From the NCBI RefSeq assembly GCF_001536285.1, contig NZ_FAOZ01000001.1, positions 248,001-312,000 on the forward strand: 64,000 nt of DNA. Reading direction: 5' to 3'. Position numbers and translations under genes: made by a program. Position 1 is the stretch's first letter. Each line of letters starts with the position of its first letter. Below, piece after piece: positions 1 to 64,000 of the stretch. The notes below the pieces were generated by a model. It saw nothing but the letters and a program-made list of their open reading frames with translations, was not told the DNA's origin and did not search any database. The DNA comes from Parafrankia irregularis. Its GTDB lineage: Bacteria > Actinomycetota > Actinomycetes > Frankiales > Frankiaceae.

Positions 1-13
1 TGCGGCCGACTTC

Positions 14-1243
14 TCAGCCGGTGACCGCGGTCACATCCACCCGGCGGTTGGCGGCGCGACCTGCCACGGTCGCGTTGTCCGCGACCGGGCGCTCCGGTCC
101 GAAGCCGGCCACCCGCACCCGCTCGGCCGGCACTCCCCGCTGCACCAGGTATTCACGGGCGACCCTGGCCCGGTCCATCGACAGCGCCTGGTTGAAGGCC
201 AGCGGGCCGGTGCTGTCCGTATGCCCGCCGACCAGCACGGTGAGGTCTCCCGGCAGCAGGGCCTGGGCGACCTTGTCCAGACCCGCCCGCACGGACGCGT
301 CGAGGGCTGACTCCCCCACCGCGAAAGTCAGGCTGGTTCCCTCGAGCGCGGCCTTCAGCGCGCCCTGGGTACGCCCGGCCTCGGGAACAGCGCCGGTGGA
401 ACCAGTGGCCGACGGGGCGGTAGCCGACGGAGCAGGAGCCGACGGAGCGGTGACCGACGAACCGGGGGCCGCCGAATCGCCGCTCGTGGAATCGGCCGCA
501 ACGGGGCTGACCGCACCTGTGGCCGGGTCGAGGGCCACCTCGGCACCGACCGTCAGCCGGTTGTCGAGCGAGGCGTCCGGAACCTGGTGCCGGACGGCCG
601 CCAGCACCTCCGCCCCGATCGCGGTGCCCGCCGCCCGATCCGCGACCGTGCCCTGGAGCACCAGCGACGAACCGTCGATCGTCACGGACCGGACACCCGG
701 CTGCTTTCCCAGCGCCCTGGCCACGTCACCGAACGACTCCAGCGCCGGTGTCGCCACCTTCGGATCAACGGTGACAGTCGCCGAGACGGCACCGCCGGAG
801 ACATCCGCTGCCGCGCCGAGCAGCTGCGCCCGCGTCGCGCTGTCCGGAACGGTGGCGCTGAAGGACAGGTCGGCCGGTGTGCCGCCGGTACCGCTCACCC
901 TGATGACGACCGGCCGGGACGGCTCGGTGGCGACGACCGCGTCCCCGGACAGACGTACGGAGGCACTGCCGGACACGGCTGCCACCCGCTGGGCTTCCCG
1001 TGCCTCCTGCGGGCTCTCGAAACGGCCGTGCAGGACGATGTCACGGCCTTCGACGCTGACCCGCGCCCGGCTGACACCGGCCGCCCGGACCGCGTCCGCC
1101 GCCCGGGTGCCCAGGTCGTCCTCGATCGGGCCACGCCGTAGCCAGAGCGCCAGCAGCCCCAGCAGCACCCAGGCGACCACCAGTGAGACGACGAACGCGA
1201 CCGGACGGGGGCGCCGAAGGAGCGCCACCGACAGCGAGGACAT
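14..1243 (-). CDS. OmpA-family envelope protein with BON-like domains (OmpATb/ArfA-like)
   Basis: A 409-residue membrane-anchored protein. A short basic N-terminus is followed by one hydrophobic helix (about residues 13-36). Two BON-like alpha/beta regions follow, then a Pro/Ser/Ala-rich linker and a C-terminal OmpA domain (about the last 110 residues) with GHTDSTG, the NQALSMDRA helix, GFGPERPVADN and NRRVDV. This is the architecture of mycobacterial OmpATb/ArfA, whose OmpA domain is thought to contact peptidoglycan. I chose the ATG at 1243 because GGAG lies 5 nt before it; an in-frame ATG 27 codons upstream has no ribosome site and would put extra residues before the helix. The window begins just after its stop, so the downstream neighbour is not visible. 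A role in envelope anchoring is inferred. Confidence 0.82.
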   Translation of the reverse strand: MSSLSVALLRRPRPVAFVVSLVVAWVLLGLLALWLRRGPIEDDLGTRAADAVRAAGVSRARVSVEGRDIVLHGRFESPQEAREAQRVAAVSGSASVRLSGDAVVATEPSRPVVIRVSGTGGTPADLSFSATVPDSATRAQLLGAAADVSGGAVSATVTVDPKVATPALESFGDVARALGKQPGVRSVTIDGSSLVLQGTVADRAAGTAIGAEVLAAVRHQVPDASLDNRLTVGAEVALDPATGAVSPVAADSTSGDSAAPGSSVTAPSAPAPSATAPSATGSTGAVPEAGRTQGALKAALEGTSLTFAVGESALDASVRAGLDKVAQALLPGDLTVLVGGHTDSTGPLAFNQALSMDRARVAREYLVQRGVPAERVRVAGFGPERPVADNATVAGRAANRRVDVTAVTG

Positions 1244-1392
1244 GGGTACTCCGTGCTCCCTACTCAAGGGGGGATACGCGATGGGGGCACTGCGAGACAC
1301 CGCAGCGTACGGAAACTTTCCCATATGCCCGACATCGGGAACACACCGGGGGAAGGCTCACGCCTGCCCAGGAACCGCCACGTGCAGCCCCT

Positions 1393-2442
1393 TCAGGCCT
1401 CGCTGACGCGGGCGCGCGCAGCCGCCGCCGTGCCCACCGCCGTACCAGCCGACGTCGTGCCAGCCGACGCCGTCCCCGCCGCGGCTTCCTCCCGCACGGC
1501 CGCCTCCGCCGTCGCCACCCCCGCCTCGGCGTCCGCGGGGGCGGCCGGCGGGACGTCCGCGGCCCGCCGGCTGCGGTGGCGGACCGTGATCGCGAAAGCG
1601 AGAAGCGTGCTCACACCGAGCACGGCCCAGCCGGCCACCGCGTCCAGGATGTAGTGGTTCGACGTCGCCATCACGATGAAGACCGTCGCCGCCGGATACA
1701 GGCAGCCGAGCACCCGCACGACCGGCCGGCGGGCGAACCGGGCGAGCAGGAAGCCCGACCACAGGGCCCACGCACAGTGCAGCGAGGGCATCGCGGCGTA
1801 CTGGTTGGCCAGCCCCTCCAGACCGTCCGGAGCGGCGCTGGCGCTTCCGCTCCACCAGCCCCAGCCCTCGAAATGGGACATCGTGTCGACGTAGGACGTC
1901 CCGGGCAGCAGGCGCGGCGGGGTGGTGGGAAACAGGAAGAAGCCGCACAGCGCGATCAGTGTGGTGAAGACCAGGGTCCACCGGGCGCGGACATACCGCC
2001 CCGGGTTGCGCCGGTACATCCAGACCAGCAGCGAGGGTGTGACCACGAAGTGCAGGGTCGCGTAGTAGTAGCAGCAGATGACCGCCAGCACCGGCACGCT
2101 CTGCAGCCAGTTGTTGAGGCTCAGCTCGACGTTGATGTGCAGCCGTTCCTGCAGGTGCAGGATGTCCCAGCCGAGTCGGTTCGCATCCGTGGCGGACGCG
2201 TCGGCCGCGCCTCTGGTCGCCGTGTAGACGTAGTAGAGCGACACCAGCAGGACGGCCTCGACCCACAGCTTCGGCAGGCCGGTGGCCGGGTTTCGCAGTC
2301 GCCGCCACCATCGCCCGCCGCTGGGCCCGCCCTGCCCGCCGGGGGCGCTCGACCCACCCGGCCTGGCCTGGCCGCTCTGCGCCGACCGGAGGGCCTCGTC
2401 ACCCAGGTTGTTCTGAATGTCCCGGTTCGTCTGATCCACCAC
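1393..2442 (-). CDS. PAP2_3-type membrane phosphatase / inositolphosphotransferase-like protein
   Basis: A polytopic membrane protein of about 349 residues of the PAP2 superfamily. The three family motifs are visible in order: FFLFPTTPPRLLP, AMPSLHCAWALW (catalytic His in SLHC) and ATSNHYILDAVAGW (second His). This arrangement resembles Aur1/inositol phosphorylceramide-synthase-like proteins, so the likely chemistry is transfer or hydrolysis of a lipid phosphate at the outer membrane face; the substrate is unknown. The C-terminus is a long Ala-rich cytoplasmic tail. The start is uncertain: GTG at 2442 (GGGAG 7 nt upstream, a second GTG directly after) is preferred to the ATG at 2514, which has no ribosome site. 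It lies 150 nt from the OmpA-like gene on the same strand. Confidence 0.82.
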   Translation of the reverse strand: MVDQTNRDIQNNLGDEALRSAQSGQARPGGSSAPGGQGGPSGGRWWRRLRNPATGLPKLWVEAVLLVSLYYVYTATRGAADASATDANRLGWDILHLQERLHINVELSLNNWLQSVPVLAVICCYYYATLHFVVTPSLLVWMYRRNPGRYVRARWTLVFTTLIALCGFFLFPTTPPRLLPGTSYVDTMSHFEGWGWWSGSASAAPDGLEGLANQYAAMPSLHCAWALWSGFLLARFARRPVVRVLGCLYPAATVFIVMATSNHYILDAVAGWAVLGVSTLLAFAITVRHRSRRAADVPPAAPADAEAGVATAEAAVREEAAAGTASAGTTSAGTAVGTAAAARARVSEA

Positions 2443-2676
2443 GCCTCGACTCCCGGTCCGTCCCGCGGCTCGCCGTGTCCGACTCTCTTCGTCCAGCTTG
2501 CGCCGACAAGCCAATCATGGGCAGCCGTTCTGGAGCGCAAGGGCGGGTGGCCACCGAGAGACGTCTCCGTGACCACCCGCCCGTCACCGACCGGGTGTTA
2601 CCCACCCTTCACGGCCCCGCGGTCCGGGGAATCCCGCCCCGGAGCCTCACCCGCGCCGCCGAAGCGGCCAGGCACG

Positions 2677-4011
2677 TCAGGCGCCGCCGGCCGAGGCACC
2701 TGCACCGGAGGAGCCCCCGGCCAGCGTGGAGCTGTCCGTCGACTCGTCGACGGGCAGGGCGCTGCCGGCCTTCCAGGTCGCCCACGGGACGGACCACTCG
2801 TTCCCGAGCTGCGACGTGTCCGCCGGCCGCCCGGTGTTCTTGATGTTGATGATGTCGCCAAACTGACTGAAGTTGTAGAACCATTCCGCATCAGCGGGCG
2901 ACGCGTTCACGCACCCGTGCGAGACGTTCGCCCGCCCCTGTGAGGCCACCGACCACGGGGCGGAGTGCACGTACTGCCCACCGCTGGTGTAGTGGACGGC
3001 CCACTGCACCTCCTCGCGGTAGTAGTCGGGGCTGCCCACCGGAATGCCCACCGTCGCCGAGTCCATGATCACCATGGGGGACTTGCCGAGCACGTTGTGC
3101 GGGCCTTCCATGGTCAGTGAGCCCGGCTTGCCGCCGCTGATCAGCATGGTCCGGACCAGCTGTCCGTTCTGGTAGACCTGCATTCTGTGGGTCGACGCGT
3201 CGACCTCGCTGACCTGGGCGGCACCGATGGTGAAGTCCATCGTGCGATCCTTGACGCCGATCCAGCCGGTGCCGGAGTCGTAGCCGGCCAGGTTCGCCGC
3301 CACGTGCACCTTGGTCCCGGGTGCCCAGTACTCCTGGGGCCGCCACATCACCAGGCGGTTCGACATCCAGCGCCAAGCGCCGAGCACCGGCGGGTCGGTG
3401 CTGACCGCGAGGCGACGCTGCACCGCGGCACGGTCCGTCACCGGCGCACTGAAGGTGAGGCTGATCGGAGTGCCCACCCCGACGGTCTGTCCGGCCACGG
3501 GCTCCCAGGAGACCTTGAACGCCTTGTCCGGGATGCCGGTGGTGAAGCTCGACGTGATGCTCTTCGTGCCGGTCAGGCCCGCCGTCTGGGCGGTGGTGGC
3601 CTGGATGTCGTAGCGGCTGTCCGAGAACAGCCCGCTCGCCGAGGTCCACGTCCGGTGGTCCGCGGAGAAGGTTCCCTCGAGCGTGCCCGCCTCGGTCTTC
3701 TCGGTGGCGCTCGCGCCGCGCGCGACCGCGACCGACGCGAGCGGCGCGTTGCTCGTCACCACGACCGACTCGGTCAGCGCGATGCCGGCCGCGCCGTCCG
3801 CCGGGGTGACGGTCAGCGTCGGTGTCGCCGGCGGGGGCGAGGTCTGCGGCGCCGCCTCGTCGCCACCGCCGCCACCGGACGAGCACGACACCAGCAGCGC
3901 CACGGCGAGCAGGAGGGCGGCGACCCCGGTGCCACGCCGGCGGACGGAACGGGAGGCGGGCAGCAGCCCGCCACGGAGAACTCGAGCCGGGCTCATCATC
4001 GAGCGGGACAT
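2677..4011 (-). CDS. L,D-transpeptidase lipoprotein with Ig-like domains
   Basis: A 444-residue exported lipoprotein that should form 3->3 cross-links in peptidoglycan, like mycobacterial LdtMt2. The N-terminus has an Arg-rich n-region, a hydrophobic stretch and the lipobox LVSC with the lipidated Cys at residue 43, then a Gly/Ser/Pro tether. Two Ig-like beta domains follow (LTVTPADGA... and FKVSWEPVAG...). The YkuD catalytic domain ends in SHGCVNAS with catalytic Cys about residue 367 and His 365. A Ser/Gly/Ala-rich tail closes the protein. The start is supported by AAGAAGG 6 nt before the ATG. It is the third minus-strand envelope gene in a row. A small inverted repeat at 4090-4105 lies upstream. 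Confidence 0.92.
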   Translation of the reverse strand: MSRSMMSPARVLRGGLLPASRSVRRRGTGVAALLLAVALLVSCSSGGGGGDEAAPQTSPPPATPTLTVTPADGAAGIALTESVVVTSNAPLASVAVARGASATEKTEAGTLEGTFSADHRTWTSASGLFSDSRYDIQATTAQTAGLTGTKSITSSFTTGIPDKAFKVSWEPVAGQTVGVGTPISLTFSAPVTDRAAVQRRLAVSTDPPVLGAWRWMSNRLVMWRPQEYWAPGTKVHVAANLAGYDSGTGWIGVKDRTMDFTIGAAQVSEVDASTHRMQVYQNGQLVRTMLISGGKPGSLTMEGPHNVLGKSPMVIMDSATVGIPVGSPDYYREEVQWAVHYTSGGQYVHSAPWSVASQGRANVSHGCVNASPADAEWFYNFSQFGDIINIKNTGRPADTSQLGNEWSVPWATWKAGSALPVDESTDSSTLAGGSSGAGASAGGA

Positions 4012-4849
4012 GCGATGCCTTCTTCCGAAGACCGGAGCAACGACGAGGTGTAGGGCTTTCCGTCGGCTCGCGGATCGCCCGGCACCGGATCACCAGTGCT
4101 GGTGACCAGCGGGCGCCGCGACGCGGCGACGAAACGCAGCGGCCTCACCGAAAGGGATCGGCCAGAAACAGAAAGTGCACATGCTCGACCACCCACGAGC
4201 GGACCGTACCCACGACCGCGAACCACGTCCCGTCGATCATAGGAAAACCCGGCCCCACCCGGGACACAACTACCCGCCGCTAATATTCCGATCTCGGAGA
4301 GTGACGCTCCCCGGCCCGCTGCCATAAACCCCTCCCAGCGCCGTTTCGTCCGACGCACGACTCATATACAAAGTTGCGCGCCGACGAGAAGCCGCACCGG
4401 GGCCAGTACCGGATTTGTCCGCGAGTAGACACTAACCACTACCGGACGTGCCAGATATTGCACGCAGCGCAGTCACACCTTGGTGCCGTAGGGATTCGCG
4501 TGCCCGGATTTCCACCGGCCGCGCGCCGGGACACCCCGGGGCACTCCGACCGACGAGTCGCACCGGAAAGCCCCGGAGCGCGCCGAACACCGCCGCCGGA
4601 AGCGATGTACCGACCTCGGGCCGGAACCATCCCGTCGCGGAACCGACCGGGCACCGAAGTGCCGGCCGGTCAGCCCTCCGGACACTCACGCCGGAAACAG
4701 AGGCGAAACGCCACCACAACAGGTCGGCGCGGCCGGGCACCCCAGAATGGGGCTTCCCCGCCGGGTACGCCGGCACCGGGAGCCGGGATCGTCTGGCCAC
4801 CAGCCGGCTGCCTCGGGCGGGCCAGCCGCCGCCGACCCGAAAGGTGCTC
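4012..4849. other. Divergent intergenic region between L,D-transpeptidase and urate oxidase
   Basis: Some 840 nt without a convincing gene. It must carry promoters for the leftward transpeptidase gene and the rightward urate oxidase gene. About 4270-4450 is noticeably less GC-rich than the surroundings, as expected of promoter DNA. Reading frames that cross it are out of phase with recognisable protein and overlap urate oxidase. The only discrete element I see is the inverted repeat at 4090-4105. Confidence 0.5.
4090..4105. promoter_or_regulatory. Inverted repeat upstream of the L,D-transpeptidase gene
   Basis: Two 7-nt arms (TCACCAG and CTGGTGA) separated by TG, about 80 nt upstream of the transpeptidase start. 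The size fits a dimeric regulator site. No regulator is assigned; chance occurrence is possible. Confidence 0.25.
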
Positions 4850-5758
4850 ATGCCCATCGTTCTCGGACCGAACCAGTACGGCAAGGCCGAGGTCCGCCTC
4901 GTCCACGTGGACCGATCCACCCCGGTCCACCGGATCAGCGACCTGAATGTGTCCACCGCCCTGCGCGGTGACTTCACCGCGGCCCACACCCGGGGTGATA
5001 ACAGCCACGTTCTCGCGACGGACACCCAGAAAAACGTCGTCTACGCCTTCGCTCGCGAAGGCGGCGTCGGCGAGATCGAACAGTTCGGGACCCGGCTGGG
5101 CCGGCATTTCACCGCCGCGTACGACTGGATCACCGGCGCGCGGGTCGAGATAGAGCAGTTCGGGTGGGACCGTATCGACGTCGCCGGGCCGGCCCAGGAC
5201 CACTCCTTCGTCCGGTCCGGGCAGAGCCGGCGAACCACGGTGGTCACCATCGACGCCGACGACGTGCACGTCGTCTCCGGAATCGCCGGGCTGGTCGTGC
5301 TCAAGACGACCGGCTCGGAGTTCCACGGATTTCCCCGGGACCGCTACACAACACTGGCGGAAACCTCCGACCGGATCCTCGCCACCGAGGTCACGGCCCG
5401 GTGGCGCTACACCGCCACCGACAGTGGGATCACCGGCGCTGATTTCGCGCGGCTGTCCGCGGAGATCCCGCGCACGCTGGTCGAGACGTTCGCGGGCCTG
5501 CACAGCCTCGCCCTGCAACAGACCCTTTACCACATGGGCGAAAAGGTGCTGGCGACCTTCCCGGAGGTTGCCGAGATCCGTATGTCGATGCCGAACAAGC
5601 ATCATTTCCTGGTCGATCTGGCGCCGTTCGGCCTGGACAACCCCGACAGCGTCTACCTCGCGGCGGACCGCCCCTACGGCCGCATCGAGGGCACCGTCCT
5701 GCGCGACGACGTTCCAGCCGCGCCGATCGCCTGGGACGCCACCCCGGGGTTCTGCTGA
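4850..5758 (+). CDS. Urate oxidase (uricase)
   Basis: A 302-residue cofactor-free urate oxidase converting urate to 5-hydroxyisourate in purine breakdown. Family segments are visible: LGPNQYGKAEVRLV near the N-terminus, then GDNSHVLATDTQKNVVY, which contains the catalytic Thr region, VLKTTGSEFHGFPRDRYTTL in the middle, and MPNKHHFLVDLAPFG near the C-terminus. The length is normal for the family (about 300). I chose the ATG at 4850 because AAAGG lies 5 nt upstream and the protein then begins as family members do; upstream in-frame codons are low-complexity. No allantoin or hydroxyisourate hydrolase gene is adjacent, so the pathway must be completed elsewhere. It converges with the next gene, with stops 12 nt apart. 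Confidence 0.94.
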   Translation: MPIVLGPNQYGKAEVRLVHVDRSTPVHRISDLNVSTALRGDFTAAHTRGDNSHVLATDTQKNVVYAFAREGGVGEIEQFGTRLGRHFTAAYDWITGARVEIEQFGWDRIDVAGPAQDHSFVRSGQSRRTTVVTIDADDVHVVSGIAGLVVLKTTGSEFHGFPRDRYTTLAETSDRILATEVTARWRYTATDSGITGADFARLSAEIPRTLVETFAGLHSLALQQTLYHMGEKVLATFPEVAEIRMSMPNKHHFLVDLAPFGLDNPDSVYLAADRPYGRIEGTVLRDDVPAAPIAWDATPGFC

Positions 5759-5770
5759 CGTCCGGGCCGG

Positions 5771-6787
5771 TCAGGCCGGTGTGATCACCACCCGGTCGCC
5801 CGGCCCCAGCCCCAGCGCACGCGCCGCGTCCCCGTCCCGGGTGGCCAGTGCGGCGTGGCCATCCGAATCGGCGTAGAGCACGAGCTCCCCGGGCTCCACC
5901 GAGCCGAAGGTCACGCCCACCGCCACCTCCACCGCGATCGCCTCCACCGCGACCACCGGCGGGCCGGCCGCCGAGTCCGTCGCAGGGCGCGCCGCCGGCG
6001 CGGCGCTCGCGCTGCCGCCCGCCGGACCGGTCCCGCGCAACGCGGTCAGCCGGCTCCGGTCGCCGGGCCGCAGGCCCAGCTCGGCCAGCAGGTCCGCCGG
6101 TGCGGCCAGCGCCACGTTCCCGAAGCCGTCCACACACAGGACGTCCGACTCGAGGCGGGCGGCGCCATCCGGGCCTGCCGGCGCGACCCTCGCCACCAGC
6201 CTGGGCAGCGTGACCAGGCTCTCCGGATCGACCACGAGGCCGAGCGCCCGCAGCGGGCGACCGGTCACCAGGGCCGCCGCCGCGGGGGCGAACACATCCC
6301 GGCCGTGAAAGGTGGCGGGGACGTCCGGCGGCACGGTGAGCGCCACCGCCTCCAGCACGCCGCCCAGCACCTCGGCCGCGGGCACCAGCAGACCGTTGTC
6401 GGGGCCCACGAGGAAACCGGCCGGCGTGCGCAGCGCGAGCGCCCGGCGTGCGGTACCGACGCCCGGGTCGACCACAGCGACATGAACCCCGCGCGGCAGG
6501 TGGGCGACGGTGGAGGCGAGCACCGTCGCGCCGCGCCGGATGTCACCGCGTGGCACCAGGTGCGTGACGTCGATGACCGGCACCGCGGGAGCGAGCCGGA
6601 GCAGGACACCGTGGCAGGCGGCGACGAATCCGTCCACCAGGCCGTAGTCCGTCAGCAGGCTGACGCAGCGCGGATCGTCCGCGGCGCGCTCGTCTCCCCC
6701 GGCGCGCTCGTCTCTCCCGGCTCGCTCGTGTTCCCGTCCCTCGGCACGCTCGTGTTCCCGCGACGCCCCCATCAGCCCCATCGGCAC
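5771..6787 (-). CDS. SAM hydrolase / S-adenosyl-L-methionine hydroxide adenosyltransferase (DUF62)
   Basis: About 338 residues of the SAM-dependent hydroxide adenosyltransferase / chlorinase-fluorinase family, expected to hydrolyse SAM to adenosine and methionine. Family blocks in order: LLTDYGLVDGFVAACHG, VIDVTH, VDPGVGT, GPDNGLL, FHGRDVFAPAAA and VDGFGNVAL. I see no halogenase-type evidence, so hydrolase is the safer call. The start is GTG 6787 (AAGGGG 6 nt upstream), 20 nt after the CoA-transferase stop, so the two are probably co-transcribed; ATGs at 6781 and 6772 are alternatives. The first 35 residues are a low-complexity run of HERA/DERA-like units absent from typical members. The C-terminal beta domain carries an Ala/Gly-rich insertion. 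Confidence 0.85.
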   Translation of the reverse strand: MPMGLMGASREHERAEGREHERAGRDERAGGDERAADDPRCVSLLTDYGLVDGFVAACHGVLLRLAPAVPVIDVTHLVPRGDIRRGATVLASTVAHLPRGVHVAVVDPGVGTARRALALRTPAGFLVGPDNGLLVPAAEVLGGVLEAVALTVPPDVPATFHGRDVFAPAAAALVTGRPLRALGLVVDPESLVTLPRLVARVAPAGPDGAARLESDVLCVDGFGNVALAAPADLLAELGLRPGDRSRLTALRGTGPAGGSASAAPAARPATDSAAGPPVVAVEAIAVEVAVGVTFGSVEPGELVLYADSDGHAALATRDGDAARALGLGPGDRVVITPA

Positions 6788-6806
6788 CGTCAGCCCCTTC
6801 GAAACG

Positions 6807-7988
6807 TCAGATCGCGCCGTCGGCGCGCAGACCGGCGATCTCCTCGGCGGAGAGATCGAGCTCGCGCAGGATGGTGTCGGTGTGCGCTCCCAGCGCCGGA
6901 ACCGGGTCCAGGCGGGCGTTCTCCCCCGGGAACTCGACCACCGGCCGGGACTGCCGGACCGGGCCCACCGGCGAGCCGACCTCAACCCAGCGCCCACGGG
7001 CCGCGAGCTGGGGATGCGCGAGCACGCCCGCGACCGTGTTGACCCGCGCGTAGGCGATGCCCGCGGCGTCCAGGCCCGCCTCCAGCTCGGCGGTGCCCAG
7101 CTTCGCGACCTCCGCGGCGACCACGGCGTCGGTCCCCTCCCGGTTGCGCACCCTGGCCACGTTCGTCGCGAACGCGGGGTCGTCGACGAGTTCCGGGCGG
7201 GCGAGCGGGCCCTCGGCCAGCCGGCGCCACTCCCCGTCGTTCTGCACCCCGATCAGGACGTCGTCACCGTCCGCCGTGCGGTAGGCGTCGTAGGGCGCGA
7301 TCGACTGGTGGCTGATGCCCGACCGGGCCATCTCCTGCCCGGTGTGCTCCACTGTCTGCACCGGGTAGCCCATCCACTCCGTCAGCGCGTCGAGCATCGC
7401 GACGTCCAGCGCCGCGCCGGCACCGGAGCGCGCCCGCCGCAGCAGCGCGGCCAGCACGGCCTGGATGACGTAGCTGCCCGCGGCGACGTCCCCGGCGGCG
7501 AAGCCGGCCTTCGCCGGCTGCTGCGGGCTGCCCGTGACGGCGATCAGCCCGGACTCGGCCTGCACGAGCATGTCGTAGGCCTTGCGGGCGCGATAAGGCC
7601 CGGCCGGACCGTAGCCGGACACGTTCACGGCGACCAGCGCCGGGTGGCGGCCGACGAGGGTCTGCGCGTCCAGCCCGAGGCGGGCGGCGGCACCCGGCCC
7701 GAGGTTCTGCGCGACGACGTCGGCCCGGGCGACCAGCAGATCCAGCACCTCGCGGGCGCGCGGCACCTTCAGGTCCAGCGTCAGCGACTCCTTCGAGCGG
7801 TTGAGCCAGGAGAAGTGCGCCGACATCCCACCGCGCACCGCGCGGTCGTAGTCCCGCGCGAAGTCACCACGCCCCGGACGCTCGACCTTGATCACCCGCG
7901 CGCCCAGCTCGGCGAGGTGCCGGGTCGCGAACGGCAGGGCCACGGCATGTTCCAGACTGACGACGGTCACACCCTCAAGCGGAAGCAC
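6807..7988 (-). CDS. CaiB/BaiF family (class III) CoA-transferase
   Basis: A 393-residue family III CoA-transferase moving CoA between carboxylic acids; substrates cannot be told from sequence. Typical segments are MLPLEGVTVVSLEHAVALPF, LGARVIKVERP, NRSKESLTLDLK, NVSGYGPAGPY and KAYDMLVQAESG, whose Asp (about residue 139) matches the catalytic aspartate that forms the acyl anhydride. Length and motif order are normal. The start is GTG; there is no ribosome site, but TAGCCT lies 7 nt upstream, so the mRNA may be leaderless. The SAM hydrolase gene follows after 20 nt in a probable two-gene operon, although no metabolic link between the two is obvious. Confidence 0.92.
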   Translation of the reverse strand: MLPLEGVTVVSLEHAVALPFATRHLAELGARVIKVERPGRGDFARDYDRAVRGGMSAHFSWLNRSKESLTLDLKVPRAREVLDLLVARADVVAQNLGPGAAARLGLDAQTLVGRHPALVAVNVSGYGPAGPYRARKAYDMLVQAESGLIAVTGSPQQPAKAGFAAGDVAAGSYVIQAVLAALLRRARSGAGAALDVAMLDALTEWMGYPVQTVEHTGQEMARSGISHQSIAPYDAYRTADGDDVLIGVQNDGEWRRLAEGPLARPELVDDPAFATNVARVRNREGTDAVVAAEVAKLGTAELEAGLDAAGIAYARVNTVAGVLAHPQLAARGRWVEVGSPVGPVRQSRPVVEFPGENARLDPVPALGAHTDTILRELDLSAEEIAGLRADGAI

Positions 7989-8001
7989 GCAGGTCAGGCT
8001 A
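7989..8001 (-). promoter_or_regulatory. Predicted -10 element for a leaderless CoA-transferase transcript
   Basis: TAGCCT on the minus strand (8001-7996), 7 nt before the GTG at 7988. This is the actinobacterial TANNNT-to-start spacing of leaderless genes. No purine-rich ribosome site is present. The -35 is not recognisable. Confidence 0.4.
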
Positions 8002-8207
8002 GCGCCGCCCCCACCCGCCAGACCGCGGATCGATGCAGGTGGACAGGCCCTTTACGGCACAGAAGGGGAACCTGTCCGACGCAGCGGCGGAAATTCGGCC
8101 AGATCGCCCACCGACGACCTCCCGCGGCGGTGTCGAGGAGTGGATCCACGGCCGAAGCCGAGTGCGGGCAGAGGGCTGGAGCTGTCCGCGCTCGCTGGTA
8201 GCCACGC

Positions 8208-9146
8208 TCAGCGGCGAAGGGCGGTTTCCCGCTCGATGCGCGACAGCTTCTCGGGATTGCGGACGACGTAGAGCCCGGTGATGAGGCCGTCGTCGATACG
8301 TACGGTCACGACGCTGTCGATCTCACCGTCGAGCCGGAGGACCAGCGCCGGGTAGCCGTTGACCTGTACCTGCTGCAGCGACAGGACAGCGCCGAACCTG
8401 CCCAGCCCGGCGGCCAGCAGCCGGGCTACCTTGCCCGCTCCGGCGACAGGGCGCAACACGGCCTTCCTGACCCCGCCGCCGTCTCCCAGCAGGACGATGT
8501 CCGGGGCGAGGATGTCCAGCAGGTTCTGCAGGTCGCCGGTCTCGACCGCCCGCTGGAACGCGTCGAGCGCGCCCCGGGTCTCGGCCGCGGAGACGACCCC
8601 GGCCGGACGGCGTGCGGCGACATGCGCCCGCGCCCGGTGAGCGATCTGGCGGACGGTGGCCGGGCTCTTGTCGACGGCTGCCGCGATCTCGTCGTACCCG
8701 AAGTCGAACACCTCGCGCAGCACGAACACGGCCCGCTCGGCCGGCCGAAGCGTTTCCAGCACCAGCAGCATCGCCATGGAGACGCTGTCGGCCAGCGCGA
8801 CGTCCTCGGCCACGTCGGGCGCGGTCAGCAACGGCTCCGGCAGCCAGGGGCCGACATAGGACTCCCTGCGCCGGCCAAGCGTGCGCAGTCGGTTCAGTGC
8901 CTGACGGGTGGCGATCTGCACCAGGTACGCCCGCGGGTCCCGCACCATGGCGAGGTCGACGCCTGCCCAGCGCAGCCAGCTCTCCTGGAGGACGTCCTCC
9001 GCGTCCGCGGCCGAGCCAAGCATCTCGTAGGCGACCGTGAACAGCAGGTTGCGGTGCGCGACGAACATCTCGGTGGCGGGGTCTGGCGAGTCGTCCTCCT
9101 TCTTCGGACTCCCAGCGTCGGGCGTCGTCGGCGAAGTACCGGCCAT
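8208..9146 (-). CDS. ECF41-family RNA polymerase sigma factor (SigJ-type) with SnoaL-like C-terminal domain
   Basis: A 312-residue extracytoplasmic-function sigma factor. Sigma region 2 (NLLFTVAYEMLGSAADAEDV, then DPRAYLVQIATRQALNRLR) and region 4 (RAVFVLREVFDFGYDEIAAAV) are followed by a SnoaL-like domain that in ECF41 sigmas controls activity in place of an anti-sigma factor. The three ECF41 signatures are present: WLPEPLL in the linker, DGGG in the C-terminal domain and NPEKL near the end. The ATG at 9146 is chosen because AGGAG lies 6 nt upstream and because a perfect ECF41-type promoter lies just before it; longer frames would start inside that promoter. It diverges from a carboxymuconolactone decarboxylase-like gene, the classic ECF41 partner. 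Autoregulation is likely. Confidence 0.93.
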   Translation of the reverse strand: MAGTSPTTPDAGSPKKEDDSPDPATEMFVAHRNLLFTVAYEMLGSAADAEDVLQESWLRWAGVDLAMVRDPRAYLVQIATRQALNRLRTLGRRRESYVGPWLPEPLLTAPDVAEDVALADSVSMAMLLVLETLRPAERAVFVLREVFDFGYDEIAAAVDKSPATVRQIAHRARAHVAARRPAGVVSAAETRGALDAFQRAVETGDLQNLLDILAPDIVLLGDGGGVRKAVLRPVAGAGKVARLLAAGLGRFGAVLSLQQVQVNGYPALVLRLDGEIDSVVTVRIDDGLITGLYVVRNPEKLSRIERETALRR

Positions 9147-9184
9147 GGGCAACTCCTGTTCACGCGCGGCTGGACCATCCATGA

Positions 9185-9211
9185 GACGCCAGACCCCACC
9201 GGTTTGTGACA
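9185..9211 (-). promoter_or_regulatory. ECF41-type autoregulated promoter (TGTCACA-N16-CGTC)
   Basis: On the minus strand, TGTCACA (9211-9205) is followed after exactly 16 nt by CGTC (9188-9185). This is the promoter published for ECF41 sigma factors, and it lies about 40 nt before the sigma factor start. I saw no equally good copy facing the divergent decarboxylase-like gene. Confidence 0.85.
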
Positions 9212-9361
9212 CTCAGGCAGCCCTTCCGCCGATCACGATCCGACGGCGACAGTGACCTGTGGTCCAGATCACAAGGCCGCGTCGTCACGGAGACCGGGGT
9301 CGCCGGCATCTGGTGTTCGTCCGGTGCGGCAGCACGCGACACCACGAGTGAGGACGACATC

Positions 9362-9847
9362 ATGGAAGCCCGATTCGACATGTTCGGCAACGAGCTCGCC
9401 ACCAGGTTCGGCAAGCGGTTCGCGAACGCCAGCCTGGTGATCCACCAGTCGTCGCTGCCGAAGCCCACCCAGGAGCTGGTGTCGCTGCGGGCCAGCCAGA
9501 TCAACGGCTGCGGCTTCTGCGTCGACATGCACACCAAGGAGGCCGCGGCTGCCGGTGAGACCTCCACCCGGCTCCACCTGGTCGCGGCCTGGCGCGAGGC
9601 AGACGTGTTCACCGAGGCCGAGCGAGCCGCGCTGGCACTCGCCGAGGAGGGAACCCGGCTCGCCGACGCCCACCTCGGCGTGTCCGACGAGACCTGGGCG
9701 CAGGTCCGCAAGCACTACGACGACGACCAGATCGCGGCCCTCGTCTGCCTCGTCGGCCTGATCAACGCGGCGAACCGAATGAACGTGATCATGCGCACCC
9801 CAGCGGGTGGCTACCAACCCGGCATGGCCGCCAGCTTCGCGAACTGA
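9362..9847 (+). CDS. Carboxymuconolactone decarboxylase / AhpD-like protein
   Basis: A 161-residue all-helical protein of the carboxymuconolactone decarboxylase/AhpD-like family. The redox motif QINGCGFCVDMHTKEA gives CxxC with Cys 50 and Cys 53 and His 57, the AhpD arrangement used for thiol-dependent peroxide handling. The LVALVCLVGLINAANR-type helix near the C-terminus is also typical. The ATG at 9362 has GAGG 8 nt upstream. In ECF41 loci such a gene is commonly the sigma factor's neighbour and regulon member, so a role in a thiol or oxidative stress response is likely but inferred. The actual substrate is unknown. Confidence 0.9.
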   Translation: MEARFDMFGNELATRFGKRFANASLVIHQSSLPKPTQELVSLRASQINGCGFCVDMHTKEAAAAGETSTRLHLVAAWREADVFTEAERAALALAEEGTRLADAHLGVSDETWAQVRKHYDDDQIAALVCLVGLINAANRMNVIMRTPAGGYQPGMAASFAN

Positions 9848-9932
9848 CCGGGGGTTCCCCGGCCGGGGCGCCCCGGCCGGGCCTCCGCGTCGAGTGGCCA
9901 CGACACCCGACCAGTGCCCAGGTGACCAGGTC

Positions 9933-9960
9933 ACAGGTGACAGGTGACAGGTGACAGGTC
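9933..9960. repeat. 7-bp tandem repeat (four copies)
   Basis: Four head-to-tail copies of acaggtg (the last ends in c) between the convergent stops of the AhpD-like gene and the DUF3099 gene. Confidence 0.9.
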
Positions 9961-9983
9961 TACACGGTCAGATCACTCACGTC

Positions 9984-10574
9984 TCAGTGCCCAGGGCCGC
10001 CGGCCGCGGGCCCGGCATCCGGCTCCCGGGCGGGCTGGGCGCTGTCAGCGAAGGTTGATGCGACAACGACCGCATCGATAATCGTCCCCGCGCCGGCGGT
10101 GCCGCCCGCGCCGCGACGCTCGGATCCCGGATCGACGTCATCGCCACCGCCGGGCTCCGCGGGGCCACCCGACACGCTGTCCGCAACGCCCACCCGGACA
10201 TCATCATCGTGATGATCCACCGAGTCGGAACCGGCCGCCGCCGGCGGCGGGTCGCCCGGCTGCTCCCCGTCGACGACCGTGGCGTCGACGATGGTGTGGC
10301 CGGCGGCCAGGGAGAGCGGCTCGGTGGTGGTCGCGTCCTTGGCGACGAAGCCCGCCTGACGACGGTCGGACGGTGCCGGCCCGCCGTTGGCGACCACGAC
10401 CGCGATCCAGGGCAGGATCACGGCGAGGGCCACCGCGACGATGCGCAGCCAGCCGGAGAACGCGACGACGGCGAGCACGAAGCAGACCACCCGGACCAGC
10501 ATCGTGAGGACGTAGCGCTGCTCGCGACGGCGGATCTCCTCCGGCCTGGCCTCGGCCGCCGAAGTGATCAGCAC
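9984..10574 (-). CDS. DUF3099 membrane protein
   Basis: A 196-residue actinobacterial protein of unknown function. The DUF3099 core is at the N-terminus: ITSAAEARPEEIRRREQRYV followed by two closely spaced membrane helices (about residues 25-65). The rest is a hydrophilic Asp/Gly/Ala/Pro-rich tail. I chose GTG 10574, with GAGG 7 nt upstream, because the conserved core then starts the protein; longer upstream in-frame sequence is low-complexity. It is transcribed away from the glycosyltransferase operon and converges with the AhpD-like gene. Confidence 0.8.
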   Translation of the reverse strand: MLITSAAEARPEEIRRREQRYVLTMLVRVVCFVLAVVAFSGWLRIVAVALAVILPWIAVVVANGGPAPSDRRQAGFVAKDATTTEPLSLAAGHTIVDATVVDGEQPGDPPPAAAGSDSVDHHDDDVRVGVADSVSGGPAEPGGGDDVDPGSERRGAGGTAGAGTIIDAVVVASTFADSAQPAREPDAGPAAGGPGH

Positions 10575-10878
10575 GGGCTCGCCTCGTCGCCACCTCACGT
10601 CAACCGCCGCCTGCCCATGTCGACCGATCGCCCCACCGGGACCAGGCCAGCCGCCCGGCAGGGCCAGCAGGCCGAGAGTGGGTCGTGCCCCTCGAACATC
10701 CTGCCCCACTCGCGCCCGCGCGATACAACGATCCGCGGCGCGAGATCGGACACCCGACGCCGATCACGGGCGCCGGACCCGGCCATAAGTTCCCGTCGCA
10801 CCAAGTAGTGTCCGAAAGTTTACGCGGCGGACGGATTGTAGTCCTCACGTGGGCGCCGGTCGCTGCCACCGTGCTCGT
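10575..10878. other. Divergent intergenic region, DUF3099 gene / glycosyltransferase operon
   Basis: About 300 nt with no gene. It should contain promoters for both directions. CACCGT lies 6 nt before the GTG at 10879, a possible leaderless -10, and TTGTAG lies near 10837, which would suit an alternative GTG start at 10849. Neither is strong. Confidence 0.4.
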
Positions 10879-12036
10879 GTGCGAGTCGCGGTGGTAAGTG
10901 AGTCGTTCCTGCCTCAGATCGACGGTGTGACGAACTCCGTGTGCCGGGTGCTGGAGCATCTGCGCGACACCGGTCACGAGGCCCTCGTCATCGCGCCGGC
11001 GCCGGCGCCGGCGGCTCGCCGCACCGCGCCGCGCAGCTATGCCGGGGCGCCCGTGCTGTGGAGCCCGTCCGCGCCGATGCCGGGCTACCCCGAGTTCCGC
11101 TTCGCGACGCCGTGGACGGGGCTGCCGGCGGCGCTGCGCGAGTTCCGTCCGGACGTCGTCCATCTGGCCGCGCCGGCGGGTCTGGGGGCCCAGGCGGCCT
11201 ACGCCGCGCGGCGGCTCGGGGTGCCGAGCATCGCCGTCTACCAGACGGACATCGCCGCCTTCGCGACCCGCTACGGGCTGGCGCTGGCCGAGCGGACGAT
11301 CTGGCGCTGGCTGGCGACCGTCCATCGGCTCGCCAGCCGCACGCTGGCGCCGTCGTGGGATGCCGTCGACACGCTGCTGTCCGAGGGCGTGCAGCGGGTC
11401 GCCCGGTGGAGCCGTGGCGTCGACCTGGAGCGCTTCAACCCCGAGCACCGGGACGAGGAGCTGCGGGCGAGGCTGGCGCCGAACGGGGAGGTCCTCGTCG
11501 GCTATGTGGGGCGGCTGGCTCGGGAGAAGCGGGTCGAGCTGCTTGTGGGGGCCGCCGGCCTGCCCGGCGCCCGGCTGGTCGTCGTCGGCGACGGCCCGTG
11601 CCGGCCGGCGCTGGCCCGGGCGCTGCCGGAGGCGGCCTTCCTCGGCTTCCGCACCGGGACCGAGCTGTCGGCCGCCATCGCCAGCCTGGACGTCTTCGTC
11701 CATACCGGAATCAACGAGACGTTCTGTCAGGCCGCGCAGGAGGCGAAGGCCAGCGGCGTCGCGGTGGTCGGCCCGGCGGCCGGCGGCCTGCTCGACGTCA
11801 TCGACCACGAGCGGACCGGCCTGCACTACGCCCCCGGGGACCCGGTGTCGATGCGCCGCGAGGTGCTCCGCCTCGTCGAGGACGCCGAGCTGCGGACCCG
11901 GCTCGCGACGGCGGCGCGGGCATCGGTCGCGGGCTGCACCTGGCACGCGATCGGCGAGGAGCTGCTCGGGCACTACCGGGACGTCCTGGGCACCCGGCTC
12001 CCCACGACCACGACGAGCGACAGGTGGCGACGATGA
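10879..12036 (+). CDS. GT4-family glycosyltransferase, MgtA/PimB-like mannosyltransferase
   Basis: A 385-residue GT-B glycosyltransferase (family 4). The N-terminal domain opens VRVAVVSESFLPQIDGVTN, the typical start of GDP-mannose-dependent alpha-mannosyltransferases such as MgtA and PimB. The C-terminal nucleotide-sugar domain has VGYVGRLAREKRVELL, VVVGDGP and the E-x7-E motif in NETFCQAAQEAKASG. A role in mannolipid or lipoglycan synthesis at the inner membrane face is likely by family; the acceptor is unknown. The start is chosen to match family N-termini; GTG 10849 is an in-frame alternative and neither has a ribosome site. The stop overlaps the next start by 4 nt (ATGA), indicating translational coupling. 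Confidence 0.88.
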   Translation: MRVAVVSESFLPQIDGVTNSVCRVLEHLRDTGHEALVIAPAPAPAARRTAPRSYAGAPVLWSPSAPMPGYPEFRFATPWTGLPAALREFRPDVVHLAAPAGLGAQAAYAARRLGVPSIAVYQTDIAAFATRYGLALAERTIWRWLATVHRLASRTLAPSWDAVDTLLSEGVQRVARWSRGVDLERFNPEHRDEELRARLAPNGEVLVGYVGRLAREKRVELLVGAAGLPGARLVVVGDGPCRPALARALPEAAFLGFRTGTELSAAIASLDVFVHTGINETFCQAAQEAKASGVAVVGPAAGGLLDVIDHERTGLHYAPGDPVSMRREVLRLVEDAELRTRLATAARASVAGCTWHAIGEELLGHYRDVLGTRLPTTTTSDRWRR

Positions 12037-13220
12037 GGATTGTTCAGGCGGCGAGCTTCGTCGCGCCCGCCTCCGGCGGGATCCGGACGACCCTGCGGCA
12101 CCTCGCGACGGGGTACACCGCCGCCGGCCACGAGGTGGTGCAGATCATTCCGGGAGTTGCGGACAACGAGGAGCGCACGCCACACGCACGGATCATCACC
12201 CTGCGCGCGCCGTTCCTGCCGCGGACCGGCTACCGGATCCTGGCCGACCCGCGGCGGGTGGCCGCGGTGGCCGAACAGGTCGGCGCGGACCGGATCGAGA
12301 TCCACGACCGGGCGACGCTGCGCCCGCTCGGCCGGTGGGCCCGCAGGGCCGGCGTCCGTTCGCTCGTGGTCAGCCACGAGCGGCTCGACCGGCTGCTGAG
12401 CCTGTGGACGCCCGCGCCGCTGCGCGGGGTGCTGCCCGTCAGCTCCGCGGCCGACCACTCCAACCGCGCGCTCGCCGCCGCCTTCGACACGGTGGTCGCC
12501 ACGACCCGCTGGGCCGCCACCGAGTTCGTCCGCATCGGCGCCGAGAACCTGGCCCAGGTGCCGCTGGGCGTCGAGCTCGAGCGGTTCACCCCCGCCAACC
12601 ACGACCGCACGCTGCGGCGCGCGTTCGCCCGCGACCGGGAGATCCTCATCGTCGCGGCGACCCGTCTCTCGCCCGAGAAGCGGGTCGACATCGCGCTGTC
12701 CGCGGTGGCCGAGCTGGTGCGCCGCGGGGTGCCGGTCCGGCTCGTCATCGCCGGCGACGGTTCCAGTCGCGGGCGTCTGGAGCGGATGGCGACCGGGCTG
12801 CCGGTGACCTTCCTCGGGTTCGTCGCGGACCCGGCCCGCCTCGCCGGCCTGCTCGCGACCGCCGACCTGGCGTTCGCGCCCGGCCCGATCGAGACCTTCG
12901 GGCTGGCCGCGCTGGAGGCGATGGCGAGCGGCACCACGCCGGTCGTGAACCATTCCAGCGCGCTGGCCGAGATGGTCGCCGGGACAGGCGACGGCCAGGT
13001 CGCCGGTCTGAGCGCCGCCGGGACGGGGTTCACCTTCGCCGACGCCGCGATGGAGCTGCTCGCCGTCGACCCCGACCACCGCCGTGAGGCCGCCCGCCGC
13101 CGGGCCGAGCAGTTTCCCTGGGAGGCGACCATCACCGGCTTCCTGCGGTGCCACGACGCCGAGGCGCCCACTCCCCCGGCCAGCGAGCCGGCCCCGACGC
13201 GCGACCCGCTCGCCGCCTGA
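12033..13220 (+). CDS. GT4-family glycosyltransferase
   Basis: A 395-residue GT-B glycosyltransferase paired with the preceding one. The N-terminus reads MRIVQAASFVAPASGGIRTT, with the glycine-rich loop that contacts the donor. The C-terminal domain has LIVAATRLSPEKRVDIAL, VIAGDGS and the E-x7-E motif in ETFGLAALEAMASG. The donor is probably an NDP-hexose, but the specificity cannot be read. The start codon overlaps the upstream stop by 4 nt, so both enzymes are made together and may act in sequence on one lipid or glycan acceptor. The last 25 residues are Pro/Ala-rich. The SGNH hydrolase gene follows after 13 nt. Confidence 0.88.
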   Translation: MRIVQAASFVAPASGGIRTTLRHLATGYTAAGHEVVQIIPGVADNEERTPHARIITLRAPFLPRTGYRILADPRRVAAVAEQVGADRIEIHDRATLRPLGRWARRAGVRSLVVSHERLDRLLSLWTPAPLRGVLPVSSAADHSNRALAAAFDTVVATTRWAATEFVRIGAENLAQVPLGVELERFTPANHDRTLRRAFARDREILIVAATRLSPEKRVDIALSAVAELVRRGVPVRLVIAGDGSSRGRLERMATGLPVTFLGFVADPARLAGLLATADLAFAPGPIETFGLAALEAMASGTTPVVNHSSALAEMVAGTGDGQVAGLSAAGTGFTFADAAMELLAVDPDHRREAARRRAEQFPWEATITGFLRCHDAEAPTPPASEPAPTRDPLAA

Positions 13221-13233
13221 CGTCCCCCGCGCC

Positions 13234-14058
13234 GTGAACGAGACCGCCAGCAACACAAACGGGCTGCTGCGCTTCGTGGCACTGGGCGACAGCCTCACCG
13301 CCGGTCTGGGTGACGGCGTCAGCATGGGCCGCGACCGGGGCCCGGCCGCCCTCGCCGGCCGGGGCTTCGCCGCGCTGCTCGCGGCCACCCTGGCCCCACC
13401 GGGGCATGTGCACTACGAGAACCTGGCCCGGACGGGCGCCACGGCCCGGGAGGTCCGCGTCCGCCAGCTCCCGGTCGCGCTGGCCCTGCGGCCCGCGCTG
13501 GCGTGCGTGGTCGCCGGCATGAACGACGTCTTCAAGCCGACGTTCGACCCGCTTCGGCTGCGCCAGGACCTGGTGTGGAGCATCGGCCGGCTGCGCACCG
13601 CCGGAGTGGTCGTGCTGACCGCGAAACTGCCCGACCCGGGTGGGCTGCTCCCCCTTCCGGGCCCCTTCGCACGGTTGCTCACCGAACGCGTCGGGCACCT
13701 CAACGCCGCGATCGACGCGGCCGCGGCGCGGGACCCCGGGGTGCTCGTGGTCGATCTCGGCCAGCATCCCGCCATCCACCGCCGGTCGACGTTCGACGTC
13801 GACCGGGTGCATCCGGGGCCACACGGACATCGCCTCATCGCACGGGCATTCGCCGAGAAACTGCGGGAGAGCGGGATGATCCTCGCCGACCTGCCGGATC
13901 CGCACCATGAGCCCCCGCCGCCGGGGACCTTGGACCATCTCCACTGGGTCGCCACGATCGGGATCCCCTGGCTGGCGGGCCGCGCGCGGGTCATTCGGCG
14001 AGATCCGCCGGCAAGAAACCACGGTTTCCGGCGGCTCGGCACCGCGTCGGGCCGGTGA
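13234..14058 (+). CDS. SGNH/GDSL-family hydrolase
   Basis: A 274-residue SGNH-fold esterase or lipase-like hydrolase. The nucleophile block is FVALGDSLTAGLGDG (GDSL Ser), the oxyanion Gly is in ENLARTGATA, the Asn block is VVAGMNDVFKP, and the catalytic Asp-His pair is DRVHPGPHGHRLIA. There is no signal peptide, so it is probably cytoplasmic. The GTG at 13234 lies 13 nt after the second glycosyltransferase; with no clear ribosome site, coupling to upstream translation is likely. The operon context suggests it removes or transfers an acyl group on the product of the two glycosyltransferases; that is inference. The C-terminal 60 residues lie outside the core fold. Confidence 0.85.
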   Translation: MNETASNTNGLLRFVALGDSLTAGLGDGVSMGRDRGPAALAGRGFAALLAATLAPPGHVHYENLARTGATAREVRVRQLPVALALRPALACVVAGMNDVFKPTFDPLRLRQDLVWSIGRLRTAGVVVLTAKLPDPGGLLPLPGPFARLLTERVGHLNAAIDAAAARDPGVLVVDLGQHPAIHRRSTFDVDRVHPGPHGHRLIARAFAEKLRESGMILADLPDPHHEPPPPGTLDHLHWVATIGIPWLAGRARVIRRDPPARNHGFRRLGTASGR

Positions 14059-14064
14059 ATTCCC

Positions 14065-14076
14065 TACGGTAGGCAT
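14065..14076 (+). promoter_or_regulatory. Predicted -10 element for a leaderless transcript
   Basis: TACGGT (14065-14070) lies exactly 6 nt before the GTG at 14077, with no ribosome site between. This geometry fits transcription starting at the start codon itself. It implies the hypothetical gene has its own promoter despite following the SGNH gene by 18 nt. Confidence 0.5.
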
Positions 14077-14856
14077 GTGCTTGCCGACATGCCCGCCTCC
14101 CCTCGCTCAGGTGTCCTCGCTGGATGGGGCAATGCCTGGCTGGCTGGACTCGTCGGCCTCGACGACGTGATCACCCGGGTGCACGAGGCCCTGGGCAGCG
14201 GTGCACCGCACACGCTCGGCGACGAGCCGCTGGTGCTCGGCCTCGGTGCCCTGCGCCGCGTCGGGGCCGAGCGGATGCGCCTGGTCCTGCCCGTGCCCGG
14301 CGATGTCAGCAGCCTGCCTGGCCCGTCCGACCTCAACCAGGACGCGCTGACCGCCGGGGAGGCACTGCTGGTGATCGGGCCGAACCCGCCGCTGGCGCTC
14401 GTCCCGTCGGTCGTCGTGCACGGCCCGGCCGTCGAGGGCGTGATGGAATCCGTCCACTGGCGGGTGCTGCGGGCCGCGCGCGTGCCCCCGCCGCCGGCGG
14501 GCCTGCGGGCCGCCGATCACGAGCTCTCGGTGGCGATCAGGCAGACCACGGCGGCACTCGTCGATCTGGACATCGCCAGCGCGCGGCCCCAGGTGCTCGC
14601 GCTGCTGCGGGACCGGGGCGAGCCCGAGCCCGGGCCCGGGCTGGGCCCCGGCTACCCGCCGAACGCGCATGCCCTGCTCGCGCGCGCCGAGCGGCTCGCG
14701 GAGCTGCTGGAGCTCGCCGCGCTCGACGACGGCGCCGCCGTCACCGCGAGCGAGATCGGCCGCCGCTCCGACGCGCTGCGCGGGCTGTCCGCCGCCGTCC
14801 GCCGGGCCTACGAGGCCGCGTACGACGCCTTCGACCCCGCCTACGCCACCCGCTGA
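14077..14856 (+). CDS. Conserved hypothetical protein
   Basis: A 259-residue, mostly hydrophilic protein with no domain I can name. The first half has alternating short beta-like and loop segments (GDEPLVLGLGALRRVGAERM, RLVLPVPGD), a middle with ALVPSVVVHGPAV and SVHWRVLRAARVPPPPAG, and a helical, Ala/Arg/Leu-rich C-terminal third. No signal peptide or membrane helix is seen. A probable leaderless GTG start has TACGGT 6 nt upstream. The last codons and stop are duplicated in tandem just downstream (14840-14880), giving a second in-frame stop. It converges with the DUF3090 gene. Confidence 0.72.
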   Translation: MLADMPASPRSGVLAGWGNAWLAGLVGLDDVITRVHEALGSGAPHTLGDEPLVLGLGALRRVGAERMRLVLPVPGDVSSLPGPSDLNQDALTAGEALLVIGPNPPLALVPSVVVHGPAVEGVMESVHWRVLRAARVPPPPAGLRAADHELSVAIRQTTAALVDLDIASARPQVLALLRDRGEPEPGPGLGPGYPPNAHALLARAERLAELLELAALDDGAAVTASEIGRRSDALRGLSAAVRRAYEAAYDAFDPAYATR

Positions 14857-14880
14857 GCGCCCTACGCCACCCGCTGAGCG
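14840..14880. repeat. 21-bp tandem duplication carrying the stop codon of the upstream gene
   Basis: cctacgccacccgctgagcg occurs at 14840-14859 and again at 14861-14880, a period of 21 nt. The copies encode YATR-stop, so the second copy repeats the stop in frame. Confidence 0.9.
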
Positions 14881-14881
14881 G

Positions 14882-14942
14882 CGGCCAGTTCAGACGGGGG
14901 CAGATCAGTTCAGGCGGGGGCAGATCAGTTCAGGCGGGGGCA
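14882..14942. repeat. 20-bp tandem repeat (about three copies) over the 3' end of the DUF3090 gene
   Basis: cagatcagttcaggcggggg is perfect at 14901-14920 and 14921-14940, with a diverged copy at 14882-14900. The innermost copy overlaps the last codons (CPRLN) and stop of the DUF3090 gene. Confidence 0.9.
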
Positions 14943-15440
14943 GAAATGCCCGGACGGATCGTCGGGCCGCCCGCACAGCACGCACGGCGGGCGCCCGGCG
15001 GCGACGATGCTGCGGGCCCGTTCGATGAACGCCTTCGTCTGCTCGATCGACATGCCGACACGCAGCGAGTCGACCTCGCTCTCACCCTCCGCGACCCGGG
15101 CCTCCCCGGCCGCCAGGCCGGCCGCCTCGACGAAGACCCGGTGACCGTCCCACGAGACGGTCAGCTGGCCGAGGTGGAAGTCCTCCTCGAAGGGTGCGTC
15201 CAGCGGGGCGAGGTCGACCTCGACCTCGGCGGCGGTGGGCAGCGGGATCCCCTGCGTCTGGCCCACCTGGCCGAGCAGCGCGGTCAGCCCTTCGGCGAGC
15301 GCGGTCACCTCGGTCTTCTCGAGCCCCACCGTGACGAGCTGGCCGCGGGCCGCGGCCTGGAGGAAGAACGAACGGTCCCCGGGCTGCCCGACGGTTCCGA
15401 CCACGAACCGCTCCGGCGGGTCGAACACAAATCGCTGCAT
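14925..15440 (-). CDS. DUF3090 family protein
   Basis: A 171-residue actinobacterial DUF3090 protein of unknown function. The family start MQRFVFDPPERFVVGTVGQP is clear, followed by SFFLQAAARGQLVTVGLEK and the helix MSIEQTKAFIERARSIV. It ends with a zinc-knuckle-like CVLCGRPDDPSGHFCPR, three Cys and a His that could bind a metal. Size and motif order match the family. Ribosome-site evidence is weak. The ferrochelatase gene is 18 nt upstream on the same strand, so the two are probably co-transcribed. A short tandem array covers its last codons. Confidence 0.9.
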   Translation of the reverse strand: MQRFVFDPPERFVVGTVGQPGDRSFFLQAAARGQLVTVGLEKTEVTALAEGLTALLGQVGQTQGIPLPTAAEVEVDLAPLDAPFEEDFHLGQLTVSWDGHRVFVEAAGLAAGEARVAEGESEVDSLRVGMSIEQTKAFIERARSIVAAGRPPCVLCGRPDDPSGHFCPRLN

Positions 15441-15458
15441 GTCTCGGATCGCTCCGTC

Positions 15459-16808
15459 TTATTCGCCTGCGGGAGGTGGGTCGGGCCGCGCTACGCTTGC
15501 CCGCTCCTCCACCAGTATCGTCGCTTCATCGCGGGGTCGACCATCCGCGGACCCCGGGTCGTTCGGCTGCCCGCAGAGCCCGGGCCCCGACAGACCCGGA
15601 CGCCCGTGCCCCCGCCCGCACAGATCCGCGGGAACACCGGCGGCTGCCGGGCGCCTCACACCCGGCCGGCCGTGCGCGCGGGTGCCCGCGCCCCCAGCCA
15701 TCACCACCCGGGAGCCGTTCACCCCCGTCCTCGCCCAGAACGCGAGCGGCCCGGCCGGGTCACAGCAGTGCAGCGGGCAGACGTCGTGCGCGGGGCCCTC
15801 GTCGCTCAGCGCCGGTCGATCCCAGTCAGGATGCCGCCGCTCGGCGAGGAGGTCGGCCACCATGTCGACGAAGCGCGGGTCCGTCCCGACGGTGCCGGCG
15901 CGGGCCACGGCGATGCCGTGCTCCCCGGCGGTGCGGACCGCCTCGACATCCAGATCGTAGACGACCTCCATGTGGTCGCTGACGAAGCCGACCGGCACGA
16001 TCACGGCGGCCTGCTCACCGTCCTCGGCGAGCGCCACCAGGGCGTCGTTGATGTCCGGCTCCAGCCAGGGCACACCGGGTGGGCCGCTGCGGCTGCAGAA
16101 GGCGAGCTGCCACGGATGCGAACGGCCCAGCCGCGTGCCGACCCGAGCGGCGATCACCTCCGCGGTCGCCCGCAGCTGCCGTTCGTACGCACCACCGTCG
16201 GGACCGCTCACCACGGCCTGCTCGAGCGGGAGCGCATGGGCGGTGAAAACCAGCCGGGCGCCGTCCCGGACCGCGGCGGGCAGCGACCCGACCGCCCGGA
16301 CGCAGTGATCGACCATCGGTTCGACGAAGCCGGGGTGGTCGAAGAACAGCCGCAGCTTCACGAAGTCGGGTGCGCCCGGGCCCACCTGCCGCAGCGCCTC
16401 GGCCAGGTCCTCGCGGTACTGCCGGCAGCCCGAGTACGACGCGAACGCCGCCGTGACGAAGCAGGCCGCCCGGCGCACGCCGTCGGCGCGCATGCGCGCC
16501 ACCGCGTCGGCCAGGTAGGGCGCCCAGTTTCGGTTACCCCAGTACACGGGCAGCGGCGCGAGACGTTCGCGCAGCGCGGCGAGCAGCGCCCGGTTCTGGT
16601 CGTTGATGGGGCTGCGCCCGTCGAAGTGATCGTAGTGCGCGGCGACCTCGGCGAGGCGGAGCTCGGGTACGGCCCGGCCACGCGTCACGTTCCGCAGGAA
16701 GGGCATGACGTCACCAGGCCCTTCAGGGCCCCCGAAGGAGACGAGGAGCAACGCGTCCACATCCAGCCCACCCGGCCCGCCGCGGTCAGCACCCGCGCCG
16801 TTCGTCAC
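15459..16808 (-). CDS. hemH: Ferrochelatase (coproporphyrin III type expected), HemH/CpfC
   Basis: A 449-residue ferrochelatase inserting Fe2+ into a porphyrin; in actinobacteria the substrate is normally coproporphyrin III. Visible motifs are LLVSFGGPEGPGDVMPFL, YWGNRNWAPYL, the active-site His in VFTAHALP (about residue 191) and the metal-site Glu in VGFVSDHMEVVYDLD (about 281). The cluster CPLHCC (Cys 344, 348, 349) fits the [2Fe-2S] site of actinobacterial enzymes. Beyond it there is an unusual Gly/Arg/Pro-rich tail of about 95 residues. The GTG start is backed by AAGGAGG 5 nt upstream. DUF3090 follows 18 nt downstream. Its neighbourhood with fabG and fabI recalls the mycobacterial fabG-inhA-hemZ operon. 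Confidence 0.95.
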   Translation of the reverse strand: MTNGAGADRGGPGGLDVDALLLVSFGGPEGPGDVMPFLRNVTRGRAVPELRLAEVAAHYDHFDGRSPINDQNRALLAALRERLAPLPVYWGNRNWAPYLADAVARMRADGVRRAACFVTAAFASYSGCRQYREDLAEALRQVGPGAPDFVKLRLFFDHPGFVEPMVDHCVRAVGSLPAAVRDGARLVFTAHALPLEQAVVSGPDGGAYERQLRATAEVIAARVGTRLGRSHPWQLAFCSRSGPPGVPWLEPDINDALVALAEDGEQAAVIVPVGFVSDHMEVVYDLDVEAVRTAGEHGIAVARAGTVGTDPRFVDMVADLLAERRHPDWDRPALSDEGPAHDVCPLHCCDPAGPLAFWARTGVNGSRVVMAGGAGTRAHGRPGVRRPAAAGVPADLCGRGHGRPGLSGPGLCGQPNDPGSADGRPRDEATILVEERASVARPDPPPAGE

Positions 16809-16864
16809 CCTGTCCTCCTTCCCGCTCCTGCGCTTCCCGCTCCTGCGATGGTCATCGGCCCTCG

Positions 16865-17170
16865 TCAGCGTGGAACCCGCTCCCGGATCTCCTCCAGATA
16901 CGACGGGAAGTACCGGGAGATCGTCGAGAGGTCGAAGGACTGCAGGATCGCGGTCGCCGGCTCACGGGCGAGCAGGTAGCCGAAGGATTCCCGCACCAGC
17001 GCGACCAGCGCCGCGTCATCGTCGGGATCGAGCTCCAGCGCCGTGATCACGTCGTCGTCCACCCACACACGATAGGAGAAGGTGAGCCCGTGCACCCCGG
17101 GCGCCGTCTCCTCCGCGACCTCCACCTGGTAACCACGGCCGCCCGCCGGTTCGACCTTGATCACACCCAT
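16865..17170 (-). CDS. Small conserved hypothetical protein
   Basis: A 101-residue acidic protein with no family I can name. It starts MGVIKVEPAGGRGYQVEVAE, continues with beta-like strands (LTFSYRVWVDDDVITALELD) and ends in two helices (ALVALVRESFGYLLA, ISRYFPSYLEEIRERVP). The pattern suggests a small soluble alpha+beta protein. The ATG at 17170 has GGAGGT 7 nt upstream; a much longer upstream frame is low-complexity and rejected. It lies between fabG and the ferrochelatase gene on the same strand, 56 nt before the latter, so co-transcription with the ferrochelatase gene is likely. Confidence 0.78.
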   Translation of the reverse strand: MGVIKVEPAGGRGYQVEVAEETAPGVHGLTFSYRVWVDDDVITALELDPDDDAALVALVRESFGYLLAREPATAILQSFDLSTISRYFPSYLEEIRERVPR

Positions 17171-17530
17171 CGCCGCCACCTCCGAGCATCCGCGTGTCGC
17201 CCGGCCTACCCCGCCGGTGGCGCCGGCTTTCCAGCCGCCTCGCCGCTTACCACCGTGGCCTATCCTGCACGCCGCGTCGACCGCTGGCCCGGACGGATCT
17301 GCGCCGGTGCGCGGGACCGCCACCATTCGGTGATCGACACCGGCCGGCGACCCGTCAACCGGCCCGTCGACGACCGCGGGGCCGGAGTCGACCGGATGCT
17401 CGGCTGGCCTGGGCGGCCTGGGCGGCCGGGCTGGCCCACGGTGGCCGGCCAACTGGTGGAACGCCGCAGGGCGGGGCGGTGAAAGGCGCCGGGCCTCGGA
17501 AGGGTCCCGGCGGTGAAGGTTCGGAAGGGG
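17171..17530. other. Intergenic region between fabG and the 101-residue gene
   Basis: 360 nt with no gene I can support. Around 17400-17460 there are short GGCCTGGGC-type direct repeats. A promoter for the 101-residue/ferrochelatase genes probably lies here, but I cannot pick its hexamers. Reading frames through it are low-complexity and out of phase. Confidence 0.45.
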
Positions 17531-18247
17531 TCAGTGGCCCATGCCCGCGCCGCCGTCGACCGGGAGCACCGCACCGTTGATGTAGGCGGCGGCGGGTGAG
17601 GCGAGGAACACCACCGCCGCGGCGACCTCCGCCGGCTCGCCCATCCGCTTGGCGGGGGTGGCGGAAACGAGGTACTCACGCTGGGCGTCCGTCAGCGCAT
17701 CGGTCATGTCGGTGCGAATCGGGCCGGGGGCGATCACGTTGGAGGTGATCCCACGCCCGCCGAGCTCGCGCGCCAGCGACCGCGCGAAGCCGACCAGACC
17801 GGCCTTCGATGCGGCGTAGTTCGACTGCCCGGGACCGCCCGAAAGCCCCACCACCGACGAGACGAAGATCAGCCGGCCGGAGCGCTTGCGGATCATGGAA
17901 CGGGAGGCGCGCTTGGCCACCCGGTAGGCGCCGAGCAGGTTGGTGTCGACGACGTCCTGGAAGGCCTCCTCGGACATCATCGGCAGCAGCGTGTCACGCA
18001 CCATGCCCGCGTTCGAGACGAGGATCTCGACGGGCCCGAGCTCCGCCTCGATCTCGGCGAAGGCCTTGTCGACACTGTCCGCGCTCGTGACGTCGAGCCG
18101 GACGCCGAACATCCCGGCCGGCGCCTCGCCACCGCGGCTGGCCACCGCGACCCGGTCGCCCGACGCGGCGAGCGCCGCCGCGCAGGCGGCCCCGATCCCG
18201 CGGTTACCGCCGGTCACCAGTGCCACTCGACCTTCGTTCTCGACCAT
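17531..18247 (-). CDS. fabG: 3-oxoacyl-ACP reductase FabG (MabA-like)
   Basis: A 238-residue short-chain dehydrogenase/reductase catalysing NADPH-dependent reduction of 3-oxoacyl-ACP in fatty acid elongation. The dinucleotide motif TGGNRGIG (residues 12-19) matches MabA closely, NAG is at 79-81, and the catalytic Ser 131, Tyr 144 and Lys 148 are in FVSSVVG and YAASK. The C-terminus PVDGGAGMGH is typical. ATG 18247 is chosen because longer frames add low-complexity sequence. No ribosome site is present, but TACGAT lies 7 nt upstream, suggesting a leaderless mRNA. It is separated from fabI by a plus-strand block of about 4.4 kb, unlike the tight fabG-inhA operon of mycobacteria. Confidence 0.94.
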   Translation of the reverse strand: MVENEGRVALVTGGNRGIGAACAAALAASGDRVAVASRGGEAPAGMFGVRLDVTSADSVDKAFAEIEAELGPVEILVSNAGMVRDTLLPMMSEEAFQDVVDTNLLGAYRVAKRASRSMIRKRSGRLIFVSSVVGLSGGPGQSNYAASKAGLVGFARSLARELGGRGITSNVIAPGPIRTDMTDALTDAQREYLVSATPAKRMGEPAEVAAAVVFLASPAAAYINGAVLPVDGGAGMGH

Positions 18248-18260
18248 GGGCCGGATCGTA
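18248..18260 (-). promoter_or_regulatory. Predicted -10 element for leaderless fabG transcript
   Basis: TACGAT on the minus strand (18260-18255), 7 nt before the ATG at 18247. A near-identical hexamer (GACGAT) faces the other way 80 nt further on, for the divergent yggU-like gene, so the two genes share a compact divergent promoter region. Confidence 0.5.
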
Positions 18261-18331
18261 ACCGTCAGGCGGGAAGCAAGCGGCAGGTGGCGCCGGTGAC
18301 ACTCGCCCTCCCTCTGCACGGACGCGTCAGG

Positions 18332-18343
18332 GACGATAGCCGG
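18332..18343 (+). promoter_or_regulatory. Predicted -10 element for leaderless yggU-family transcript
   Basis: GACGAT (18332-18337) with exactly 6 nt to the GTG at 18344 and no ribosome site. It follows the nAnnnT geometry seen at other genes in this window. Confidence 0.4.
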
Positions 18344-18652
18344 GTGCACGTTGCCATCCGGGTTCGTCCCGCCTCCGACCGGACCGCTGTGGGGCCGGTG
18401 ACCACCGACCCGATCCACGGCCAGCTGCTGGTCGTACGGGTACGGGAACCCGCGGTCGAGGGGCGCGCGAACGAGGCCGCCCTGCGCGCGATCGCGCAGG
18501 CGCTGGGAGTGCGGCGAGCCGATGTGACGTTGAGCCGCTCGATCGGGAGGGTCAAGTTCGTGGCCGTGGACGCGCCGGACGACATCGTCGCCGCGAGAGT
18601 CGCGGAACTCGCGCAACATTCCACTCCGCCTGCACGTCTGGACTCCCGGTAG
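18344..18652 (+). CDS. YggU/DUF167 family protein
   Basis: A 102-residue DUF167 (YggU-type) protein of unknown function. The fold signature is clear: VHVAIRVRPASDRTAVGP, then VRVREPAVEGRANEAALRAI, the family's V.P..GKANEA block, and VTLSRSIGRVKFVAV. The GTG at 18344 gives the usual family length of about 100; an upstream in-frame ATG would add 19 residues with no homology. It is divergent from fabG and sits 12 nt upstream of the large transketolase-like gene, so it is probably co-transcribed with it. Confidence 0.85.
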   Translation: MHVAIRVRPASDRTAVGPVTTDPIHGQLLVVRVREPAVEGRANEAALRAIAQALGVRRADVTLSRSIGRVKFVAVDAPDDIVAARVAELAQHSTPPARLDSR

Positions 18653-18664
18653 TTCGTCGACGCG

Positions 18665-21607
18665 ATGGGACGGAGACGAGGATTGCGCAGGACGGACGTC
18701 CGGGCCGGGGAGCACGGGTACGGCTACGGCGGGCGTGACGAGGTGACACTCGGCGCGGAGGGGTCACCGCGGCCCGCCGGCGCCGTCGACGACGAGACCG
18801 GGCCCCGCCGCGTCGCCGTTCCCGGGAACGGCGACGTCCCCGGGAACGAGGCAGCCGCCGGGAGCGGGCCGAAATCGGGGCCCGAATCGAGGCCGGAATC
18901 CAGGCCCGGAGCCGTTCCCGGGAGTGGGGCCGCTACCGGAACCGGGGCATTAGGCGTTCCCGGAGGAATGCCGGGAGGCGTTCGGGAAACCGGGGCTGGC
19001 GGCTCAGCCGGGGCCCACGCGGTCGACGGCGGATCCGTCGGCGATCTGGCGCGGCCCGATGATCCGTCCACGGCGGCGGAGATCGTTCCTGGGCCTCCCG
19101 GCGGTGTGCTCGACCTGGGGGCCCTGGCCGCCATCGAGGAGCGCCTGCGCGCGCTCACCGCGGCCGGCATCGACCACGCGGTCGCGACCGGCTCACGCGG
19201 GCCACGTGGAGCCGACGCCGACCGGGCGATGTGCGCGGCCGCCGCCACGATCGCCACGGCGCTGTGGTTCGACACCCTCCGGGTCGAGGACAGGGTTTCC
19301 GCCACACCGCATGCCGGGCCCCTGCTCGGCGCCGTCCATCAGGTGCTGCGGGGCGCCGCCGTCGACAGCACGGGCGCCATCGTCGACAGCACGGGCGGCA
19401 CAGGCAGCACCCACGGCGCAGGCGGCACGGCCGGCGCGGCGCCCCACGCCGCGCCCACGGCGGCCAGGAAGTCACCACGCGCGACCGGCGTCGGCAACAT
19501 CGGGCCGAACGGGACGATCTGGTCGGCGCTGGCCGGCCGCTTCGCCGGGCAGCGTTTCGACCGGGCCCCACACGGACGACAGATCTGCCTGATCGACTTC
19601 GCGGAGCTGCGCGACCCCGCGGTCTGGGAGGCGATCGCCGACGAACGGATCTCCCACCTGGGCGAGCTGTTCTGGGTGGTTCTCGTCACCGGCGCCCCGA
19701 CCGCCGGCATCGGCGGCGGCGACGCCGGATTCGCCGAGCCGACCGCACCGGCCGGTGGGGTCGGGACACCCGCGCGCGCGGCACGGATGTTCGAGGCGGC
19801 CGGCTGGCAGGTGCTGACGTTGCGGTACGGCCGCCGGCTCAGCGCGCTCTTCCGCGCGCCGGGTGGTGCGGCGCTGCGTGCCCGCCTCGACGCGATGCCG
19901 CCCGGCGAGTACCTTTCGCTGCTTCTGCTCGAGGGTGCCGAGCTGCGGCGCCGGCTCGCCGGGCCGGGGGCCGGTGGCGTCGGGGTGAGCCGCCTGCTCG
20001 ACGCACTCAGCGACGAGGAGATCCTGTCGGCGCTTCGTGACCTCGGTGGCCACGACCTGCCGCTGATCATCGACGCCTTCGACGAGGTCGCCGCCGACCG
20101 CCCCACCGTGCTCTTCGCCTTCACCGGTCCGTTGCCGAGCCCGGCGCGCCCGCCGGCCCCGCGGCCCGTCCAGGACGCCCGGCCCTCCTGGGAGGCGCAG
20201 CACGCGCAGTCCTCCCAGGCGCAGGACGCGCAGTCGTCCTGGGACGCGCAGTCCTCCGCGCCGCATCCCGGCGAAGCGCCGGTGGGACCGGGCCGTGAGC
20301 TGGTCCCGGGACCGGGCCGCCGGCCGGTCGTGCCGCTGCCCCCGGCCTCACCCGGTGGTCGCCTCGCCCGGCACGTGGCGGCGTACCTCGACCGCGTTCC
20401 CCCGGCTCTCGCCATCCCAGCGACGCTGCCGGTCGACACCGGACGTCCGTTTCTGGGTCACCGGTCGACCCAGGAGGTCTTCGGCGCCACGCTGCGGGAC
20501 CTGCCGGCGCTGGCACCGGAGGCCGCCGCGGCGGTGGTGACGGTCTCGACCCGCGAGGCCGACCACGTCCTGACCGGCTGGATCGACGCGACAGCCGAGA
20601 ACGGCGAGGAGAACGGTGCGAACCGGGCCTCGCCGGTCCTGCGCGGCACGACCGACCCCAGCGGCCCCGGCGGCGCGGGTGGCGCGGGTGGCGCGGGTGG
20701 CGGGCGCCATGTCGCCGGCGGGCTGTCGGCCACGGCGTTCGGTGGTGTGCTGGCCTCCCTCGGTGTCGCCTGGAGCAGGCTCGGCCTGCCGCTGCTGCCG
20801 ATCGGCGTGGCCGACGAGATGGCGGCCCCGCGGGTGCTGCCGGGCTGGTCGACCAGCAGCGCCGGTGACGGGCGATCGTTGCTGGCCGTCGCGGACACCG
20901 GGGTGGACCCGGTCCGGCCGGGCGGCTGGCGCCACGGCCTGGTCGGCGTCGAGGGCATCACCTGCTGGGAACCGGCGTTCGCCCAGGATCTGGTCTGGTG
21001 CCTGTTGGAGGCCCTGGGCCGGCTCGGGCGTGTCGACGGCGCGTCCAGCCTGGTACGGCTCAGCGCACGGGTGGTGGACCAGCGCCTGGCCGGCCTGTCC
21101 ACCGACCCCACGGCCTGGTGGCGGCGGCGCGCGGGTGTGCTGGCCGGCGGCTACCGGCTGCGCGACGGGGAGCCGGCGGCTCCGCTGACCCTGGTCGGGA
21201 TGGGCGCTGCGATGCCGGAGGTGCTCCGGGCCGCGGACGAGCTCAGCGCGGGCCTGCGCCGGGAGATCGGCGTGGTCTGCGTGACCTCGCCCGACCTGCT
21301 GTTCGACGCGCTCTCGGCCCGGCGAGGTCTGGCGGACGCCGACGACGCGATCCTCACCGAACTGTTCCCACCCGGCCGGCGTGGCCCGCTGCTGACGGTC
21401 GTCGACGGTGACCCCAGGGTGCTGGGCTTCCTTGCCGGCGTGCACGGGGAGCACATCACGACGCTCGGCTCGGCCAGGCCGGTGGCGTATCCGGCGCCGT
21501 CGCCCGGTTTCCCAGGTGGCTCGCCCGCCGGCGGCCGGGTTCCGGTGGACACGGCGACGATCGTGGGAGCGGCCCTCGACCTGATCGACGAGGCCGCCAC
21601 CGGCTGA
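18665..21607 (+). CDS. Degenerate transketolase / AceE-like protein, probable pseudoenzyme
   Basis: A 980-residue protein whose layout follows the transketolase/AceE-like thiamine-diphosphate enzymes. Shared landmarks: RVSATPHAGPLLGAVHQVL, CLIDFAELRDPAVWEAI (from about residue 307), WQVLTLRYGRRLSALF, PGGAALRARLDAMPPGEYL, LGGHDLPLIIDAFDEV, RPTVLFAFT, LLPIGVADEM, CWEPAFAQDLVW and the C-terminal LVGMGAAMPEVLRAADEL. The catalytic elements are missing: the GD of the GDxE metal motif reads DF (311-312), the downstream Asn ligand region reads VVLVTGAP (338-345), and the catalytic-Glu segment reads GLSATAFGG (686-694). The first 130 residues and a segment near 500-560 are low-complexity. It follows yggU by 12 nt. 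The ATG start has no ribosome site and is uncertain. It may have a structural or regulatory role. Confidence 0.75.
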   Translation: MGRRRGLRRTDVRAGEHGYGYGGRDEVTLGAEGSPRPAGAVDDETGPRRVAVPGNGDVPGNEAAAGSGPKSGPESRPESRPGAVPGSGAATGTGALGVPGGMPGGVRETGAGGSAGAHAVDGGSVGDLARPDDPSTAAEIVPGPPGGVLDLGALAAIEERLRALTAAGIDHAVATGSRGPRGADADRAMCAAAATIATALWFDTLRVEDRVSATPHAGPLLGAVHQVLRGAAVDSTGAIVDSTGGTGSTHGAGGTAGAAPHAAPTAARKSPRATGVGNIGPNGTIWSALAGRFAGQRFDRAPHGRQICLIDFAELRDPAVWEAIADERISHLGELFWVVLVTGAPTAGIGGGDAGFAEPTAPAGGVGTPARAARMFEAAGWQVLTLRYGRRLSALFRAPGGAALRARLDAMPPGEYLSLLLLEGAELRRRLAGPGAGGVGVSRLLDALSDEEILSALRDLGGHDLPLIIDAFDEVAADRPTVLFAFTGPLPSPARPPAPRPVQDARPSWEAQHAQSSQAQDAQSSWDAQSSAPHPGEAPVGPGRELVPGPGRRPVVPLPPASPGGRLARHVAAYLDRVPPALAIPATLPVDTGRPFLGHRSTQEVFGATLRDLPALAPEAAAAVVTVSTREADHVLTGWIDATAENGEENGANRASPVLRGTTDPSGPGGAGGAGGAGGGRHVAGGLSATAFGGVLASLGVAWSRLGLPLLPIGVADEMAAPRVLPGWSTSSAGDGRSLLAVADTGVDPVRPGGWRHGLVGVEGITCWEPAFAQDLVWCLLEALGRLGRVDGASSLVRLSARVVDQRLAGLSTDPTAWWRRRAGVLAGGYRLRDGEPAAPLTLVGMGAAMPEVLRAADELSAGLRREIGVVCVTSPDLLFDALSARRGLADADDAILTELFPPGRRGPLLTVVDGDPRVLGFLAGVHGEHITTLGSARPVAYPAPSPGFPGGSPAGGRVPVDTATIVGAALDLIDEAATG

Positions 21608-21643
21608 CCGCGCCTCCCGTCACGGCCGCGCCTCCCGTCACGA
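21608..21643. repeat. 18-bp tandem duplication directly after a stop codon
   Basis: ccgcgcctcccgtcacg(g/a) at 21608-21625 and 21626-21643, beginning at the base after the TGA of the transketolase-like gene. Confidence 0.85.
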
Positions 21644-21872
21644 CCAGGCCGCCCCGGCGCGGCCGGGCCGCCCGCCGCGGCCGGGCCGTGTTTCCGACAC
21701 GGCATGCAGCGGCGCCACCCCTTTCCGTGGCTGCCCATCCCGACAACCGCCGGAACCCCCTGGGAACACTCGGCGTTGTGGGTGGGACGTCCGGTCACCG
21801 ACCCGGGTTCCACGGCGGTGACCGGCGTCTCACACCGCCACAGATCGTCCAGGGAAACCGAGGGGATGCCGC

Positions 21873-22598
21873 ATGCCGAGCCGCGCTGCGACGTTGAGCA
21901 CCGCCGCGCGAAGCGCCTCGTTCGATCCGGGCGCGGACGGATCCGCCGCCTGGGCCGATCCGCTCGACCAGGCGTTCAACAGGCAGGTAGCGGGACTGGT
22001 GCGGTTGGGATACCCGGCACTGGCCGGCCTGGAGGCCACGGACTTCGAGGCGCTCTGCGAGCCGCTGCGGACCGTGGCCCACGCCGCCATGCCCGGTCCC
22101 TACCGCCCCGCGACCCGTTCCTGGGTTCCGTTCGTCCTGGTCGTGTCGGAGGAGCTCGTCCGGGCCGAGGACATCGTGCCGTTGCTCACCCTCTCCGGCC
22201 GGGCCGACGCCGGGACCGTGGACCGCAACCACGGTGAGGGAGGACTCGCGCCCTACCGACCACTGCCGATCCTGAACCTGCCGCGTTCCGACGTCTATCT
22301 GCTGACCGACGTCGAACGCGGTGAGGAGTTCCGCGGGATCCGACCCGCGGACGCGCTACCCGCCGTGCTGGAGCGCAGGCGCACACCGCTGACGATCCAC
22401 GAGGGCATCGCCCTGGTCACCCATTTCCCGGAGGTGCTGGAGAAGAACAACTGCTTCATGCTCTCCGGATCACGGCGGGGGGACCGGAGGGTACCGGCGA
22501 TGTGGATCTCCGGGCGGGCACCGAAGCTGGGCTGGTGCTGGGAGGGCAACCCCCACACCTGGCTGGGGACGGCCTCCGCCGCCGCCCGGCACGCCTGA
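21873..22598 (+). CDS. DUF5701 family protein
   Basis: A 241-residue protein of the actinobacterial DUF5701 family, function unknown. The family blocks are FNRQVAGLVRLGYPALAGL, WVPFVLVVSEELV, the helix GIRPADALPAVLERRRTPLT, IHEGIALVTHFPEVLEKNNC and the highly conserved end SRRGDRRVPAMWISGRAPKL with GWCWEGNPHTWLG. Cys and Trp residues in the last block are invariant in relatives I recall. The ATG at 21873 has GAGGGG 7 nt upstream. It is the last gene of the plus-strand block between fabG and fabI and converges with fabI across a strong hairpin. Confidence 0.88.
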   Translation: MPSRAATLSTAARSASFDPGADGSAAWADPLDQAFNRQVAGLVRLGYPALAGLEATDFEALCEPLRTVAHAAMPGPYRPATRSWVPFVLVVSEELVRAEDIVPLLTLSGRADAGTVDRNHGEGGLAPYRPLPILNLPRSDVYLLTDVERGEEFRGIRPADALPAVLERRRTPLTIHEGIALVTHFPEVLEKNNCFMLSGSRRGDRRVPAMWISGRAPKLGWCWEGNPHTWLGTASAAARHA

Positions 22599-22682
22599 TC
22601 ACCGCCCACATCGGAGCACCCGCGCGGACCTGATCCGACTCGGCCCGCCCGACCTGCTCAGCCCACCTGATCTACTCGCCCC

Positions 22683-22716
22683 CGTCCACCCGTGCCGGCC
22701 GCGGCACGGGTGGACG
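22683..22716. terminator. Bidirectional hairpin between DUF5701 gene and fabI
   Basis: A perfect 15-bp inverted repeat with a 4-nt loop (arms 22683-22697 and 22702-22716) between two convergent genes. There is no T-tract, which is common for actinobacterial hairpin terminators. Confidence 0.7.
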
Positions 22717-22734
22717 CACGGGTGGACGGCCCGG

Positions 22735-23508
22735 TCACACCCCCACGGCGTGGAAGCCACCGTCGACGTGCACGATCTCACCGGTGGTCGCGGGGAACCA
22801 GTCCGACAGGAGCGCGACGCAGGCCTGCGCGGCCGGCGTCGTGTCCTGGATGTCCCAGCCGAGCGGCGCGCGGGTGCCCCAGACCTCCTCGAACTGGCCG
22901 AAGCCGGGGATGCTCTTCGCCGCCATGGTGCGCAGCGGGCCGGCCGAGACCAGGTTGACCCGGACCCCGCGCGGGCCGAGGTCACGCGCCAGATAGCGGG
23001 TGGCGGAGGCGAGACCGGCCTTCGCGACGCCCATCCAGTCGTACGACGGCCAGGCGACGGTGGCGTCGAAGTCCAGGCCGACGATGCTGGCCCGCTCACC
23101 GAACAGCGGCAGGGTCGCCCGGGTCAGCGACGCGATCGACCAGGTGGACACCTGCAGGGCGGTTCCGACCTCGGACCAGGCCGCCTCGACGAACGGCTTC
23201 CCACCCAGGACGGACTCCGGTGCGAACCCGATCGCGTGCAGCGCGCCGTCGAGCCCGTCGACGTGTTCGAGGACCTTGGCGGAGAGCCCGGCCAGGTGCT
23301 CCTCGTCGGTCACGTCGAGCTCGATGACGGGAGCCTCGACGGGCAGGCGGCGCGCGATGCGGCGGGTGAGCGACAGGCCGCGGCCGAAACCGGTGAGCAC
23401 CACCGAGGCGCCCTGTTCCTGGGCGATGCGGGCGACACTGAACGCGATCGACGCCTCGGTCAGGACACCGGTGACGAGAACGCGCTTGCCTTCGAGAAGT
23501 CCGCTCAT
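22735..23508 (-). CDS. fabI: Enoyl-ACP reductase, InhA-type FabI
   Basis: A 257-residue NADH-dependent enoyl-ACP reductase of type II fatty acid synthesis, closest in motif to mycobacterial InhA. The N-terminus GKRVLVTGVLTEASIAFSVA is the atypical FabI nucleotide site, SIVGLDFDAT matches the InhA strand with its active-site Phe (about 147), and YDWMGVAK gives Tyr 156 and Lys 163. LVSAGPLRTMAAKSIPGF forms the substrate loop. The start is ATG 23508, with AGGA 8 nt upstream; ATG 23529 would add seven non-homologous residues. It is on the same strand as fabG and hemH but separated from fabG by a block of opposite-strand genes. Confidence 0.95.
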   Translation of the reverse strand: MSGLLEGKRVLVTGVLTEASIAFSVARIAQEQGASVVLTGFGRGLSLTRRIARRLPVEAPVIELDVTDEEHLAGLSAKVLEHVDGLDGALHAIGFAPESVLGGKPFVEAAWSEVGTALQVSTWSIASLTRATLPLFGERASIVGLDFDATVAWPSYDWMGVAKAGLASATRYLARDLGPRGVRVNLVSAGPLRTMAAKSIPGFGQFEEVWGTRAPLGWDIQDTTPAAQACVALLSDWFPATTGEIVHVDGGFHAVGV

Positions 23509-23575
23509 GAACGTCATCCTGCCAAACATCGCGGGCGGTTCCCGGCACCGGGGCGAAGTTGCGCCGCCGATTTCC

Positions 23576-24790
23576 TCAGACGTCGCCGGTGACGGTGGGT
23601 CCCGACCGCCGCCGTGTCTGTGACCAGCGGCGGAAGGTCCGCACGGTCGGTTCCACGAACCGGGCCGCGAGCGGGCCGAGGACCGCCATCAACAGCACAT
23701 AACACGCCGCCAGCGGCCCGAGCTTCGCGTTCACCCCGGCGGCGACGGCGAGACCGGCGATGACGATCGAGAACTCACCCCGGGCGACGAGCGCCGCCCC
23801 GGCCCGGTAGCGGCCCATCGACGCGATGCCGGCGCGGCGGGCCGCCCACCAGCCGGTGGCCACCTTGGTGATCACGCCGGACACGGCGAGCAGCGACGCG
23901 GCGGGCAGCGCCGCCGGGATCTGCGCCGGGTCGGTCTGCAGGCCGAAGACGACGAAGAAGACCGCGGCGAACAGGTCACGCAGCGGCGTCAGCACCTCCC
24001 TGGCCCCCACCGCGACCGGCCCGGACAGCGCGATACCCACCAGGAACGCGCCGACCGCGGCCGAGACCTGCATCCGCTGGGCGACCCCGGCCACGAACAT
24101 GGTCAGGCCCAGCGACCGCAGCAGCAGCACCTCGTCGTTGCGGTCGGACCGCGCGCTGTAGACCAGCAGGGTCACCTTCTCGCTGTGCCGCAGCGCGATG
24201 TAAAGGACGGCGACGAGGGCGCCGAGCGCCACCGCGACGGTCAACGAGCCGCGGGCGAGCGTGTGATGGGCCAGCAGCGCGGTGAGCACCGGCAGGTACG
24301 CGGCCATGGCCAGGTCCTCCAGCACCAGCACCGAGAGCACCACCGGCGTCTCCCGGTTACCGATACGGCCGAGGTCTCCCAGCACCTTGGCGATGATCCC
24401 GGACGACGAGATCGCGGTCACCCCGCCCATGACCACCGCGGCCAGCGGCCCCCAGCCGAGCACGAGTGCCGCGACCACACCGGGCACGGCGTTGACCGTC
24501 AGGTCCAGCACCCCGGCGGAGGCCTGTCTGCGCAGGCCGTACAGCAGTTCCTCGGCGGTGTACTCCAGCCCGAGGGTGAGCAGCAGCAGGATGACGCCGA
24601 GCTCGGCGCCGATCTCGATGAACTCCTCGCTCGCGCCCAGCGGCACCAGGCCGCCGTGCCCGAAGGCCAGGCCGGCGACGAGGTAGAGCGGGATCGGCGA
24701 GACGCTGAAGCGTGACGCGAGGTGACCCAGCACTCCGAGCACGAACAGGACGGCGCCCAGCTCCAGGAAGGTCGTCGCGGTGTCGTGCAC
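23576..24790 (-). CDS. KhtU-like CPA2 K+(cation)/H+ antiporter
   Basis: A 404-residue CPA2-family antiporter with about 12 membrane helices. Family regions include FSVSPIPLYLVAGLAFG, LGVILLLLTLGLEY, the ion-path segment AISSSGIIAKVLGDL and AVGAFLVGIALSGPVA with VFFVVFGLQTDP. Like B. subtilis KhtU it lacks a fused TrkA-N domain and relies on a separate regulatory subunit, encoded 23 nt upstream. It probably exports K+ (or NH4+) in exchange for protons during alkaline or K+ stress. The start is GTG with only a distant GGGAG, so translational coupling to the upstream subunit is likely. The C-terminal 30 residues are hydrophilic and basic. Confidence 0.88.
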   Translation of the reverse strand: MHDTATTFLELGAVLFVLGVLGHLASRFSVSPIPLYLVAGLAFGHGGLVPLGASEEFIEIGAELGVILLLLTLGLEYTAEELLYGLRRQASAGVLDLTVNAVPGVVAALVLGWGPLAAVVMGGVTAISSSGIIAKVLGDLGRIGNRETPVVLSVLVLEDLAMAAYLPVLTALLAHHTLARGSLTVAVALGALVAVLYIALRHSEKVTLLVYSARSDRNDEVLLLRSLGLTMFVAGVAQRMQVSAAVGAFLVGIALSGPVAVGAREVLTPLRDLFAAVFFVVFGLQTDPAQIPAALPAASLLAVSGVITKVATGWWAARRAGIASMGRYRAGAALVARGEFSIVIAGLAVAAGVNAKLGPLAACYVLLMAVLGPLAARFVEPTVRTFRRWSQTRRRSGPTVTGDV

Positions 24791-24813
24791 GGGTCTGCGG
24801 TCGCTCCCTTCGG

Positions 24814-25296
24814 TTAGCCCTCGCGTAGCAGTCGGCCGACGGCCGTGGTGTTCTCCGGGGTGCCGACGACGACCACCACGTCACCGACGCTGAACCGGAA
24901 GTCCGGGCGCGGGGACGCGAGCACCTGGTGGTCCCGGACGACGGCGACGATGGACGCACCGGTCCGGGTGCGTGCCTGGGTGTCGCCCAGGAGGCGGTTG
25001 GCGTAGGGCGAGCCGGCGAGGATCTGGATCTGGTCACCGACGAGCCCGGCGAACGCGCGTGAGATGTCCGCGAGCTTCTCCACGATGTGCGGGGCGCCGA
25101 GCAGCTCGGAGAGAACGTCTCCCTCCTCCGCGGTGAGCGTGATCGATTCGCGGGATGCGTCCGGGTCCTCGGCATCGTAGATGACCAGGTCACGACGCCC
25201 GTCATGGCGAGTCACGACACCGAGCCGGCGCCCCGATCGGGTACTGAAGTCGTGCCGCAGCCCGATTCCCGGCAGCGGGGTCTCCTCGACGTCCAC
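24814..25296 (-). CDS. KhtT-like antiporter regulatory subunit with TrkA-C domain
   Basis: A 160-residue cytoplasmic regulator of the adjacent antiporter. The N-terminal half (GIGLRHDFSTRSGRRLGVVT, LVIYDAEDPD) matches the KhtT N-terminal region. The C-terminal half is a TrkA-C/RCK-C domain (ASIVAVVRDHQVLASPRPDF, FSVGDVVVVVGTPENT), which binds a nucleotide or dinucleotide ligand such as c-di-AMP in some family members; which one applies here cannot be read. The GTG start has GGAGG 6 nt upstream. It is the first gene of the KhtTU pair; a small inverted repeat (CGTCA/TGACG) lies directly upstream of the ribosome site. Confidence 0.87.
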   Translation of the reverse strand: MDVEETPLPGIGLRHDFSTRSGRRLGVVTRHDGRRDLVIYDAEDPDASRESITLTAEEGDVLSELLGAPHIVEKLADISRAFAGLVGDQIQILAGSPYANRLLGDTQARTRTGASIVAVVRDHQVLASPRPDFRFSVGDVVVVVGTPENTTAVGRLLREG

Positions 25297-25734
25297 TCAT
25301 TTCCTCCGTCAGCACTGACGTTGGGCTCCGGGTGCACCCGATGCCCGGGGCGATGTTCGGCCCCCGCTCCACCGTCGCGCGGGCGTCCACGACCTTCAAG
25401 GCATCCACGACACCGGTGACATCAGGGGCACCTCTGCATGAGTGACGCAGACACCATGCCCGTGAGTTCCACCCGCCGTCAGATTAGCCCGGTGGGTCCG
25501 GCGAACCGGGTTGGCGGACCCACCGGACACAACGCCGCAGTCGCACGACCGACAACCCGTGCGACCGAATCCACTCCCCGCCAGGGGGCGCCATCGCGCA
25601 CACTTCAGGGAGGACAACCCGGCAGCCAGCCAGGATGCGGGAACGCCGCACGCGGGACGAGCCGTTGATCCGGGGAGCCCGCGCACGCGGGCATGAGACA
25701 CAGGCCCACCACTCGGGCCGAAGGGGACGACATC
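25297..25734. other. Divergent intergenic region with hairpin, khtT-like / TIGR02611 genes
   Basis: 438 nt without a gene, carrying promoters for both directions. The notable element is the 12-bp stem at 25489-25526. No riboswitch class was recognised. Confidence 0.5.
25489..25526. promoter_or_regulatory. 12-bp inverted repeat in a divergent regulatory region
   Basis: Arms ccggtgggtccg (25489-25500) and cggacccaccgg (25515-25526) are perfectly complementary with a 14-nt loop that can itself pair weakly (aacc/ggtt). Because the flanking genes diverge, it is not a terminator of either gene. It could be an RNA leader structure or an operator. Confidence 0.5.
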
Positions 25735-26265
25735 GTGCTCAATCGAAGCGGCCGGCTGATCCGGCGGATCGTCCTGACGGTGGTCGGTCTGGCGGTTCTC
25801 GGGCTCGGTGTGGCGATGCTCGCGCTGCCAGGCCCCGGCTTCCTCATCATCGCCCTCGGCTTCTTCATCCTCAGCCTCGAGTACGAATGGGCCCGGCACC
25901 GGTTCGAGCAGGCGCGCCAGAAGGCGGCCGACCTGGCGGACCAGGCCGCCGCCAACGCGCTGTCCAGCGCCTTCACCATCGTGTTCGGGCTCGGCATGAT
26001 CGCCGCGGGGGTCGCCTGGATCGCCGTCGACACGCTGCCCGCCTCGTCGCCCTGGTCGGGCGGCAGCCTGATCTTCTCCGGCCTGGTGGTGCTGGCGACC
26101 ATGATCGTGAGCCTCTGGCAGGCCAGGCAGGCCCGGGAGGCCGGGCTGCCGACCCCCGCCGAGCTGCTCGACCAGCGCGAGCGGGAACGAGAGCAGGCCG
26201 AGCACGAGACCAGGCACGGCCACGAGCATGGCCACGAGCCGGCCGGCGAGCGGGCCGGCTACTGA
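25735..26265 (+). CDS. TIGR02611 family membrane protein
   Basis: A 176-residue integral membrane protein of the actinobacterial TIGR02611 (PGPGW-type) family, function unknown. Two N-terminal helices contain the signature ALPGPGFLIIALGFFILSLE, followed by an amphipathic ARHRFEQARQKAADLADQAA stretch and two further helices. The C-terminus is His/Glu-rich (HETRHGHEHGHEPAGE) and could bind metal. GTG 25735 has AAGGGG 8 nt upstream and is preferred to ATG 25693, which has none. Its stop overlaps the convergent hypothetical gene by 7 nt. Confidence 0.83.
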   Translation: MLNRSGRLIRRIVLTVVGLAVLGLGVAMLALPGPGFLIIALGFFILSLEYEWARHRFEQARQKAADLADQAAANALSSAFTIVFGLGMIAAGVAWIAVDTLPASSPWSGGSLIFSGLVVLATMIVSLWQARQAREAGLPTPAELLDQREREREQAEHETRHGHEHGHEPAGERAGY

Positions 26266-26660
26266 CCCTGCGTGAACTCGCTCATACCCGTCACCTTCGG
26301 CTGCGCCTGCACACAGCGGTAGATCGCCGCGCGGTCTACCGAGGAGGCCTGCGAGATGTCATAGCGCAGCGGATAGACCCGGCTGGTCGCGAGACCGTTC
26401 CTGTCCGGTGGCTCCTGGATCGCCTTGCCCACCGTCGGGCAGGCGGCCCGCACGGCCTCCTTCTCCGCGGTGGTCGCCTCCGGGTCGAAGACGACGACCG
26501 CCTCCACCTGCGGCGGCGGGCCGGCCACGATGGCGTAGACACCGAAGGCCACCAGGCCGGCGGTTGCCAGCGCCCCCAGCACCACCGCCGTTCGGCGGCG
26601 CGGGTCCGCCAGATAGTCCAGCGTCTGGCGAATCCAGGTCGGACGGGAGGTCGTCGTCAT
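26259..26660 (-). CDS. Hypothetical single-pass membrane protein
   Basis: A 133-residue protein with no family I recognise. A basic N-terminus (TTTSRPTWIRQTLDYLADPR) precedes one membrane helix (VVLGALATAGLVAFGVYAIVA), followed by an extracytoplasmic domain of about 80 residues. That domain has a beta-alpha-beta look (EAVVVFDPEATTAEKEAV) and two Cys that could form a disulfide. The start ATG 26660 has AGGAA 7 nt upstream; ATG 26687 has none. It overlaps the convergent TIGR02611 gene by 7 nt, so read-through antisense between them is possible. Confidence 0.75.
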   Translation of the reverse strand: MTTTSRPTWIRQTLDYLADPRRRTAVVLGALATAGLVAFGVYAIVAGPPPQVEAVVVFDPEATTAEKEAVRAACPTVGKAIQEPPDRNGLATSRVYPLRYDISQASSVDRAAIYRCVQAQPKVTGMSEFTQGQ

Positions 26661-26872
26661 CAGGCGGTTCCTGTCACCACGGGGCACGAATTCTGGTCCG
26701 GTGAAGTCTCTCGGTGACGGACACCGGTACCCCCAACGTAAACCGTGCGCGGGGTCCGTAAGGTGAACGACCTTGTGCGGCGTAGCACTGGCAGCCAGTT
26801 CCCCCCACCTGGCGTAACCCGCTCACGACCGTCAGACAACCGAGGTACCGACCCGAGCTAGGAGAACAAGCC

Positions 26873-28762
26873 GTGCCATCCCTGATCGAGGATTACGCGC
26901 TGATAGGAGACACACATTCGGCGGCGCTGGTCTCGCGCGACGGCTCGATCGACTGGCTGTGCCTGCCTCGGTTCGACTCACCGGCCTGCTTCGCGGCGCT
27001 GCTCGGTGACAACGAGTCCGGCCACTGGCGGATCGCGCCGACCGAGCCGGTGCTGGGGATCAGCCGTCGCTACCGGGGCGACACGCTGGTGCTGGAGACC
27101 GACATGACGACGGCGTCGGGCACGGTCCGCATCGTCGACGCGATGTTCCCCCGGGCGGGCGCGCACGTCGTCCTGCGCCTGGTGGAGTGCCTGGAGGGCA
27201 CCGTCCGGATGCGTTCGGAGACGCGTTTCCGGTTCGACTACGGCTCGATCGTGCCCTGGGTGCGCCGGCTCGACGAGCACTCCGTCGCCGCCATCGCCGG
27301 GCCCGACTCGGTGACGCTGTGGACCACCGCCCCGATGGAGGGGCACGACATGGCCACCTACGCCGAGTTCAGCGTGTCGGCGGGGCAGTCCGTCCCGTTC
27401 TCGCTGACCTGGCGGCCCTCGCACGAACCGGCGCCCGCGCCGCAGGACATCCGGCGGATGATCAGTCAGACCGAGGCCTGGTGGTCGGACTGGATGGCCG
27501 GCTGCACCTACGACGGCCAGTGGCAGCCCGCCGTGCGCCGGTCACTGATCACGCTCAAGGCGCTCACCTACGCGCCCACCGGGGGAATCGTCGCCGCGGT
27601 CACCACGTCGCTGCCCGAGCACATCGGCGGCGTCCGCAACTGGGACTACCGCTACTGCTGGCTGCGCGACGCCACGATCACCCTGCTCGCGCTGCTCGAC
27701 GCCGGCTTCACCAGCGAGGCGACCGCCTGGCGGGAGTGGCTGCTGCGGGCGGTGGCCGGCGATCCGTCGCGGGTGCAGATCATGTACGGGGTCGCGGGCG
27801 AGCGCCGGCTGCCCGAATACGAGGTCCCGTGGCTGCCGGGCTACGAGAACTCCTCCCCCGTGCGGGTGGGCAACGCCGCCGTCGACCAGTTCCAGCTGGA
27901 CGTCTACGGGGAGGTCCTGGACGCCCTGCACGTGGCCCGGATGGCCGTCGCCAACCGCCGGCCGGGTTCCGCCCGGGACCTGTTCCTCTCCGGGATCCAC
28001 TCACCCGAGGACGACGGCCGGGACGACTCCTGGCAGCTGCAGACCAAGCTCATGGACTTCCTCGAGACCGGCTGGCGCAAGACCGACGAGGGCATCTGGG
28101 AGGTGCGGGGGCCCCGCCGGCACTTCGTCCACTCGAAGATCATGGCCTGGGTCGCCGCCGACCGCGCGGTGCGGGGGATCATCGAGTCGGGGCTGCCCGG
28201 GCCGGTCGACCGCTGGTCCGCGCTGCGCGACGAGATCCACCACGAGGTGTGCGCACGCGGCTTCGACAGCGACCGCAACACCTTCACCCAGTACTACGGC
28301 TCGAAGGAGCTCGACGCCGCGCTGCTCTACATGTCGCTGGTCGGCTTCCTGCCGGCGACCGACCCGCGGGTCGTCGGCACCGTCGCGGCGATCGAGCGCG
28401 AGCTGATGGAGGACGGGTTCGTGATGCGCTACCCGACCGCCGAGGACGGTGCCGTGGACGGCCTGCCCGCCGGCGAGGGGGCCTTCCTCGCCTGCACCTT
28501 CTGGCTCGCCGACAACTACGCCCTGTCCGGCCGGGTGCATGAGGCGCAGGAGCTGTTCGAGCGCCTGCTGTCGCTGCGCAACGACGTCGGGCTGCTCGCC
28601 GAGGAGTACGACCCGAAGCTGGGGCGCATGACGGGCAACTTCCCCCAGGCGTTCAGCCACGTCCCACTGGTCAACACCGCGCGGACCCTCACCGAGGCGC
28701 TGCGCGGTCGGCCGCGTTCCCGCGCCGACCGCGCGCACCCGCCGGGCCACTTCTTCGGCTGA
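26873..28762 (+). CDS. Glycoside hydrolase family 15 protein (trehalase / glucoamylase type)
   Basis: A 629-residue cytoplasmic GH15 enzyme hydrolysing an alpha-glucoside. The N-terminal beta-sandwich carries the family start MPSLIEDYALIGDTHSAALV and SIDWLCLPRFDSPACFA. The (alpha/alpha)6 catalytic domain includes VRNWDYRYCWLRDATITLLA, LPGYENSSPVRVGNAA, DDSWQLQTKLMDFLE and FLACTFWLADNYAL. Mycobacterial homologues of this length act as trehalases, so trehalose breakdown is a reasonable guess, but glucoamylase activity is not excluded. The GTG start is backed by AGGAG 8 nt upstream. It is followed by the L-2-hydroxyglutarate oxidase gene but probably transcribed separately. Confidence 0.92.
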   Translation: MPSLIEDYALIGDTHSAALVSRDGSIDWLCLPRFDSPACFAALLGDNESGHWRIAPTEPVLGISRRYRGDTLVLETDMTTASGTVRIVDAMFPRAGAHVVLRLVECLEGTVRMRSETRFRFDYGSIVPWVRRLDEHSVAAIAGPDSVTLWTTAPMEGHDMATYAEFSVSAGQSVPFSLTWRPSHEPAPAPQDIRRMISQTEAWWSDWMAGCTYDGQWQPAVRRSLITLKALTYAPTGGIVAAVTTSLPEHIGGVRNWDYRYCWLRDATITLLALLDAGFTSEATAWREWLLRAVAGDPSRVQIMYGVAGERRLPEYEVPWLPGYENSSPVRVGNAAVDQFQLDVYGEVLDALHVARMAVANRRPGSARDLFLSGIHSPEDDGRDDSWQLQTKLMDFLETGWRKTDEGIWEVRGPRRHFVHSKIMAWVAADRAVRGIIESGLPGPVDRWSALRDEIHHEVCARGFDSDRNTFTQYYGSKELDAALLYMSLVGFLPATDPRVVGTVAAIERELMEDGFVMRYPTAEDGAVDGLPAGEGAFLACTFWLADNYALSGRVHEAQELFERLLSLRNDVGLLAEEYDPKLGRMTGNFPQAFSHVPLVNTARTLTEALRGRPRSRADRAHPPGHFFG

Positions 28763-28915
28763 GCCCTTTTCGTCGTCGGTTCCGGCTCGCGGTGCGCCTG
28801 ACGATGCGCCGTGGGGCGCACGGAGTCGGCGGCCGGAAACGGTCACGCAGGGTGCACCGGGATACTGAACCGGAGGTCGGCGGCGACCGCGGCGGCCAAC
28901 GACTGTGGCCGGCGT

Positions 28916-28958
28916 GGCCAGTCACAGTGGACAGCGCGGCCAGTCACAGTGGACAGCG
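28916..28958. repeat. 22-bp tandem duplication upstream of lhgO
   Basis: ggccagtcacagtggacagcg occurs at 28916-28936 and 28938-28958 (period 22 nt). It lies about 30-70 nt before the start of the oxidase gene, where it may change promoter or leader spacing. Confidence 0.9.
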
Positions 28959-28985
28959 ACAGCGGGACGAGTGGAGGCGGCACGG

Positions 28986-30269
28986 GTGGCGGAGCGGATC
29001 GCGGTCATCGGCGGCGGGATCCTGGGCCTGGCAGTTGCCCGCCGGCTCGGGCAGGTCGTGCCCGGATCGACGGTCACCGTGTTCGAGAAGGAGCACGACG
29101 TCGCCCAGCACCAGACCGGGCGCAACAGCGGCGTCGTCCATGCCGGCCTGTACTACAAGCCGGGCTCGCTCAAGGCGACGCTGTGCCGGCGCGGGGTGGG
29201 GATGCTTCGCGAGTACTGCGAGTCCCGCGGCATCCGCTACGACGAGTGCGGCAAGGTCGTGGTCGCCGTCGATGACAGCGAGCTCGACCGGCTCGCGGAC
29301 ATCGCCGGGCGCGCCGAGGCGAACGGCGTGCCCGACACCCGCATGCTGGACGCCGCCGAGCTGCGCGCGATCGAGCCGCATGCCCGGGGCGTCGCCGCGC
29401 TGCACTCCCCCACCACCGCGATCGTCGACTACCCGGCCGTCGCGCGGGCCCTGCGCGCGGACATCCTCGACGCCGGTGGCACGGTCCGCACCGGTGCGGA
29501 GGTGATCGGCGTCGATGACGGCGCGGCCGGTGTGCGGCTGCGGGTGCGGGTCCGGGGCAAGGCGTCGATCAGGCCGAACGGCACCCGGCACACGGCCACC
29601 AACGACAACGGCCTGGTGGAGACGGTCTCCGAGTCGGTCGGGCCGTTCGACCTGCTGATCTCGTGCGCGGGCCTGCACTCGGACGAGGTCGCCGCGCTCA
29701 CCGGCGAGGACAGCTCGCCGCGGATCATTCCCTTCCGGGGTGACTACTGGCTGCTGCGGCCCGAGCGCCGTGGTCTGGTGCGTGGCCTGATCTACCCGGT
29801 GCCCGATCCGCGCTACCCGTTCCTGGGCATCCACCTGACCAAGCGGGTGGACGGGGAGATTCTGGTCGGCCCGAACGCCGTCCTCGCCACCGCCCGGGAG
29901 GGCTACACCGTCGGCACCTTCGACCGGGGCGACCTGCGCCAGACCCTGGCGTGGCCGGGCTTCCAGAAGATGGCGCGGACACACTGGCGCACCGGCGCCA
30001 AGGAGATGCTGCGCACCGCGAGCAAGCGGGCGTTCGTCGCCGAAGCACGGCGGTACGTGCCCGAGCTGCGGTCCGCCGACGTGGTGCGCGGGCCGGCCGG
30101 CGTCCGCGCCCAGGCGGTCGCGCGGGACGGCAGCCTCGTCGACGACTTCGTGCTCGCGGTGCGCGGGCGCGTCGTCCACGTGCGCAACGCGCCGTCACCG
30201 GGCGCCACCGCGTCCCTGGCCATCGCCGAGCACATCGTCGCCGACGCCGTCCCCGAGCGCGCCTCCTGA
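28986..30269 (+). CDS. lhgO: L-2-hydroxyglutarate oxidase
   Basis: A 427-residue FAD-dependent oxidase returning L-2-hydroxyglutarate to 2-oxoglutarate. The FAD Rossmann motif IAVIGGGILGLAVARRL opens the protein; TGRNSGVVHAGLYYKPGSLK is the diagnostic LhgO block with the His near the flavin. Other family segments are SPTTAIVDYPAVARAL, ISCAGLHSDEVA, PFRGDYWLL, YPVPDPRYPFLGIHLTKRVD and the C-terminal RGRVVHVRNAPSPGATASLAIAEHI-like FAD contact. GTG 28986 has GGAGG 8 nt upstream. A small insertion near residue 195 (KASIRPNGTRHTATNDNG) is not typical. It converges with the ketopantoate reductase gene, with stops 22 nt apart. Confidence 0.93.
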   Translation: MAERIAVIGGGILGLAVARRLGQVVPGSTVTVFEKEHDVAQHQTGRNSGVVHAGLYYKPGSLKATLCRRGVGMLREYCESRGIRYDECGKVVVAVDDSELDRLADIAGRAEANGVPDTRMLDAAELRAIEPHARGVAALHSPTTAIVDYPAVARALRADILDAGGTVRTGAEVIGVDDGAAGVRLRVRVRGKASIRPNGTRHTATNDNGLVETVSESVGPFDLLISCAGLHSDEVAALTGEDSSPRIIPFRGDYWLLRPERRGLVRGLIYPVPDPRYPFLGIHLTKRVDGEILVGPNAVLATAREGYTVGTFDRGDLRQTLAWPGFQKMARTHWRTGAKEMLRTASKRAFVAEARRYVPELRSADVVRGPAGVRAQAVARDGSLVDDFVLAVRGRVVHVRNAPSPGATASLAIAEHIVADAVPERAS

Positions 30270-30290
30270 CGCATCTCTCCCCGCCTGCCG

Positions 30291-31316
30291 TCAGCCTGCG
30301 GGGCTGGCGGCCACGTTGATGGCGGCGAGCAGGGGCAGCAGCGCGGAGCAGGTCGGGGTCGCCACCCCGACCTGCTCACCGATGCGGACGACGGCGCCGA
30401 TCAGCGCCTCATGCTCCAGCGGGCGCCCCGCCAGCCGGTCGCGAAGCATCGAGGTCCCCGCGCCCGCCGGCTGGTTGCAGATCCGGTCCAGGGTGCGTTC
30501 GGGGGCGTCCGCGGGCAGCCGTGCACCGTCCGCGCGGCCCACCGCGGCGGTCTCCCGCATCACCGCCAGCGCGAGCGCGCCGACGTCGGGACGCCGCATC
30601 ACCTCCAGGCCCCGGCTGGTCAGGGCGGTCAGGGAGTTGGCCGCGCTGTTGCTGAGCAGCTTCGACCAGGCGGCGGTGACGACGTCGTCGACGAGGCGGA
30701 CGTCACCCACCGGCAGGACCCGGGCGAACCGCTCACCGAGCGCGCAGTCGGGCACCTGGAGCACGCCGTATGCCAGATGCCGCACGACGCCCGGCCCGGC
30801 CAGCTCCGCGTTGATGTAGACCACGGCGGGCAACACGCTGTCGTGGGGCACCGGCGGGCTGACCTGATCGGCCTGGCGCACACCGTTCTGCGCGACGACC
30901 ACGCCGACGTCGCGACGATGCTCCAGGGCCGCGTGCAGCCAGCCCAGGGCGGCGGGGGTCTGGTGCGCCTTGGTGGCGACCACCACCCAGTCCACCGTCT
31001 GGCCCAGCTCGGCGGGATCCGTGATCACCCGCATCGGCCGCTCGGTGGCCGGGCCGCCCGGCGCGCTGACGACCTGAACCCGCTCGAAGCCACCGCGGCG
31101 GGCACAGAGGACCACCTGGGCGCCGGCCTCGCTGGCGCGTGCGGCGAGGTAGGTGCCGACCGCACCGGCCCCGACGACCGCCACCCGCGCCGGCCGCGGG
31201 CGCTCCGCTTTCAGCCGCTCATCCTGCGGGCGCTCCGGCCCGTTCCCCGGGCGGTCGCCCGGCACCACCCGCCCCTGGAACACGGCGGCGTCCCGCCCTG
31301 GCGCCGTCGCGGTCAT
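30291..31316 (-). CDS. 2-dehydropantoate 2-reductase family protein (PanE/ApbA)
   Basis: A 341-residue NADP-dependent ketopantoate reductase family member. The Rossmann motif VAVVGAGAVGTYLAARASEA starts near residue 46; VVATKAHQTPAAL and VVVAQNGV form the central strands, and the catalytic Lys is in AWSKLLSNSAANSLTAL. The C-terminal helical domain has CNQPAGAGTSMLRDRLAGRP and LEHEALIG, matching ApbA_C. It could supply pantoate for CoA synthesis, but the family contains many paralogues of other function. The first 40 residues are Arg/Pro/Gly-rich and extra. ATG 31316 has GAGG 9 nt upstream; a downstream start nearer the Rossmann motif cannot be excluded. Confidence 0.85.
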   Translation of the reverse strand: MTATAPGRDAAVFQGRVVPGDRPGNGPERPQDERLKAERPRPARVAVVGAGAVGTYLAARASEAGAQVVLCARRGGFERVQVVSAPGGPATERPMRVITDPAELGQTVDWVVVATKAHQTPAALGWLHAALEHRRDVGVVVAQNGVRQADQVSPPVPHDSVLPAVVYINAELAGPGVVRHLAYGVLQVPDCALGERFARVLPVGDVRLVDDVVTAAWSKLLSNSAANSLTALTSRGLEVMRRPDVGALALAVMRETAAVGRADGARLPADAPERTLDRICNQPAGAGTSMLRDRLAGRPLEHEALIGAVVRIGEQVGVATPTCSALLPLLAAINVAASPAG

Positions 31317-31534
31317 ACCACCCGCCCTCGCCCGAGGGGCCCCGCCGGCGGCGTGGTGGTCTCCGCCCCGAGGCGGTACGGCGATCCGGGCCGGACGCAG
31401 ACAGACATCCGCGCAGAATAACGAAGCTCCGGGCTCCGATTCGCCCGCGGCGTCGCCCCGGGCGACCTGGGCGGCACGCCCACCTGCCGCCGTGGACAAC
31501 GCCGACGACGGGGCTTTGCGGCCACCCGGACGGC

Positions 31535-31549
31535 TGCGAGACTGACGGG
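31535..31549 (+). promoter_or_regulatory. Leaderless promoter element TGCGAGACTG
   Basis: TGCGAGACTG at 31535-31544 with GAGACT ending exactly 6 nt before the GTG at 31550. The same ten bases with the same spacing precede the SRAP gene at 52099 on the other strand. No ribosome site is present. Confidence 0.55.
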
Positions 31550-32938
31550 GTGGATCAGACGCCACCCGAACCGGACGTCGCGGCAGCCCCGACCGGCCGG
31601 CCGGACCGCGCGACGCCGCTGGTGCCGCAGGCAGAGCTCGGCCGGCGATGGCGCGCCGCCCGGGCGCAGGACGGCGTCGTCCACCTGGATGCGGCGGCGG
31701 CCAGCCGGCCGAGCATCGCCACGATCACCGCCCAGGTGGACCATCTGCGCCGGGAGGGCCTGGTCGGCGCGTATGTCGCAGAGATGGAGGCCGCCGAGGC
31801 CCTGGCGGAGGCACGTGGCCGGCTCGCCGCGCTGCTGGGGCCCGGGCTCACTGCCGACGATGTGGCCTTCCAGTATTCGGCCACGACGGGTTTCGGGGCG
31901 CTGCTCGCCGCGTGGCCGCTGCCGCCCGGATCACGGATCGGGGTCGTGCCCGGTGACTACGGCGCCAACCTGTTGCTGCTCGCGTCCCGGGCGGCTCGGG
32001 ACGGGCTGGAACTGCTCGAGCTGCCAGTCGACGAGCTGGGGCGGATCGACCTCGGCCGGCTCGACCGCGCCGGGCTGCACCCGCCGGGCGGCGGTGCCGG
32101 CGGTGCCGGCGGTCGCGGCGGTGCCGGCCTCGAGGATCTTGCCCTGGTGACGTTCCCGCAGGTTCCCAGCCAGCGTGGGGTGGTCCAGCCGGCGGCGGAG
32201 GTGGCAGCCCGCTGCGAGGCGGCCGGAGTCGATCTGGTTCTCGACGTCGCGCAGTCACTCGGCCAGGTCGACGTCACCGGGATCGCGGCGTCAGCCTGGA
32301 CCGGCACCTCGCGCAAATGGCTGTGCGGCCCGCGCGGCGCGGGCTTCGTCGCGGTGCGACCCGAGGTCGTCGAGCTGCTGGGCGTCGGTGCCCCCAGCCT
32401 GTACTCCGCGCATCCGGTGGGCCTGTGGGATCCCGGCGGGCGTCCCGAGTCAGCCGGGGCAGCCGGACGTCCGTTGGCGGGCATGGCGAGGCTCTCGGTG
32501 GGGGAGGCCTCGGTGGCGAGCCGGGTCGGGCTGGCCACCGCGCTCTCGGAGTTGTTCGCCGAGGACCTCTCGGCGATGCGCACCCGGATCGCCGCGCTCG
32601 CCCGGCACGCACGCCGGGCACTGGACGGGGTCGCCGGCTGGCGGCTCGGGGAGGAGGCCGACTCCCCCTGCGGGATCGTCACGCTGCGGCCGCCGCCGCA
32701 CGCGGACCCACTCGCCACCTCGCAGGCTCTGTACCGCCGGGCACGGATTCTGACCAGCCCGATCCCGGTCGGCCGGGCGCCGGAGCTGACCGGGCCCGTG
32801 CTGCGGATCAGTGCCCACGTCGACACCATCCCCGCCGAGATCGATCAGCTCGCCGAGGCGCTCGACCGGTGGGGCCGCCCGGACGATGACCAGGAAGCCA
32901 CCCCGGAGACAACCTCCGTGCGACAAATCTCCCCGTAG
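31550..32938 (+). CDS. Class V aminotransferase-fold PLP enzyme, EgtE-like
   Basis: A 462-residue fold-type I PLP enzyme. RWRAARAQDGVVHLDAAAAS followed by EGLVGAYVAEMEAAEAL strongly resembles ergothioneine-pathway EgtE, the C-S lyase that releases ergothioneine. The PLP Asp is in VDLVLDVAQSLGQVD (about 232) and the Schiff-base Lys in GTSRKWLCGPRG (about 256). No egtA-D gene is visible nearby, so the pathway link is inference and a cysteine desulfurase-like or isopenicillin-epimerase-like role is possible. A Gly/Ala repeat interrupts the protein at residues 178-193. The GTG start is leaderless by geometry. The last 20 residues are hydrophilic. Confidence 0.78.
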   Translation: MDQTPPEPDVAAAPTGRPDRATPLVPQAELGRRWRAARAQDGVVHLDAAAASRPSIATITAQVDHLRREGLVGAYVAEMEAAEALAEARGRLAALLGPGLTADDVAFQYSATTGFGALLAAWPLPPGSRIGVVPGDYGANLLLLASRAARDGLELLELPVDELGRIDLGRLDRAGLHPPGGGAGGAGGRGGAGLEDLALVTFPQVPSQRGVVQPAAEVAARCEAAGVDLVLDVAQSLGQVDVTGIAASAWTGTSRKWLCGPRGAGFVAVRPEVVELLGVGAPSLYSAHPVGLWDPGGRPESAGAAGRPLAGMARLSVGEASVASRVGLATALSELFAEDLSAMRTRIAALARHARRALDGVAGWRLGEEADSPCGIVTLRPPPHADPLATSQALYRRARILTSPIPVGRAPELTGPVLRISAHVDTIPAEIDQLAEALDRWGRPDDDQEATPETTSVRQISP

Positions 32939-33145
32939 CATTTCAAACCGTCTCGGCAGCGATGGCGCCCAGGAACCTGTTGGTGGCATCCCGCGGAGAT
33001 CTGCTGAAATGACTTCCCTACGGACATGGTGTCCGGTGGCGGACCTCTGTGGGGGGGCGGGACACGTCATGCCTAATGCCGCGATCGGGTAGAACCATGG
33101 AGGGATCGTGATCCACAGAGCGGCGAAGCAGGAAACGGCGGCGCG

Positions 33146-33787
33146 GTGAGCACGATCATCCCCGTCGCGGCGGTCGACGATCACCCCATCGTGCTGCGCG
33201 GCCTCGCCGACGTCCTCGCGGGCGTCGAGGGCCTGGAGCTCGTGGCAACGGCGACGTCGATCCGCGCGCTGCTGGCGGGCACTGGCCGCGACGCCGCCGT
33301 CGTCCTGCTCGACCTCGATCTGGGCGACGGGTCGCAGGCACCTGACAACATCCGGCGCCTCATCCAGGCTGGCGCCGCGGTGATCGTCTTCAGCGCGCTG
33401 GCCGATCCGGACGGCGTCCGCGCCGCCATGCGCGCCGGCGCGTGCGGCTTCGTGACGAAGACCGACGACGTCGAGGAACTGGGCACGGCGATCCGCGCGG
33501 CCAGTGAGGGCAACGGCTGGGTCTCGCCCCAGCTGGCCTTCATGCTGCTGACCGACAAGGCACCCGATCGGCCGCAGCTCTCGCCGCAGGAGCTGGAGGC
33601 CCTCCGGCTCTACGCCACCGGGATGCCGCTCAAGACCGTCGCCCGCAAGATGGACGTCTCTCCGGAGACCGCGAAGCAGTACATCGACCGGGTACGGATG
33701 AAGTATCGCCGGGCCGGGCGCCACGCCGACACGAAGGTCGATCTCTACCGCCTCGCGGTAGAGGACGGTCACCTCGACGGAACCTGA
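33146..33787 (+). CDS. NarL/FixJ-family response regulator (orphan)
   Basis: A 213-residue two-component response regulator. The receiver domain has the acidic pair in AVDDHP (residues 11-12), the phospho-acceptor Asp in VVLLDLDLGDG (about 56), the switch Ser in VFSAL and the conserved Lys in FVTKTDD. The C-terminal LuxR-type helix-turn-helix reads LSPQELEALRLYATGMPLKT, VARKMDVSPETAKQYIDRVR. No histidine kinase gene is adjacent, so the partner is unknown. The start is GTG with a weak upstream GGAAA. A 9-bp stem hairpin follows about 85 nt after the stop and probably ends the transcript. Confidence 0.9.
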   Translation: MSTIIPVAAVDDHPIVLRGLADVLAGVEGLELVATATSIRALLAGTGRDAAVVLLDLDLGDGSQAPDNIRRLIQAGAAVIVFSALADPDGVRAAMRAGACGFVTKTDDVEELGTAIRAASEGNGWVSPQLAFMLLTDKAPDRPQLSPQELEALRLYATGMPLKTVARKMDVSPETAKQYIDRVRMKYRRAGRHADTKVDLYRLAVEDGHLDGT

Positions 33788-33870
33788 CCAGCCAGCCCCC
33801 AGCCTCAGCCGACCTCGCTGGCTCGGCGTGTGAACGTGCAGGTGTGTGAACATGCAGGTGGATGTGTGCT

Positions 33871-33897
33871 GGGCACCGGCTCGGGCGGCCGGTGCCC
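33871..33897 (+). terminator. Hairpin terminator after the response regulator gene
   Basis: Perfect 9-bp stem, arms gggcaccgg (33871-33879) and ccggtgccc (33889-33897), 9-nt loop. A second 7-bp stem follows at 33911-33932. No T-tract. Confidence 0.6.
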
Positions 33898-34105
33898 ACC
33901 ACCTGGCGCACGCCGGATCCCCGCGTCCGGCGCATGCCTCGCGCCCCTCTCTGCCCGACAGAGTGCGCGCCCGAGGCCCACGAGTGTGACCAGAGCCCGG
34001 ATCCCCCCAGGCCCGAAACTCCGATTCCCCCGTCACCCGTGTGCCTTGATACGAAGTCTTCCCGATGAGCCCCACGCCGTCATGACCCAAATCCGGCCCC
34101 CACCG

Positions 34106-34123
34106 GACCCCTGTTCGGGGGTC
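34106..34123 (-). terminator. Hairpin downstream of the 260-residue membrane protein gene
   Basis: Arms gacccc (34106-34111) and ggggtc (34118-34123) with a 6-nt loop, about 60 nt beyond the stop on the minus strand; an imperfect GC-rich stem lies between it and the gene. Confidence 0.4.
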
Positions 34124-34183
34124 ATACGGGTGGGGGCAACCCCGGGTGCGCGGCCCCGGGTTCTCCTGCGCGCACGCGGCCGG

Positions 34184-34966
34184 TCAGCTGTCCGTCGGCG
34201 CGGCGGCCCTGCGTACCAGCGCCGTGTAACGCACCAACACCCCCGCGAGAACCAGCACCACCCCGCTGGCACCGACCACGAACAGACCCGGGCCCAGATC
34301 GACGGTGGCGTCGATCCCCGAGCCGACGAGCACCCCGCCCGCGCGCAGCCGGGCCACGTCGACGACGGCGGTGACCGCCAGCATCAGACCCGCGACCGCG
34401 GCCAGCATCCGCCCCCAGTCGACCCGCCGCCCGGCCAGCAGCAGGCCCGCCGCCATCGCGAGGATGCCCAGCAGAATCGTGAGGTGGCCATGCTGGTCCG
34501 GATCCGTCCCCCGGACGGCGAACTCCATCAGGCCGAACGCGCGCACCGTCGCCCAGGTCATCGTCGAGCCGATGACCGCCGCACCACCGGCGACAACGAC
34601 CAGCGGCGGGCACAGCGCCGCGAAGGTGTGTCTCGCCCGGTGAGCGGACCGGGCCGGCGCCGGATCGGCCTCGTCCCCCACCCGTGCACCGCGAACCGGT
34701 GCTCCGCGCTCTCCTTCGGAAACGTGCGCAGCGCCGGGGCGGTGGTCATCGCCCGCCGACTGCCACTCCCACTCAGGGAGCGAGAGCTCAGGCTCACCAG
34801 GTTTCCTCGCCCACCGGGGATCGGCCGTGGCGGCCGCCGCCGCCCGCCAGGCGGCCAGGCGAACGTCGCTCTCCGTCGCCTCCCCCACCTGAGCCGCCTC
34901 CATCGGGACCACCCGCTGTGCCCCGGCCGGGCGGGCCCAGGGACTCGCCTGCTGCTGCTCACCCAC
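34184..34966 (-). CDS. Four-helix membrane protein, paralogue-like neighbour of the Pro/Ala-rich protein
   Basis: A roughly 260-residue protein with a 100-residue charged N-terminal region and four predicted membrane helices. The membrane part runs PPLVVVAGGAAVIGSTMTWA, a polar loop with GTDPDQHGHLT, then LLGILAMAAGLLLAG, MLAAVAGLMLAVTAVVDVAR and, after DATVDLGPGLFVVG, a last helix. The same order (AGGA helix, W-S/A-T, loop with Gly-Asp, two helices with a terminal Asp, then L-P-x-L-x-VG) occurs in the C-terminus of the upstream 1022-residue protein, suggesting a duplication. The start is uncertain: GTG 34966 has GGAGG only 4 nt upstream. The function is unknown. Confidence 0.68.
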   Translation of the reverse strand: MGEQQQASPWARPAGAQRVVPMEAAQVGEATESDVRLAAWRAAAAATADPRWARKPGEPELSLPEWEWQSAGDDHRPGAAHVSEGERGAPVRGARVGDEADPAPARSAHRARHTFAALCPPLVVVAGGAAVIGSTMTWATVRAFGLMEFAVRGTDPDQHGHLTILLGILAMAAGLLLAGRRVDWGRMLAAVAGLMLAVTAVVDVARLRAGGVLVGSGIDATVDLGPGLFVVGASGVVLVLAGVLVRYTALVRRAAAPTDS

Positions 34967-35066
34967 CGTTCCTCCCCCATCGACGCGGAACCGGCGTGCC
35001 CGCCAGGCGGCCATCTCAACCGGTCCCGACCCCGAATCACCCCCGCGGCGCGGTGAGCACCCGGGC

Positions 35067-35110
35067 GCGACCCTGGATCGGCCGCGGGCCGCGACCCTGG
35101 ATCGGCCGCG
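35067..35110. repeat. 24-bp-period direct repeat between the two four-helix membrane genes
   Basis: gcgaccctggatcggccgcg occurs at 35067-35086 and 35091-35110, between the stop of the 1022-residue gene and the start of the 260-residue gene. Confidence 0.85.
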
Positions 35111-35186
35111 ACCGGCCGAGCGGCGCCACCATCCGCGATGGTGGTACCACCTGGCACGACCAGTCCCCGGCGCGTTGGAGGAGTGG

Positions 35187-38100
35187 TCAGCGACGCTTCG
35201 CGCGCCCGCCTCGATCGCGGCGGGTCGACGCGAACAGTGCGACAAGACCGGCAACCAGCGTGACACCCACGCCCAGTTCCGGGCGGAGCTCGAACACATC
35301 GGCCGAAATCCCCCGGAAGGACGCCAACGGCGGCGGGCCGAACGCCAGGTCGAAACCGGACACAGCGACGATCAGCAGGGCCGCCAGCCGGGCCATCGCG
35401 GTTCCGGCCGAACTCCCGTCGCCCAGCCATCCCGCCCCTGGACGTCCGGTCCCCGGACGCGCGGCGCCGCGCAGCCAGCTGACACCGACAGCGATGAGCA
35501 CAAGCCCCGCGACGAGGGACAGCCGGCCATCACCGGCCGTCACACCGTCGAAGGTTCGCGTCTCGTCACCGCCCGTCAGGGTGCTCCACGGCAGAAACGC
35601 CGCCACCGCGGACGCGCCACCGGCGAGAAGCAACAGGCCGCCTTCTCGCCGCCGGGACGGTGGTGGCGAGGTCCTGGCGTGGGCCGGACCCGGACGGGTC
35701 TGCTCGGAGCGCGGCTCCGCCTCGGCGGACTCGGATGGATCATCGAAGGCGTCGGGGGTCTTCGTGGTCGGATCGGGTCGCGTCCGAACCGCCGGCCGCG
35801 GCTGCTCCACAGGCCGCGGCTGCTCCCCGGTCCGCGGCTGCTCCACGGGCCGTGACGGGACGGGATCGGCCGCGGTCGCCTCGGTGTGATGCCACGAATG
35901 GGCAACAGCGTCCCGGCTGACGACGGCACGTGGAACGCCGGTCGTGGGCGGCGCGTCCGCAACCGTCTCGCCGGCGCCGCGCCCACCCCCGTTGCCGGCG
36001 CCACCCCTGCTGGAGCCGATGCCGGGCTGTTCGGGTACCGGGACCGCACCCGGCTCGACAGCCGCGGGCGTGGCATCCGGGCGGCGGGCACTGACGCGAC
36101 GCAGGTCCACCCGCATCGTCGGAGGGTCGACCGCGCTGGCCCCGGGCAGCGGCGCCGGTCCGGGTTCCGCCGCGGGCGCCGTCCTGCCGCCACCCGACGC
36201 CGCTGGCGGCCGATCACGTGCCGCACCCGCACCCGCACCCCCTGTCGCGCCGGGCGTGTCCGTACCGGTGCGCTCGAACCACGTCGGGCGCGCGTCCGGG
36301 GAGGAGCGGCGCGCGGCCTGGTCATCGCTCCGTCCGGGCCGCACCGGTGGGGCGCCGGTTCCGGTGGACGACGTGGGCGCCGCCGAAGGCGGGCGTGAGC
36401 CCGCGGACGGCGCCGGCCCCGAGGCCGCGCGCGGCGGCGCTGCCGCGGCCCGCGCACCCGGCGCCGGCTTGGCACCGGCTGCGCCACCCGGGGTGGAGGC
36501 ACGGTTGCCGGGTGACGCCTCGGCGTGGCCTGGTGGTTCGGGCCGGGCACCCCTGGACGGTGCGGTGGGCGCCGCAGGGGCGGTGGCAGCCGGGGGTCTG
36601 GGTGCGAAAAGGGACTGCCGCGAACTGTCGCCGCGCTCACCCTCTGGGCGCCTGACCGGCTCCATCGGGGCGGATCCCGCCTGCGGGCCGGCGGCCGAGG
36701 ACGCGCCTGGCGCAGGCCGGGCTCCCTGCCCCGTGCCCGCGGACCGCGCCGGTGGCCGGTCCGGTGTCGGCGCCGCGGGCGCCGCAGGCGCACCGGGCGC
36801 ACCGGGCGCACCGGGAGTGCGCCCGCCTGCCGGCGGAGTCTGCGTGGTCTGCGGCGGGCGCACCGGGTCCCGCATGCTCTGCCCGGAACGGGCGGGCGGC
36901 TCAGGGGCGGCCGCGGAGCCTGTGCCCGCCCCCGGGCGCAGCGAGTCGCTCCGACCTCCGTCGGCGGCCCGCTGTGTCGGCCGCAGCGGCGAGGGCCACG
37001 AGGCGCGGTCGGCCGCGCCAGGCGCCTCCGACGGCCTGTTCACCTGGGCCTGCGCGGCGGCCCCCCTGCCGACCGGTGTCCCTGGCGGTCGATCGGCCCC
37101 GGCCGGCTTCCCGGTATCGCCCTTGGAACCGGCAGGACGCACGCCCGAGGCCCCGGATCCGCCAGCCGCGCCAGGTGAGGCCGGTGCGGCGGTCCGCCGG
37201 TCGGGCGGCGTCGCCGACGCCGGCGGTTTGTTCGCACCCGCGGCTCGGGTGGGTGCGGCCGAAGCGCCCGATGGCGATGCTCCCGGCTTCCCCACGCCCT
37301 CGGGCGCGGCAGGACGAGCGGGCGCGGCCGGCTGAGCGGGTGCGGCAGGACGAGCCGGCGCGGCCGGCTGAGCGGGTGCAGCGGGACGAGCCGGCGCGGC
37401 CGGCTGAGCGGGTGCAGCGGGACGAGCCGGCGCAGCGGGGGCGGCCGGAGGATTGCCCTGCGCACGCCCAGCCGGCCTGGACGGATCCGCCGAACGAGGC
37501 GGCGCCCCGGCCTGACCGGGGGGCGCCGCCTGAGGAGGCGGCACCTGCTGAGGAGAACGTGGTGGCACGCGGCCAGCCGGCGCGGACGGACCGGGCGCGG
37601 CGGGACGCGTCGGCCCGGCCAGGCCATCTCCGCCCGCAGGGGCCGTGGAGGCCGCAGGGGCGCCACTTCCGGGCGCGGCGCGAGTTCCAGGCGGCGCGGC
37701 GGGGCCGACGGGGCGCGGCGGGGTACCGCCCCGCGTCTGCCCGCGAGGCGGCGGAAGCACACCGGGCCTGGTGGGCGCCACCGGGCGACCGGCCGCGGAG
37801 GCGGCTCCCGGACCGACCCGGCTGACGCCCGATGTTCCCGAGGAGCCCGGCGCTCCCGAGCCAGCCGGCGCTCCCGGGGAACCCGGCGCTTTGGAGCCAC
37901 CTGACGCAGCGGAGCCACCTTCGGCCCCCGCGGCCGCGGGGGCCGCAGGTGGGGTGGATCTCCCCGTCGGCGACCCAGATCCGGACGTCTTCCGTTCCGT
38001 GGCACCGCCCTGGGCCGCCCCGCGCTCACCGCCTCCGGTGCTGGCGGCCTCACCTTCCGGGGTGGCTCTGTTCGTTCGTGTGCTCCCGCCGGAGGGCGTG

Positions 38101-38255
38101 GGCCGGCCGGTGGACGCCGGCCCGCCGGTGGACGTGGGCCCGCCGGTGGCTGCGGGTTCAGGCGGAGCGGCCGGGCTTGGACGGCCGGAACCGTCGTGGT
38201 CACCCGTCTCGGGGCCGGGCAGGGGCTGCTTCGCTCGGTCGCCCTGGTCGGCCAT
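35187..38255 (-). CDS. Giant Pro/Ala/Gly-rich protein with C-terminal four-helix membrane domain
   Basis: A 1022-residue protein. About the first 870 residues are low-complexity, rich in Pro, Ala, Gly, Ser, Thr and Arg and almost lacking aromatic residues, so they are probably disordered. Within them (about residues 276-311) lie three perfect copies of a 12-residue unit of the PARPAAPAQPAA type. The last 150 residues form four helices: GGLLLLAGGASAVAAFLPWS, then GRLSLVAGLVLIAVGVSWL, ARLAALLIVAVSGFDLAFG and LGVGVTLVAGLVALFA. There is no signal peptide, so the long region is probably cytoplasmic unless the topology is inverted. The ATG at 38255 has AGGAG 7 nt upstream. A 30-nt perfect palindrome lies 80-110 nt upstream. 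The function is unknown. Confidence 0.78.
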   Translation of the reverse strand: MADQGDRAKQPLPGPETGDHDGSGRPSPAAPPEPAATGGPTSTGGPASTGRPTPSGGSTRTNRATPEGEAASTGGGERGAAQGGATERKTSGSGSPTGRSTPPAAPAAAGAEGGSAASGGSKAPGSPGAPAGSGAPGSSGTSGVSRVGPGAASAAGRPVAPTRPGVLPPPRGQTRGGTPPRPVGPAAPPGTRAAPGSGAPAASTAPAGGDGLAGPTRPAAPGPSAPAGRVPPRSPQQVPPPQAAPPGQAGAPPRSADPSRPAGRAQGNPPAAPAAPARPAAPAQPAAPARPAAPAQPAAPARPAAPAQPAAPARPAAPEGVGKPGASPSGASAAPTRAAGANKPPASATPPDRRTAAPASPGAAGGSGASGVRPAGSKGDTGKPAGADRPPGTPVGRGAAAQAQVNRPSEAPGAADRASWPSPLRPTQRAADGGRSDSLRPGAGTGSAAAPEPPARSGQSMRDPVRPPQTTQTPPAGGRTPGAPGAPGAPAAPAAPTPDRPPARSAGTGQGARPAPGASSAAGPQAGSAPMEPVRRPEGERGDSSRQSLFAPRPPAATAPAAPTAPSRGARPEPPGHAEASPGNRASTPGGAAGAKPAPGARAAAAPPRAASGPAPSAGSRPPSAAPTSSTGTGAPPVRPGRSDDQAARRSSPDARPTWFERTGTDTPGATGGAGAGAARDRPPAASGGGRTAPAAEPGPAPLPGASAVDPPTMRVDLRRVSARRPDATPAAVEPGAVPVPEQPGIGSSRGGAGNGGGRGAGETVADAPPTTGVPRAVVSRDAVAHSWHHTEATAADPVPSRPVEQPRTGEQPRPVEQPRPAVRTRPDPTTKTPDAFDDPSESAEAEPRSEQTRPGPAHARTSPPPSRRREGGLLLLAGGASAVAAFLPWSTLTGGDETRTFDGVTAGDGRLSLVAGLVLIAVGVSWLRGAARPGTGRPGAGWLGDGSSAGTAMARLAALLIVAVSGFDLAFGPPPLASFRGISADVFELRPELGVGVTLVAGLVALFASTRRDRGGRAKRR
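37321..37428. repeat. 36-bp in-frame tandem repeat inside the Pro/Ala-rich gene
   Basis: Three copies starting at 37321, 37357 and 37393. The second and third are identical or nearly so; the first differs at a few bases. Each encodes 12 residues of alternating Pro/Ala with Arg or Gln. Confidence 0.92.
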
Positions 38256-39003
38256 GCACTCACTCCTGACGCGCGGCGCTTCCATCCGGCTGTCCTCGCG
38301 GGTAACCGGAGAACCCGGGCGACGGTATCCGGCCTGTCCGGCCCGCCTGCAGGCGGGCCGGACAAAACCGTCCAATTACCCGGACACCCACCGCGGAGCC
38401 CCAACCCGCCGCCCCGGCCCGACAGCCACGGTAGACCAGCAGGCCCACTCAGGGTCACGACCAACAGACACAGCGAATCGGCGGACGAGCCCGAGATCCG
38501 CCGCGCGCCTGAAGCTCGGGGCGCCCTCCGGGGACTTCGGTGACCGGCACGAGGGGCAGGGCCGGCGGGACCGGACGGCCCGGTCGGCAATCGAGGACCA
38601 CCAAGCCCTAACGGCCTGAAGTACAGGACCAATTACACAGAGCACTACCATCAGACCGGCGGTTACCATACCCGCACAGCGCGCTCCGGATACGTGACGG
38701 ACGTTCGGCCCGTACCGCCGGACATCCGCCACTCCCGGAGGTGCCGCGCCGATTCCCGCCTTCGATCCGCGAGTGCCGCCCCATCGAGAAGCGAGGAGTG
38801 AACACACGGATCAGGCAACCGTGTGACGAACGACACGTTGCCCTTTATTGTGGGCCGATATCGCCTCGCCATCCACAGAACAAAGATCTGACTAATTTCA
38901 GAATCCGGCGGCCAGCCGGTTACCCCGTCGGCGAAACTTCCGAAGTCCGACGGGGGCACTGTTCACGTTGCAGGGCCCACACCCGACGATTGGGAGGATT
39001 CCT
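38256..39003. other. Divergent intergenic region, Pro/Ala-rich gene / PNPOx-like gene
   Basis: 748 nt with no gene I can support. It contains the 30-nt perfect palindrome at 38335-38364. From about 38620 to 38950 base composition is clearly less GC-rich than elsewhere in the window, as in promoter or acquired DNA. Promoters for both flanking genes should lie here. Confidence 0.5.
38335..38364. promoter_or_regulatory. 30-nt perfect palindrome upstream of the Pro/Ala-rich gene
   Basis: Each base from 38335 to 38364 pairs with its mirror, 15+15 nt with no spacer (centre CTGCAG). It lies 80-109 nt upstream of the start of the 1022-residue gene and is not followed by a T-tract. It could be an operator for a dimeric regulator, an RNA hairpin or a mobile palindromic unit. 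Confidence 0.75.
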
Positions 39004-39510
39004 GTGTCAACGTCAACCTCCGACACCGTCTCCGCCGACCTGACCCTGACCCGGAACTACGTCCGCGACGGAAAGGTGATGCAGATCGCGACGCTGGCGG
39101 AGAGCGGCGAGCCGGTTGTGTGCAACCTCTGGTACGCGAGTTCGTTCGATCCGGACCGGCTCCTGTTCATCTCCCGTCCCGATCGCGCGCACTGCCGGAA
39201 CATCCGGGCCGACCGGCGGGTGGCCGGCGCCGTGCTCACCATCGAGCTCGACGGGCTGGGCCAGGAGGTCCAGGGGGTGAGCTTCGCGGGAACGGCGCGG
39301 CAGGTGCCGGACGAATCCGCGCCCGCGCTGCTCCCGATCTACCACGGGCGCTGGCCGGCAGGCAGTGAACTGGCCAACCGCGAGCTGATGAGGGCCGACG
39401 CCAACGCCCACCGGCTGTACGAGATCCAGATTCACCGCTGGATCCTGTTCGACGAGGTCAACCATCCGGACGACCCGCGGCGCGTCATCGAGCTCGCCAC
39501 CACGATCTGA
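39004..39510 (+). CDS. Pyridoxamine 5'-phosphate oxidase-fold protein
   Basis: A 168-residue split-barrel flavin-binding protein of the PNPOx-like family. The barrel strands read KVMQIATLAESGEPVVCNLW, YASSFDPDRLLFISRPDRAH and RNIRADRRVAGAVLTIELDG; the dimer-interface His/Trp segment is YEIQIHRWILFDEV. Such proteins bind FMN, FAD or F420 and reduce or oxidise small substrates; which applies is not visible. The GTG at 39004 has GGGAGG 6 nt upstream and the protein then has normal family length. Downstream lies a very large palindrome before the convergent pyruvate kinase gene. Confidence 0.85.
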   Translation: MSTSTSDTVSADLTLTRNYVRDGKVMQIATLAESGEPVVCNLWYASSFDPDRLLFISRPDRAHCRNIRADRRVAGAVLTIELDGLGQEVQGVSFAGTARQVPDESAPALLPIYHGRWPAGSELANRELMRADANAHRLYEIQIHRWILFDEVNHPDDPRRVIELATTI

Positions 39511-39692
39511 CCCGCGCGCAGCCCCGGGCACCGGCCTTCCCCGACCCGGTCCACCTCAGACCGCGGCTACCTGGCAGGCCCTACTCGCTGGACAGTTCTC
39601 GTCGTGCGCGCCGCCGAAGCTGCAGATCGCCAGACGCTCGTCCCGCTTCGCCGGGCGGTGCGAGGCGGGCCCAGGCTCAGCCGCTGTCAGCA

Positions 39693-39740
39693 CCGCCACG
39701 GCTGTCGCCACCACGATCGTGGTGGCGACAGCCGTGGCGG
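39693..39740. terminator. 48-nt perfect palindrome between convergent genes
   Basis: Positions 39693-39740 form a perfect palindrome (24+24 nt, central AT), so RNA from either strand can fold into a hairpin of more than 20 bp. With the separate 14-bp stem at 39763-39800 it separates the PNPOx-like and pyruvate kinase genes. A terminator is the conservative reading; the length is unusual for one. Confidence 0.7.
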
Positions 39741-39762
39741 CACCGGTCGTGCGGGTGGCCGT

Positions 39763-39800
39763 GGCGGTGGTCCGGCGCGGCCCCGGGCCGGACCACCGCC
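39763..39800. terminator. Hairpin terminator at the end of the pyruvate kinase gene
   Basis: Perfect 14-bp stem (arms 39763-39776 and 39787-39800, 10-nt loop), ending 6 nt from the stop of pyk. No T-tract. Confidence 0.75.
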
Positions 39801-39806
39801 GGGCGG

Positions 39807-41222
39807 TCAGACCGCCTCACCGATCCGGTGCACCCGCATCGTATTGGTCATACCGGCGACGCCGGGCGGGGTGCCCGCGACGACCACGACCAGCTCACCG
39901 GGCTGGAGATAGCCGTTCTTGCGCAGCGCCGTGTCCACCTGCCGGACCATCTCGTCCGTGCTGTCGGCGAAGGGCACGATGATCGTCTCGACGCCCCACA
40001 GCAGCGACATCTGGTTACGCACCGCGGGCAGCGGTGAGAAGGCCAGCACGGGGACCGAGCTGCGGTAACGGATCAGCCGGCGAGCGGTGTCACCGCTGAG
40101 GGTGTGGGCGACCAGGTAACGGGCGCCCACCGCCTCCCCGACGCTGACCGCCGCCTGGGCGATGGCACCGCCCAGTGTCCGCGGCTGCGTGCGCAGCGGT
40201 GGGATCCGGGCCAGGTCCGCCTCGGCGACCTCGATGATCCGCCCCATGGTGGCGGCGGCCTCGACCGGATACGAACCGACGCTCGTCTCGGCCGAGAGCA
40301 TGATCGCGTCCGCACCGTCGAGCACGGCGTTGGCGCAGTCACTCGCCTCCGCCCGGGTCGGGCGCGGGGCGCTGACCATGGATTCGAGCACCTGGGTGGC
40401 GACGATGACCGGCTTCGCCCGCTCGCGTGCCTGGCTGACGGCGCGCTTCTGGACCAGCGGGACGTCCTCGAGTGGCAGCTCGACGCCCAGGTCACCGCGG
40501 GCGATCATGAGGCCGTCGAAGGCCTCGATGATGCCTTCCAGCTCGTCGACCGCCTGCGGCTTCTCGATCTTCGCCAGGACGGGGACCCGCAGGCCGACCT
40601 CGTCCATGATCGTCCGGACCGCCTGGTAGTCCTCGGCGGACCGGACGAACGACAACGCGATCATGTCGACGCCGAGCTCGAGGGCGAACCGCAGGTCGGA
40701 GCCGTCCTTCTCGGACAGCGCCGGCACCGTCAGCGCCGCACTCGGGATGTTCATGCCCTTGTGGTCGCTGACCTTGCCGCCGATCACGACGGTGGTCCGG
40801 ACGTCGGTGTCCTCGACACCGTCGATGCGCAGGTTGAGCCGGCCGTCGTCGACGAGGATCGTGTCACCGGCGGCGACGTCCCGGGGCAGGCCGGTGTAGG
40901 TGGTGCCGACCTGCTCCTGATCACCCAGGACGTCGCGGATCGTGACGGTGAAGTGCTGACCGGGCAGCAGGGTCACTCCACCGTCGGCGAACTTGCCGAG
41001 GCGGATCTTGGGCCCCTGCAGGTCCGCCAGGATGCCCACATTGCGGCCGGCGGCCTCGGCGGCGTCCCGAACCAGCTTGTAGCTGGCGGCGTGTTGCTCG
41101 TGCGTCCCATGCGAGAAGTTGAGCCGGGCAATGTCCATTCCGGCGTCTACGAGGGCCCGGACCATCTCAGGCGAGTTGGTGGCCGGGCCGAGGGTGCAAA
41201 CTATCTTGGCTCTTCGTGGCAC
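39807..41222 (-). CDS. pyk: Pyruvate kinase
   Basis: A 471-residue pyruvate kinase making pyruvate and ATP from phosphoenolpyruvate and ADP. The N-terminus VPRRAKIVCTLGPATNSPEM is followed by MDIARLNFSHGTHEQHA, the B-domain, then FVRSAEDYQAVR, VLAKIEKPQAVDEL (catalytic Lys), IEAFDGLMIARGDLGVELPL, QVLESMVSAPRPTRAEASD and IMLSAETSVGSYPVEA. The C-terminal allosteric domain begins near TQPRTLGGAIAQAA. I chose GTG 41222, with AGG 8 nt upstream, to match family starts; TTG 41228 is an alternative. A 12-nt perfect palindrome (41242-41253) lies about 20 nt upstream. Confidence 0.96.
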   Translation of the reverse strand: MPRRAKIVCTLGPATNSPEMVRALVDAGMDIARLNFSHGTHEQHAASYKLVRDAAEAAGRNVGILADLQGPKIRLGKFADGGVTLLPGQHFTVTIRDVLGDQEQVGTTYTGLPRDVAAGDTILVDDGRLNLRIDGVEDTDVRTTVVIGGKVSDHKGMNIPSAALTVPALSEKDGSDLRFALELGVDMIALSFVRSAEDYQAVRTIMDEVGLRVPVLAKIEKPQAVDELEGIIEAFDGLMIARGDLGVELPLEDVPLVQKRAVSQARERAKPVIVATQVLESMVSAPRPTRAEASDCANAVLDGADAIMLSAETSVGSYPVEAAATMGRIIEVAEADLARIPPLRTQPRTLGGAIAQAAVSVGEAVGARYLVAHTLSGDTARRLIRYRSSVPVLAFSPLPAVRNQMSLLWGVETIIVPFADSTDEMVRQVDTALRKNGYLQPGELVVVVAGTPPGVAGMTNTMRVHRIGEAV

Positions 41223-41241
41223 GGTCAAAGCCTAAGTAACG

Positions 41242-41253
41242 ATGAGGCCTCAT
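41242..41253. promoter_or_regulatory. 12-nt palindrome just upstream of pyk
   Basis: atgaggcctcat, perfect, 20 nt before the pyk start, in the position of a leader or operator. Short enough to be chance. Confidence 0.3.
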
Positions 41254-41509
41254 TGACCACTGGGGGCTGGTGACACACCTCGATCCGCCGCTTGGGCGCC
41301 CAATGGTCCCAAGAGGTTCTGTGACCGTTTCCCCGCCGTGCGTCCTGATACCTGGTGCACGCAACGGCACAACAGGCGTACCTTCGCATGGTCCGCCCGC
41401 AAGAGCACGCGACAGACAGTTACGGGAAAGCTGGCAACGGCGCCGAACGATCCCGGACGTCCAGCCCCAGCGGTGGGTAGCCGCTGACGAACCAACCTGG
41501 AGCCCGGTT

Positions 41510-41698
41510 ATGACCAACAATCCCGCAATTCACCGACGCGCCTCCGGTGACATCGACATCGCCGTCCCGCACGACGGCCCGGAGCACACGGCCACCCCCC
41601 TCGGGTCCGGGCCGCTGAGCACCACGTCCGCGGCTGTGAGCGGCACGGCCACCATCGACGGCGGTGGTGACGTGCTCACCGTTCCCGCTGCCGCCTGA
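41510..41698 (+). CDS. Possible small hypothetical protein (62 residues)
   Basis: A short frame beginning MTNNPAIHRRASGDIDIAVP and ending in Thr/Ser/Gly/Ala-rich sequence (GTATIDGGGDVLTVPAAA). No domain or signal peptide is seen. Support for it being real: ATG with GGAG 7 nt upstream, position alone in an intergenic gap, and its stop falling on the first unit of the tandem array that also carries the stop of the convergent ABC gene. It could equally be a chance frame. Confidence 0.4.
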   Translation: MTNNPAIHRRASGDIDIAVPHDGPEHTATPLGSGPLSTTSAAVSGTATIDGGGDVLTVPAAA

Positions 41699-41749
41699 GA
41701 CCGCTCAGCCTGAGACCGCTCAGCCTGAGACCGCTCAGCCTGAGACCGG
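41694..41749. repeat. 15-bp tandem array carrying the stop codons of both convergent genes
   Basis: cctgagaccgctcag at 41694-41708, 41709-41723 and 41724-41738, then an 11-nt partial copy. Because 15 is a multiple of 3, stop codons recur in frame on both strands: DRSA-stop units on plus, AVSG-stop units on minus. Confidence 0.93.
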
Positions 41750-43621
41750 TGCCGGGCCCGCGGCGAACTGCGTGTGGTGGAGCTCGGCGTAGAGACCGCC
41801 ACCCGCGATCAGTTCGTCATGGGTGCCACTCTCGATGATCCGCCCGCGGTCGACCACCAGGATTCGGTCGGCCGCGCGGACGGTCGAGAGACGGTGGGCG
41901 ATGACCAGGGATGTCCGTCCGACCAGCGCCGCGCTCAACGCACGCTGGACGGCCGCCTCCGACTCGCTGTCGAGGTGCGCGGTGGCCTCGTCGAGCACGA
42001 CGACCGAAGGGCCGGCGAGCAGCAGGCGCGCGATGGCGAGCCGCTGTTTCTCACCGCCCGACAGCCGGTAACCACGATCACCGACGACCGTCTCCAGTCC
42101 AGCCGGCAGAGCCCGGACCGACTCGCCGATGTGGGCCGCGTCCAGGGCGTCCCACATCTGCTCCTCGCTGGCTTCCGGCCGCGCGAACAGCAGGTTCGCC
42201 CGGATGGAGTCGTGGAACAGATGCGCGTCCTGGGTGACGACGCCGATCCTGGCCCGCAGCGATCTCCCGGTGGCATCGCGGACGTCGACACCCCCCACCC
42301 GGACGGTGCCCTCGGTGGCGTCGTAGATCCGTCCGACAAGATGGCTGATGGTCGTCTTGCCCGCGCCTGACGGGCCGACGAGCGCGACCAGCTCACCGGG
42401 GGTGACCCGAAACGTGATGCCGTGCAGCACCGGTTCGGGAACCTCGTCGTCGAGCGCCGTGGTCGCGGCCAGCGAGGCAAGCGACACCTCTCCCGGAGCC
42501 GGATACCGGAAGCCGACCTGGTCGAACTCGACGGACAGCGGCCCTGCGGGCAGGTCGACGGCGTTCTCCGCGTCCGCGATGGCCGGGGGCAGGTCGAGGA
42601 CCTCGAAGACCCGCTCGAAGGACACCAGCGCCGTCATCACGTCCACGTGCACGTTGGAGAGCTGGGTCAGCGGGCCGTACAGACGCGCCAGGTAGGCCGT
42701 CAGCGCGACGATCGTGCCGACCTCCAGGCCTCCCCGCGCCGCGAGGGTCCCGCCCACGCCATAGACGATCGCCGTCGCGAGCGAGGCCACCAGCGTGAGG
42801 CAGACGAAGAAGATCCGCCCGTACATGGCCTTGGTGACGCCGATGTCACGGACCCGGCTCGCGCGCCGCCGGAAGGTCGCGGCCTCCCGGGCGGGATCGC
42901 CGTGAAGCTTCGTCAGCAGGGCGCCACCGACGTTGAAGTGCTCCGTCATCATCGTGTTCATGTCCGCGTTCAGCCCGTAGCTCTCCCGGGTCAGCGCGGC
43001 CAGCCGGGGTGCGAGCATCCGCGCCGGGACGACGAACACCGGCAGCAGCACGAGCGCGACCACCGTGATCTGCCAGGACAGGCTGAGCATCGCCGCCAGT
43101 ACGAAGACCAACGACGCGACGTTGGAGAGCACGGCGGAGAGTGTGTTCGTGAAGGCCGCCTGAGCCCCGAGAACGTCGTTGTTGAGCCTGGTGATCAGCG
43201 CCCCCGTCTGGGTACGGGTGAAGAACGCGAGCGGCTGGCGCTGCACGTGCTCGAAGACCGCGGAGCGCAGCTCGTAGATCAGGCCCTCGCCGATTCGCGC
43301 GCTGAACCAGCGCTGGGCCAGCGCGAGCAGCGCCTCGACGACCGCGAGGGCGGCGACGACGGCGGCGAGCGTCTGAACGACCCCCGCCCGGCCGGGCACG
43401 ACACCGTCATCGATGATCGCCTTGAGCAGCAGTGGGGTGACGGCTCCGGTCGCCGCGCCGATCAGGATGAGGACGCCGAAGCCCGCGAGCTGCCGCCGAT
43501 GTGGTCGGGCGAACCCGCCGATACGCCGTATGGTCCCGGGCCGCAGCCGGGCCCGGGCGACGGAGCGATCACGCTGGTAGGACCGCAGGACGGACCAGTT
43601 GTCGCCGGCAGCTGTTCTCAT
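41735..43621 (-). CDS. ABC exporter, fused permease and ATPase
   Basis: A 628-residue type IV ABC half-transporter working as a dimer, probably a lipid or drug exporter. Six membrane helices lie in residues 45-330 with the coupling segment around NMTMMTEHFNVGGALL-like residues 220-240. In the ATPase domain, Walker A is GPSGAGKTT (416-424), the Q-loop is VVTQDAHLF, the signature is LSGGEKQRLAIAR (about 520) and Walker B is VVVLDEAT (541-548), then the H-loop HRLSTV. GGAGG lies 4 nt before the ATG. It converges with a small frame across a 15-bp tandem array that contains its stop. The substrate is unknown. Confidence 0.93.
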   Translation of the reverse strand: MRTAAGDNWSVLRSYQRDRSVARARLRPGTIRRIGGFARPHRRQLAGFGVLILIGAATGAVTPLLLKAIIDDGVVPGRAGVVQTLAAVVAALAVVEALLALAQRWFSARIGEGLIYELRSAVFEHVQRQPLAFFTRTQTGALITRLNNDVLGAQAAFTNTLSAVLSNVASLVFVLAAMLSLSWQITVVALVLLPVFVVPARMLAPRLAALTRESYGLNADMNTMMTEHFNVGGALLTKLHGDPAREAATFRRRASRVRDIGVTKAMYGRIFFVCLTLVASLATAIVYGVGGTLAARGGLEVGTIVALTAYLARLYGPLTQLSNVHVDVMTALVSFERVFEVLDLPPAIADAENAVDLPAGPLSVEFDQVGFRYPAPGEVSLASLAATTALDDEVPEPVLHGITFRVTPGELVALVGPSGAGKTTISHLVGRIYDATEGTVRVGGVDVRDATGRSLRARIGVVTQDAHLFHDSIRANLLFARPEASEEQMWDALDAAHIGESVRALPAGLETVVGDRGYRLSGGEKQRLAIARLLLAGPSVVVLDEATAHLDSESEAAVQRALSAALVGRTSLVIAHRLSTVRAADRILVVDRGRIIESGTHDELIAGGGLYAELHHTQFAAGPAPVSG

Positions 43622-43654
43622 CAGACCTCCGACGAGACCCGAACGCGCAACCGG

Positions 43655-44419
43655 CTAGCCGACATTCCCCGCTTCCGCGGCGAGCAGGCGTGCAAGGGCC
43701 GCCGTGTCGGCGTCGGCATCGGCGTCGTGGCGGGCGCCGGCCAGCAGCGCCTTCAGTTCCGTCGCGGCGTCGCGCGGCACCGCGAGTACGCGGTCGACCA
43801 GCCGGCCGACCTCGGCATCGAGCCGATCGCCGGGCACGACGACGGCCGCGAGACCGAGACCCGCGGCCTCGTGCGCTGACACAGGCTGCCCGGTCAGGCA
43901 GAGGTGCAGGGCGCGGGAGTAGCCGATCGAGCCCAGCAGGGCCCGGGCCACGCCCAGGGCGGGGACGCGGCCGTGACCGGAATCCGTGAACCGCAGTGCC
44001 GAGTCCTGCGCCATCACCCGCAGGTCGCAGGCCAGCGCGAGGGCGAGGCCCACGCCTGAGACCTGGCCTGCGAGGACGGCCACGCTGACCCGGTCCGGGC
44101 GCTCCGAAAGCCGGCGTACCACCCGCGACCACCGGTCGAACGAACGGTCGAAGCTGGAGCCGGCGGCGGTACCGGAACCGGTCTGCGGTGCGGGCAGCTG
44201 TGGGAGTCGCGCAAGCCCGCGAACGACCACGACACGGATGTCGCCCCGCAGATCGCGCAGCGCGTCGTCCATTGCCGCGGCCACGCCCGGAACGGAGGCG
44301 TTCACACCCGCTCCACCCGGCGTCCCGCTACTGACCGTAAGCGAGGCGCAGGGACCGGACGTGACCGTGACCAGCCTGGTCGCCGCCGCAGCAGACACGG
44401 CGGCGACAGGCACGCTCAT
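43655..44419 (-). CDS. Divergent enoyl-CoA hydratase/isomerase-like protein, probably not a hydratase
   Basis: A 254-residue crotonase-fold protein. The core is recognisable: VSVAVLAGQVSGVGLALALA, CDLRVMAQDSALRFTDSG, then GVARALLGSIGYSRALHLCL and the helix VSAHEAAGLGLAAVVVP. The two elements needed for hydratase chemistry are not seen: the first oxyanion segment (usually FSAGxDL) is replaced by a Gly/Pro-rich stretch, and the PE-x-x-L-G Glu block reads SGHGRVPALG. It may catalyse another crotonase reaction or none. Its ATG lies 2 nt after the stop of the small helix-turn-helix gene with no ribosome site of its own, so the two are translationally coupled. Confidence 0.8.
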   Translation of the reverse strand: MSVPVAAVSAAAATRLVTVTSGPCASLTVSSGTPGGAGVNASVPGVAAAMDDALRDLRGDIRVVVVRGLARLPQLPAPQTGSGTAAGSSFDRSFDRWSRVVRRLSERPDRVSVAVLAGQVSGVGLALALACDLRVMAQDSALRFTDSGHGRVPALGVARALLGSIGYSRALHLCLTGQPVSAHEAAGLGLAAVVVPGDRLDAEVGRLVDRVLAVPRDAATELKALLAGARHDADADADTAALARLLAAEAGNVG

Positions 44420-44421
44420 GG

Positions 44422-44640
44422 TCAGGAGCTTTTCTTCTTGGTACCCCGAGTCGCGCCACCACGTCCGCGCAGCGTCGTGCCGGATTCAGACAGGATGCGG
44501 TGGACAAACCCGTACGAACGACCCGACGACTCCGCGAGCAGACGAATGCTCTGTCCGGACTCGTACTTCTTCCGAAGTTCGGCAGCGAGCTTGTCTCGCT
44601 CCGCCCCGGTGATCCGGGTTCCTTTCCTAAGCTCGGCCAA
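44422..44640 (-). CDS. Small helix-turn-helix protein (Rv1473A-like)
   Basis: A 72-residue DNA-binding protein. The N-terminal helix TGAERDKLAAELRKKYESGQ leads into a helix-turn-helix, SIRLLAESSGRSYGFVHRIL, followed by a basic Arg/Gly/Lys tail (RGRGGATRGTKKKSS). Mycobacterial Rv1473A, a similar small regulator, lies beside an ABC-F gene; here an ABC-F gene is about 3 kb away. The start is TTG at 44640, strongly supported by GGAGGGGG 5 nt upstream. It is coupled to the crotonase-like gene downstream. A near-perfect operator-like palindrome (44714-44731) lies about 75 nt upstream and may be its own binding site. Confidence 0.85.
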   Translation of the reverse strand: MAELRKGTRITGAERDKLAAELRKKYESGQSIRLLAESSGRSYGFVHRILSESGTTLRGRGGATRGTKKKSS

Positions 44641-45160
44641 TGTGGCCCCCTCCGTGTTCGATGATCTGCGAACCGATCTTCACCCAGCTTCGGTGTCCGC
44701 GCCACTCGAAGCCCGTGTGATCCATCACACGCGGTTGGGCAGTCGCCAGGTCAGGCTCGCACCAGTCCGTGCCAGGACGCGGACCATGCCCTCACCCGAC
44801 AGCGAGGCCCCCTGACCTGCAAACCGACGCTCGACAACCGGATCCGTTACCTAATCCGTTGCCTGGACCGGACCAGGCCCGGGATCCCGGAGCCGTACCC
44901 GACACAGGCTGCCGAGCGACGCGCCCAACATCGTTACCGACAGTACATCCGCATTGGCTCGCCCGCGCGGATCCACGGCCCGCAAAGACTGGTTACCGTG
45001 CATGCATGGTCAACGGCCGGCCGGCGCGGACGGCATCCCCACCGGAGCCCCCGATCTCCGGCTCACCCGCCGAAGATCGCGCGCAGCACCCAGGCGCAGG
45101 CGCGAAGGGTGACCGGGGTGCAGCCCCAAGCCCGAGCCCGAGCCCGAGAAGTGGGACCTC
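44641..45160. other. Divergent intergenic region, HTH gene / polytopic membrane protein gene
   Basis: 520 nt without a supported gene. It holds the palindrome at 44714-44731 and a pair of ATCCGTTRCC-type direct repeats near 44841-44862. Promoters for both directions are expected. Frames crossing it are Pro/Arg-rich shadows. Confidence 0.5.
44714..44731. promoter_or_regulatory. Operator-like palindrome upstream of the HTH / crotonase-like operon
   Basis: CGTGTGAT-CC-ATCACACG, perfect 8-nt arms with a 2-nt spacer. It resembles a TGTGA-N4-TCACA site, two bases shorter in spacing than a CRP box. It is a candidate site for the small HTH protein or a GntR/CRP-type regulator. Confidence 0.55.
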
Positions 45161-46594
45161 ATGAGCATGACCGACCTCGACGTGCCGCAACGATCCGGTG
45201 GCGGTCACCTCGGGCGGCGCAGCTCCCTGGCTCGACCGGTGATCCGGGCCCAGGCCGTCGACCTCGGGTTCTGGTGCGCCACCGCGGCCGCCGGCCTGCT
45301 GCTGGCCGCCCTCCTGCGCCGGGCCGACCTGCTCGAGGCGACGTCGTTCCCGCTGGTCTGGCGAACCCCCCGGCTGGGGCCGTCCGTGCTCCTGCCGGTG
45401 CTGGTGGCCAGCATCACCCTGGCCCTCGCCCGTCGGAGCACCCGCGTTCGCTGGCCTGTCCTGCTCCTCCTCGGCTTCGTCGGCTCCCTGCTCTGGAGCG
45501 CCGCGCTCGCCACCGCGGCCGGCCCCGACCTGTCCAGCGGCCTTCGCCCGCCGACGGCCTACCTTGCTGTCGCGGACGCCGTCGACGACGATCCACTCGC
45601 CTATCTCGCGCACTGGACGACCCCGCTCCTCGACGGGTCGCCGTCCACGGCCGCGGACGGCTCCGCCAGGCCCGCGGCGCCGGCGGCCGGCATGCCCTCG
45701 GCGGAGCAGGTGGCCAGGCAGCCGCCTGGGCCGGTGCTGCTGGTCTGGGCGCTTGGCCGGCTCGGACTCGGCGCCGCACCGGGCGGCGGCGGCGTAGCAC
45801 TCGGGCTGGTCCTCACGGCGCTGGCCGCGGCGAGCGTGCCACTGATCGCGGTCGCGGTGCGGTCGCTGTGCCACGAGACGGCGGCCCGCCGGGCGGTACC
45901 CGTGCTGGTTCTGACACCGTGGGCATTGTGGGCGGCGGCCTCACCGCGCGCGGTCACCGTCCTGCCCGCCGCGGCGGCCCTGGCCGTCGGCGTGGTGGGA
46001 TGCGAGCAGGGCCGGCGCTGGAGGCTGCTGTGGGCCCTGCTGTCCGGCCTGCTACTGGGCGTCACCAGCCTGTTCGACTACGGGGCCGTCTGGCTCGGCG
46101 TGGGCGTCGCGGCGGCGTACTTCGTCCGGCGCCGGCCGCTCATGAACGTCTTCACGGGGCTTGGTGCACTGCTGCCCTTCTGGCTGTACTTCGCGTGGGG
46201 CTTCTCCTGGCCGGACGGCCTGGCCCAGGCCCGGGCGGACGTCGGCCTCGGCACCGCACTGGCCTGGCTGGCCCTGGACGTCGTCGTGGTGCTGCTCGCC
46301 GGCGGGCCGGTGGTGATCCGCGCCCTGCGCCGCATCCGGCTCACCCCGGGCTGGCCTTTTCTGGTCGGGGCCGGCGCGGCCGCGTTGTTCGGTCTCTGCG
46401 CGGGACTCGCCTGGGGCGGGGTGGAGCACACCTGGCTGCCGCTGGCGCCCTGGCTTGCGGTCGCCGCGCTGGCACCCCGGCCACGCCCGGACGGACCCGG
46501 TGACACCGTGCGTGCCGGTGATCTCCCACTGCTGCTGATCGGCGCCGGCGCCCTCGGTGCCGTGGCTCTGCGGGTGCTGCTCAGCAGCGGCTGA
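45161..46594 (+). CDS. Polytopic membrane protein, GT-C glycosyltransferase-like topology
   Basis: A 477-residue integral membrane protein with about 11-12 hydrophobic helices separated by short basic loops. One large extracytoplasmic loop follows the third helix (about residues 118-185) and contains DAVDDDPLAYLAHWTTPLLD. The many-helix layout and an early acidic loop recall GT-C mannosyl- or arabinosyltransferases, but the conserved Asp-rich loop motif is not clear, so that is only a suggestion. The C-terminus is VALRVLLSSG. ATG 45161 is used; a second ATG two codons later is possible and ribosome-site evidence is weak. It stands alone between divergent and convergent genes. Confidence 0.72.
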   Translation: MSMTDLDVPQRSGGGHLGRRSSLARPVIRAQAVDLGFWCATAAAGLLLAALLRRADLLEATSFPLVWRTPRLGPSVLLPVLVASITLALARRSTRVRWPVLLLLGFVGSLLWSAALATAAGPDLSSGLRPPTAYLAVADAVDDDPLAYLAHWTTPLLDGSPSTAADGSARPAAPAAGMPSAEQVARQPPGPVLLVWALGRLGLGAAPGGGGVALGLVLTALAAASVPLIAVAVRSLCHETAARRAVPVLVLTPWALWAAASPRAVTVLPAAAALAVGVVGCEQGRRWRLLWALLSGLLLGVTSLFDYGAVWLGVGVAAAYFVRRRPLMNVFTGLGALLPFWLYFAWGFSWPDGLAQARADVGLGTALAWLALDVVVVLLAGGPVVIRALRRIRLTPGWPFLVGAGAAALFGLCAGLAWGGVEHTWLPLAPWLAVAALAPRPRPDGPGDTVRAGDLPLLLIGAGALGAVALRVLLSSG

Positions 46595-46710
46595 GGCTGC
46601 GGAGGTCAGAGCACCCGAGTGCCAGGCACCGCGGGCCACCTGAACGCCGGGACAGCTGAAGACCCGGGCACCGGGTGTCTGGGTCGGGTGTCCGGGTCGG
46701 GTGCCAGGCG

Positions 46711-47676
46711 TCAGGCGCTGGGCTCCGGCGACGCGACCACCTCGGAAGCGGGGGGCTCGACCGCCGGCTCGCGGGGGATGTCGGGCTCGAGGTAGACCCG
46801 ACGGGCGATGGGCACCACCGCCCGCAGACGGGCTTCGGCATCGTCGATCGTCGCGGCGACCTGGGCCGTCGTCAGGTCGGGGTCAAGCCCGATCTTGGCC
46901 GCGACCAGCAGCTCGTCGGGGCCGAGGTGCAGCGTCCTCATGTGGATCACGGTGGTGACCGCGGGCGTGGCGGCGAGCGCGTGCCGGATCGCCTCCACCG
47001 TCTGCGGTGTGGCGGCCTCACCGACGAGCATGCCGTAGGTCTCCATCGCGACGATCACCGCGACGACCAGCAGCAGCACGCCGATGGCGACCGTGCCCAC
47101 GGCATCCCAGATCGGCTCGTCGAGCAGGAGCGTCAGGCCGACCCCGGCGAGCGCGAACACCAGGCCGCACAACGCGGCGAGATCCTCGAGCAGCACGACG
47201 GGCAGCTCGGGTGAGCGCGCCTCCCGAACGAAGCCCCACCAGGACATGTCGCCCTTGACGTGGCGCGACTCCTTGATCGCGGTCCGGAAGGAGAAGCTCT
47301 CCAGCACGATCGCGATCCCGAGGACGACAACGGCGACGAGCCCGCTTTCCAGCTCATGGGGGTGGCGCAGCTTCTCGATGCCCTCGTAGACGGAGAACAG
47401 GCCACCGACGCTGAAAAGCACGATGCCGACCAGGAACCCGGCGATGTAGCGGGACCGCCCGTAGCCGAAGGGGTGCTCCTCGTCGGCCGGCTGAGCTGCC
47501 CGCCGCTGCCCGATCAGCAACAGTGCCTGGTTACTGGAGTCCGCGACGGAGTGAATCGACTCGGCGAGCATCGAGGACGACCTGGTGAAGAGAAACGCCA
47601 CGAACTTCGCCACCGCGATGCCCAGATTCGCGAGCAGCGCCGCCACGACGGCCCTGGTGCCACCTTCCGCGCTCAC
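46711..47676 (-). CDS. Cation diffusion facilitator (CDF) family metal transporter
   Basis: A 321-residue CDF transporter exporting divalent metal ions (Zn2+, Fe2+, Co2+ or Mn2+) against protons. Helix 2 carries SSSMLAESIHSVADSSNQAL, the metal-site H-x3-D; helix 5 has VLLEDLAALCGLVFAL with the second acidic site. HPFGYGRSRYIAGFLVG is a family marker. The cytoplasmic C-terminal domain runs from about residue 215 (VEAIRHALAATPAVTTVIHM). An Arg/Glu insertion (SWWGFVREARSPELPV) after helix 4 is typical of one actinobacterial subgroup. The GTG start has only a weak ribosome site. Metal specificity is not readable. Confidence 0.92.
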   Translation of the reverse strand: MSAEGGTRAVVAALLANLGIAVAKFVAFLFTRSSSMLAESIHSVADSSNQALLLIGQRRAAQPADEEHPFGYGRSRYIAGFLVGIVLFSVGGLFSVYEGIEKLRHPHELESGLVAVVVLGIAIVLESFSFRTAIKESRHVKGDMSWWGFVREARSPELPVVLLEDLAALCGLVFALAGVGLTLLLDEPIWDAVGTVAIGVLLLVVAVIVAMETYGMLVGEAATPQTVEAIRHALAATPAVTTVIHMRTLHLGPDELLVAAKIGLDPDLTTAQVAATIDDAEARLRAVVPIARRVYLEPDIPREPAVEPPASEVVASPEPSA

Positions 47677-47842
47677 ACGCCCCCGCTTTCATAGTCACGT
47701 TGCCTGGTTCGTCCGTGCGCTCCGCAGACACCGGACTGATCGCCCAGTCTGTCAAGACGCCCCCACGAACGCGCCGCCGGGTACCCGGGGGCACCGATGG
47801 TTCGGTGACCGCCGGGTCTCGTCGGATGCGGATGCGCCGCGA

Positions 47843-49456
47843 TCAGGCCAGGGTGACGAGGTCGGCCAGGTCGGGCGACCAGGTGTCCTCGACACCGTCC
47901 GGCAGCATGAGGACCTTGTCGGGGCTCAGCGCCTCGACCGCTCCCGGGTCGTGGGTGACCAGGACGACCGCGCCGCGGTAGGTGCGCAGCGCGCTGAGGA
48001 CCTCGTCCCGCGAGGCCGGGTCGAGGTTGTTGGTCGGCTCGTCCAGCAGCAGCACGTTCGCCGAGCTGCACACCAGGCCGGCGAGCGCCAGCCGCGTCTT
48101 CTCCCCTCCGGAGAGCGTCTCGGCGAGTTGCTCGACCGTGTCGCCGCTGAACAGGAACGCGCCCAGGATTCGGCGCAGCTCGACATCGGAGGATGTGGGT
48201 GCGGCCGCCCGCATGTTGTCGAGCACGGAACGGGAGGTGTCCAGCGTCTCGTGCTCCTGGGCGTAGTAGCCCAGCCGCAGGCCGTGCCCCGGGTGCACCT
48301 CACCGGCGTCGGGCGGCTCCTGGCCGGCGAGCATCCGCAGCAGCGTGGTCTTGCCCGCGCCGTTCAGGCCGAGAACCACGACCCTCGTCCCGCGGTCGAT
48401 CGCCAGGTCGACGCCGGTGAAGACCTCCAGCGAGCCGTACGACTTCGACAGGCCGGTCGCCGTGAGCGGCGTGCGCCCGCAGGCAGCCGGGTCGGGGAAG
48501 CGGAGCTTGGCGACCCGGTCGGACACCCGGACCTCCGCCAGTCCGGCGGCCAGCCGCTCGGCGCGGCGGTCCATCTGGTGTGCGGCGCGCGCCTTGGTCG
48601 CCTTCGCCCGCATCTTGTCCGCCTGCGCCCGCAGCGAGTCGATCTTCTTCTCGGCGTTGGCCCGCTCCCGCCGGCGCCGGCGCTCGTCCTGCTCACGCTG
48701 GGTGAGGTAGGTCTTCCAGGCGACGTTGTAGACGTCGAGGGCCGCACGGTTCGCGTCGAGGTGGAAGACCTTGTTCACGCTCTTGTCGAGCAGGTCCACA
48801 TCGTGGCTGATCACGATGAGCCCGCCGCTGTGGGCGCGCAGGAAGTCCCGCAGCCAGGTGATCGAGTCCGCGTCGAGGTGGTTGGTGGGCTCGTCCAGCA
48901 GCAGTGTCGCGTCGGAGTTGCCCGACCCGGCGAAGAGGATGCGGGCCAGTTCGACCCGGCGCCGCTGCCCACCGGAGAGCGTCCCGATCTGCTGGCCGAG
49001 CACACGGTCCGGCAGGCCGAGCGACGAACAGATCCGGGCCGCCTCCGCCTCGGCCGCATAGCCACCGAGGGTGCCGAAGCGCTCCTCCAGCCGGCCGTAG
49101 CGGCGGACCGCGGCGTCACGGGCGGACTCGTCGACCAGCTCCGCCATCTCGACGTGGAGCTTCTCCATCTCGCGCAGGATCACGTCCAGCCCGCGGGCGG
49201 CGAGCACCCTGTCCCTCGCGGTGTCGGCGAGGTCGCCGGTGCGCGGGTCCTGCGGCAGATAGCCGAGCTCGCCGCGGATGTCGACCTTGCCGGCGAACGG
49301 GAGGTTCTCTCCCGCCAGCGTCTTCAGCAGCGTCGTCTTACCGGCTCCGTTGCGACCCACGAGCCCGATGCGATCACCGGCCTGTACCCGGAAGGAAACC
49401 GGCTCGATCAGTGTTCGGGCTCCGGCGCGGAGCTCGAGCTCGGACACGATGATCAT
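47843..49456 (-). CDS. ABC-F family ATP-binding protein
   Basis: A 537-residue ABC-F protein: two ATPase domains joined by a charged linker and no membrane helices. Domain 1 has GRNGAGKTTLLKTLAG, LSGGQRRRVELARIL and TLLLDEPTNHLD; the linker is the Arg/Lys-rich region EQDERRRRRERANAEKKIDS; domain 2 has GLNGAGKTTLLRMLAG, LSGGEKTRLALAGLV and VLLLDEPTNNLD. ABC-F proteins act on the ribosome in translation control or antibiotic protection. Its resemblance to Rv1473, and a small Rv1473A-like regulator about 3 kb away, suggest the macrolide-type group. ATG 49456 has AGAGG 9 nt upstream. Confidence 0.93.
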   Translation of the reverse strand: MIIVSELELRAGARTLIEPVSFRVQAGDRIGLVGRNGAGKTTLLKTLAGENLPFAGKVDIRGELGYLPQDPRTGDLADTARDRVLAARGLDVILREMEKLHVEMAELVDESARDAAVRRYGRLEERFGTLGGYAAEAEAARICSSLGLPDRVLGQQIGTLSGGQRRRVELARILFAGSGNSDATLLLDEPTNHLDADSITWLRDFLRAHSGGLIVISHDVDLLDKSVNKVFHLDANRAALDVYNVAWKTYLTQREQDERRRRRERANAEKKIDSLRAQADKMRAKATKARAAHQMDRRAERLAAGLAEVRVSDRVAKLRFPDPAACGRTPLTATGLSKSYGSLEVFTGVDLAIDRGTRVVVLGLNGAGKTTLLRMLAGQEPPDAGEVHPGHGLRLGYYAQEHETLDTSRSVLDNMRAAAPTSSDVELRRILGAFLFSGDTVEQLAETLSGGEKTRLALAGLVCSSANVLLLDEPTNNLDPASRDEVLSALRTYRGAVVLVTHDPGAVEALSPDKVLMLPDGVEDTWSPDLADLVTLA

Positions 49457-49770
49457 GCGAGTCGGCCTCTTTCGTACATCGGATTCGTGCGTGCAGCAGA
49501 TGTCACGTGCAGGCAGGTGTCAGCGGGATAGCCACCGCGGCACCGGGTATCTAGGGACGCCGTATCGGGGACGCCCGCGTCACGACGCGGCAGAGGTCAT
49601 GTCCTCCAGGGTACGGGCCGCGGGCGCGGGTACCGCGGGCGTCCGGAACGGCCAACCTGTGAGCGCGGCCAAAAACGTGCAGCGCCGATCCGTCCCGGGT
49701 ACGCCCTTCCCAGGTCGTGGGCCCGGCCGTCACCCGTGACAGCCGATGCCGGTGGATACAGGAGGACACA
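49457..49770. other. Divergent intergenic region, ABC-F / HdeD-like genes
   Basis: 314 nt with no gene. ABC-F genes often have regulatory leaders; I see no clear attenuator, but a short upstream leader frame cannot be excluded. Confidence 0.4.
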
Positions 49771-50325
49771 ATGACGACGACGTACCGGCAGCAGCGGCAG
49801 ACCCAGCGACCGAGCTCGCTGTGGTCGAGCCTGGTGGTTCTAGGAGTCGCCGTCACCGTCCTGGGGGTGCTGCTGATCGCCAACCCCTTCAGCACCGCCG
49901 GGGGGCTGGCGGTGCTCGCCGGGGTGGCCCTGCTCGTGTCCGGCATCGCCGAGATCGTGTCGGCCGTGCGCGCCGAGCACGGCGGAACAGCCATCCTCTA
50001 CGGGGTGCTCACCGCCGCCGCCGGTGTGGTGCTCCTGCTCTGGCCGCATGTGACCCTGCATGTCATCGCGATCGTCGTCGGAGCCGTGCTGATCGTCGCG
50101 GGAGTGATCCGAGCGCTGCTGATCCTGGCGAGCAGGCACTCGGATGCCGGCCGCGGCGCCGGGCGCCGCCGGAGCCTGCTGGTCGCCTGCCTCGCCGTGG
50201 TCCTCGGGATCCTGGCGGTCGCCTGGCCGGCTGCGACGGTCTCGGTGCTGGCTGTCCTGTTCGGGATCCAGCTCGTCGTCACCGGGGTGACCGAGGTGCT
50301 GGTCGGGCTCGCGCTACGGCCCTGA
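49771..50325 (+). CDS. HdeD-family (DUF308) membrane protein
   Basis: A 184-residue membrane protein of the HdeD/DUF308 family with six short helices in three similar pairs: LVVLGVAVTVLGVLLIANPF, GGLAVLAGVALLVSGIAEIV, AAAGVVLLLWPHVTLHVIAI and LAVVLGILAVAWPAATVSVL. HdeD proteins are linked to acid resistance in enterobacteria; in actinobacteria the role is unknown. The ATG has AGGAGG 5 nt upstream, and longer upstream frames lack homology. It converges with the tyrosine phosphatase gene, with stops about 30 nt apart. Confidence 0.9.
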   Translation: MTTTYRQQRQTQRPSSLWSSLVVLGVAVTVLGVLLIANPFSTAGGLAVLAGVALLVSGIAEIVSAVRAEHGGTAILYGVLTAAAGVVLLLWPHVTLHVIAIVVGAVLIVAGVIRALLILASRHSDAGRGAGRRRSLLVACLAVVLGILAVAWPAATVSVLAVLFGIQLVVTGVTEVLVGLALRP

Positions 50326-50356
50326 TCAGCTGCGACCTGACCGGCGGGGTCTGGGC

Positions 50357-51094
50357 TCAGTCCAGGATGCGCTTGCGCCACAGGGCGATGGAGTCCTGGC
50401 TGCCGCCCCGCTCGAGCAGCCACGCCTCGGGCCCGCCAGGCACCCCGTCGATGACCCCGAGCACGTGCTCGACGGCCTCCTGGGAGACCTCGGTCACCGC
50501 GCGGGCCGTCGGCCCCGACCGTGCCCCGGGCAGGAGCGAATGGCCCTTGAGCCGCCGCAGCACCCCCGGCATGTTGGCGCCGGTCGCCAGGTAGTCGGCG
50601 ATCACCTGCTCGTGGCCGACTCCGGCAAGGCGCAGCAGCAGCGCGGTCACGATCCCGGTGCGGTCCTTGCCGGCCGCGCAGTGCACCAGCAGCGGGCCGG
50701 GTGCCTCGGCCGCCAGGTCCACGATCTCCACCAGCCGGGGCGCCGCGATGTCGAGGATCGTGTTGTAGAGCGCGCGCAGGCCGCCCGCGAGCACGTCCGG
50801 GCCGAGCGAGCTGCTGGCCCGGCCGGTCTCCTCGCCCAGCAGCGGCTTGATGTGCACCTCGGAACCGAGCAGGGACAACGGGTGCGGGGAGCTCCCCCGC
50901 TCGACCGCGGACCGCAGGTCGACGACGGTCGGCGGCGGCCAGGTGAAGGTGACCGCGGGCCGCTCATCGCCCACCCGCGGCATGTCGCTGCGGTAGAGCA
51001 CCCCGGCCCGAAGGACCTGCCCGGCCGCGGTCGTCATGCCGCCGACATCGCGCAGGTTGGCCAGCGCTTCCCTGGGCGCCTCTTCCGTTCCCAT
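50357..51094 (-). CDS. Tyrosine-protein phosphatase (DUF442/Y_phosphatase3 type)
   Basis: A 245-residue phosphatase with the P-loop HCAAGKDRTG at 138-147 (nucleophile Cys 139, Arg 145), as in mycobacterial PtpB, which removes phosphate from Tyr and phosphoinositides. The N-terminal block ANLRDVGGMTTAAGQVLRAG, then VLYRSDMPR and TVVDLRSAVER, matches that family. The C-terminal helices follow VIADYLATGANM. No secretion signal is visible. The ATG has GGGAGG 7 nt upstream. Its cellular substrate is unknown. Confidence 0.9.
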   Translation of the reverse strand: MGTEEAPREALANLRDVGGMTTAAGQVLRAGVLYRSDMPRVGDERPAVTFTWPPPTVVDLRSAVERGSSPHPLSLLGSEVHIKPLLGEETGRASSSLGPDVLAGGLRALYNTILDIAAPRLVEIVDLAAEAPGPLLVHCAAGKDRTGIVTALLLRLAGVGHEQVIADYLATGANMPGVLRRLKGHSLLPGARSGPTARAVTEVSQEAVEHVLGVIDGVPGGPEAWLLERGGSQDSIALWRKRILD

Positions 51095-51172
51095 GCACAG
51101 TCCTCCCGAAAACCCGGCGTCGCACGGTCAGAACACCTCGAACGAGCATCGATCTGACGAACCCGTCATCCG

Positions 51173-52099
51173 TCAGCGCGGCACGTGCGGCCTCGCACCA
51201 TCCTCGTCGAAAAGGGTGCCCTCATGCGCGGGCATGCCGTCGATGCGGCTCATGGTGGCCCGGCCGTCGATGTCGTTGATGCCCCCGGTGTCGCCGATGC
51301 CGTCAAGGGCAGTCGCCGCGATGCCGGTGGACTCGCCCTCCTCCGCCAGCACGACCGGGTCGATCAGGTGAGGCGAGTCGTTGCGGACGCTGCCGACCGC
51401 GGACGAGACAGGGTGGGCGGCGAAGACCCCGGCCGGTACGGGGCGCAGGACACCGGCGAGGTCGGCGCGGTCTCGCACCTCCGGATCGATCCACCGCGAC
51501 CAGGCGGAGCGTGGCACGACGACCGGAGACCGGTCATGGAGGAACTCCAGGCCCGTGGCCGCCTCTGTCGTGATGATCGCGAACGTCGCCAGCGGTTTGC
51601 CGTGATGCCATCCGCTCTCGTAGATACCAGCGAAGGCGAACAGGCCATCCGCACCCGGATGCCCGGCGGGATGGACGTAGTAGGGCTGACCGCGGCGCTT
51701 CCCGGCGACCCGCTGCCACTCGTAGAAACCGGTGGCGGGGACGAGACACCGCCTGGCGGCGAACGCCGAACGGAACGCGGGCCTGGACGCCACGGTCTCG
51801 GCCCGAGCATTGATCATGCGGTTGCCGGACTGCCGGGTGTTCCCCCACCGCGGCTCCAGCCCCCAGGTGGCCAGGCGAAGCACCCGACCCGGGTCGGCGG
51901 CGGCCTGGACCTGCGCACTGTCGGCTCCGGCAGCGGATCTGTCGGCTCCGGCGGGCCGCGCGGATGCCATCACGATCGGCATCGCTGTCGTCGGTGCGAC
52001 GTTGTAGCTCTCGCGGAGCGCGCCGTGCGTCTCGTCCACCGCCGACATGGCCGCCGCGAGATCGTCCGCGCTGAGCGTCTGGGTGTACCTCCCGCACAT
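51173..52099 (-). CDS. SRAP-family abasic-site crosslinking protein (HMCES/YedK-like)
   Basis: A 308-residue SOS-response-associated peptidase family protein that shields abasic sites in single-stranded DNA by a covalent link. The nucleophile Cys 2 opens MCGRYTQTLS, so the Met is removed; the other active-site residues are Asn in MINARAET (about 97), Glu in TGFYEWQR (about 127) and His in FAAHPVSS. These are the invariant SRAP residues. An Ala/Gly-rich insertion lies at 46-70, and the last 60 residues (Gly/Asp/Ile-rich) extend past the domain. The ATG is set by Cys 2. No ribosome site is present; TGCGAGACTG with 6-nt spacing suggests a leaderless promoter, 30 nt after the M50B stop. Confidence 0.93.
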   Translation of the reverse strand: MCGRYTQTLSADDLAAAMSAVDETHGALRESYNVAPTTAMPIVMASARPAGADRSAAGADSAQVQAAADPGRVLRLATWGLEPRWGNTRQSGNRMINARAETVASRPAFRSAFAARRCLVPATGFYEWQRVAGKRRGQPYYVHPAGHPGADGLFAFAGIYESGWHHGKPLATFAIITTEAATGLEFLHDRSPVVVPRSAWSRWIDPEVRDRADLAGVLRPVPAGVFAAHPVSSAVGSVRNDSPHLIDPVVLAEEGESTGIAATALDGIGDTGGINDIDGRATMSRIDGMPAHEGTLFDEDGARPHVPR

Positions 52100-52114
52100 G
52101 GGCCCAGTCTCGCA
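52100..52114 (-). promoter_or_regulatory. Leaderless promoter element TGCGAGACTG
   Basis: On the minus strand TGCGAGACTG occupies 52114-52105; GAGACT ends 6 nt before the ATG at 52099. Same ten bases and spacing as at 31535-31549. Confidence 0.55.
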
Positions 52115-52128
52115 GCCACCTACGACGT

Positions 52129-52872
52129 TCAGACGACGAGCGCCGCCGCGGCACCCGCCAGGCAACCCAGCGACAGCACACCGAAGACACCGACCCAGAA
52201 GGTCCCCGGCAGGCCGGTCAGGCGGGCCAGCTGATCGGGATCGGAGTCCCGCGCCCGACGGCGCCGCCGCTGGCGCTGCACCTCGACGATCGGCCGCAGC
52301 GCCCCCAGCAGCAGGAACCAGGTGGCGTACGCGGCGAAGCCCGCCTGGACGTCGTCCGTGGCGAACCAGGAGACCCCGAGCACGACGCCGGTGCTGACAA
52401 GCACGGTCGCGACTCCGAACCCGTTGCGGACGACCACCAGCAGCACCAGCAGCAGGGCGACGATGACCTGGAGCAGCAGGCTGACCCGACCGGTGGCGAG
52501 CAGGCCCGCCGCGCCCAGCCCGAGCAAGGACGGGGCCGTGTACCCGGCGGCCACGGTGAGGACCACACCCGGACCGGTCGGCCGGCCGGAGGAGACCGTG
52601 ACTCCCGAGGTGTCGGAATGCAGGCGCACTCCGGCGAGGCGGCGACCGGTGGCCACCGCGACGAGTGCGTGACCGCCCTCGTGCGCGATCGTGACCACGT
52701 GTCGGGCCCTCGGCCAGAGGCGGTCACTCGCCACCGTCAGCAGCGCGGCGATGCCGGTGACGACGAGGATCCAGTGCGCGGGTGCCGGCTGTGCCCCGAA
52801 ACTCCGGCTGAGCAGGTCGGACGTGGCTGCTCCTCTCCTCGTTGCCGCACCGGCGCGACCTCGTCGCCGCAC
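52129..52872 (-). CDS. M50B-type membrane metallopeptidase family protein
   Basis: A 247-residue membrane protein with the zinc motif HEGGH in VTIAHEGGHALVAVATGRRL, typical of the M50B-like group. About six helices are visible, including WILVVTGIAALLTVASDRLW, VLTVAAGYTAPSLLGLGAAG and LLLQVIVALLLVLLVVV; the second metal ligand is not clear, so activity is uncertain. The start is uncertain: GTG 52872 lies inside a 22-bp tandem duplication that supplies the first residues, and no other in-frame ATG/GTG lies before the conserved part. It is followed after 30 nt by the SRAP gene, which seems to have its own promoter. Confidence 0.8.
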   Translation of the reverse strand: MRRRGRAGAATRRGAATSDLLSRSFGAQPAPAHWILVVTGIAALLTVASDRLWPRARHVVTIAHEGGHALVAVATGRRLAGVRLHSDTSGVTVSSGRPTGPGVVLTVAAGYTAPSLLGLGAAGLLATGRVSLLLQVIVALLLVLLVVVRNGFGVATVLVSTGVVLGVSWFATDDVQAGFAAYATWFLLLGALRPIVEVQRQRRRRRARDSDPDQLARLTGLPGTFWVGVFGVLSLGCLAGAAAALVV

Positions 52873-52882
52873 CGGCGCGACC
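52839..52882. repeat. 22-bp tandem duplication over the start of the M50B gene
   Basis: tcgttgccgcaccggcgcgacc (52839-52860) and tcgtcgccgcaccggcgcgacc (52861-52882), differing at one base, with a degenerate third copy after. The start codon at 52872 lies in the outer copy. Confidence 0.9.
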
Positions 52883-53169
52883 GCACTGCCGCGACCACGC
52901 CATCACGCCGCGGCCGGGAACACACCCGGTCGGACCGGCGGCGGTTCGGCGTACGTCCTCCCGATAATCGCGCATGGCGGGTTCCGCCCCCAGAGTGCGG
53001 TGCTCCCCGCATCCGCGACGGGGCGTCGTGTTCCCGACAGCAGGTACCCTTCGGCGCGCGAGGGGGACTGTCAGAGCACGCATCAGGCCAGCGCTTCCCG
53101 CGCTGGGGCGACGGCACGGGGCGGGCCGGCGAGGCACCCAGATGGGCCAAATGGGGAGGAACCCGGGCA

Positions 53170-53892
53170 ATGGCTGAATACGTGTATCGACCGGTCATCC
53201 ACACGGCGCTCGGGCTCTTCCGCGCGTTGCGGCTGCGGCTGGACGTCCGTGGTGAGGAGCACGTGCCGGCGGACGGCGGAGCGGTCGTACTGATCAACCA
53301 TGTGTCGTACCTGGACTTCGCCCTTGCCGGCGTGCCCTTCTGGCGGTCGCAGCGGCGGCTGGTCCGGTTCATGGCGAAGAAGCAGGTCTTCGATCACCGG
53401 GTGAGCGGGCCACTGATGCGAGGCATGCATCACATTCCGGTCGACCGGTCGGCCGGTGCGGGGTCGCTGCGGGAGGCGGTGCGTGCCCTTGGCGCCGGCG
53501 AGTTGGTCGGCGTGTTCCCGGAGGCCACGATCAGTCCGAGCTACTGCCTGGCGCCGTTCAAGTCCGGCGCGGCCCGGATGGCCGCCGAGGCCGACGTACC
53601 CGTCATCCCGCTGGTGCTGTGGGGCAGCCAGCGGATCCTGACCAAGGGGCGGCCCCGCAACCTGCGCGCCGCGGTCGGGACACCCGTCTCCATCACCGTG
53701 GGCAAGCCCGTTCCGGCCTCGGAGCTGCGGGACTCCCGGGCGGGAACCGAGCTGTTGCAGCTGACGATGGCGGAGATCCTCGACGACGCGCAACGCCGCT
53801 ATCCCGCGCCGCCCCCCGGCGAATCACCCTGGTGGCTTCCCGCTCATCTCGGCGGATCCGCGCCGGAGCCGCCGACGCCGCCGACGCCATAG
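53170..53892 (+). CDS. 1-acyl-sn-glycerol-3-phosphate acyltransferase (PlsC family)
   Basis: A 240-residue acyltransferase moving an acyl chain to lysophosphatidate or a related acceptor in membrane lipid synthesis. The HX4D catalytic motif is in INHVSYLDFALAGVPFW, the second block is GMHHIPVDRSAGAGSLREAV, then LVGVFPEATISPSYCLAPFK (FPE motif) and VIPLVLWGSQRIL. The N-terminal hydrophobic segment (IHTALGLFRALRLRLDV) probably sits at the membrane. The ATG at 53170 has GGGGAGGA 9 nt upstream. The C-terminus is Pro-rich. It precedes the adenosine deaminase gene by about 90 nt on the same strand. Confidence 0.93.
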   Translation: MAEYVYRPVIHTALGLFRALRLRLDVRGEEHVPADGGAVVLINHVSYLDFALAGVPFWRSQRRLVRFMAKKQVFDHRVSGPLMRGMHHIPVDRSAGAGSLREAVRALGAGELVGVFPEATISPSYCLAPFKSGAARMAAEADVPVIPLVLWGSQRILTKGRPRNLRAAVGTPVSITVGKPVPASELRDSRAGTELLQLTMAEILDDAQRRYPAPPPGESPWWLPAHLGGSAPEPPTPPTP

Positions 53893-53980
53893 CGCCGTCG
53901 TCCGGACCGGTTGCCTCACCACCGGCCGGCGGCAGGTTGACTGAAGCCTCGGAACGGCTATCGACGGAGCGGAGAACACC

Positions 53981-55186
53981 GTGGCGGACCACGTGATGGA
54001 CCGGCCTGGCCCAGCGGAACAGGACCGCGAGGTGCGAGGTCAAGGAGCCATCGGGCAGATCACGGACGAGCAGTTCGTCGACACGCTGCCCAAGGTCGAG
54101 CTGCACGTCCACCTCGAGGGGTCGATGCGGCCCGGCACGCTGCTCCGGCTTGCCCGCAGGCACGACGTCGACCATCTGCCGACCGATCTGGACGCCCTGC
54201 GGGCCTTCTACCGGTTCCGCGACTTCGACCATTTCATCGAGGTCTACCTGGCCGCCGTCCAGGTGCTGCGGGACGAGGAGGACTTCCGCCTGCTCGCGCG
54301 CGAGACCGCGCTCGGCCTGGCCGAGCAGCGGGTCCGCTATGCGGAGATCACCTTCACCCCCTGGCTGCACGTCCAGCGTGGTGTCGATCCGGCGGCGGTG
54401 TTCGCCGGGGTGGAGGCGGGGCGCCTCGACGCCGAGCGGGAGACCGGCATCCAGGTCCGCTGGATCACCGATATTCCCGGTCTGCCGGGAACCGACAACG
54501 TGCACTCCGGCGAACGCACGCTGGAGCTCGCCCTCGAGCACGGCGGGGAAGGTGTGATCGCGCTCGGCCTGGGCGGGCCCGAGGTCGGCGTCGGGCGCCC
54601 CCAGTTCGGCCCGGTGTTCACCGCGGCCCGGGACGCGGGCCTGCACTGCATCCCGCACGCGGGCGAGACGACCGGTGCGCGCACGATCTGGGACGCCCTG
54701 GAGTTCCTGCACGCGGAGCGGATCGGGCACGGCACCAGTGCCCTCGATGACCCCGCGCTCGTGGAGCACCTGCGCCGACACCACATCCCGCTGGAGGTCT
54801 CCCCCACCTCCAACCTGTGCACCGGTGCCGTCGCGAGCTACGCGGCCCATCCGCTGCCGCGGATGATCGCCGAGGGCCTCGACGTCAACCTGAACAGCGA
54901 CGACCCGCCCATGTTCAACACCACGCTTCGCCAGGAGTACCTGCACGCCCTGCGTTCGCTTTCGCTCACCCGGCAGCAGGTCTTCGACCTGGCGGCGGCG
55001 GCCGTCGAGCACTCGTTCCTGCCCGAGCCCGGAAAGGCGCGGCTGCGGGCGGAGTTCGCGGTCGCCGCCGTCGAGCTCGGCGTGACCACACCAGCCGTGA
55101 CCACACCAGCTCGGTCAGCGTCGGCGTCGGCGTCGGCTCAGCCGGCGGCGGAGGCGCCAACAACGCTGGCACCGACGGAGCGCTGA
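53981..55186 (+). CDS. add: Adenosine deaminase
   Basis: A 401-residue zinc-dependent amidohydrolase converting adenosine to inosine. Zinc and catalytic residues are visible: HVHLEGS (His 42, His 44), HAGE (226-229, catalytic Glu), His 250 in ERIGHGTS and SDDP (306-309). EVSPTSNLCTGAV is a family marker. The C-terminal 35 residues are not part of the fold and include a 15-bp tandem duplication encoding VTTPA twice, then Ser/Ala repeats. The GTG start has GGAG 6 nt upstream. It converges with the CPA2 antiporter gene, with stops 10 nt apart. Confidence 0.94.
   Translation: MADHVMDRPGPAEQDREVRGQGAIGQITDEQFVDTLPKVELHVHLEGSMRPGTLLRLARRHDVDHLPTDLDALRAFYRFRDFDHFIEVYLAAVQVLRDEEDFRLLARETALGLAEQRVRYAEITFTPWLHVQRGVDPAAVFAGVEAGRLDAERETGIQVRWITDIPGLPGTDNVHSGERTLELALEHGGEGVIALGLGGPEVGVGRPQFGPVFTAARDAGLHCIPHAGETTGARTIWDALEFLHAERIGHGTSALDDPALVEHLRRHHIPLEVSPTSNLCTGAVASYAAHPLPRMIAEGLDVNLNSDDPPMFNTTLRQEYLHALRSLSLTRQQVFDLAAAAVEHSFLPEPGKARLRAEFAVAAVELGVTTPAVTTPARSASASASAQPAAEAPTTLAPTER
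55081..55110. repeat. 15-bp in-frame tandem duplication in the add C-terminus
   Basis: cgtgaccacaccagc at 55081-55095 and 55096-55110, encoding VTTPA twice, followed by tcggcg-type repeats. It is confined to the non-conserved tail. Confidence 0.9.
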
Positions 55187-55195
55187 GCCGGCCCG

Positions 55196-56713
55196 TCACC
55201 TCAGCCCGGCCGGCTGGCCGACGAGGTCGAGCTCGCGCAGGCGCTCCTGCGCGGTCTGCTCGACCCGGCGCATCGTCGCCCGCAGAATGGGCGGCGTCAT
55301 GATCGACGTGACGATCGCGACCAGCACGATGACCGTGTACATGGCCGTGGAGAGCACACCGAGGCGCAGGCCGGTGCCGGCCACGACGATCTCGATGACG
55401 CCACGGGCATTGAGGCCGGCCCCGAGCGACAGCGCCTCCCAGTGCCCGAGCCTGCTGATACGCGCGCCGAGGTAGGCACCGGCGAACTTGCCGATGACGG
55501 CAAGGCTGAGGATGACGACGGCAGCGAGTGCGACCTTGGCCTCGGCCAGCGCGGTGAGGTCGATCCGCAGCCCGGCCGACGCGAAGAAGATGGGCGCGAG
55601 CACGCCCATGACCACCAGCCGGAGCGGTTCGAGCCGACGCGAGTCCAGATTCGGTGCCGAGCCGAGCAGGATGCCGGCGACGAAGGCGCCGAGAATGGCT
55701 TCCAGCTTGAGGGCGTGGGTTCCCGCCGCCGCGGCGAAGATGAACAGGACGACGACGGCGATCCCGGACGCGGTACCACCGGACCCGGCCGGGATCGGGA
55801 TCCGCGGCACCGCCGGGGGCCCGGCGGCGGACGCCGATGCGGTGCCATGCTCCGCTGATGTCGATGCGGCCGGCGGGGCAGCGGCGGACGGTCCCGCCGC
55901 GGGATCCACCCGGTCCGGGACATCGGCGGCCGCCGGACCTGGCCCGGCCCCGCTGCCGGTCTCCTCTCGGGCCAGGCCACCCGCAGCGATGGCGATCCGG
56001 GCCAGTGGGCGCCCCAGGAGGACGGCAACCAGCACGACGCTGAGCAGGCTTATCACCGGCCAGGCGATATCACCCCCGCGCACGCCGGTCGTGGCCATCG
56101 CGGAGACCACCGAAAGCAACGACCAGCCGACCGCGTCGTCAACCGTCGCGGAAGCGAGGATGAGCTGGCCGACGTTGCGGTGCAGCAAGCGCATGTCCAG
56201 GAGAATCTTCGCCGCGACCGGGATGGCACTCACGCCCATGGCCACCCCGAGGAACAGGGCGAAGACATGGCGATCGGCATCCTCGCCAAGCAGCGAACCA
56301 GGCAGGAGCAGGCCCGCGCCGATGCCGAGGCCGACCGGCAGCAGCAGACCCGCGGCGCTGATCCGGGCAGCGGTCGCCCCGCGGCGCCGCACCATCCGCA
56401 TGTCCATCTCCAGGCCGGTCAGGCCGACCAGAAGAATCACACCCATCTGGCCCACGGCATCCAGCAGATGCATCTGGTCCGGCGCGGTGGGCAGGAGCCA
56501 GCCGGAGAAATCAGGGGCGATGTCGCCCAACAATGACGGGCCCAGGAGAACACCGGCGAGAAGCTCGCCGACCACCGAGGGCAGGCCGATTCTCACCGCC
56601 AGTTTTCCGAGCGCCAGCGCCAGCGCCAGGAGTACCGTCAGCTGAAGTAGAAAGATCAACAAAGAATGGTGCGACAGCGGGGCCGTCGCCACAAATGCTT
56701 CCGCCACGTTCAC
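55196..56713 (-). CDS. CPA2-family cation:proton antiporter
   Basis: A 505-residue Na+(K+)/H+ exchanger with about 12 membrane helices. Family regions include LAVRIGLPSVVGELLAGVLL, MGVILLVGLTGLEMDMRMVR, the unwound ion site GVAMGVSAIPVAAKILLDM, SATVDDAVGWSLLSVVSAM with the ion-binding Asp pair, and LGAFVAGILLGSAP. A cytoplasmic Pro/Ala/Ser-rich loop of about 80 residues (about 265-345) splits the helices and is unusual. The GTG start has GGGAG 9 nt upstream. It is unrelated in layout to the KhtU-like antiporter earlier in the window. Ion preference is unknown. Confidence 0.9.
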   Translation of the reverse strand: MNVAEAFVATAPLSHHSLLIFLLQLTVLLALALALGKLAVRIGLPSVVGELLAGVLLGPSLLGDIAPDFSGWLLPTAPDQMHLLDAVGQMGVILLVGLTGLEMDMRMVRRRGATAARISAAGLLLPVGLGIGAGLLLPGSLLGEDADRHVFALFLGVAMGVSAIPVAAKILLDMRLLHRNVGQLILASATVDDAVGWSLLSVVSAMATTGVRGGDIAWPVISLLSVVLVAVLLGRPLARIAIAAGGLAREETGSGAGPGPAAADVPDRVDPAAGPSAAAPPAASTSAEHGTASASAAGPPAVPRIPIPAGSGGTASGIAVVVLFIFAAAAGTHALKLEAILGAFVAGILLGSAPNLDSRRLEPLRLVVMGVLAPIFFASAGLRIDLTALAEAKVALAAVVILSLAVIGKFAGAYLGARISRLGHWEALSLGAGLNARGVIEIVVAGTGLRLGVLSTAMYTVIVLVAIVTSIMTPPILRATMRRVEQTAQERLRELDLVGQPAGLR

Positions 56714-57008
56714 GTTCGTCCGCTCCCACCACCGTGCCTGCGTTCAGCCCGCCGACCGGACCGTTGTTTGCTGCACGCACCAGTACCATCCGGGCACGGC
56801 GCGTGCGAGCGCGGTGTACGCGGACCCGGCCCGGCGGTTCTTCTGACGACCGCCAGGCCCCCGAAACACCGACCGGCCTTCGAGCGGTGTTTGTGGGCAC
56901 GCCTCGCCGCATCTCGCCCGCGGCGTGTGAAGGGCCACCGCGACAACAATAGCCAGCTCGCAGGCCATCGGGGCCCGGCCGCGGAGAATCACCGGCCACG
57001 CCTGGGCT

Positions 57009-58322
57009 TCAGCCGATACCGGGACCAGTGCCGGACCGGGAACGGTCGGCCGGCACTCCCACGCTCGGCACGGCGCTACCGGCACCCGCCGTACCACCGG
57101 CACCCGCCCTGCCACCGACATCCGTCATATGGCCGACATCCGTCGCGCGACCGGCGTCCGTATCGCGGAATCGCGCGACGAGCTCGGCCCGCCGGCGCGG
57201 GTCGAGATTCGCCCGGGTTACGTCCCCGTCGTAGTGGGCGACCACCCGGGGATCCATCACCTGGAACCAGAGACGCGGGACCAGCGAGGCCAGGATCATT
57301 GTTCCGTAACCGGTTGGCAGCTGCGGAGCAAAGGAAAACGATCGGAGCGACTGGTAGCGCACGGTCGGGTTGGCGTGATGGTCGCTGTGCCGAGGCAGAT
57401 GATAGAGCGCGAGATTGCTGATGACGTCGTCACTGTTCCAGCTGTGCCGCGGATCGACCTTCTCGTATCTGCCGGTCGCGGTCCGTTGCCGGGCCAGCCC
57501 GTAGTGCTCGACGTAGTTCACCGCCTCCAGCAGGGAGAATCCCACCACGGCCTGCAGTACGAGGAAGGCGAGAACGGACGGTCCGAAGACACCGGCGAGG
57601 GCTCCGAAGAGAACCACCGTGTACGCCCACGAGGTCAGCACCTCGTTGCGCACCGACCACGGCGAACGCCCGCGTAGGCGCAGTCGGCGTGCTTCCAGGT
57701 CCCACGCCGAGCGCAGGCTGCCGCTGACGGTGCGCGGCCAGAACCGCCAGAAGCTCTCGCCGAGCCGGGCGCTGGCCGGGTCCGCGGGGGTCGCGACCCG
57801 CACGTGGTGACCGCGGTTGTGCTCGACGTAGAAGTGGCCGTAGGCGGTGGTGGCGAGCATGGCCTTCGACAGGATCCGCTCCAGCCGGTCGCGCTTGTGG
57901 CCCAGTTCATGGGCGGTGTTGATGCCGATCCCGGTGACGGTGCCGATCGCGCCGACCACCGCCACCCGCTCGACGGCCGACAGATCGCCGTGCGCCCACG
58001 CCCAGCACCCGAGCACCAGGCAGATGCCGGTGAGCGGCAGGTACAGGAAGGTGCACCACCGGTAGTAGCGGTCGGCGTCCAGGGCGGGACGGGCCCATTC
58101 CGGCGCGGCCACGGGATCCTTCGGCGTGGTCGCGTCGAGCAGCGGCAACAGACCGAAGACGAACACGACGGCAAGCCACCACGGAATACCCGAGCCCGTC
58201 CGATGCCACAGCCCGAAGGACACGATCGGGAGGACCGGGGGGACCAGCGCGGTCAGCCACATGTACCGCTTGCCGTCGCGCCACCGCGTTCCGTCCCGGC
58301 CGACCAGCACTGGTGCCGCCAT
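57009..58322 (-). CDS. alkB: Alkane 1-monooxygenase (AlkB-type)
   Basis: A 437-residue membrane di-iron hydroxylase oxidising terminal carbons of alkanes or similar chains. The histidine boxes are visible: HELGH (138-142), EHNRGHH (167-173) and RHSDHHANP (about 305-313), plus NYVEHYGL, the AlkB-specific box. About six helices surround them. ATG 58322 has AAGGTG 6-8 nt upstream and gives the expected N-terminus; ATG 58382 adds 20 unrelated residues. The C-terminus has about 60 low-complexity residues (TDVGGRAGAGG...). The rubredoxin gene that usually follows alkB is absent here, and no rubredoxin domain is fused, so electron supply must come from elsewhere. Confidence 0.93.
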   Translation of the reverse strand: MAAPVLVGRDGTRWRDGKRYMWLTALVPPVLPIVSFGLWHRTGSGIPWWLAVVFVFGLLPLLDATTPKDPVAAPEWARPALDADRYYRWCTFLYLPLTGICLVLGCWAWAHGDLSAVERVAVVGAIGTVTGIGINTAHELGHKRDRLERILSKAMLATTAYGHFYVEHNRGHHVRVATPADPASARLGESFWRFWPRTVSGSLRSAWDLEARRLRLRGRSPWSVRNEVLTSWAYTVVLFGALAGVFGPSVLAFLVLQAVVGFSLLEAVNYVEHYGLARQRTATGRYEKVDPRHSWNSDDVISNLALYHLPRHSDHHANPTVRYQSLRSFSFAPQLPTGYGTMILASLVPRLWFQVMDPRVVAHYDGDVTRANLDPRRRAELVARFRDTDAGRATDVGHMTDVGGRAGAGGTAGAGSAVPSVGVPADRSRSGTGPGIG

Positions 58323-58512
58323 GCGTGTCACCTTCCACCCGCCGGGCGCGCGCGGGAACGGGTCCCGAGAACCGAACACCACAGGCCGCCGCCACTCGTC
58401 ACCACACCGTTACATCTCGAAGTCTCACATCCGCCGCGTACAGGAACAACCGCCCGCCTGGACGCCGGCGCCCCGTTCCGTCCTTTCCGTCCGGCCAGGC
58501 GCCGCGGCGGTG

Positions 58513-58524
58513 CACACTCAGCCC
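58513..58524 (+). promoter_or_regulatory. Predicted -10 element for a leaderless transcript
   Basis: CACACT (58513-58518), preceded by TG, exactly 6 nt before the ATG at 58525. No ribosome site. Confidence 0.4.
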
Positions 58525-58869
58525 ATGACCGCGCAGACCAGACCGCACGGCTCGATGACGAACGCGCCCCCGTGGATCGGCGGCGCCACGATCGGCGCCT
58601 TCTTTCTCTCCGCCGCCGTCCTGATCACCTACACGCTCCTCCCGCTTCCCGGCCAGCGTTCGCTCGGCGGCGTGAACTACCTCGTCGCCGCGCTGCTCTT
58701 CGGCGGCCACATCACCTTCAGCCGTCTCTACCGGAGCGGCCTGGCACGACGGGCCCCGTCCGGGGGTACGGCCGCGGCAGGGCCTCACCTGGACGGGCCG
58801 GTTGACCACGCTCCGGCGGACATCGTCCAACCAGGCGGACCGGCGCGCCCGGATCCCCGGCGCAAGTGA
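58525..58869 (+). CDS. Small hypothetical two-helix membrane protein
   Basis: A 114-residue protein with two helices: GGATIGAFFLSAAVLITYTL and, after LPLPGQRSLGGVN, YLVAALLFGGHITFSRLY. The N-terminus and a 45-residue Pro/Ala/Gly-rich C-terminus are hydrophilic. No family recognised. An internal ATG at residue 11 is a possible start. It lies between divergent alkB and the AEC transporter gene, 57 nt before the latter. Confidence 0.6.
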   Translation: MTAQTRPHGSMTNAPPWIGGATIGAFFLSAAVLITYTLLPLPGQRSLGGVNYLVAALLFGGHITFSRLYRSGLARRAPSGGTAAAGPHLDGPVDHAPADIVQPGGPARPDPRRK

Positions 58870-58914
58870 CATAGCCGACGCCACACGGCACACTCCACAG
58901 CCGCTCCGGGCTGA

Positions 58915-58926
58915 AACGATGCCCCG
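58915..58926 (+). promoter_or_regulatory. Predicted -10 element for leaderless AEC transporter transcript
   Basis: AACGAT (58915-58920), exactly 6 nt before the GTG at 58927. No ribosome site. Confidence 0.4.
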
Positions 58927-59829
58927 GTGTCCGCCCTGGTCGTAGTGTTTGTCGGCCTTGTCGCAGGCGCCGCGGTCGCGCACACCGGCCATCTCGGCGG
59001 TGACGCGGCACGCACCCTCAACATCTGGCTGCTCGACATCGCGCTGCCCGCGCTCACCCTGCACGTTCTGCACGACGTCCAGATCCCGTCGAACATCGTG
59101 CTGGTCGTGGCTGCTCCGTACGCCCTGTGTGCGACAACCATGGTGATCTACCTGGTGGCCGCCCGGGTGCTGGGGCTGAGCCGGGAGGTGGTGGCCGCTC
59201 TGATCGCCGCCACCGCGGTGGCGAACACGTCGTTCGTGGGCATCCCCATGGTCACCGCCTTCTTCGGCGAGTCCTGGGTGCCCGTCGCGCTGTTGACCGA
59301 CCAGCTCGGTTCGTACCTGCTGCTGAACACGGTGGTGCTGGCGGTGGTCACCGCCGCCGCCGGAGCCACCGCGGCGCCGCTGGCCGTCGCCCGCGCGACG
59401 CTGACCCGGCCGTCGATGCTGGCCCTCGTGCTCGCGCTGGCGCTGCGCCCGGTGGAGTACCCGGCCTGGCTGGACGAGGCACTCGCCTCGATCGGCGCCA
59501 CCCTGACGCCGCTGGCGCTGTTCTCGGTGGGCCTGCAACTGCGGGTCAACGCCGTGCGCCGCTGGTGGCGGGAACTGGTGCTGGGGCTGACGGTGAAGCT
59601 GGCGGTGGCCCCCGCCGCGGTTCTCGGGCTGTATGTCGCCACGGGTGTGTTCACCGATCCGGACGTCAAGGTGGCGCTGTTCGAGATCGCGATGCCGCCG
59701 ATGGTGGCCGGCGCGATCCTCGCGGACCGGCACGGCCTGGCTCGCCCCCTGCCGAGCCTGCTGGTCGGTGTCGGCGTGCCGCTGTCCGTCGCCACACTCG
59801 CGATCTGGTCGATTCCCCTGCGCCCCTGA
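58927..59829 (+). CDS. AEC (auxin efflux carrier) family transporter
   Basis: A 300-residue transporter of the AEC family with ten helices in two inverted halves. Recognisable segments are LNIWLLDIALPALTLHVLHD, AATAVANTSFVGIPMVTAFF (the family N-T-x-F-x-G-x-P motif), LLTDQLGSYLLLNTVVLAVV and VALFEIAMPPMVAGAILA. Members export small organic anions such as malate or lactate; the substrate here is unknown. The start is GTG with a leaderless-type AACGAT 6 nt upstream. The downstream 230 nt hold short CACCGGG repeats before the next operon. Confidence 0.88.
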   Translation: MSALVVVFVGLVAGAAVAHTGHLGGDAARTLNIWLLDIALPALTLHVLHDVQIPSNIVLVVAAPYALCATTMVIYLVAARVLGLSREVVAALIAATAVANTSFVGIPMVTAFFGESWVPVALLTDQLGSYLLLNTVVLAVVTAAAGATAAPLAVARATLTRPSMLALVLALALRPVEYPAWLDEALASIGATLTPLALFSVGLQLRVNAVRRWWRELVLGLTVKLAVAPAAVLGLYVATGVFTDPDVKVALFEIAMPPMVAGAILADRHGLARPLPSLLVGVGVPLSVATLAIWSIPLRP

Positions 59830-60061
59830 GACACCCCACATCCGGCGGCACCGGGCACCGGGCACCGGACGATCCACGCACGCAACTATGTGGGCGTCCT
59901 AAAGTTGGAGCGAGAGACAATCGCTGGGTCGCAAGCGCCAGCCCGACCGGGGAGACTCGGAGGCGGCATGGCGTGCCACCGGCGTGGCCTGTCGCGGCAT
60001 GCCGCGAGCACCGCGCCGTGCGGAGGACCGGCACGAGCAGCATACGAACGGAGGCGGCCAG

Positions 60062-60967
60062 GTGGCCGAGACAGAGCAGGTACAGGCAACCCCGGGCACG
60101 GCGGCCACCGCACCGATCCAGCGGGTCGGTGTGGTCGGGTGCGGTCTGATGGGCTCCGGCATCGCCGAGACCTGCGCGCGGGCAGGCCTTGACGTGCTGG
60201 TCCGGGAGGTGGACGTCGCGGCGGTCGAGGCCGGCCGGAAACGGATCACCGCCTCGCTCGACCGCGGAACCCGCAGCGGCAAGCTCAGCGAGGCCGACCG
60301 GGACGCGGCCCTGGCCCGGCTCGCCTTCACCACCGACCTCGGCGACTTCGGCGACCGCCAGTTCACCGTCGAGGCCATCGCGGAGAACGAACAGGCCAAG
60401 ACCGAGATCTTCACGGCGCTCGACAAGGTCGTGGCCGACCCTGCGGCGATCTTCGCCTCCAACACCTCCTCCATCCCGATCATGAAGCTCGGGATGGCCA
60501 CCGGCCGCCCGGACCAGGTCCTGGGTGTGCACTTCTTCAACCCGGTACCGGTGATGAAGCTGGTCGAGCTCGTCCCGTCGCTGCTGACCTCGGACGAGAC
60601 CCTCACCCGCACCCAGGAGTTCGTCACCTCCGGGCTGCGCAAGGAGGTGATCCGCTCCAAGGACCGCGCCGGGTTCGTGGTCAACGCGCTGCTCGTTCCC
60701 TACCTGCTCTCCGCGATCCGGATGCAGGAGTCGGGTTTCGCCTCCGCCGACGACATCGACCTCGGCATGGTCCTCGGCTGCGCCCACCCGATGGGCCCGC
60801 TGCGGCTGATCGACCTCATCGGGCTCGACACCATCAAGGCGGTGGCCGAGTCGCTGTACGACGAGTTCAAGGAGCCGCTCTACTCCCCGCCGCCGCTGCT
60901 GCTGCGCATGGTGGACGCCGGTCTGCTCGGCAAGAAGAGCGGCCGCGGCTTCCACCAGTACTCCTGA
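60062..60967 (+). CDS. 3-hydroxybutyryl-CoA dehydrogenase family protein
   Basis: A 301-residue NAD(P)-dependent 3-hydroxyacyl-CoA dehydrogenase, acting on short chains. The Rossmann motif VGVVGCGLMGSGIAETCARA is at about residues 22-41, FASNTSSIPIMKLGMAT and VHFFNPVPVMKLVELVPSLL contain catalytic Ser and His, and the C-terminal domain has RAGFVVNALLVPYLLSAIRM and LGCAHPMGPLRLIDLIGLD. GTG 60062 has GGAGG 7 nt upstream; upstream in-frame ATG 59984 adds 26 residues and is rejected. An acyl-CoA dehydrogenase gene follows after 26 nt. Together they suggest short-chain acyl-CoA interconversion (butyryl-CoA type) in either direction. Confidence 0.94.
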   Translation: MAETEQVQATPGTAATAPIQRVGVVGCGLMGSGIAETCARAGLDVLVREVDVAAVEAGRKRITASLDRGTRSGKLSEADRDAALARLAFTTDLGDFGDRQFTVEAIAENEQAKTEIFTALDKVVADPAAIFASNTSSIPIMKLGMATGRPDQVLGVHFFNPVPVMKLVELVPSLLTSDETLTRTQEFVTSGLRKEVIRSKDRAGFVVNALLVPYLLSAIRMQESGFASADDIDLGMVLGCAHPMGPLRLIDLIGLDTIKAVAESLYDEFKEPLYSPPPLLLRMVDAGLLGKKSGRGFHQYS

Positions 60968-60993
60968 ACCCACCACACGAGAACGGCACCGAC

Positions 60994-62157
60994 GTGGATC
61001 CGAACTTCGACACCTACAGCCTCAGCGACACCCATACCGCCGTACGTGAGGCCGTCCGCGATCTCGCGGAGAAGGAGATCGCGCCGTTCGCGGCCGACGT
61101 CGACGAACAGGAGCGCTACCCCACCGAGGCCCGGGACGCGCTGATCCGTTCCGGGTTCAGTGCCGTCCACATCCCGGAGAGCTACGACGGCCAGGGCGCC
61201 GACTCGGTCGCGACCTGCATCGTCATCGAGGAGGTCGCCCGAGCCTGCGCCTCCTCGTCCCTCATCCCCGCCGTCAACAAACTCGGCACGATGCCGATCC
61301 TGCTCTCCGGATCGGAGGAGCTGAAGAAGCAGGTCCTGCCCTCGATCGCCAGCGGTGAGGCGAGCGCGTCCTACGCGCTCTCCGAACGGGAGGCGGGATC
61401 GGACACCGCCTCGATGCGGACCCGCGCCCGCCTCGACGGCGACCACTGGGTCCTCAACGGCACCAAGACCTGGATCACCAACGCGGGCGAGTCCACCTGG
61501 TACACGGTCATGGCCGTCACCGACCCGGACGCACCCAAGCCCGCCGACGGCATCTCCGCGTTCGTCGTCCGGGCCGACGACCCCGGCTTCGAGGTGGGCT
61601 CCAAGGAACGCAAACTCGGCATCAAGGGCTCACCGACCCGCGAGATCCACTTCGTCAACTGCACGATCCCCGCCGACCGGATCATCGGCGAGCCCGGCAC
61701 CGGTCTGCGCACCGCGCTGCGCACCCTCGACCACACCCGGCCGACGATCGGCGCGCAGGCCGTCGGCATCGCCCAGGGCGCGCTGGACGCGGCGATCGGC
61801 TACGTGAAGGAACGCCGCCAGTTCGGCCGCCCGATCGCGGACAACCAGGGCGTCCAGTTCATGCTCGCGGACATGGCGATGAAGATCGAGGCGGCCCGGC
61901 ACATGGTGTACGTCGCGGCGGCCCGCGCCGAGCGCGGCGAGCCGAACCTCGGGTTCATCACCGCCGCCGCCAAGTGCTTCGCCTCGGACGTCGCCATGGA
62001 GGTCACCACCGACGCCGTCCAGCTCTTCGGCGGCGCCGGCTACACCCGTGACTTCCCGGTCGAACGGATGATGCGCGACGCGAAGATCACGCAGATCTAC
62101 GAGGGCACCAACCAGATCCAGCGGATGGTCATGTCCCGGGCCCTGCTCCGGGGCTGA
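60994..62157 (+). CDS. Acyl-CoA dehydrogenase
   Basis: A 387-residue FAD-dependent acyl-CoA dehydrogenase. The flavin/substrate block is SYALSEREAGSDTASMRTRA, followed by WVLNGTKTWITNAGESTWYT. The C-terminal helical domain has ERRQFGRPIADNQGVQFMLA and FGGAGYTRDFPVERMMRDAK; the catalytic Glu is in QIYEGTNQIQRMV. The short-chain type is likely because of the Glu position. The GTG start lies 26 nt after the hydroxybutyryl-CoA dehydrogenase stop without a clear ribosome site, consistent with an operon. A strong hairpin 17 nt after the stop ends it. No ETF genes are nearby. Confidence 0.95.
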   Translation: MDPNFDTYSLSDTHTAVREAVRDLAEKEIAPFAADVDEQERYPTEARDALIRSGFSAVHIPESYDGQGADSVATCIVIEEVARACASSSLIPAVNKLGTMPILLSGSEELKKQVLPSIASGEASASYALSEREAGSDTASMRTRARLDGDHWVLNGTKTWITNAGESTWYTVMAVTDPDAPKPADGISAFVVRADDPGFEVGSKERKLGIKGSPTREIHFVNCTIPADRIIGEPGTGLRTALRTLDHTRPTIGAQAVGIAQGALDAAIGYVKERRQFGRPIADNQGVQFMLADMAMKIEAARHMVYVAAARAERGEPNLGFITAAAKCFASDVAMEVTTDAVQLFGGAGYTRDFPVERMMRDAKITQIYEGTNQIQRMVMSRALLRG

Positions 62158-62173
62158 GACCGTCCCGTCCCAC

Positions 62174-62210
62174 GGTGAGGCGCCGCCGATACGGGCGGCG
62201 GCGCCTCACC
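62174..62210. terminator. Bidirectional hairpin terminator
   Basis: Perfect 14-bp stem (62174-62187 with 62197-62210), 9-nt loop, between the convergent acyl-CoA dehydrogenase and secreted-repeat genes. No T-tract. Confidence 0.8.
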
Positions 62211-62264
62211 ACCAGCGTGGCCCGGCCCAAACCTGCGCCGGACTCCCGCCGGATTACCCGCTGA

Positions 62265-63272
62265 CTACAGACCGCCCACAAGTGCGGACGTCTCCGACGG
62301 ACCGTCGACAGAGTCGCCGTAGTCGCCGTAGTCGCCCCACTGGTAGTCATCCTTGCCGGGCTTGTCGTACTTCTCGTGGTGCTTCTTCTTGTCGTGCTTC
62401 TTCTCGAACCAGAGAACCTTCTCGAAGGTGATCCGGATCTTCTTCTTCACCAGGTTCTTCTTCTCGTGGTGCTTGTAGTCCCCGCCCGGCCTCGGGCTGT
62501 AGGCCACCGGCTCCTCGACAGCACCCGGGGTCCCCCAGTCTCCGGGGTCGCCGTAGGAGTCGTCACCGTACGAGTCGCCGCCGTGGTAGGGGTCGTCGTC
62601 ACCGTAGGAGTCATCGCCGTACGACTCCTCGCCGTACTCCTTCTTGTCGTGCTTCTTGTGGTGCTTCTTCTTCTCGTTCTCGAACCAGAGAACGCGCTCG
62701 TAGCTGATGGCGTCCTTGCGCTTCGAGACGTTGTCGTGCTTCTTCTTGTGGTGCTTCCTGTCGTACGGACCAGCCAGCGCCTCCTCACCGGCAACCGGCC
62801 CGTCCACGGCCGTCGGGTCCACCACCGGAGCCGCCGGGTCCACTACGGCGGCCGTCGGGTCCACGACCGGAGCCGCCGGGTCGTCAAAGCCGCCGGGGGG
62901 CGGGAGAAGCGCCGAGTCGTCGAAGCCGCCCCAGCCCTCATCGCCGCCCGGGCCCTCGAAACCGGTGCCCGGCTCGTCGCCCGTCGGGTCGACGGCCTCG
63001 TCGTCGTAGCCGGGCCACTTCTTCTTGTGGTCCTTCTCGTCCTTGCCGTGGTGGTCCTTCTTCTTGTGCTCCTTCTTGTCCTTGTGGTCGAACCAGAGAA
63101 CGCGCTCGTAGCTGACGGCGACGCGCTCCTTCTTGACCTGCTGCTTGCCGTGGTGCTCGCCGCCGTACGGAGCGGCCTGCGCGACACCGGCGCCCGCGCC
63201 GAGCGTCACCGCGACGGAAACCAAACCGGAGGTCGCGAGAATCGCGGTACGACGCCCAATTCTGCTCGCCAT
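62265..63272 (-). CDS. Secreted Lys/His/Asp-rich protein with three VLWF repeats
   Basis: A 335-residue exported protein of a kind I do not recognise. A Sec signal (RIGRRTAILATSGLVSVAVT) ends at AQA-AP near residue 33. Three modules follow, each a short strand then a basic run: SYERVLWFDHKDKKEHKKK (54-72), SYERVLWFENEKKKHHKKH (190-208) and TFEKVLWFEKKHDKKKHHEK (282-301). Linkers are acidic: Asp/Pro/Gly-rich 86-170 with VVDPTAAVVDPAAPVVDPTA, and SYGDD repeats at 217-241. The C-terminus is GDYGDYGD-type. The ATG at 63272 has AAAGG 6 nt upstream. Lys, His and Asp dominate, so metal, haem or polyanion binding is possible but unproven. There is no membrane anchor or LPXTG. Confidence 0.8.
   Translation of the reverse strand: MASRIGRRTAILATSGLVSVAVTLGAGAGVAQAAPYGGEHHGKQQVKKERVAVSYERVLWFDHKDKKEHKKKDHHGKDEKDHKKKWPGYDDEAVDPTGDEPGTGFEGPGGDEGWGGFDDSALLPPPGGFDDPAAPVVDPTAAVVDPAAPVVDPTAVDGPVAGEEALAGPYDRKHHKKKHDNVSKRKDAISYERVLWFENEKKKHHKKHDKKEYGEESYGDDSYGDDDPYHGGDSYGDDSYGDPGDWGTPGAVEEPVAYSPRPGGDYKHHEKKNLVKKKIRITFEKVLWFEKKHDKKKHHEKYDKPGKDDYQWGDYGDYGDSVDGPSETSALVGGL
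62404..62417. repeat. VLWF repeat unit 3 (DNA)
   Basis: tcgaaccagagaac, the core shared by all three copies of the VLWF coding repeat; flanks diverge from the other two copies. Confidence 0.85.
62680..62707. repeat. VLWF repeat unit 2 (DNA)
   Basis: A 28-nt segment, identical to 63088-63115 including silent positions, coding for the SYERVLWFE core of the second module. Confidence 0.9.
63088..63115. repeat. VLWF repeat unit 1 (DNA)
   Basis: The 28-nt twin of 62680-62707, 408 nt away (136 codons, in frame). Identity at silent positions points to recent duplication or strong codon constraint. Confidence 0.9.
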
Positions 63273-63912
63273 TTCCAACCTTTCAAAAAAGGATCTGTTG
63301 CATCGGCTCGTCGGGCGACAACATAGCCGCTGGTCAGCGGGCGGACGGAGGCTCAAAACAGACGTGTCGCCGGGACCTTCGGACCTTCGGTTCCGACCCA
63401 TTTAACCGAATGCGCAGGCGACGGGAGGCTGACCCGGAACAGCGATCCTTTTCCATCTCACGGTGTACGGTCAGGGATGCCAGGGGTCCGAGTCGAGACG
63501 GAAAAGGCCCCCGATTCCCACCCCGAGATCAGGCCACAGGGGCGCAGAAATCACGGCGAATCCACCCGGCACCGGACGCCAGAACAGGGAAACAGGCATA
63601 TGCGGCACCCGACCAGGCATGACACCCGGAACAATAACCAGCCGGCCGTGACGGGTCGCCGTCGACCTGTTTACCTGCACTGTTGCGCGACCGAAACACG
63701 GCAGGAAAGGTGCGCCGCCTTCCGGAGCCGGCAGAAATTGTGTCGACCGCGAAATCAGGCGGCGGCGGAGAAGCCACACCGGCACCCGGCGCCGACACAG
63801 GGCCTGGCTCTCCCGCGGCGCCACCCGGCCTCGGCGCAGGCCCTGGTCGTGTTCATGGCCGCGTTCGCGGCCGGAGAGCGGAGTCCGGCGGCCGGCGGCC
63901 GGCGGCCGAGGG
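63273..63912. other. Intergenic region upstream of the secreted VLWF protein gene
   Basis: 640 nt without a supported gene. It should contain the promoter of the secreted protein gene on the minus strand. A short direct repeat of ggaccttc(gg) lies at about 63376-63392. Frames through the rest are short and Pro/Arg/Gly-rich. Confidence 0.45.
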
Positions 63913-64000
63913 CTAGCTCGGGAGGCTGGCGGCGTCCTGCAGGGGCAGGAGCAGCAGGTGCGGGTCCATCCCGGTGGGCGCGAAGCCGAAGTGCCGGTAG
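63913..64000 (-). CDS. GNAT-family N-acetyltransferase, partial (C-terminal end only)
   Basis: Reading the minus strand from the window edge gives 28 residues to a TAG stop at 63915-63913, beginning YRHFGFAPTGMDPHL and ending PLQDAASLPS. The Y-x-x-x-G-F-x-P-T-G block is the usual C-terminal strand region of GNAT acetyltransferases (LYxxLGFxPTG). The rest of the gene lies beyond the window, so substrate and length are unknown. Confidence 0.5.
   Translation of the reverse strand, partial: YRHFGFAPTGMDPHLLLLPLQDAASLPS

Follow-up and report, generated by a model that had tools for sequence, protein, structure and literature searches.

The perfect 48-nt palindrome that lies between two convergent genes of Parafrankia irregularis raises two questions, namely what an inverted repeat of this length may be doing between two gene ends, and how it may have arisen. 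The window, which is the whole stretch of DNA analysed here (64,000 nt), includes the palindrome, a second hairpin, and both flanking genes. The features relevant to these questions are as follows.

38968..39510, + strand: gene encoding an oxidoreductase with a PNPOx_N domain (PPOX-class, F420-type), upstream convergent partner; start position provisional
39585..39640: another part of the gap between the genes that is conserved genus-wide; no consistent reading frame
39693..39740: perfect 24+24 palindrome, predicted RNA hairpin on either strand; from complementarity and the chance calculation
39693..39716: pnpox-proximal arm, apparently ancestral; 19-24 of 24 positions kept in all six of the species searched within the genus
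39717..39740: pyk-proximal arm; only in the window genome and strain EUN1f, with a chance-level match in four other species
39763..39800: second hairpin, 18 bp, one mismatch, 2-nt spacer; from complementarity
39807..41228, - strand: pyruvate kinase gene (pyk), convergent partner

Structure and gene setting of the two hairpins

The original prediction described a perfect 48-nt palindrome followed by a second hairpin of 14 bp, between convergent pnpox-like and pyk genes. The palindrome is real. Its arms are 100% complementary; the left arm is CCGCCACGGCTGTCGCCACCACGA, and the exact reverse complement adjoins it directly, with a spacer of 0 nt. The second inverted repeat is also present, and it is longer than was claimed. 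Its arms (39763-39780 and 39783-39800) are 18 nt each, 94% complementary, and separated by 2 nt, and the '14-bp' stem corresponds to the uninterrupted outer part. The convergent setting holds as well, both hairpins being located inside the 296-bp gap that separates the PNPOx-like gene from pyk. The second hairpin starts 6 bp beyond the pyk stop codon, and 22 bp separate it from the palindrome, the ends of which are 66 bp from the pyk stop and 182 bp from the PNPOx-like stop. In two of the six genomes (G001, i.e., EUN1f, C317:26201-27196; and G002, C190:9599-10595) there is a further pyk-like gene, with 85% identity to the window pyk DNA.

The palindrome is predicted to form an RNA hairpin of about -51 kcal/mol on either strand. 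The region folds at -109 kcal/mol on one strand (z about -8.4) and at -106 kcal/mol on the other (z about -8.8), and none of 200 shuffles folds as low. At 72% GC, chance would give about 1.7e-8 perfect 24+24 palindromes without a spacer in 64 kb and 2.6e-6 in 9.5 Mb, and therefore none is expected by chance in the genome. Two other perfect inverted repeats are present in the window, at 38335-38364 (15+15, no spacer) and at 62174-62210 (15+15, 7-nt spacer).

Chimeric assembly can yield perfect palindromes, and a false inverted join could in principle have made this one. However, the independently assembled Parafrankia sp. EUN1f (contig NZ_ADGX01000233) has both hairpins, identical to those of the window, and an assembly artefact is therefore extremely improbable. 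The DNA around the hairpins is 97-98% identical in the two strains.

Frequency, location, and conservation of long stems

A stem scan was performed on 1.19 Mb of the window genome, with a spacer of up to 8 allowed and net length defined as pairs minus twice the mismatches. Genes were called with an improvised gene caller, and the gap classes in the following counts are approximate. There are 139 stems with a net length of at least 12, of which 39 are in convergent gaps, versus 4.0 expected from the share of bases in such gaps (2.9%; p 2e-27). With a net length of at least 20 there are nine stems, six of them in convergent gaps versus 0.26 expected (binomial p 4e-8). One of these six is part of a dispersed repeat, and the others are mutually unrelated in sequence. 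Stems with a net length of at least 12 are present in 36 of 132 convergent gaps (about a quarter). One other convergent gap (C2:403244-403397) likewise has a pair of stems, 23 and 24 bp long. The same tendency toward convergent gaps is seen, more weakly, in 0.4 Mb sampled from a Frankia genome (G009).

Stem lengths thus form a continuum, and the palindrome is at the upper end of it rather than being one of a kind. It was to be considered routine if convergent junctions had unrelated inverted repeats of the same length; such repeats exist, and hairpins of this kind are routine in the window genome. Several stems of 21-25 bp occur within the 1.19 Mb, contrary to the original expectation that this length is normally unstable in DNA. 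Very long stems, perfect ones included, thus seem to be a regular means of keeping convergent genes apart in this high-GC genome.

Could the palindrome instead be a mobile or dispersed unit of the REP/MITE type, as was also proposed? Dispersed palindromic repeat families do exist in the window genome. A search of this genome (9.54 Mb, 82 contigs) for related palindromes, however, yielded no second copy, but only self matches and weak low-complexity matches, and the outer arm is orthologous at the same site, and vertically inherited, throughout the genus. Membership in a dispersed GGATTTTGGT family was considered and rejected, the copies of the family core in the window being no more than expected by chance. 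Being single-copy, the palindrome is not a mobile palindromic unit, and we regard that origin as highly improbable.

Two dispersed elements may be recorded here. A repeat of ~145 nt, the centre of which is a perfect or near-perfect palindrome (CAAGAAGTGCGGATTTTGGTTGCTGCAGCAACCAAAATCCGCACTTCTTG), is present in many copies in the window genome (e.g., C1:36820-36965) and in EUN1f, whereas searches of the four other Parafrankia species showed none; about 60 matches to it are listed elsewhere in the window genome, with both palindrome strands counted. The exact palindromic motif GATTTYGGTYGT-N4-ACRACCRAAATC has 50 copies in the window genome (e.g., C2:257194-257221) and 15 in EUN1f, and none in 21 other genomes searched or in the reversed control. 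This motif is probably related to the ~145-nt repeat, and looks like a REP/MITE-like family with a recent expansion.

At the pyk locus itself, the palindrome hairpin is not conserved beyond the sister strain EUN1f among six Parafrankia genomes. The relatives have different hairpins at the end of pyk, with a 20-bp stem in EI5c and 12-bp stems in two others. A similar restriction to the two sister strains is found for another stem (C1:403700). Compensatory change is seen at two comparable sites. At C2:403346, the larger stem of the two-stem gap, the congeners searched retain a hairpin with altered paired bases, the stem of one congener being at a contig edge. At C1:460753, an A-T pair is exchanged for T-A between the sister strains inside a perfect stem. 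Changed sequence with pairing kept is the pattern to be expected of a functional RNA hairpin whose sequence turns over fast.

Origin of the palindrome arms

The two arms of the palindrome differ in their conservation. The pnpox-side arm, which is distal on the pyk-sense strand, matches the orthologous gap of each of the four other species at 19-22 of 24 positions, a level equalled by none of 500 shuffles. The pyk-side arm matches at 14-16 of 24 positions in the same comparison, which is at the shuffle level (P 0.06-0.7). In two species, a 10-bp palindromic seed, CACGATCGTG, is present at the centre. In a FastTree phylogeny of the genus, which is built on pyk alone, the two palindrome-bearing strains are nested within the genus, next to EI5c. 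Because the carriers are nested, a gain of the pyk-side arm is simpler than repeated loss.

One arm therefore seems to be a fairly recent copy of the other. A polymerase can fold back on the strand it has just made and copy an arm; this route of mutation is established, and in E. coli such template switching is known to perfect quasipalindromes (PMC7202029). The pattern expected of it, an ancestral arm joined to a newly complementary one in a nested lineage, is present here as judged from the one-gene tree, and the conservation of a single arm fits this mechanism. The perfect palindrome probably dates from the ancestor shared by the window strain and EUN1f, in which a polymerase would have folded back at a short seed resembling CACGATCGTG and used the conserved pnpox-side arm as the template for a copy on the pyk side. 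In the E. coli mutation, too, one arm becomes a copy of the complement of the other; here the event is deduced from a comparison of species, with no mutation observed (PMC7202029). The site thus exemplifies a terminator-like palindrome seemingly born from one pre-existing arm.

A more tentative and rather doubtful proposal is that fold-back template switching repeatedly creates or renews the terminator hairpins at convergent junctions in Parafrankia, replacing decaying ones, with this site as a fresh example. If so, the mutation mechanism itself would supply new bidirectional terminators, with the ancestral arm in this case still visible in the relatives, and the fast turnover of U-poor terminators with their function retained would be explained.

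The same mechanism could also have left a palindrome without any function. The origin in a single lineage and the conservation of one arm alone agree with such a neutral mutational product. Yet long stems are concentrated in convergent gaps and kept by compensatory changes at the comparable sites, and the palindrome is still perfect in two strains that differ by 2-3% in the surrounding DNA. A purely neutral product is thus considered unlikely.

A probable bidirectional terminator and its relation to known systems

The most likely interpretation is that the two hairpins are a two-way transcription stop signal of an ordinary kind and unusual length. More specifically, they probably constitute a tandem, U-poor ('I-shaped') bidirectional terminator and RNA 3' end similar to those of Streptomyces, a function predicted here with good confidence. 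Among the three roles first suggested, the double terminator is the best supported, by its position, its two stems, the enrichment of stems in convergent gaps, the compensatory changes at comparable sites, and the absence of U-tracts, as in GC-rich actinobacteria; a structured 3' RNA would give the same picture in the sequence, and the mobile palindromic unit has to be dropped.

A polymerase leaving pyk would transcribe the second stem (39800 to 39763) and then the palindrome, and one leaving the PNPOx-like gene would meet them in the reverse order. Because both elements are nearly self-complementary, the same hairpins would form in the RNA of each strand. The hairpins may pause or release the polymerase, probably with the help of Rho/NusG or of collision with the opposing polymerase, and may cap the RNA against 3'-5' exonucleases. 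Both genes would thereby be spared antisense read-through.

A GC-rich hairpin downstream of a stop codon, as in canonical intrinsic terminators, is present, and a U-tract directly after the stem is not. No T-run follows either stem on either strand; consequently, a scan for canonical terminators gave no match, and the element is not a canonical terminator. A strong hairpin without a U-tract between convergent genes is, however, characteristic of U-poor (I-shaped) bidirectional terminators of GC-rich actinobacteria. Whether U-less hairpins alone terminate the actinobacterial polymerase is disputed.

An alternative, less probable than the terminator and still to be taken seriously, is that Rho ends transcription downstream, and that the hairpins stabilise the 3' ends by stopping 3'-5' trimming. 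The absence of a U-tract in either direction is compatible with such an exonuclease barrier. So are the highly structured, U-lacking 3' ends that are common in Streptomyces Term-seq data, which have been likened either to I-shaped terminators or to trimmed Rho ends (PMC8269248), and the observation that only 4-6.6% of Streptomyces 3' ends meet canonical intrinsic criteria (PMC12207403). The preference of the longest stems for convergent gaps over gene ends generally, however, is more readily accounted for if they act as a two-way stop. The terminator and barrier roles are not exclusive.

Two intergenic blocks downstream of pyk, 39585-39640 and 39680-39716, are conserved across the genus; they match no Rfam family, and no reading frame in them is consistent. 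The genus-wide conservation of a flanking block might suggest that the palindrome is a binding site for a protein, or that it belongs to a small gene or an sRNA. A small protein in the conserved block was rejected, as no frame is consistent across the five species translated. A known RNA family was rejected likewise, as the matches are mostly to miRNA models and far below gathering scores, as any long stem would produce, which also argues against an sRNA. For a protein-binding site, 48 bp would be more than is needed, and the congeners would be expected to have it too. All of these possibilities are very unlikely.

The predicted bidirectional terminator has its closest counterpart in the Streptomyces HS-U-lack (I-shaped) ends and bidirectional TEPs (PMC8269248), with which it shares a GC-rich stem without a U-tract, convergent genes, a long stem, and a short loop. 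At the bidirectional ends in Streptomyces, stems are longer, loops are shorter, and read-through is lower (PMC8269248), and in a cross-species survey the terminator hairpins of Streptomyces exceed all others in length and stability, contain few U's, and show covariation (PMC12207403). Those ends were measured, whereas the present one is predicted, in a Frankiaceae host, and its 24 bp without a spacer are at the upper end of the range. The two adjacent hairpins near a stop codon also resemble the clustered-hairpin intrinsic terminators, in which poly-U is not required (PMC8355165), although the hairpins there are <15 bases apart versus 22 bp here, and 98% of those sites are within 80 bases of the stop (<=80) versus 66 bp (pyk) and 182 bp (PNPOx-like). 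The bidirectional terminators of Bacillus cereus (PMC5381666) differ in having an A-tract and U-tract, which are absent here; as in those terminators, one segment would serve two convergent genes, and compensatory evolution is seen, in this case at the comparable sites.
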